IMG/VR virus record: IMGVR_UViG_3300009008_000308
Coordinates: 1 to 20,038 of that record
Origin: a virus
DNA: 20,038 nucleotides
Direction: 5' to 3' (one strand)
Shown here piece by piece: positions 1 to 20,038 of this stretch; positions within the stretch are counted from its first letter, which is position 1; every line of letters starts with the position of its first letter. The position numbers and the translations under genes are program-made. The notes under the pieces are model-generated. The model made no database searches. It was not told where the DNA came from and saw only the letters and a list, made by a program, of their open reading frames with translations.

Positions 1-377
1 CCAAAGATATTTTTTGTTACTGTCACAGATGTTATTTCAAAAATAACAGATCCGTAGGTAAAAAAGTCACCTGCGTCTACTTCTATTTGTTTATCTGAGA
101 GATCTTTTGATTGAATAAAGACTTCGATATTTTGTGTTTTCTCAATTCCGTATTTATTTGTGGTAAATGTGGGCTCTTGATAGTCAACTAAGCACTCAAT
201 TTCAACGGGAGATTCAAAGAACTTCTCAGGTGACTCATCATAAAGCTCATTAATTTTTGTTTTTGCCTCTGAGATTGAGTAATAATAAATTTTCTGCCCT
301 ACGACATCTTTTATTATTTCTTTAGTGAGGTCATTAATTAAATTGATTTCTCTAGGAGTTACAAAAAGTCTCGCCAT
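1..377 (-). CDS. Neck protein, T4 gp14-like (partial, N-terminal part)
   Basis: The first 125 or so codons of a gene that runs off the left edge. The start is ATG at 377, seven bases after an AGGAGA ribosome binding site that overlaps the end of the upstream gp13-like gene (stop at 388). The protein opens with MARLFVTPREINLINDL, then a helix with GQKIYYY, a segment around ELYDESPEKFF, PVEIECLVDY and NKYGIEKTQNIEVFI. This pattern (amphipathic helix, G-x-x-YYY, an acidic linker, an x-IE-x strand, then KYGIE followed by a beta strand) resembles the N-terminal half of T4 gp14, which with gp13 completes the head and forms the neck joining it to the tail. Its place directly after a gp13-like gene agrees. 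Identification is by pattern only; the C terminus is not visible. Confidence 0.6.
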   Translation of the reverse strand, partial: MARLFVTPREINLINDLTKEIIKDVVGQKIYYYSISEAKTKINELYDESPEKFFESPVEIECLVDYQEPTFTTNKYGIEKTQNIEVFIQSKDLSDKQIEVDAGDFFTYGSVIFEITSVTVTKNIF

Positions 378-387
378 TTATTTTCTC

Positions 388-1560
388 CTATCCCATTGTA
401 ATTGCACGACCGTTAGGAACGGGTATGGTCTTTAAGTGCTTTTGAATATTTTCAGATTTTGTCGCATTTACTTCTATGATCTTATCGTATGTCATAGAGT
501 CTAACATTTCCTTAAGTTGGGCTACAAGCTCTTTCTTGTCTTCTCTTCCTTGTGATACTAAGTTGTCACCGTCTAGCGATATATCTGTATTGGGTATAGG
601 AATAGTTTTAAATTTAGACCTTACTAGACCAAGCAGCTCTTTGCTTAGTGATAATGTATACTGTCTTACCCATTGTCTTCCCATGCTGTTGACGTTTGCA
701 TATGTCAAGTCGCCAAACGGGATATTAGAAAGATTAGAAACGCCGTAAATTGTATTGTCTCCATATGATGGATTGAGCGGATCTGGAGCAAATGCAACTC
801 TTATCCAGAGCTTTTTATTAGATTGATTTCCCGTAGGCGTTGGAAACACCCTTATATTCTGCCCCATTATCTTATATGAATAGTTAGATCTTCTAACACG
901 ATGGGAGATATCCATCTGGCCGGCGCGGAGGATATCCTCAAATACTGGGAGCACATAAAACATTGTCTCGGGTGTAAATGATTCAAAACTAAACTCATTA
1001 TTGAGATAGTTGATTGCTGACGTTGTGTCAAAGAACCTGTATGCAGCCTGCGGATTAAAGTGAAATACTTCCTGTAATTTCATTTTAGATGTTTGTGTAT
1101 TTAGCGATGAAGAATAAAGTAAATTTCCGCTTTCATCTTTAAGCTCTTTGTAGATATTATAGTCTTGTTGACCGCTAACAAGCTGTATTGATCCGGAGGT
1201 TGTGTTATAAGAGCCTCCAATGCCCGCTTCAAAAGAATAGGGTTCTGCTTGTCTTTCTAAAAACTGTAATGTCTCTCTTGGAAACTTTTGCTCAGATCCT
1301 GACATGCTTCCGGTGGCAGTTCCCAAAAATGTTGATAATTGTGATCTAGCTTGGTATTCATTTACAATTTGTCCATATTGAAAAAACGACTCTTCAAAGC
1401 ATGCAAAAATTTGTTTTTTTGTTAATTCAACTGACAGGATATCGTCGCCGAGCTTTCTCTTGACAAAAGTAACTAGCTTATCAGCGTCAGATTGAAAGTC
1501 TGTATCGGTATCAAACGCACCAAAAGGCGTGGGATTAGTTGTATTAGCAAATGTTGTCAC
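388..1560 (-). CDS. Neck / head-completion protein, T4 gp13-like (probable)
   Basis: About 390 residues, longer than T4 gp13 (about 309). Two in-frame GTG codons lie close together; GGAGA is only one base from the upstream one (1566) and seven from the second (1560), so I place the start at 1560, giving MTTFANTTNPTPFG. The N-terminal region contains ADKLVTFVKRKLGDDILSVEL followed by a helix ending in a Tyr-Gly pair, the layout of gp13-like and other connector proteins that begin with a helical packing domain. Further on are a QQDYNI beta strand, an aromatic-rich middle (FHFNPQAAYRFFDT) and beta strands (KIMGQNIRVFPTP, KLWIRVAF). It is followed immediately by a gp14-like gene, which supports the gp13 call. 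Role by analogy: a ring between portal and tail that seals the filled head. Assignment rests on position and general pattern, not a diagnostic motif. Confidence 0.55.
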   Translation of the reverse strand: MTTFANTTNPTPFGAFDTDTDFQSDADKLVTFVKRKLGDDILSVELTKKQIFACFEESFFQYGQIVNEYQARSQLSTFLGTATGSMSGSEQKFPRETLQFLERQAEPYSFEAGIGGSYNTTSGSIQLVSGQQDYNIYKELKDESGNLLYSSSLNTQTSKMKLQEVFHFNPQAAYRFFDTTSAINYLNNEFSFESFTPETMFYVLPVFEDILRAGQMDISHRVRRSNYSYKIMGQNIRVFPTPTGNQSNKKLWIRVAFAPDPLNPSYGDNTIYGVSNLSNIPFGDLTYANVNSMGRQWVRQYTLSLSKELLGLVRSKFKTIPIPNTDISLDGDNLVSQGREDKKELVAQLKEMLDSMTYDKIIEVNATKSENIQKHLKTIPVPNGRAITMG

Positions 1561-1582
1561 AGACACTCTCCAGAAACTCTAC

Positions 1583-1598
1583 AATAGTAAATATAAAG
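1583..1598 (-). promoter_or_regulatory. AT-rich promoter-like element upstream of gp13-like gene
   Basis: On the minus strand the sequence CTTTATATTTACTATTG lies 28 bases before the gp13-like start, just after the terminator of the preceding gene. Its core TTATATTTA is shared exactly with the gap before the portal gene (12747-12755). A T4-like phage would need a new promoter after a terminator, and late promoters consist only of an AT-rich -10 element. The core is not the T4 consensus TATAAATA, so this is a suggestion. Confidence 0.3.
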
Positions 1599-1634
1599 AA
1601 GTAGAAGTTGAGTCCCATAAGAAAGAAATGAATA

Positions 1635-1663
1635 CAAAAAAGGTGCCCCGATTGAGGCACCTC
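1635..1663 (-). terminator. Rho-independent terminator after the 128-aa structural gene
   Basis: Read on the minus strand, AGGTGCC (1662-1656) pairs perfectly with GGCACCT (1647-1641), a 7-bp GC-rich stem with an 8-base loop, followed at once by a run of T residues (1641-1636). It sits about 35 bases after the stop of the 128-aa gene and before the gp13-like gene, so it would separate their transcription. Confidence 0.8.
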
Positions 1664-1695
1664 TTCTGCAATAAAACTAAATAAGCTTATTTGAA

Positions 1696-2082
1696 TTATA
1701 CTGTTGTTTCGGGAGGACCTGCTACTCCTGATAGGCCTAGGATTATCCAGCCAATGGAGCCGTCAACGAATTGCAATGTTGCTCTATCGCCTGCATCGGC
1801 AAAAACAATAGTTGCCCAGCCAGACGCAGTGGTCGGTGTGAGTGTTCCGTCTCCGCCGTCTGATGCAAGATGAATATGAATTACCTGCCCGGGTGTTCCG
1901 TTTGCAAGAGTAAGGGCTTCGGCGCCGCTTGTTGTCATTGCACAAACCGCATGAGTTAGTGGGACAGGTAGCGTTGCTGCGGCTTTTGTTGTTGAACCGG
2001 GCTTTACATAAAAGCCATTTGCGAATCCAGATCCGGATTCTTGAACGAGACCTTTGGCGGCCGTATATGTTACCTTTGGCAT
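1696..2082 (-). CDS. Small Gly/Thr/Ala-rich structural protein (probable head decoration or fiber-type protein)
   Basis: 128 residues starting MPKVTYTAAKGLVQ. The reading frame opens further upstream (GTG at 2133), but AGGAGA seven bases before the ATG at 2082 fixes the start. The protein is nearly all beta-prone and rich in Gly, Thr, Ser and Ala. The central stretch (ALTLANGTPGQVIHIHLASD, then GDGTLTPTT, TIVFADAGDRATLQF and GWIILG) matches a motif pattern common in phage virion proteins, where a gain-of-strand unit ends in a tryptophan-containing GWxxLG. Such units occur in decoration proteins and in head or tail fibers. It lies after the capsid gene and an inserted endonuclease gene, has its own strong ribosome binding site and its own terminator, and so looks like a highly expressed virion component. 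Exact location in the particle is unknown. Confidence 0.55.
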   Translation of the reverse strand: MPKVTYTAAKGLVQESGSGFANGFYVKPGSTTKAAATLPVPLTHAVCAMTTSGAEALTLANGTPGQVIHIHLASDGGDGTLTPTTASGWATIVFADAGDRATLQFVDGSIGWIILGLSGVAGPPETTV

Positions 2083-2163
2083 AATTATTCTCCTTTTTTT
2101 GTCTGCATGATTCCGATGCGGTGGCAGGGTCACCTATATGCTATGCACCGGGCCTATCACTAA

Positions 2164-3576
2164 CTATAGAATCAAAGTAAAAATATTACTTCCACAACCA
2201 TTTATTTTAAAGACTTTTCTTTCTTTGGCTATTTCTTTTTCAGACTTGCCATTTTTTGCCCTAAACTGGAACCTGTCATATCGAACTTTTCCGTCTGTGT
2301 ACCAATAATCAGGGCCGGTATCTTTTTTGAACTCAAATCCGGCGGTGAGATATCCGTCGCCATTTCCAAATCTTAGGTCGGCATAAGTTACAATACCTGT
2401 GTAGTTCTCAGACTTGGCCCAGATTGATGCTTTCTTAAGAAGCCTAGTTAACCCACCTGTCACGTTTGTATTGATCTTAGACGCAAATCTGGAGATCTCT
2501 GTCATACCTTTATACTTCCCGTGTCGAGGGCGTCTCAGTGACAGACAGAGAACCAGTTCACTTCTATAAAATAATCCGAATCTTATTGTTGACGGAACAT
2601 ACCCAGAAATGTGATTTCTTTCGAAGAACTCTTTAGCTTCTTTTACTTTTACTTCTCTGATTTCACATTTTCTTGCAAATATCTTTTGATCAATTAAGCC
2701 TAATCGATTTTTAATCATTGACTTGCAAATTTCTTTTTTATGAATCCACTCATCGCTGAAAATATGAATTAAGTTTATTCCTTTTTTCTTGGCGTCAAGC
2801 TTTTTATTTAGATAGTATCTTCTATTTTTGATTCCATCGTTTAGAATTCCGTGAAAGTATAGACCGTTGTGCTCAATGGCAAGATTTTTGGATGGGACAA
2901 ATACGTCAATTTCTTTTGGTGAAAGAACAGATCGGTCATTGTATTCTACATTTTCTCCGAGTGATTCTATGAATTTACCAATTTCTTTTTCAGCTTGCGA
3001 GGTTCCTACCGGATTACAAGCCGGGCAGAGTGATCCTCTTTCAAATGCTTGTAATGTTTTTTTGGATACTTCGTTGCATTTCTTGCATTTAAATTCTAAA
3101 TACTGACTTTGACGAGAGAAATAGTCATCATAGCTTGTTAGTAGCTCAAATTCTTCTTCTCTATCTTTTATTCTGTTCTCAAACTCAAACCGTGAAACAA
3201 TCTTTGTGAATCGCATTTTATTTATTGATTCATCTGTGTGTCTTTTTCCAAAGAATGGATTACCTTTGCCAGACATTTTGACGGATTGTTCTTGTATTCT
3301 ACTATCTGTTTCTTTTGTCTTTCCTTTGTTCCACGCCTGGGCTTTTCCGCCTTCTTTTCCGGCGATTGACGAGGCAACTTTTGAACAGTTCTTGCAGAAT
3401 CTTTTGAATCTATAAGCTACGTATCTGGTTTCTTCTCCGCAATTTTCGCATTGAGGTTGAGATCCATTGTAGAAATAATTGATTGTGTATTGTCTAGAAT
3501 TCATCTTATGCTCTTTTCGAACATGATTGGAAAACTTTTTGCCTTCGGCTTCGTGACTACATATTTGACATATCAT
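2164..3576 (-). CDS. Free-standing composite homing endonuclease (zinc finger, NUMOD3, EDxHD/Vsr-like nuclease, GNAT-like C terminus)
   Basis: 470 residues. The N terminus has a C2H2 zinc finger of the MucR/Ros style (C3, C6, H18, H23). Two further Cys pairs follow (C43/C46, C61/C64). A NUMOD3-type DNA-binding motif lies around 103-121 (GKGNPFFGKRHTDESINKM), then a third Cys set (C164/C167, C184/C187). Residues about 193-295 form a Vsr-like nuclease of the EDxHD family: KEIDVFVP (222-228), AIEHNG (233-238), and IHIFSDEW (270-277) with D275. The C-terminal 160 residues (RNHISGYVPSTIRFGLFY, then EISRFA) resemble the GNAT-like domain often fused to these enzymes. Upstream the ribosome binding site is weak, but a TATAAT hexamer lies just before the start and after the capsid-gene terminator, so it may have its own promoter. 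Neighbouring genes are intact, so it is free-standing rather than intronic. Its likely job is to cleave DNA at a site in related phages and spread by repair. Confidence 0.85.
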   Translation of the reverse strand: MICQICSHEAEGKKFSNHVRKEHKMNSRQYTINYFYNGSQPQCENCGEETRYVAYRFKRFCKNCSKVASSIAGKEGGKAQAWNKGKTKETDSRIQEQSVKMSGKGNPFFGKRHTDESINKMRFTKIVSRFEFENRIKDREEEFELLTSYDDYFSRQSQYLEFKCKKCNEVSKKTLQAFERGSLCPACNPVGTSQAEKEIGKFIESLGENVEYNDRSVLSPKEIDVFVPSKNLAIEHNGLYFHGILNDGIKNRRYYLNKKLDAKKKGINLIHIFSDEWIHKKEICKSMIKNRLGLIDQKIFARKCEIREVKVKEAKEFFERNHISGYVPSTIRFGLFYRSELVLCLSLRRPRHGKYKGMTEISRFASKINTNVTGGLTRLLKKASIWAKSENYTGIVTYADLRFGNGDGYLTAGFEFKKDTGPDYWYTDGKVRYDRFQFRAKNGKSEKEIAKERKVFKINGCGSNIFTLIL

Positions 3577-3619
3577 GTATCATTATACCCTTTAACGGGC
3601 TAGTGGTATAGGAACAAAC

Positions 3620-3650
3620 AAAAGAAAAGGGACCCCGAAGAGGTCCCTTT
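3620..3650 (-). terminator. Strong terminator after the major capsid gene
   Basis: On the minus strand, AAAGGGACC (3650-3642) pairs with GGTCCCTTT (3634-3626), a perfect 9-bp stem. The loop is TCTTCGG, which can close as a stable CUUCGG tetraloop. T-rich sequence (TCTTTTGTTTG) follows. It lies 37 bases after the capsid stop codon. A weaker dyad, GGTTTcaAAACC at about 3656-3667, lies between it and the stop. Confidence 0.85.
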
Positions 3651-3686
3651 CCCAAGGTTTTGAAACCGTTTTAGATCTTAATAATC

Positions 3687-5642
3687 TTAGATTACGTTTA
3701 GATCTGCAACCGTCACCGTTCCGTAGAAGTCAGCTCGAACCATTTTCTTACCGTAGCGAGTCATAACACCCTTGCGCGGGGTGAAATCCTCTGGTGCGAA
3801 GATTGTAGGAGTAACGATGAGAGGTACGTAAGGAGCATATACGTAGCCAGTCTCAAGGTAGCTGCCGCCCTTATAGCCAACAAGAATCTTGTTGCGTGGG
3901 AAGTAGGGGTCCTTGTAGACTGTGAAGCGGTTGCTCAATGTACCGACCTTCTCAGCGCCAAGACTAAATGGTGTCTTAACCTGACCGTCGCCATCAAGGC
4001 TGATTGATGCACGATAGAGAACAGAAGCCTCAAGCATTGTGCAGACATCAGGTGATGTTACGATGAAGTTAGCAGAACCACGGAGTGTCTTGCGGTGGAT
4101 GGTGTTTGCAACGTCGATGATTGTCTCAGAGAGAGTCTCATACCATTCGCGAACTGTACCTGTGAAGCGTGGGCCTGCTGCGAGTGAATCGCTAAGCTTA
4201 ACTTCAAGGCCTGTTTCCTTGTTGAGGAACTTACCTGGAGCACGTGACCAGTAGAGGTTTGCACCACGAGCCTCTGTAAGGAGGTCGTTTAGAATCTCAC
4301 GGTCAATCTCTAGGGCAACCTGCTCAGAGAGGATCTGTGTTAGCTCAACCTCAGCATCGAGTGAGTGATAAGCGTTAAGATCCTGTGCGAGCTCTGGTGA
4401 CCAGCGAGCACGTAGCTTACGTGTTGCGGCTGTAACTGCGATTGACTCAACCTTGATGTCGATCTCTGGGATGACTGGGGAAGGAGTTGAACCGAAGTCA
4501 GACTCAAATGAAGGAATGGTAAGGGTTGAACCAGAACCGCTCTCTACATCTAAAGAGTCACCAACTGCACATGACATTGTCAAGAAGTTATTTGCTGCGC
4601 CGGCTGCGCTACCACCTTGATATGCACCTGAAACGACGACTAGCAATGCTGCATTAGTAGTTGAAGTTGTTACAAGCGGATTAGATGTCCATGTGTTGTT
4701 AGAGTTATCGAATGTACCAATCTGGTTCAAACGACGAAGGTTGAGGATGTTTCCGCCGCCCTGCCACTCGTCACCGAATGACTTGAGACCGGTCTTGCCG
4801 GAGCCGTGACCATCGCGCTGAGCAGAGAATAGTGAAATATCCTTTACGTTAGTAAGGTCAGCTTTGTCCCAAATGCTGTTTGTAATATCAAGAACAACAA
4901 ACTGGAAACGTCCGTCGTTAATGCCCGCTGCATCACCCTCGATCTTTGAAAGAACCTGCGGGTCAAACTGTAGAAGCTTGGCATCTGAACCTGTTGCGTG
5001 ACAAAGAGCAGGTGCTGCAGTTGTTGCATCAGTTAGTGAAGCATTTGATCCGAATGATCCAGAGAAAAGAACAAGTGCAGGAGCAACTGCTGAAGAACTG
5101 TGGACCTTAGAGTAGGAAGCACCTACCAAGTCATATTGTCCGCCGGCGGCTGTAGATCCTGAACGTACACCCTTACCTGTTGGGTTGTTATAAATTGATT
5201 GTCCACGCTTAAATGTTTGAGCGTCATTGGTTGATCCTGCATCACCTGTTGAAAGTGAAGAGTCACCACCGACGTTTGAACCGTAGGTATAATCAAGATA
5301 GAAGAGCAGTCCAGAAGGAAGGCTCATTGGCTGGATTGATACCAGCTCGTTTGCGACTAGTCCACCGAATACACGACGAACGATTGGGAATGCGATGTTA
5401 GAAAAACCGCGAAGATCACCTGAAGCTGATCCTGCACCGCCACCTGTACCAACAGAGCTTTGCTCTCTTAGTAGCTCTGCAGTCTGGTTCTCAAGCAAGC
5501 GAGCCATGTTCTCTCGCTTTGTTGCTTCCAGCCCACGTAGGAGTCCTGTGCGTGACCACTTCTCGACCAATCGGGAATTTTCCTCACCCATATGACGTGA
5601 GCGAATTCCTTCTGCTAGCACGTCTAGTGAAAACTTAGACAT
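3687..5642 (-). CDS. 23: Major capsid protein, T4 gp23-like
   Basis: 651 residues, larger than T4 gp23 (521). Residues 1-60 form a charged helical propeptide; LLRE (57-60) before Gln61 fits the T4 protease rule (I/L)-x-E, at almost the same place as the T4 cut after residue 65. Mature sequence then shows the family landmarks FPIVRRVFGGLVANELVSIQ and PMSLPSGLLFYLDYTYG. The C terminus carries APYVPLIVTPTIF, a MTRYGKK segment and VRADFYGTV, also typical. The extra length lies in a Gly/Ser/Ala/Thr-rich middle (about 120-390), probably an enlarged surface insertion domain. A clean AAGGAGA site lies six bases before the ATG, the scaffold gene ends 30 bases upstream, and a strong terminator follows, all consistent with very high late expression. 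The protein assembles the prohead shell on the gp22-like scaffold and is cleaved by the gp21-like protease. Family assignment is firm. Confidence 0.95.
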   Translation of the reverse strand: MSKFSLDVLAEGIRSRHMGEENSRLVEKWSRTGLLRGLEATKRENMARLLENQTAELLREQSSVGTGGGAGSASGDLRGFSNIAFPIVRRVFGGLVANELVSIQPMSLPSGLLFYLDYTYGSNVGGDSSLSTGDAGSTNDAQTFKRGQSIYNNPTGKGVRSGSTAAGGQYDLVGASYSKVHSSSAVAPALVLFSGSFGSNASLTDATTAAPALCHATGSDAKLLQFDPQVLSKIEGDAAGINDGRFQFVVLDITNSIWDKADLTNVKDISLFSAQRDGHGSGKTGLKSFGDEWQGGGNILNLRRLNQIGTFDNSNNTWTSNPLVTTSTTNAALLVVVSGAYQGGSAAGAANNFLTMSCAVGDSLDVESGSGSTLTIPSFESDFGSTPSPVIPEIDIKVESIAVTAATRKLRARWSPELAQDLNAYHSLDAEVELTQILSEQVALEIDREILNDLLTEARGANLYWSRAPGKFLNKETGLEVKLSDSLAAGPRFTGTVREWYETLSETIIDVANTIHRKTLRGSANFIVTSPDVCTMLEASVLYRASISLDGDGQVKTPFSLGAEKVGTLSNRFTVYKDPYFPRNKILVGYKGGSYLETGYVYAPYVPLIVTPTIFAPEDFTPRKGVMTRYGKKMVRADFYGTVTVADLNVI

Positions 5643-5672
5643 TTTTGTCTCCTTATAGTTTTAAAGTTTTCT

Positions 5673-7118
5673 TTACTTTATGCCTGCGAGCAATGCCCAA
5701 CGTCCAGCTTCTTTGGATTCGTTAAGGTTCATTGATGCAGACTTGGTTGGACGACTTGCGCCGCCGATATTGCGAGAGGAAGTTTTATCCTCAGCGCGTC
5801 TACTAAATGACTCTGTAAGAGTCTTAAATAGAAGCTTTACCTCTCGCAAGCTTGCAGCATCGTCGAGTGTCTCTATCGCCTGGGCACGCTGGCCTTGGTT
5901 TAGTTCACTATTCATTAGCAGCTTATTGGTGTAGAGCAGCTTCGCATTAAACAAGTTCATTTCAGCAAGTTGAGCTTTAAGCTCTGTTACTGCCTCTTCA
6001 TACTTGTCTAGCTTTTCACGTAATGCGTCATTTTGCTCATCGGCGACGGGCATTGTTGTGTCAGTTTCTTCATTAATATTAGTTTCGGTATCTTCGGAAG
6101 TATTCATAAGATTAGCTAGCTCTTCGCGCAGCATGTTCTCGTCAATTTCAAGAACTGTGTCATCACTTAGTGACTCCATCATATCTTCTTCTTCCTCTTC
6201 GTCGAGGGCCGCGACTGCCTCAAGATCTTCCTCTTCTTCAAGAACATCTTCTGCTTCCTCCTCGTCGAGTTCCATAACTAGTGCGTCGAGGTCAAGTTCC
6301 TCTTCCTCTTCTAGCTCCTCTTCCTCGACCTCTTCCTCGTCAGAAACTTCAAGATCATCTGATTCTTCATCAGAGAGCTCTTCATCTCCCTCTTCTGCTT
6401 CCTCTTCTACCTCTGGAAGTCTAACTTCAACATCCTCAGGTGCGTCAACATCTCCGAGGTCTAATTCGATAGTTATAACTTCCTCAGATAGGAGGTCTTT
6501 AAGTGATCTCTTCATTTCTTTAATCTCCTTTTTAAAATCTGTGATTTGATCTTGTGAACTTTTAATAGCATGCTCGAATATATCCATGCTATCTGTAGTC
6601 TCCATTTCTTCTGTTAGTTTGTTTACTGCCTTGTCGGAAATAGCAACAAGCGCAATATATTTCTGTAGTTCTTTTTCATCTAAGCTAGCCGGATTAATTG
6701 TTCGTATATTTCCAAGCATTTCATTTAATGCATCAATATATTCGTTACATTCTTTGACTTTATTTGCAGTAAATAAAATTTTAGACTCTTTAGTTTCAGC
6801 TTCGCTAATATTTGAATCGTCTATCTCGTTACTACTGTCATTATCTATATCCTGCTTTTCTTCAAGAAGATGCTTAAGTTCTTCAACAGACTCAGGTGTA
6901 AGATCAAATTCTTGGCTAGCATCATTGTCTGTCTTGGGCATAGAATCTTCAATAATAGAATTATCGTCTTCTAAGTCCTCACCCAGGATTTGCGATTCTA
7001 TTAACTCTCTAATTTGAGGAGTTATAGACTCAATAATTGCATTTTTTGCATTTTGCTCCGCAATTTCACGGAGCTGTTTTGCATCGGCAATGGCTTGTTC
7101 ATAAAGATTACTTGACAT
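5673..7118 (-). CDS. 22: Prohead scaffold / core protein, T4 gp22-like
   Basis: 481 residues from the ATG at 7118, chosen because AGGTGG lies seven bases upstream; a GTG at 7136 would add six residues with no ribosome binding site. The N terminus (MSSNLYEQAIADAKQLREIA) is a helix also seen at the start of other gp22-like scaffolds. Residues about 236-345 are an extreme acidic tract of Glu and Asp. A coiled-coil segment follows (about 365-435: LDKYEEAVTELKAQLAEMN onward), and a short conserved tail ends AGRWALLAGIK, probably the capsid-binding end. Many (L/I)-x-E sites would let the gp21-like protease chop it into small acidic peptides that leave the head or remain as internal peptides. It lies directly upstream of the capsid gene, the T4 order 21-22-23 with extra genes inserted between 21 and 22. 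The protein is nearly twice as long as T4 gp22 (269), mostly because of the acidic tract. Confidence 0.85.
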   Translation of the reverse strand: MSSNLYEQAIADAKQLREIAEQNAKNAIIESITPQIRELIESQILGEDLEDDNSIIEDSMPKTDNDASQEFDLTPESVEELKHLLEEKQDIDNDSSNEIDDSNISEAETKESKILFTANKVKECNEYIDALNEMLGNIRTINPASLDEKELQKYIALVAISDKAVNKLTEEMETTDSMDIFEHAIKSSQDQITDFKKEIKEMKRSLKDLLSEEVITIELDLGDVDAPEDVEVRLPEVEEEAEEGDEELSDEESDDLEVSDEEEVEEEELEEEEELDLDALVMELDEEEAEDVLEEEEDLEAVAALDEEEEEDMMESLSDDTVLEIDENMLREELANLMNTSEDTETNINEETDTTMPVADEQNDALREKLDKYEEAVTELKAQLAEMNLFNAKLLYTNKLLMNSELNQGQRAQAIETLDDAASLREVKLLFKTLTESFSRRAEDKTSSRNIGGASRPTKSASMNLNESKEAGRWALLAGIK

Positions 7119-7171
7119 AAAATTCCACCTATCCACACTGTTAAATATGATTATTCAAAGAAAAAGTCCCT

Positions 7172-7411
7172 TTAAGAATCTTTAAGTATTCTTCTTTTTG
7201 CAAGATTCTTTTTTCTTCTTTTGATTTCTGACTTGGAAACAAACCTCGAAAGATATCTTTCTCTTATCTCTTTTTGCAAGCCAGAGTTTTTACACATTCT
7301 CTTAAATCTTGCTACTAATTTATCGGGATGTTCACCATGTTTTGCGCGAACAACAGCCCCATATTCAAAATCTCTTTTTTTATTAAATTTCTTTACCATC
7401 TTCTTCTGCAT
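7172..7411 (-). CDS. rpsU: Phage-encoded ribosomal protein bS21
   Basis: 79 residues (75 if the second ATG at 7399 is used; the latter follows AGAAGAAG, the former has no visible ribosome binding site). After a short basic lead, residues 19-75 align with bacterial bS21: VVRAKHGEHPDKLVARFKRM matches the family pattern of a short strand, an acidic/polar turn, then the helix with RRFKRxC (here RFKRMC, 35-40), followed by a second basic helix with EIRERYLSRF and a Lys/Arg-rich tail (SEIKRRKKNLAKRRI). Cellular bS21 sits on the 30S platform near the 3' end of 16S rRNA and aids initiation. bS21 is the ribosomal protein most often found in phage genomes. Here it overlaps the end of the preceding 188-aa gene and lies upstream of scaffold and capsid genes, so it may be made late. 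Likely role: to exchange into host ribosomes and favour phage messages; this is inferred. Confidence 0.85.
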   Translation of the reverse strand: MQKKMVKKFNKKRDFEYGAVVRAKHGEHPDKLVARFKRMCKNSGLQKEIRERYLSRFVSKSEIKRRKKNLAKRRILKDS

Positions 7412-7949
7412 ATAGTTTTATAAAATCCACCAAGGAGGGTGGTATTCTTTTGTTGGTTTTTTTTGAGGCAAAAGTTTGAGCTTTTCCGCCAATATTCATT
7501 CCGATCGTTTTGCCGCTCCTTGTTTTGTAAATTCCTGCTCCATTACCCATTGCAGAAAACTTACTGGTGCCACCTAGCGATGTATTACCACTGAGCCCTT
7601 TTACAATATCATTTAATTTTACTTTTTTATTTTGTTCGTACAAATCAAGGCGCGTTGCCCAATTAACAAATGCACCGCGGTCGACCCAGTTACTAGAAAA
7701 TGGATCATTTTTGTGAGCAGGGCCGCCTATTTTAATATTGATCTTTTTCTTTAGTTTTAGAGAAATATCTTCACCATCTTCATCATTGATTTCTTTTGCA
7801 GGTTCGTCATATGGAAAACCGGGGGCTTTTGAAAGTGTTGTTCCAACTGATGGTTTGGTTTTAGCTCTTGATGAGACCGCACCGTAGCTACCTGGTGATT
7901 TTACATCAGATCTCAAAGAAATATATCTTTCATACAAAAATGATGTCAT
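7383..7949 (-). CDS. Unknown 188-aa protein of the capsid gene block
   Basis: I do not recognise this protein. The N-terminal third (MTSFLYERYISLRSDVKSPG) is Ser/Gly/Pro-rich and looks flexible. An acidic patch (INDEDGED) is followed by a basic strand (LKLKKKINIKIGG), then GAFVNWATRLDLYEQNK, a Gly-rich central part with GNGAGIYKTRSGKTIGMNIG, and a helical end (PPSLVDFIKLYAEED). No signal peptide or membrane segment is visible. No Shine-Dalgarno site is seen before the ATG at 7949, and the gene starts nine bases after the stop of its neighbour, so translation may be coupled. Its end overlaps the bS21 gene. Position between protease and scaffold suggests a minor head or internal protein, but nothing in the sequence proves this. 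Confidence 0.75.
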   Translation of the reverse strand: MTSFLYERYISLRSDVKSPGSYGAVSSRAKTKPSVGTTLSKAPGFPYDEPAKEINDEDGEDISLKLKKKINIKIGGPAHKNDPFSSNWVDRGAFVNWATRLDLYEQNKKVKLNDIVKGLSGNTSLGGTSKFSAMGNGAGIYKTRSGKTIGMNIGGKAQTFASKKTNKRIPPSLVDFIKLYAEEDGKEI

Positions 7950-7958
7950 AATAATGCT

Positions 7959-8456
7959 TTAGCTTTGTGGCGAGCTAACTCCCAAACCGTAAGATCCCAT
8001 TCTTAATAATGAAATATCTTGAGAAGTAACTTTTGGATTTTTTAATCCATCTCCAGAAAAGTCGCCGCCGCCCGGCCTATTTGGAATAACAATGTTTTCT
8101 TGTTCACCTGCATCATTTGGTGCAGCAACATTAGGAACATATGGGCTGGCTACTTGATTTCCCTTATTGTCTTTTGATACAGCATTTAAATCTGGTGCGT
8201 CAACAAAATCTCTACTAAATGAATTTAATCCAAACCCGCTTCCTTTTTGGCCTTCTCCAGCAAGAGTACCATCAAGACAAAGATCTTCAAATTTTTGTTT
8301 TACCTCAGCATCTCCTGCTGCAGAATAAATTGGTGACTTGGGAAATGCGTCACGAAGTTGCTCATCATTTCTATTTCCTGGCAAACCTGGATTTTGCGGT
8401 TTGTTAACTTGAAATATATTTCCCATACTTGAGTGCGAAAAATTTGATCCGGCCAT
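7959..8456 (-). CDS. Unknown 165-aa Gly/Asn/Pro-rich protein of the capsid gene block
   Basis: Not recognised. The start ATG at 8456 follows AGGAGA with good spacing. The composition is rich in Gly, Asn, Ser, Pro and Asp with little predicted helix apart from AAGDAEVKQKFEDLCLD near residues 46-62. The C-terminal half has a Gly-rich run (PNRPGGGDFSGDG) and ends LLRMGSYGLGVSSPQS. Such low-complexity, polar sequence without membrane segments suits a minor virion or scaffold-associated protein. It is transcribed with the protease and capsid genes. Its single cysteine and lack of motifs argue against an enzyme. Function unknown. Confidence 0.75.
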   Translation of the reverse strand: MAGSNFSHSSMGNIFQVNKPQNPGLPGNRNDEQLRDAFPKSPIYSAAGDAEVKQKFEDLCLDGTLAGEGQKGSGFGLNSFSRDFVDAPDLNAVSKDNKGNQVASPYVPNVAAPNDAGEQENIVIPNRPGGGDFSGDGLKNPKVTSQDISLLRMGSYGLGVSSPQS

Positions 8457-8500
8457 AGTATTCTCCTATCACTAGTAAGTATAGAGTCTTTAAATTAAAT

Positions 8501-8917
8501 TCAAGATGTTTCATCAAAAGCTAGCATTGCCCAATTTGATGAACCTTCAAATAAATCTGTGGGATTGGAGGCAGCAGCGGCATGTGTTGCACGATCTGCC
8601 CCAGGGGGAACAGGAACTGTTGATGAGTGCTGCAATTGCTCTTGTAGCGTAGTTTTTGCTGTATCTGTAAATATAGATTGCATAATCGGATCTTTAGTAA
8701 TTCCTTCAACAGTGCTGCTAATTTTTTGATCAAGATTTTTATCAAACTTAATTTTATCAAGTGCGCTTGGTCTTGCTGCTCGAGCTCTTTTTTTTGTTTT
8801 TTTAGCTACCGCTCTAGTCTCAGATATGACTTGGGCTTCGCTACCTAACCCTTCTGCTAGTACTTCAAGCAAACATTCTTTAACTAGGTTTTTAAGCTGT
8901 GTTTTAGTAATTTTCAT
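8501..8917 (-). CDS. Small basic protein with MKITK-type N terminus; possible capsid-targeted internal protein
   Basis: 138 residues. It begins MKITKTQLKNLVKECLLEVL then AEGLG, a helical N terminus of a type (MKITKxQLKxLIKE) seen in other marine phage proteins. VLAEG (19-23) fits the gp21 cleavage rule (L-x-E) and also occurs near the N terminus of the capsid protein in this window (8-12). After it comes a strongly basic stretch (AKKTKKRARAARPS), then helices and a polar tail. T4 internal proteins IPI-IPIII have a similar plan: a short N-terminal capsid-targeting peptide cut by gp21, then a basic body packed with DNA. By that analogy this could be a packaged internal protein. The analogy is inference. 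AGGA lies twelve bases before the ATG; no closer ribosome binding site is seen. Confidence 0.75.
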   Translation of the reverse strand: MKITKTQLKNLVKECLLEVLAEGLGSEAQVISETRAVAKKTKKRARAARPSALDKIKFDKNLDQKISSTVEGITKDPIMQSIFTDTAKTTLQEQLQHSSTVPVPPGADRATHAAAASNPTDLFEGSSNWAMLAFDETS

Positions 8918-8931
8918 TATAGTTTTATTTC

Positions 8932-9384
8932 CTAACCTACACCATCATACTCTGACGAACCTGTCAAAACTGGAAATTGTCTATGATTTATTGGTGAAAG
9001 CCCGGCAAAAATTGAAAATCCACTATTGACGGCGCCATCTCTTCTGAAGTAAAGTTCTTTGCATCGTATTTCTAATCTTGGCGTTGTAGATCCGCTAGAT
9101 AGGATAAAATAGTTTTTTCTTTCGGCAGGATTAACATCTTCACCATTTACTTGATTAGAACCCGTAACGCCACCTTTGGCACTTACTCCGTTATCTGTAA
9201 ATCCAATTCTAAGATCATTTCCTGCTGTTTCTTTGACAATAAAAAATCGTGTTGCGCTAGGAAACTTAACTCTAATAGCAGTAGTTCCTACTTCACTTCC
9301 TGCTGACGTTGTTACAAATGGTACAGCAGATAATTGATATGATGCAACATCTGATGGGCCTGCTTGCGGATAATTAAGAGGCAT
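8932..9384 (-). CDS. Probable virion surface / head decoration protein
   Basis: 150 residues; start ATG at 9384 shares its A with the TAA of the protease gene (TAATG), with GGAG seven bases before. The sequence is almost wholly beta-prone: TTAIRVKFPSATRFFIVKET, DLRIGFTDNGV, KNYFILSSGS, PRLEIRCKELYFRRD, GFSIFAGLS and a C-terminal PVLTGSSEYDGVG. Alternating strands with Gly/Asn turns and a NYFIL-to-ELYF core fit a jelly-roll or immunoglobulin-like fold of the type used for decoration proteins. I recall similar proteins in other phage head modules but cannot name a family with certainty. Position next to the prohead protease supports a head role. Confidence 0.7.
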   Translation of the reverse strand: MPLNYPQAGPSDVASYQLSAVPFVTTSAGSEVGTTAIRVKFPSATRFFIVKETAGNDLRIGFTDNGVSAKGGVTGSNQVNGEDVNPAERKNYFILSSGSTTPRLEIRCKELYFRRDGAVNSGFSIFAGLSPINHRQFPVLTGSSEYDGVG

Positions 9385-9998
9385 TATTTATCTCCATTCC
9401 ACTCTAAGATCTTGTTCATCGATCTATTGATTTTATCGTTTTTTCCAAAATATGATTGAACACTCAAAATTTCATCTTGAGAAAGTTCTCTTGCTTCTTT
9501 CATAACAAAGGCTCCTGGCGTTGATGGCTCAGAAACGATATCCCAACAAATAAGCTGGAAGTCATCTTGCACTACTTGATGTCCTCCCTGTGTTTTTGTT
9601 GATCCCACTCCTCGAGATGAAATACCGATTTTGACACCAGATTCAACTAGGCTTTTGAGTATTTTTCCTGCGGGTGTATCTAATACTTCAAGCGTCCCAA
9701 GGCATACATCGCCCTCCATATGCGCCTCTCTAATGATATGAGAAACATTTTTGAGTTCGACAACAGAGGTATCAGGATGATCAAGTTCTCCGAGGGCACG
9801 ACCTTCTTCAATAAATCTTTGATAGTTTCTAACTTCTCGTGCCAAAACTGCTAGCGGATAAACTCTTCCGTTTTGATTTAATGTGTCAGCTTTTTGGAGT
9901 ATTCCTTTCATAAGAAATTTTCCATCGCTTCTTTCATCTTGTTCTTTAACTAATTGAGAATTATACTCAAAAGGTATATATTCAGCTAAGAGTTTCAT
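9384..9998 (-). CDS. 21: Prohead core protease, T4 gp21-like
   Basis: 204 residues, close to T4 gp21 (212). The serine protease of the herpesvirus-assemblin-like fold (prohead protease family) is recognised from GELDHP (70-75, catalytic His74) and GISSRGVGS (125-133, catalytic Ser127 or Ser128). An Asp-containing WDIVSEPST follows (152-160), and KGILQKADTLNQNGRVYP (31-48) is the conserved N-terminal region. It cleaves the scaffold, the capsid protein and internal proteins at (I/L)-x-E sites once the prohead is built, and then itself. Its start overlaps the preceding gene by four bases (ATGA), with AGGAG eight bases upstream. The order portal, unknown, protease matches T4 portal, 67/68, 21. 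Confidence 0.93.
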   Translation of the reverse strand: MKLLAEYIPFEYNSQLVKEQDERSDGKFLMKGILQKADTLNQNGRVYPLAVLAREVRNYQRFIEEGRALGELDHPDTSVVELKNVSHIIREAHMEGDVCLGTLEVLDTPAGKILKSLVESGVKIGISSRGVGSTKTQGGHQVVQDDFQLICWDIVSEPSTPGAFVMKEARELSQDEILSVQSYFGKNDKINRSMNKILEWNGDK

Positions 9999-10828
9999 TC
10001 TTTAACTCCTTTTAAATTTTCATTAAGTTCAACAACTTCAAGCGCCTTTGAGACAACACTGTCAGTTAAGTCATCAACATTAAGATCTTTAATGTTTTCT
10101 ATTACACCTTTTGCTCTTTTGATAAAGTAGTCATTTTGTGTATCGGCATACTCTTCCAAAGATTTTGCTGTTGACTCACAAATTAAATTAATTTTTTGAC
10201 AAAGAACTTCTTTATTTTCTTCAATTGCGTATAGATTAATAATTTCAGATTGAAGACTATTAAGATTAGACTCATATTTTCTTTTTAGCTTATCAGTAGC
10301 AACTTTCACTACTAAGCTATCAATATCTGGATTAACTTCTTCTGATTTTATTTCTTCTTTTTCTCGAGATAGAGATTCGAAAATTAGTTTTTCATACTTT
10401 ACGACAGTGTTGACGTCTAAATCTTTTTCTTGACGCCAGTATTTGATAAGCATTGATGCAGTAGCGTAAGATTTATATTGAGGAACTGACTCTGTGTATA
10501 CAGCTTGCTGGCCAAATGTATGATTTATTTCTTTTATTAGATTGTCTTTTTCAATCTTTAGTGCCTTTGAATCAAATCTTAAGGCAGCATTTCTTGCTTC
10601 TTGCAAAACAGCAGATGCAACTACTTCAGATCCTACAGGAACATTTACCATAGCATTAATTAGTCTATACTCCTTGTGAAGCTCTGTCCCAGCAGCAAAA
10701 TACTTTTTAATAATAGATTTAGAAATATTTGCATTTGTATTATCACCCTCAACCAAGGAACGAGATATTTTTCTTATTAAAAACTCGTATAAGAGTCCAG
10801 AGTTTCTTTTTTTATTATGTCTTGCCAT
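9995..10828 (-). CDS. Unknown 277-aa helical protein in the gp67/gp68 (prohead core) position
   Basis: Start taken as ATG at 10828 (MARHNKKRNSGLLYEFLIRK) because AGGGAG lies six bases before it; a TTG 15 bases further upstream overlaps that site and is unlikely. The protein is almost all helical and highly charged, with coiled-coil-like stretches (about 155-275). A recognisable opening NKKRNSGLLYEFLIRKISRS is probably the conserved part. There is no enzymatic motif. It overlaps the portal end by 14 bases and the protease start by 4. In T4 the genes between portal and protease encode prohead core proteins gp67 and gp68, so a role in core assembly is a reasonable positional guess, not a homology claim. 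Confidence 0.75.
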   Translation of the reverse strand: MARHNKKRNSGLLYEFLIRKISRSLVEGDNTNANISKSIIKKYFAAGTELHKEYRLINAMVNVPVGSEVVASAVLQEARNAALRFDSKALKIEKDNLIKEINHTFGQQAVYTESVPQYKSYATASMLIKYWRQEKDLDVNTVVKYEKLIFESLSREKEEIKSEEVNPDIDSLVVKVATDKLKRKYESNLNSLQSEIINLYAIEENKEVLCQKINLICESTAKSLEEYADTQNDYFIKRAKGVIENIKDLNVDDLTDSVVSKALEVVELNENLKGVKE

Positions 10829-12701
10829 TAATATCTCCCTCAACGAGTAAAGCAGAAGACTTGTCTATATTACCTATGCTTTTCTCAAGACTTTTTATTG
10901 TTTGTTTAAGCTGTGAATTCATTTGATTCTGGACCTGTGTTTGATTTTCAAATCTCAAAGCTGTCCCAAGAACAACCTCTCTATCATCAACAGCATTATT
11001 AGTATATCTTTCTTTTCTTGGAGTCGTTGTTCTAGTTCCTAAGTGAAATGATCTTTGATCAAACGGTCCAGATTTTCTAGGTAGGCTTCCTGGCTTTCTT
11101 TTTCCAGCAGCATTTTTCACAGTTGAGCTTGGCTTAATTGAAGAGTCAGATTGATTTTTCTCTTTTTCTGGTTCGGGATTATCTGTCCCGAGAAGCAGAT
11201 TATCATCTTTTTTAATTTCTCCTGCCTCAAGCTCCTCTTCTCCAGTCGCTGGGGATTCTTCGCCCGCAGGTTCTTCAAAGCCAGGTACCCCGTGACCTTC
11301 TTCTCCGCCTAAAGTGATTGCCTCAACTTCAAGATCGCGAAGTTTATCTTCTTCTCTTTGCTTTTCAACTAGTTCAATTTCTTCATTTGTCATCCCTAAG
11401 ACTTTTTTACGAAGATAATCTCTTGAAAGCATTCCTTCGGGTGATTGTCCAGCAATCTCAAATTTAGTTCTAAAAAGTTCAAGTTTTTGTTGCTGTGCAA
11501 TTGTTGACGGATTAGAAAGCTTAAGTGAAAAATCGATTAAATCATCACCATCAAATCCGCAAGAGTATAAGTGAATTGCAGCAATTTTATTAAGCTCAGA
11601 TATAAGAACTCTTTGAATTTTGTTAATAGTTCTTGAGAATCTAATATCCTCTTGTGCAAGAGTTGCCTTGCTAGATAGTGCCTCATCATAACCCAGGTAT
11701 GCTTTTGGAACCTTGAGAGCAGCAAATAATTTCTTTTGAATATATTCAACGTCTTCAATAGCAGTCGTATTTGTTCCTCCTGCTAAAGTATCAATTGCTG
11801 TTCCATCACCCTGGCCACGAACTGGAAGAAAATAATCTTCATCAACACTGAGCGGGTTATATCTCAAATCGACGCGTCCGGTTTTCTTATCAATAACTTG
11901 ATTGCTTCGAAGAGCAGACTTTGCTTGTTGCATATATGTTTCTACATCTTCGGGCGGAACGTTCCCTACGTCAATTTTGAATACTCTTCGTTCAGGTGAT
12001 CGGATCACTCTGTATACAAGCATTGCATCTTCAATGAGAATAAGTTGGCGCCAAATTCGTCGAGCTGGTTCAATAACTGATGAACCGTATGGAAGAAATG
12101 CGTCGTTTCCCAGAAGCCTAAAATGTGCGATCTGCCAGTTTTCTAGAACTCTGTTTCCTTGTGTAATCCACCGAAAGCGCACTGCCATTGGATCTTCTGG
12201 ATCAAATCCTTCTTCTCTTTCAATTTCATTGACAGGAACAGGAATCCCGTTCATTACGCCGTCTTCTGGAGAGATATCAAGGAATAAAAAGAAATCTCCA
12301 TACTTACAAAGATTTCTAACCCAGGGATTTAAATTGAAGTCAACATTAAGATTATCATAAAATAACTCTTCTAATGTTTTTCTAATCTTATCATTCTCAG
12401 AATAAATATGAAGAGATCGACCTGTCTCATCTTGTGAGCAGGATTCATCGGCGTAGATATCTAGTGCACTCGAAAGTTCAGGTGTTGCTTCCATTTCTTG
12501 GAAATCTGCATATCGAGACATTCTATCGTACATTCCGTATGCACTAATAGCATTTGAATATACGTGACTCTGCGATTTTTGAAACTGCTGCAGTAACGAG
12601 CCCATATTCGGGGCTCGAGTTGCACGAACTTTTCTTTTGATCAGGGGCCCTGATCTAAAAAGTCTCGTTAGTCTGTTGAAAAAATTATCGTTGTCGGCCA
12701 T
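10815..12701 (-). CDS. 20: Portal protein, T4 gp20-like
   Basis: 628 residues, about 100 longer than T4 gp20 (524). The family core is clear: ELSSALDIYADESCSQDETG, then NVDFNLNPWVRNLCKYGDFF, EDAMLVYRVIRSPERRVFKI, DVGNVPPEDVETYM, DEDYFLPVRGQGDGTAIDTL and EDVEYIQKKLFAALKVPKAY. These form the stem, wing and clip of the twelve-subunit ring at the head vertex, through which gp17 pumps DNA. The additional length is a polar C-terminal tail (about 460-628) rich in Glu, Lys, Pro and Ser with no motifs, probably disordered. AGGAG lies nine to ten bases before the ATG. The gene directly follows gp17 across a 75-base gap, without the sheath and tube genes found there in T4. Confidence 0.95.
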   Translation of the reverse strand: MADNDNFFNRLTRLFRSGPLIKRKVRATRAPNMGSLLQQFQKSQSHVYSNAISAYGMYDRMSRYADFQEMEATPELSSALDIYADESCSQDETGRSLHIYSENDKIRKTLEELFYDNLNVDFNLNPWVRNLCKYGDFFLFLDISPEDGVMNGIPVPVNEIEREEGFDPEDPMAVRFRWITQGNRVLENWQIAHFRLLGNDAFLPYGSSVIEPARRIWRQLILIEDAMLVYRVIRSPERRVFKIDVGNVPPEDVETYMQQAKSALRSNQVIDKKTGRVDLRYNPLSVDEDYFLPVRGQGDGTAIDTLAGGTNTTAIEDVEYIQKKLFAALKVPKAYLGYDEALSSKATLAQEDIRFSRTINKIQRVLISELNKIAAIHLYSCGFDGDDLIDFSLKLSNPSTIAQQQKLELFRTKFEIAGQSPEGMLSRDYLRKKVLGMTNEEIELVEKQREEDKLRDLEVEAITLGGEEGHGVPGFEEPAGEESPATGEEELEAGEIKKDDNLLLGTDNPEPEKEKNQSDSSIKPSSTVKNAAGKRKPGSLPRKSGPFDQRSFHLGTRTTTPRKERYTNNAVDDREVVLGTALRFENQTQVQNQMNSQLKQTIKSLEKSIGNIDKSSALLVEGDINGKT

Positions 12702-12726
12702 TGATTAAACCGCTCCTACATTAGTG

Positions 12727-12740
12727 GTAGTGAGCACTAC
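12727..12740. repeat. Dyad GTAGTG-AG-CACTAC in the gp17-portal gap
   Basis: A perfect 6-bp inverted repeat with a two-base centre. It lies between a promoter-like AT element and the portal ribosome binding site. As RNA it could fold GUAGU/ACUAC with a four-base loop; as DNA it could bind a dimeric regulator. There is no T run, so it is not a terminator. Confidence 0.4.
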
Positions 12741-12743
12741 GAA

Positions 12744-12755
12744 GTATAAATATAA
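12744..12755 (-). promoter_or_regulatory. AT-rich promoter-like element upstream of the portal gene
   Basis: Minus-strand TTATATTTATAC lies 46 bases before the portal ATG, in the one real gap (12702-12776) inside the packaging block. Its TTATATTTA core is identical to the element before the gp13-like gene. No -35 is seen, as expected for a T4-type late promoter, but the match to TATAAATA is poor. The rest of this gap holds only the 12727 dyad and the AGGAG site. Confidence 0.3.
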
Positions 12756-12776
12756 CCTTTTGGTGATTTTGTAAAG

Positions 12777-14384
12777 CTATTTAAGCAACCAATCATAATC
12801 TCTTGCAGGATTTTTCTTCATTCCTCTACCTCTATACTCCTCTTGCTTTACAGGCTTCCAGGGATTATTTGGAAACGGCGAGGGCGTTTCTTGATTAATA
12901 ATAGGGTCTGCAGACGTTGTATCTCTTGACATTGCTGCTAGCATTGCCTTGTTAAGATCTGCATTTGAAGATGTTCCTCCACCATAAATATCAAATAACC
13001 AACCGCCAATTGCAAGACTCATAACTAAGTCATCATGCTGACCTTTCATCGCCTGGGCTTTTTGACCTTTCCATACGAATGTTTTCATTTCTTCATAAAG
13101 ACGCTGGGAATAACTCTTGAGCATCTTATTTCTTATTATCTCTTCTAGCTTTGAGATAATTTGAATTCTTGAATGTCCTTGTGTTGAAAATCCGGGTATT
13201 TCATTCACAGAAGATGGCGTGTAGCCACCCAGATAGCCTCCTGCGGACTTTTGATAAAACATGTTAGGATAATCAAGGTCTTTAAGCTTCATTACCGTTG
13301 TATAGCCAAACGTGTTATTCTCAGGGGCAAGTAAAGCATTGTTATACATACGTCCCACCTCATCAAGCATTTCTCCAAATCTATCTGGGGGCACTTTTCC
13401 TTTATATTCAGCTACGATCTCTGACGTTGTTACGTCTATCACGTGGAATGTTGAATAATCTTTTGCATCACCTCTTGCAACGTCTGCAGACATGACGTAT
13501 TTGTGTGCTGAAAGCGGGAACTCCCAAATCCAGCAATTTCTATCATGAAACTTTCTGTCTCTTGGTGGGCGTATCGACTCTCTCATCCACTCAAGGTGGT
13601 CCATTTGCAAGAATGTCTCACCTGATGCTACAAAGTCACAAAGCAACTCCTGCGCAATTTGACGCTTAGACATGTTTTTAGTCTCAACATCAAACCATTC
13701 TTCGTCTCTTTCTGGGTGTACATGCCAGGGAAGATTAATAGGGTTAAACTTGTTTTCACCCTGGATTGCCTCTGTATAAAGCTTGTGGTATTGACCACCA
13801 ACTCCATTTGGAGTAGATAAAATAATTGCGTCTCCGCCTGTTGATAGTGTAGGATATAAACCCATCCACAAAGTATCAAAGTTTTTAACAAATGCAGCCT
13901 CATCAATGATTAGAAGGGAAAGCGCCTCTGAGCGTCCTGCATCATCTGATGTTGGCACTGCCTTGACAACTGAGCCGTGACTAAATTCGATTGTTTGTTT
14001 GTTGTCACCCGTTACTTGGGGAAGTACGAGCCAAGCTGGTAAAGCACGAAGCATTACTTTTACTTTTTTAATAAAGTTTTGTGCAACGGCGAGTTTTGTT
14101 GCAATAATCAATATGTTCTTATCACGCTGAAAGATAGCCATCCAAAGCGCGTATGCAGCAACTAAAGTTGAGAGCCCAAGCTGTCGAGACTTTAAAACAA
14201 TATTAAATCGATTGTCTTTAAAATCAATTAAACAGTCATCTTGAAATTCATATGTATCAAACGAAACTAGGCCGCGAGTTGCATGCTGGATCTTTACATA
14301 CTTGTTCATAAAGTATCGCGGATCTTTTCCGCAACGAATGATCTCTTTTACTTGTTTTTGCTTGCTAAGTGCCTGTCTCGACAT
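12777..14384 (-). CDS. 17: Large terminase subunit, T4 gp17-like
   Basis: 535 residues (T4 gp17 is 610). ATPase domain: Q motif region around 45-50 (YEFQDD), Walker A KSRQLGLST (65-73), Walker B LLIIDE (157-162, D161 E162) and coupling motif STPNG (190-194). Nuclease domain with RNase H fold: ADVARGDAKDYS (300-311, D301), LAPENNTFG (352-360, E355) and KGQHDDLVMSLA (447-458, D451/D452). Walker A lacks the usual GKT/GKS lysine: position 71 is Leu where T4 has Lys (SRQLGKTT), but K65 opens the motif, as in other deviant terminase P-loops. It pumps DNA through the portal and cuts the concatemer. Its ATG shares a base with the stop of the 143-aa gene (TAATG); only a weak GTGAG is seen upstream, so translational coupling is likely. 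Confidence 0.96.
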   Translation of the reverse strand: MSRQALSKQKQVKEIIRCGKDPRYFMNKYVKIQHATRGLVSFDTYEFQDDCLIDFKDNRFNIVLKSRQLGLSTLVAAYALWMAIFQRDKNILIIATKLAVAQNFIKKVKVMLRALPAWLVLPQVTGDNKQTIEFSHGSVVKAVPTSDDAGRSEALSLLIIDEAAFVKNFDTLWMGLYPTLSTGGDAIILSTPNGVGGQYHKLYTEAIQGENKFNPINLPWHVHPERDEEWFDVETKNMSKRQIAQELLCDFVASGETFLQMDHLEWMRESIRPPRDRKFHDRNCWIWEFPLSAHKYVMSADVARGDAKDYSTFHVIDVTTSEIVAEYKGKVPPDRFGEMLDEVGRMYNNALLAPENNTFGYTTVMKLKDLDYPNMFYQKSAGGYLGGYTPSSVNEIPGFSTQGHSRIQIISKLEEIIRNKMLKSYSQRLYEEMKTFVWKGQKAQAMKGQHDDLVMSLAIGGWLFDIYGGGTSSNADLNKAMLAAMSRDTTSADPIINQETPSPFPNNPWKPVKQEEYRGRGMKKNPARDYDWLLK

Positions 14385-14815
14385 TAGACACTCACGTTAT
14401 AAACTGTATTCCGTCTATAATAAACAGTGCGATGTGGACTGTTGGGATTGTAGTTAATTAGCTCGATACTATCTGTCGTCTTTTCTTTGTCTTCCTTGAG
14501 CTTAAGCGTTTCTTTTGTCGCAGACTTGAATTCTTTTTTAAGATTTGAAATATAGTCTCTAACTAAAGAAATTGCTTCTCTTTCAGCTTCATCAGAAACC
14601 TTATGCCCTGCAAGAGATAAACGACTTTCATGCTCAGCAATGTTTATAATAGTTACAAACTTAACAATGAGCTGATCTTCACCTGACTCACCTGAAAGAT
14701 TTGATTTGATTGATCGGCCGGCAGGAACTTGATATCCTGTCTCCCCTGTTGATGAGTATCCGAATGATGTGTCAATTAGCTGCCCAATTGCATTTACTTG
14801 TTCTACTGATAGCAT
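14384..14815 (-). CDS. Unknown 143-aa protein in the small-terminase (gp16) position
   Basis: I do not recognise the sequence. It starts ATG at 14815 after an AGAGGT-like site. The N-terminal part (MLSVEQVNAIGQLIDTSFGY) is a short helix, the middle has a strand-like LIVKFVTIINIAEHESRL, then a long charged helix (EREAISLVRDYISNLKKEFK followed by KETLKLKEDKE, about 88-112) that could form a coiled coil, and the end is aromatic and basic (RTVYYRRNTVYNVSV). Position immediately before gp17, with overlapping stop and start, is where T4 encodes gp16. The single long helix also recalls gp16, but no helix-turn-helix is obvious, so gp16 is only a candidate; a small neck, tail or capsid protein is also possible. 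Confidence 0.7.
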   Translation of the reverse strand: MLSVEQVNAIGQLIDTSFGYSSTGETGYQVPAGRSIKSNLSGESGEDQLIVKFVTIINIAEHESRLSLAGHKVSDEAEREAISLVRDYISNLKKEFKSATKETLKLKEDKEKTTDSIELINYNPNSPHRTVYYRRNTVYNVSV

Positions 14816-14840
14816 ATTTTTACCTCTGTTGGTGTTATTA

Positions 14841-14846
14841 ATTATA
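14841..14846 (-). promoter_or_regulatory. Possible -10 element before the packaging genes
   Basis: TATAAT on the minus strand in GCGCTATAATTAATAACACC, 26 bases before the start of the 143-aa gene, in the 39-base gap that separates DNA-metabolism genes from packaging genes. The -35 region at 17 bases is poor. TATAATTAATA partly resembles a T4 late -10. Confidence 0.3.
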
Positions 14847-14854
14847 GCGCAAAC

Positions 14855-15142
14855 TTATAATTTTAATCTAGGGACAATTTTACTTCGCTTTTTTATTTCT
14901 TTTTTTATTATATTCTTATCTGGGCGCCAACCATCTTTCCATTTTTTCTTATTTGGGCCCTCGGCCCAAGTAATCCCACATTCTTGACAGCACTCATATT
15001 CATTCCAGTATTGTGTGTCAGATGATGTTGTCATAAAATACCCACAAACAGGACAGTCAATTGGTTGAATATCTAGATCACTATCTTTAATGATAACAAA
15101 ACCGTCTTTGTGATAAATGACTTCTTTATTCGCATCTGACAT
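14855..15142 (-). CDS. Small zinc-ribbon protein
   Basis: 95 residues. Two Cys pairs, CPVC (30-33) and CCQEC (51-55), form a one-zinc ribbon; the spacing and the WNEYECCQECGITWAEG context resemble zinc-ribbon proteins found in other T4-like phages. The tail is strongly basic (KKKWKDGW then IIKKEIKKRSK), suiting nucleic-acid binding. The start overlaps the 3' end of the Mre11-Rad50-like gene by 17 bases, in another frame, with AAGGA about ten bases before the ATG. It could act with the recombination nuclease or as a transcription-related factor; the sequence does not tell which. Confidence 0.75.
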   Translation of the reverse strand: MSDANKEVIYHKDGFVIIKDSDLDIQPIDCPVCGYFMTTSSDTQYWNEYECCQECGITWAEGPNKKKWKDGWRPDKNIIKKEIKKRSKIVPRLKL

Positions 15143-18100
15143 ATGAGTCTATTCCTTTGCTTCCGATTTCAATGGTTTGATCTACTACGTCTTTTACAGA
15201 GTCTACATGAGTAATTACCAAAATATTTCTAAACCACTTTTTTAATGATATTAAAAGACGATTACATGCCTCAACATTAGTCTCATCAAGTGAACCAAAT
15301 CCTTCATCAATAATGAGCATATCTGTTTTAGGAAGTGAAGATACATTAAGTAGAGCTACTCTCATAGCTAGCGATGATATCATCTTTTCCATTCCTGACG
15401 CTAATTCAATAATTCTTTTACTATCACCGTAGTCAATAAAAATTTCTAAAGCATTCGAATCAGAATCAGCCTCAAGCTTGACAGTAAAATCTGCAACATT
15501 ACTTAGAATCTTTTCAATCTCTATATTGATTACTGGTAGTTGCATTCTAATTATTTGCGTCGGTATTCCTTTTTTAGACCACGCCTTCATTAAAAAGTCA
15601 TAAATCTTCCAGGATTTACGTAGTTCTGCAAAGGAATCTCTTTCATTCTGGTGCTTCTTTATTTGGCTATCTGTATTTCCCTTCATTTCTGCTGCGGAAA
15701 TCCTCTGTGCGTCCTTCTGTTTAATCTGGGCACCAATCTCAGCTAATTTATTTTTAATCTTTCTAGCAGCAACTGTTAAATTTGTCGTATTTAGTCTAAG
15801 CTTCATTTCCGCTAAAACTTTTTTACATCGAATCATGTGATCTTTCGAGGTATCTAGATCTCGTGAATAAAGATCAAACTCAGATTGCTTTCTTGATAAG
15901 TCTACTTCGGAATCTGCAAGACGCCTAAGAAGCGTATCGTATTTGTCAATTTTTTCTTTTAGATTTTGATCCGAAAGTTTTTTAACAGTGCGCCTGATTG
16001 CCCGAACCTCAGAAGATAAATTGCTTACAATCTCTTTTTGCATCTCAATTAGATTCTTGTTTTTGTGTGAGTCTTTAATAAACTTGCATTTTGGAAATTT
16101 AACACCACACGGAACTTCATCAAGAATTTTTACAGATCTACTCTGGCTTTTAAGAAGTTGACTGGCAACTTCTTTTTGATGCTCAAGTGACGTTAGTGAT
16201 CGTTCAAGATCTTGCAGGCTTTCATATTGAACTCTAATTTCTGAGATTGGAAATTGCTCTTTTACTGCCTCAATTGTCTCGATTTGTTCACTAATCTTTT
16301 CAATTTCATCTATGCACTTATTAGATTTCTTTGTCAAGATATCAAACTTCTCTTTTGCTTTTCTTAGCTCATCTTTTTGCTCTTCTACATCTTGCGGATC
16401 AACTAGATCGTCCTCAGTGAAATTGCTTAATTGAATCTGGATTTTTTGTTGTGCTTCTCTAAGCTCTGCAAGATCATGCTCAATTTCTAAAATTTGTGCA
16501 TCATATTTCCTGCGATTATTTCGAAGTGTAACAATTGCTGCGTTCCAATCTCGTTCTGGATAATTGCTCATCTTTCCTTTGATTGATGCTGCATCTCTCT
16601 TAACGAACTCTGACATTCTTTCAAAAATATCTAAATCGAGGAACTTAGAAAGGATAGTTTTTCGATGTGATGTTCCGTGACTAATAAACTGATTCATGCT
16701 TCCTTGTGTTGCAAGCGATGTAACAAGGAAGTCATCAGCGGTTCCCAACATTTTTCTAATTGTCTTCTCAGTTTGTGTTCTTTGTTCGCCATTTAAGTCT
16801 TGAACAATATTGCCCATTGGATCAACTTGATAAAAGTTTAAAGAAGTTATAGCAGATACGTGCCCTTTTTTATCTTCTCTTCTCACGCTTTGACGTTCGA
16901 CAACATATTTTTTATTATTTGCTGTTAGATATAGCTTGGTATTGCAGTGACCTTTTCGACTATTGATAATATGAAGATTTTTGATAGATCCTCGGTCAGT
17001 TGTATTAAATAAGCCATATGCTAAAGTGCCTACGATAGATGACTTACCGCTTCTGTTTCGCCCTAAGATTCCAGTAATGCCGCTAAGGCTGTCGAAATTA
17101 ATTCGATTCCCTTTTGTATATGAAAACATATTGTCAAATTCAATATCATTGATAGACCACTTGACATTTCGTGCAATATCTTCATCTTGTGTTGCAAGTG
17201 AAATATAACGATTAACGAACTTAGATATCTCTTCCCACTCTTCTTCATCAAATGCTTCGGGTGATGCATAGTCCTCAAGAATCTTAATCTGAACTTTGGG
17301 ATCTCTAAGATCTTCTTTTTTGATTAATGTGTCATTATCAATGATATCATTTGATGCAACACCCTGGTCGAACTTCCAAACAACTTCTTTTGCATTTCTA
17401 GAAACTTTAAGCTCATTATGAATTTGCTTAATTTCAAGCTGCGGAATATTTTCGGTTGTTCTAATTCTGAATCGTGAACCGTTCTTGAACTTTTTAGCTT
17501 CATGAAGCGTGTCTTGAACTGTCCCTTGCCAGTCAACTGTTACAAACGGGTGTGGGTTAACTAAGCGGTGAAATGAGACGTCGAAATCATCTTTAGTTCT
17601 AATATCCCAAAACACAAACCCTTTGTCTGGATCTTCCCCGTGGTTCTGCTGTACACTCGACCCTGGATAAATTATCGTCTTCTTTTTATTTAAGATCTGG
17701 AACTTGTGAATATCACCCAGAAGGGCGAAATCATAGTCGTCAAAGAAAGATACTTTGACTTCTCCGTCAAGCTCCCAGTTCTGATCTGTTTTTGAGCCAA
17801 CAACGCAGCCATGGAATGTTGCAAGATTTACTTCGCCCTCTACGGGTTTGACGTCCTTCCAACCTTTTTCATCAAAGCAAGAAAACACACACCAGTTATA
17901 TCCTGGAATCCCAGTCGGGTATGTCCCCGACTGTTTATAAAGATATGCATCCGCATGATTTAGCGCATTGAAAATCGGAGTAATAGCATCCTGACGTTGA
18001 TCGTTTATCATGTTGCCATCATGATTACCTAAGATCATATGCAAAGGGGCAACGTCAGCGAGTGACTTCATCCAGTATGTTAGCTCATCGATAAGCTCTG

Positions 18101-18269
18101 GGGACATCCCTTGTGTCTTTGTGTGATAGATATCCCCGCCTACATATATAAGGTCAGGCTTAAGCTCCTGGCACTGGAGAATGAAATCCTGGAATACCTG
18201 GCGATACTCCTGGTGTCGAGATAGACTTCTAAAGTGAACGTCTGCTATATGTGCTATTTTAATTGTCAT
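15126..18269 (-). CDS. Fused recombination nuclease-ATPase: Mre11/SbcD (gp47) plus Rad50/SbcC (gp46) in one polypeptide
   Basis: 1047 residues. N-terminal metallophosphoesterase: DVH (10-12), GGD (44-46), GNHD (81-84), H153 and GDIH (185-188), the Mre11/SbcD two-metal set. A capping/linker region runs to about 380. The Rad50/SbcC ATPase half follows: Walker A GRNRSGKSS (403-411), Q-loop QGSMNQF further on, long coiled coils (about 560-900) interrupted by a hook with C721 and C728, then LASGMEKM (956-963, in the signature-motif position) and Walker B MLIIDEGFGSLDE (984-996), with ITHVD near the end. T4 encodes these as two proteins, gp47 (about 340) and gp46 (about 560), a complex that resects ends for recombination-dependent replication. 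Here one reading frame covers both with no stop or frameshift. The order (nuclease first) follows the adjacent T4 order 47-46. It lies just after the primase gene and ends overlapping the zinc-ribbon gene. Confidence 0.93.
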   Translation of the reverse strand: MTIKIAHIADVHFRSLSRHQEYRQVFQDFILQCQELKPDLIYVGGDIYHTKTQGMSPELIDELTYWMKSLADVAPLHMILGNHDGNMINDQRQDAITPIFNALNHADAYLYKQSGTYPTGIPGYNWCVFSCFDEKGWKDVKPVEGEVNLATFHGCVVGSKTDQNWELDGEVKVSFFDDYDFALLGDIHKFQILNKKKTIIYPGSSVQQNHGEDPDKGFVFWDIRTKDDFDVSFHRLVNPHPFVTVDWQGTVQDTLHEAKKFKNGSRFRIRTTENIPQLEIKQIHNELKVSRNAKEVVWKFDQGVASNDIIDNDTLIKKEDLRDPKVQIKILEDYASPEAFDEEEWEEISKFVNRYISLATQDEDIARNVKWSINDIEFDNMFSYTKGNRINFDSLSGITGILGRNRSGKSSIVGTLAYGLFNTTDRGSIKNLHIINSRKGHCNTKLYLTANNKKYVVERQSVRREDKKGHVSAITSLNFYQVDPMGNIVQDLNGEQRTQTEKTIRKMLGTADDFLVTSLATQGSMNQFISHGTSHRKTILSKFLDLDIFERMSEFVKRDAASIKGKMSNYPERDWNAAIVTLRNNRRKYDAQILEIEHDLAELREAQQKIQIQLSNFTEDDLVDPQDVEEQKDELRKAKEKFDILTKKSNKCIDEIEKISEQIETIEAVKEQFPISEIRVQYESLQDLERSLTSLEHQKEVASQLLKSQSRSVKILDEVPCGVKFPKCKFIKDSHKNKNLIEMQKEIVSNLSSEVRAIRRTVKKLSDQNLKEKIDKYDTLLRRLADSEVDLSRKQSEFDLYSRDLDTSKDHMIRCKKVLAEMKLRLNTTNLTVAARKIKNKLAEIGAQIKQKDAQRISAAEMKGNTDSQIKKHQNERDSFAELRKSWKIYDFLMKAWSKKGIPTQIIRMQLPVINIEIEKILSNVADFTVKLEADSDSNALEIFIDYGDSKRIIELASGMEKMISSLAMRVALLNVSSLPKTDMLIIDEGFGSLDETNVEACNRLLISLKKWFRNILVITHVDSVKDVVDQTIEIGSKGIDSYVRCE

Positions 18270-18272
18270 ATA

Positions 18273-19241
18273 TTAAATTATGCTTCCAAGCGTCATATTT
18301 TGAATTTTCGCAAGTAACCCTTGCGTACTCCCCCATTGTTTTGCGCTTTCTCTTCTTTTTAAGAATTCTTTCTTTGTCATATCGCCTACATCCTCATACT
18401 CTCCGTGATCAAGGATTCGAACAGGTACATCATATTCTAACAAAGATCTTGCTATTTTTACAGTTTTTGTTTTTGCGTCTGGATCAAGTGCTAAAAGAAT
18501 CGGGGTTTTATTTTCAATTATCTTTTGAAAAAGGAGTGCGTCACGAGACAAGAATGAGCCTAATAAACAGACAGCATTATCATTGCACTTCACAAGATCA
18601 AATGGCCCTTCGACTAAAGTAAGCTCTTCTGACCAATCAATGTAAAGCTCATTGAATATTATTTCTTTTTTATCGACAGCTGCGTTGAGATATTTGGGAA
18701 ACCTGCCTCCATCAATGTCGCGTCCGGTATAAAAATTAAGATTTCCCTCATTGTCATATGATGGAAGTATTGCTCGACGGCGGAATCCATTATGCAAAGA
18801 GACACCAAATTTAAAATACCACATATCTCTTTGAGTCATACCTCTTTTTTGCAAGTATGACAAGACGCCCCTAATATCGGGATCTTTGAGATTGATTCGG
18901 TTATCAATCAAGAAAACAAAATCATCAGGCAAACAGACTTTCTTAATATCATCAGCAGCTTTATCGATATATGCCATATCTGTTTCAAGAAACTTTTCAC
19001 AATACTCTTTTAAATCTCTTGGGAAAAACTTCTTAAGAATTGGTGCGAGGTTTCTAGCTTTCAATCCGCAGACAAAACAGTGGCATAAATCATTATCAAG
19101 CCTGATGACAAATTTTTTCTTGTCACTTTTTGCGCATGCAGGGCATCTAACGTGGGCATTAATCCCGTCGTTCATCAGGTGTGCTTTTCCAAAGACCCCC
19201 TTAATGAAGGATATCTTTTCTTCAGTTGTTGCTAAACCCAT
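18273..19241 (-). CDS. 61: DNA primase, T4 gp61 / DnaG-like
   Basis: 322 residues (T4 gp61 is 342). N-terminal zinc-binding domain: CPAC (33-36) and CHCFVC (53-58), in the CHC2 layout. RNA polymerase domain of the TOPRIM type: LVEGPFDLVK (209-218, E211) and LALDPDA (250-256, D253 and D255), preceded by an AILPSYDNEGNLNFYTGRDI region (157-176) typical of DnaG-like enzymes. It makes RNA primers for lagging-strand synthesis, presumably with a helicase encoded elsewhere. No good ribosome binding site is visible before the ATG at 19241; the upstream resolvase stops 24 bases before. The next gene begins three bases after its stop. Confidence 0.92.
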   Translation of the reverse strand: MGLATTEEKISFIKGVFGKAHLMNDGINAHVRCPACAKSDKKKFVIRLDNDLCHCFVCGLKARNLAPILKKFFPRDLKEYCEKFLETDMAYIDKAADDIKKVCLPDDFVFLIDNRINLKDPDIRGVLSYLQKRGMTQRDMWYFKFGVSLHNGFRRRAILPSYDNEGNLNFYTGRDIDGGRFPKYLNAAVDKKEIIFNELYIDWSEELTLVEGPFDLVKCNDNAVCLLGSFLSRDALLFQKIIENKTPILLALDPDAKTKTVKIARSLLEYDVPVRILDHGEYEDVGDMTKKEFLKRRESAKQWGSTQGLLAKIQNMTLGSII

Positions 19242-19265
19242 TAATACACTATACAGCTGGATGGC

Positions 19266-19808
19266 CTATTTTACAAGTGTCTGTGCTGCCCTTGCAATCA
19301 AGTAAGCATCTGCCATATCATAGCACGAAGCTAGTAATACCTCTTGCCCTTTTCTTGGTCCTGATTTGAGGATTTTGGTGGGCCACTTGAAATCAATCTC
19401 ACTTGAAACCCATTTGAAAACAGATTCTTTTGCATTGGTTCCTTTGGGTATTTTTAGGCCTACTGCTTTTCTTGCTGTGTTGACGTTAATCGCCTCAGGA
19501 TCCTGGCCAAATATCTTGCGACCAATGAAGCATGTTATCCCGTTGAACTTTGAGAGCGTGGTCAGAGTTTTTGCTGAGGAGAATCCTGCTCTAAACTTTT
19601 GCAAGCTTTCTTCGATAAAGAAATCTGTGATATTGAGATTGTGTTCTTCTTTGAGATCACGCAAAGCTGTCTCAGCTAGATCAGCCTTTTGCCAGAATGT
19701 TAGCTTGGGCGGAAATGACACACTGGTCAAAAGAACAACTTTGTCATTGTCAAGGACGCATATTCCAGTACATGATGTGGAGATATCTAAGCCTAAGATT
19801 TGTGACAT
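19266..19808 (-). CDS. RuvC-like Holliday junction resolvase (RNase H fold)
   Basis: 180 residues. The RuvC-type active site is visible as D8 in ILGLDIS (4-10), E66/E67 in FFIEES (64-68), and D164/D167 in CYDMADAYLIA (162-172). The strand with GICVLDN following the first Asp fits the RNase H fold. T4 itself uses an unrelated resolvase (endonuclease VII, gp49), so in this phage a RuvC-like enzyme may resolve branches before packaging. Start ATG at 19808 directly follows the TAA of the upstream gene. Clustered with primase and the gp46/47 protein, so a replication-recombination role is consistent. A different RNase H-fold nuclease role cannot be excluded. Confidence 0.85.
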   Translation of the reverse strand: MSQILGLDISTSCTGICVLDNDKVVLLTSVSFPPKLTFWQKADLAETALRDLKEEHNLNITDFFIEESLQKFRAGFSSAKTLTTLSKFNGITCFIGRKIFGQDPEAINVNTARKAVGLKIPKGTNAKESVFKWVSSEIDFKWPTKILKSGPRKGQEVLLASCYDMADAYLIARAAQTLVK

Positions 19809-20038
19809 TTAGAGTACACCCATTTCTTTAAGAGCTTCTTTCGTCAAGATCACATATTCATCAATCTTGTTCTCAGAGCAGTATTTTCTTGCTGCAGTTG
19901 CTTTTAACATACATGCAGTGCTATTAACAAATTGTTTTGGCTTTATTTCTATTAACTCTTTTTTACCATTAGAGTATTCGATTAAAAAATCAGGTATATA
20001 GTATCTTTTGTAGTTTTTATTATCTTTTCCCTTTGTAT
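19809..20038 (-). CDS. PD-(D/E)xK-type nuclease, C-terminal fragment (partial)
   Basis: The last 75 codons of a gene entering from the right edge. The visible part has YYIPDFLIEYSNGKKELIEI followed directly by KPKQF. PDF followed by a strand, turn and E-I-K is the PD-(D/E)xK core as found in TnsA-like nucleases and in T4 gp4, a head-completion nuclease of the same general fold. Then come a helix (LKATAARKYCSENK) and a strand (EYVILTKEAL), the usual end of this domain. Whether it is a head-completion gp4 homologue or another small phage endonuclease cannot be settled without the N terminus. The resolvase gene starts immediately after its stop. Confidence 0.65.
   Translation of the reverse strand, partial: TKGKDNKNYKRYYIPDFLIEYSNGKKELIEIKPKQFVNSTACMLKATAARKYCSENKIDEYVILTKEALKEMGVL

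Follow-up and report, generated by a model that had tools for sequence, protein, structure and literature searches.

A gene for ribosomal protein bS21 lying inside the capsid gene block of a phage raises the question of what that protein does for the phage, and why it is encoded there. Among the ribosomal proteins reported from phages bS21 is the commonest, and its benefit is unproven. Here we analyze one such gene in a window of 20,038 nucleotides, the whole stretch of DNA under study (positions 1 to 20,038 of IMG/VR record IMGVR_UViG_3300009008_000308). The features on which the argument draws all lie on the minus strand:

12777..14384 (-), terminase large subunit (TerL); PHROG 2, 41-44% identity to cultured phages
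10815..12701 (-), portal protein, gp20-like; PHROG 213, E 5.9e-72
9384..9998 (-), prohead core protease, gp21-like; PF03420 E 8.5e-25, PHROG 207
8932..9384 (-), 150-aa conserved head-module gene, from gene-order comparison of relatives
8501..8917 (-), 138-aa conserved head-module gene, from the same comparison
7959..8456 (-), 165-aa conserved head-module gene, from the same comparison
7383..7949 (-), 188-aa gene, conserved directly ahead of the bS21 slot, with a relative detected in 77 loci
7172..7411 (-), gene for phage bS21, 79 aa, or 75 aa with ATG 7399 as the true start; PF01165, PDB bS21 matches, model helices and syntenic relatives
7397..7399 (-), alternative bS21 start, an ATG (first base 7399) at the position where, by alignment, close relatives start
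5673..7118 (-), candidate for the prohead core (scaffold) gene, rich in Asp/Glu, by position and composition only; 481 aa from ATG 7118, SD AGGTGG
3687..5642 (-), major capsid protein (MCP), gp23-like; PHROG 138, E 2.3e-71

A preliminary description of this DNA had proposed that positions 7172-7411 encode bS21 and that the product keeps the RFKRMC helix and the basic second helix of that protein, and both proposals hold. Residues 21-75 match Ribosomal_S21 (PF01165) with 29 bits (E 8.6e-7), above the gathering cut-off of 27; solved bS21 chains are matched at E 5.6e-4 by the single sequence and at values as low as 3e-10 by a phage-family profile; and the protein shows both RFKRMC and the basic C-terminal helix. 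The profile check against the bS21 family that had been suggested also included TIGR00030, for which the 79-aa ORF scores 26.5 bits, just under the curated cut-off of 28.95, and because of this score we class the predicted product as a bS21 homologue rather than a proven functional equivalog. Searching PHROGs with the protein gave no match, and neither did tblastn against phage records at E 0.01. An AlphaFold model built from 18 phage homologues places helices at residues 29-43, 45-55 and 60-78, as expected for bS21, with a mean pLDDT of 78.6 and a poorly ordered N-terminus. The top PDB structure match of the model is E. coli bS21, at weak values (E 0.17, probability 0.93, TM 0.45-0.60); small helical proteins usually give weak structure-match statistics. 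The protein is basic (28 K/R versus 8 D/E in 79 residues), contains no F, W, Y or H in residues 58-79, and carries ahead of the bS21 domain an N-terminal extension of ~16-20 residues that is rich in basic residues. The bS21 proteins of a sister group (L023:7983-8288, L024:16938-17246, L025:16969-17307) have a longer, strongly basic extension of ~25-45 residues.

The surroundings of the gene are those of a T4-like head module, with portal, S77 core protease, gp23-type MCP and TerL ordered on a single strand. In the direction of transcription the genes run TerL, portal, a 282-aa gene, protease, the 150-, 138-, 165- and 188-aa genes, bS21, the acidic core candidate and MCP. The earlier placement of bS21 among head genes and directly before scaffold and capsid is therefore confirmed, since the core candidate (ATG 7118) comes next downstream and is followed by MCP. 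Neither the 188-aa gene nor the core candidate matches any family in Pfam or PHROG. Elsewhere in the window, a homing endonuclease-like gene (2164-3576, minus strand) lies directly 3' of the MCP gene, with a PHROG 3339 match at E 5.6e-86, a NUMOD3 motif and a Mom-like C-terminal match. A single 1047-aa ORF at 15126-18269 (minus strand) contains both a Metallophos domain (SbcD/gp47-like, residues 3-189) and an SbcC/gp46-like ATPase (AAA_23, residues 377-652; PHROG 77), and we annotate its predicted product as a fused recombination nuclease-ATPase.

Whether the gene is a stable component of this module can be judged from relatives, which were recruited from viral contigs through TerL (29 loci) and protease (80 loci), bS21 not being used for recruitment. 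An iterated profile was applied to 104 loci and located bS21 in 38, several of these being overlapping or near-copies, and in 38/38 it lies on the head-gene strand. Once reduced to distinct relatives, 27 of 58 carry bS21, in exactly the slot and strand of the window, and the bS21-free ones show unchanged gene order with the slot empty. The order protease-150-138-165-188-[bS21]-core-MCP is maintained across relatives, some small genes being undetected in some loci. Where bS21 is absent, the core gene follows the 188-aa gene after 12-193 nt, and no recognisable diverged bS21 was found in the gap. Mapped on a four-head-gene tree of the 58 distinct relatives, presence and absence of bS21 require six changes, counted without assigning gain or loss, versus ~19 when labels are shuffled. 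Distances between bS21 proteins correlate with head-gene distances, with a Mantel r of 0.88 for the whole set, 0.94 within the window clade and 0.72 outside it, and dN/dS is 0.08-0.16 for unsaturated pairs. Since divergence tracks the head genes and dN/dS is ~0.1, these comparisons indicate that the gene is under purifying selection, functional and, for the most part, passed on along with the head module; its persistence in dozens of relatives at such dN/dS likewise excludes a chance ORF.

The start of the gene offers a hint as to how its expression might be set. The preliminary description had noted that bS21 and the 188-aa gene lack a clear Shine-Dalgarno (SD) site, and our analysis agrees. 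The sole pairing 5' of ATG 7411 is GGUGG (-4.9 kcal/mol), ~15 nt away, no SD pairing is found upstream of ATG 7399, and the 188-aa gene likewise has no well-placed SD. The bS21 protein may be 75 aa long, because in alignment close relatives start at the position of the in-frame ATG 7399. Counted from ATG 7411, bS21 shares 29 nt with the 3' end of the 188-aa gene (7383..7411, minus strand), and counted from ATG 7399 it shares 17 nt; the 188-aa gene in turn starts 9 nt past the stop codon of its 165-aa predecessor. Each of the nine members (9/9) of the window clade has a candidate bS21 start inside the final part of the 188-aa gene, with an overlap of ~8 nt or more and SDs that are weak or ill-placed, and in several other clades starts near this junction carry clear SD pairings (about -5.6 to -7.5 kcal/mol). 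Because of the overlap with the upstream gene, the SD-poor start suggests ordinary translational coupling of bS21 to the 188-aa gene, and coupled translation would explain the SD-poor starts of both. The proposal that these starts mark a different initiation mode or autoregulation is weakened by the overlap, by the SDs at this junction in other clades and by the result that comparison of relatives and a shuffle test revealed no conserved regulatory RNA upstream of bS21. Just 5' of bS21, a hairpin CCACC-CUCCUU-GGUGG (7427-7442, minus strand) has a loop that resembles the anti-SD; it was rejected as a regulatory element, being not conserved in relatives and lying in a region that folds no more stably than shuffled sequences (z -1.0). 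The sequence AAAACTATA occurs just 5' of bS21 (7411), the 138-aa gene (8917), MCP (5642) and one more start in the 63-kb contig that contains the window, with 5 plus-strand copies in total; its absence from the corresponding sites of close relatives led us to discard it as a promoter.

To relate the gene to the initiation signals of the phage, SD use was scored as anti-SD pairing of at least 4.4 kcal/mol at first-ATG starts, a crude way of calling starts, on a 62,966-base contig that contains the window at 99.985% identity. Pairing was found at 67% of first-ATG starts versus 10.6% of internal ATGs, in line with the reliance on AGGAG-type sites described earlier, and the Flavobacterium phage immuto, taken as control, showed 4% at starts versus 17% at controls. 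With SD pairing so far above control, unlike in the Flavobacterium phage, the host is likely an SD user. Assigning the host through bS21 similarity was abandoned when a scan of genome contigs gave only a single, distant Daviesbacteria rpsU, and a search of ten related contigs for psbA found none, leaving a cyanobacterial host unsupported. A 235,681-base relative encodes a tmRNA (L128:14087-14408, plus strand; Rfam RF00023, 137.8 bits; tag ANDDFDIYAIAA), which could give a host clue. The further idea of a specific link between bS21 and messages with SD/AGGAG sites was not supported: in the head region, SD use amounts to 62% in relatives with bS21 and 59% in those without it (p 0.31). By these counts SD use does not go with the presence of bS21, which counts against a role specific to SD-bearing messages.

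Several known systems resemble this locus in part. The cultured Microcystis phage Mel-JY01 (PP395634.1), whose TerL is 44% identical to that of the window, has a T4-like head module with an annotated RpsU between protease and core/capsid genes on the head-gene strand; that RpsU, however, is only 28% identical to the window protein, its start has a AAAAGGAC site upstream, unlike that of the window gene, and the small genes between protease and RpsU differ. Pelagibacter phage HTVC008M and other pelagimyophages are myophages that also encode bS21 (PMC6375957, PMC7029224), but their S21 lies outside any specific gene cluster (PMC7029224), unlike the slot-fixed gene studied here. The rpS21 of huge phages (PMC7162821, 2020) shares a basic N-terminal extension before the bS21 domain, that of the window protein being only ~16-20 residues. 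The presence of bS21 among head genes is already described (Chen 2022, Mizuno 2019, Mel-JY01), and the window locus differs from the Chen group in strand, SD use and the lack of the aromatic residue, not in kind.

The freshwater Bacteroidetes phages of Chen et al. 2022, for which late-stage ribosome takeover by bS21 was proposed (PMC9723584), bear most directly on alternative readings. Their bS21 is only a few genes away from TerL, portal, protease and MCP, and this similar neighbourhood, together with a TerL 41% identical to that of Flavobacterium phage immuto, could place the window phage among them, with its bS21 keeping the anti-SD sequestered. We consider this highly improbable. Their bS21 points the opposite way from the structural genes, whereas in the window and all relatives found it shares the strand of those genes; the slot in immuto itself has no bS21; and immuto does not show the strong SD use of the window phage. 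Moreover, the Tyr54 that helps block the anti-SD in F. johnsoniae bS21 (Bacteroidota) corresponds to an aromatic residue in the Chen phages, whereas positions 58-79 of the window protein hold none and the Tyr54 neighbourhood aligns with Lys/Arg (F. johnsoniae sequence corrected against 7JIL).

Only a little less improbable is that the bS21 fold has been co-opted for a small basic protein of the head core or virion interior, one that has ceased to act on ribosomes or that is injected with the DNA. The strict position beside an acidic core gene and the excess of basic residues (28 K/R to 8 D/E in 79) would suit such a protein, and PMC9723584 considered that bS21 might be packaged in virions; against this, the RFKR helix of the ribosomal protein and its basic C-terminal motif are conserved in the window clade, and some relatives with a complete head module have no bS21. 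A more serious competitor, to which we would give perhaps one chance in a few, is that the phage protein merely replenishes bS21 on incompletely assembled or depleted host ribosomes, raising overall initiation without preference for phage messages. The lack of relation between bS21 presence and SD use agrees with this, but the divergent, extended N-terminus suggests more than a copy of the host protein, such extensions having been proposed to aid ribosome competition or the choice of phage mRNA (PMC7162821).

The reading that we favor, with a probability of roughly 0.6, is that of a genuine phage bS21 in a T4-like head block, probably in an SD-using host, that is coupled to the 188-aa gene, made together with head proteins and acts on the host 30S to keep or bias late initiation. 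Translation of bS21 would probably be coupled to that of the 188-aa gene, and its product would be made alongside head proteins; it would then join host 30S subunits in which bS21 is missing, or oust the host protein, occupying the platform by the 16S 3' end, where it may keep or bias initiation on late phage messages. To family, slot, purifying selection, head-module inheritance and phage SD use, for which sequences provide the evidence, this reading adds late expression, incorporation into host ribosomes and a direction of mRNA bias, which we infer. In its favor, bS21 of lake phages is transcribed together with structural genes (PMC9723584), and HTVC008M bS21 enters E. coli 70S ribosomes (PMC6375957; Mizuno 2019); a ribosomal role for the window protein is plausible. 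Counting against it are the absence of bS21 from about half of the relatives, the equal SD content with and without it, the sub-cut-off TIGR00030 score and the GFP yield of E. coli ribosomes with HTVC008M bS21, only ~5% of wild type (PMC6375957).

Extended to the relatives, this reading becomes a speculative one that we hold to be rather unlikely as a whole: the bS21-bearing phages would form a broad T4-like lineage of SD-using hosts, with a slot-fixed and largely vertical bS21 that acts on late initiation by a route independent of SD strength and is dosed through coupling to the 188-aa gene. The lineage has head modules that otherwise match but carry or lack bS21 in one slot, and hence offers a natural contrast for the study of bS21 function, and it separates the question of how bS21 benefits a phage from the Bacteroidota model of anti-SD sequestration.
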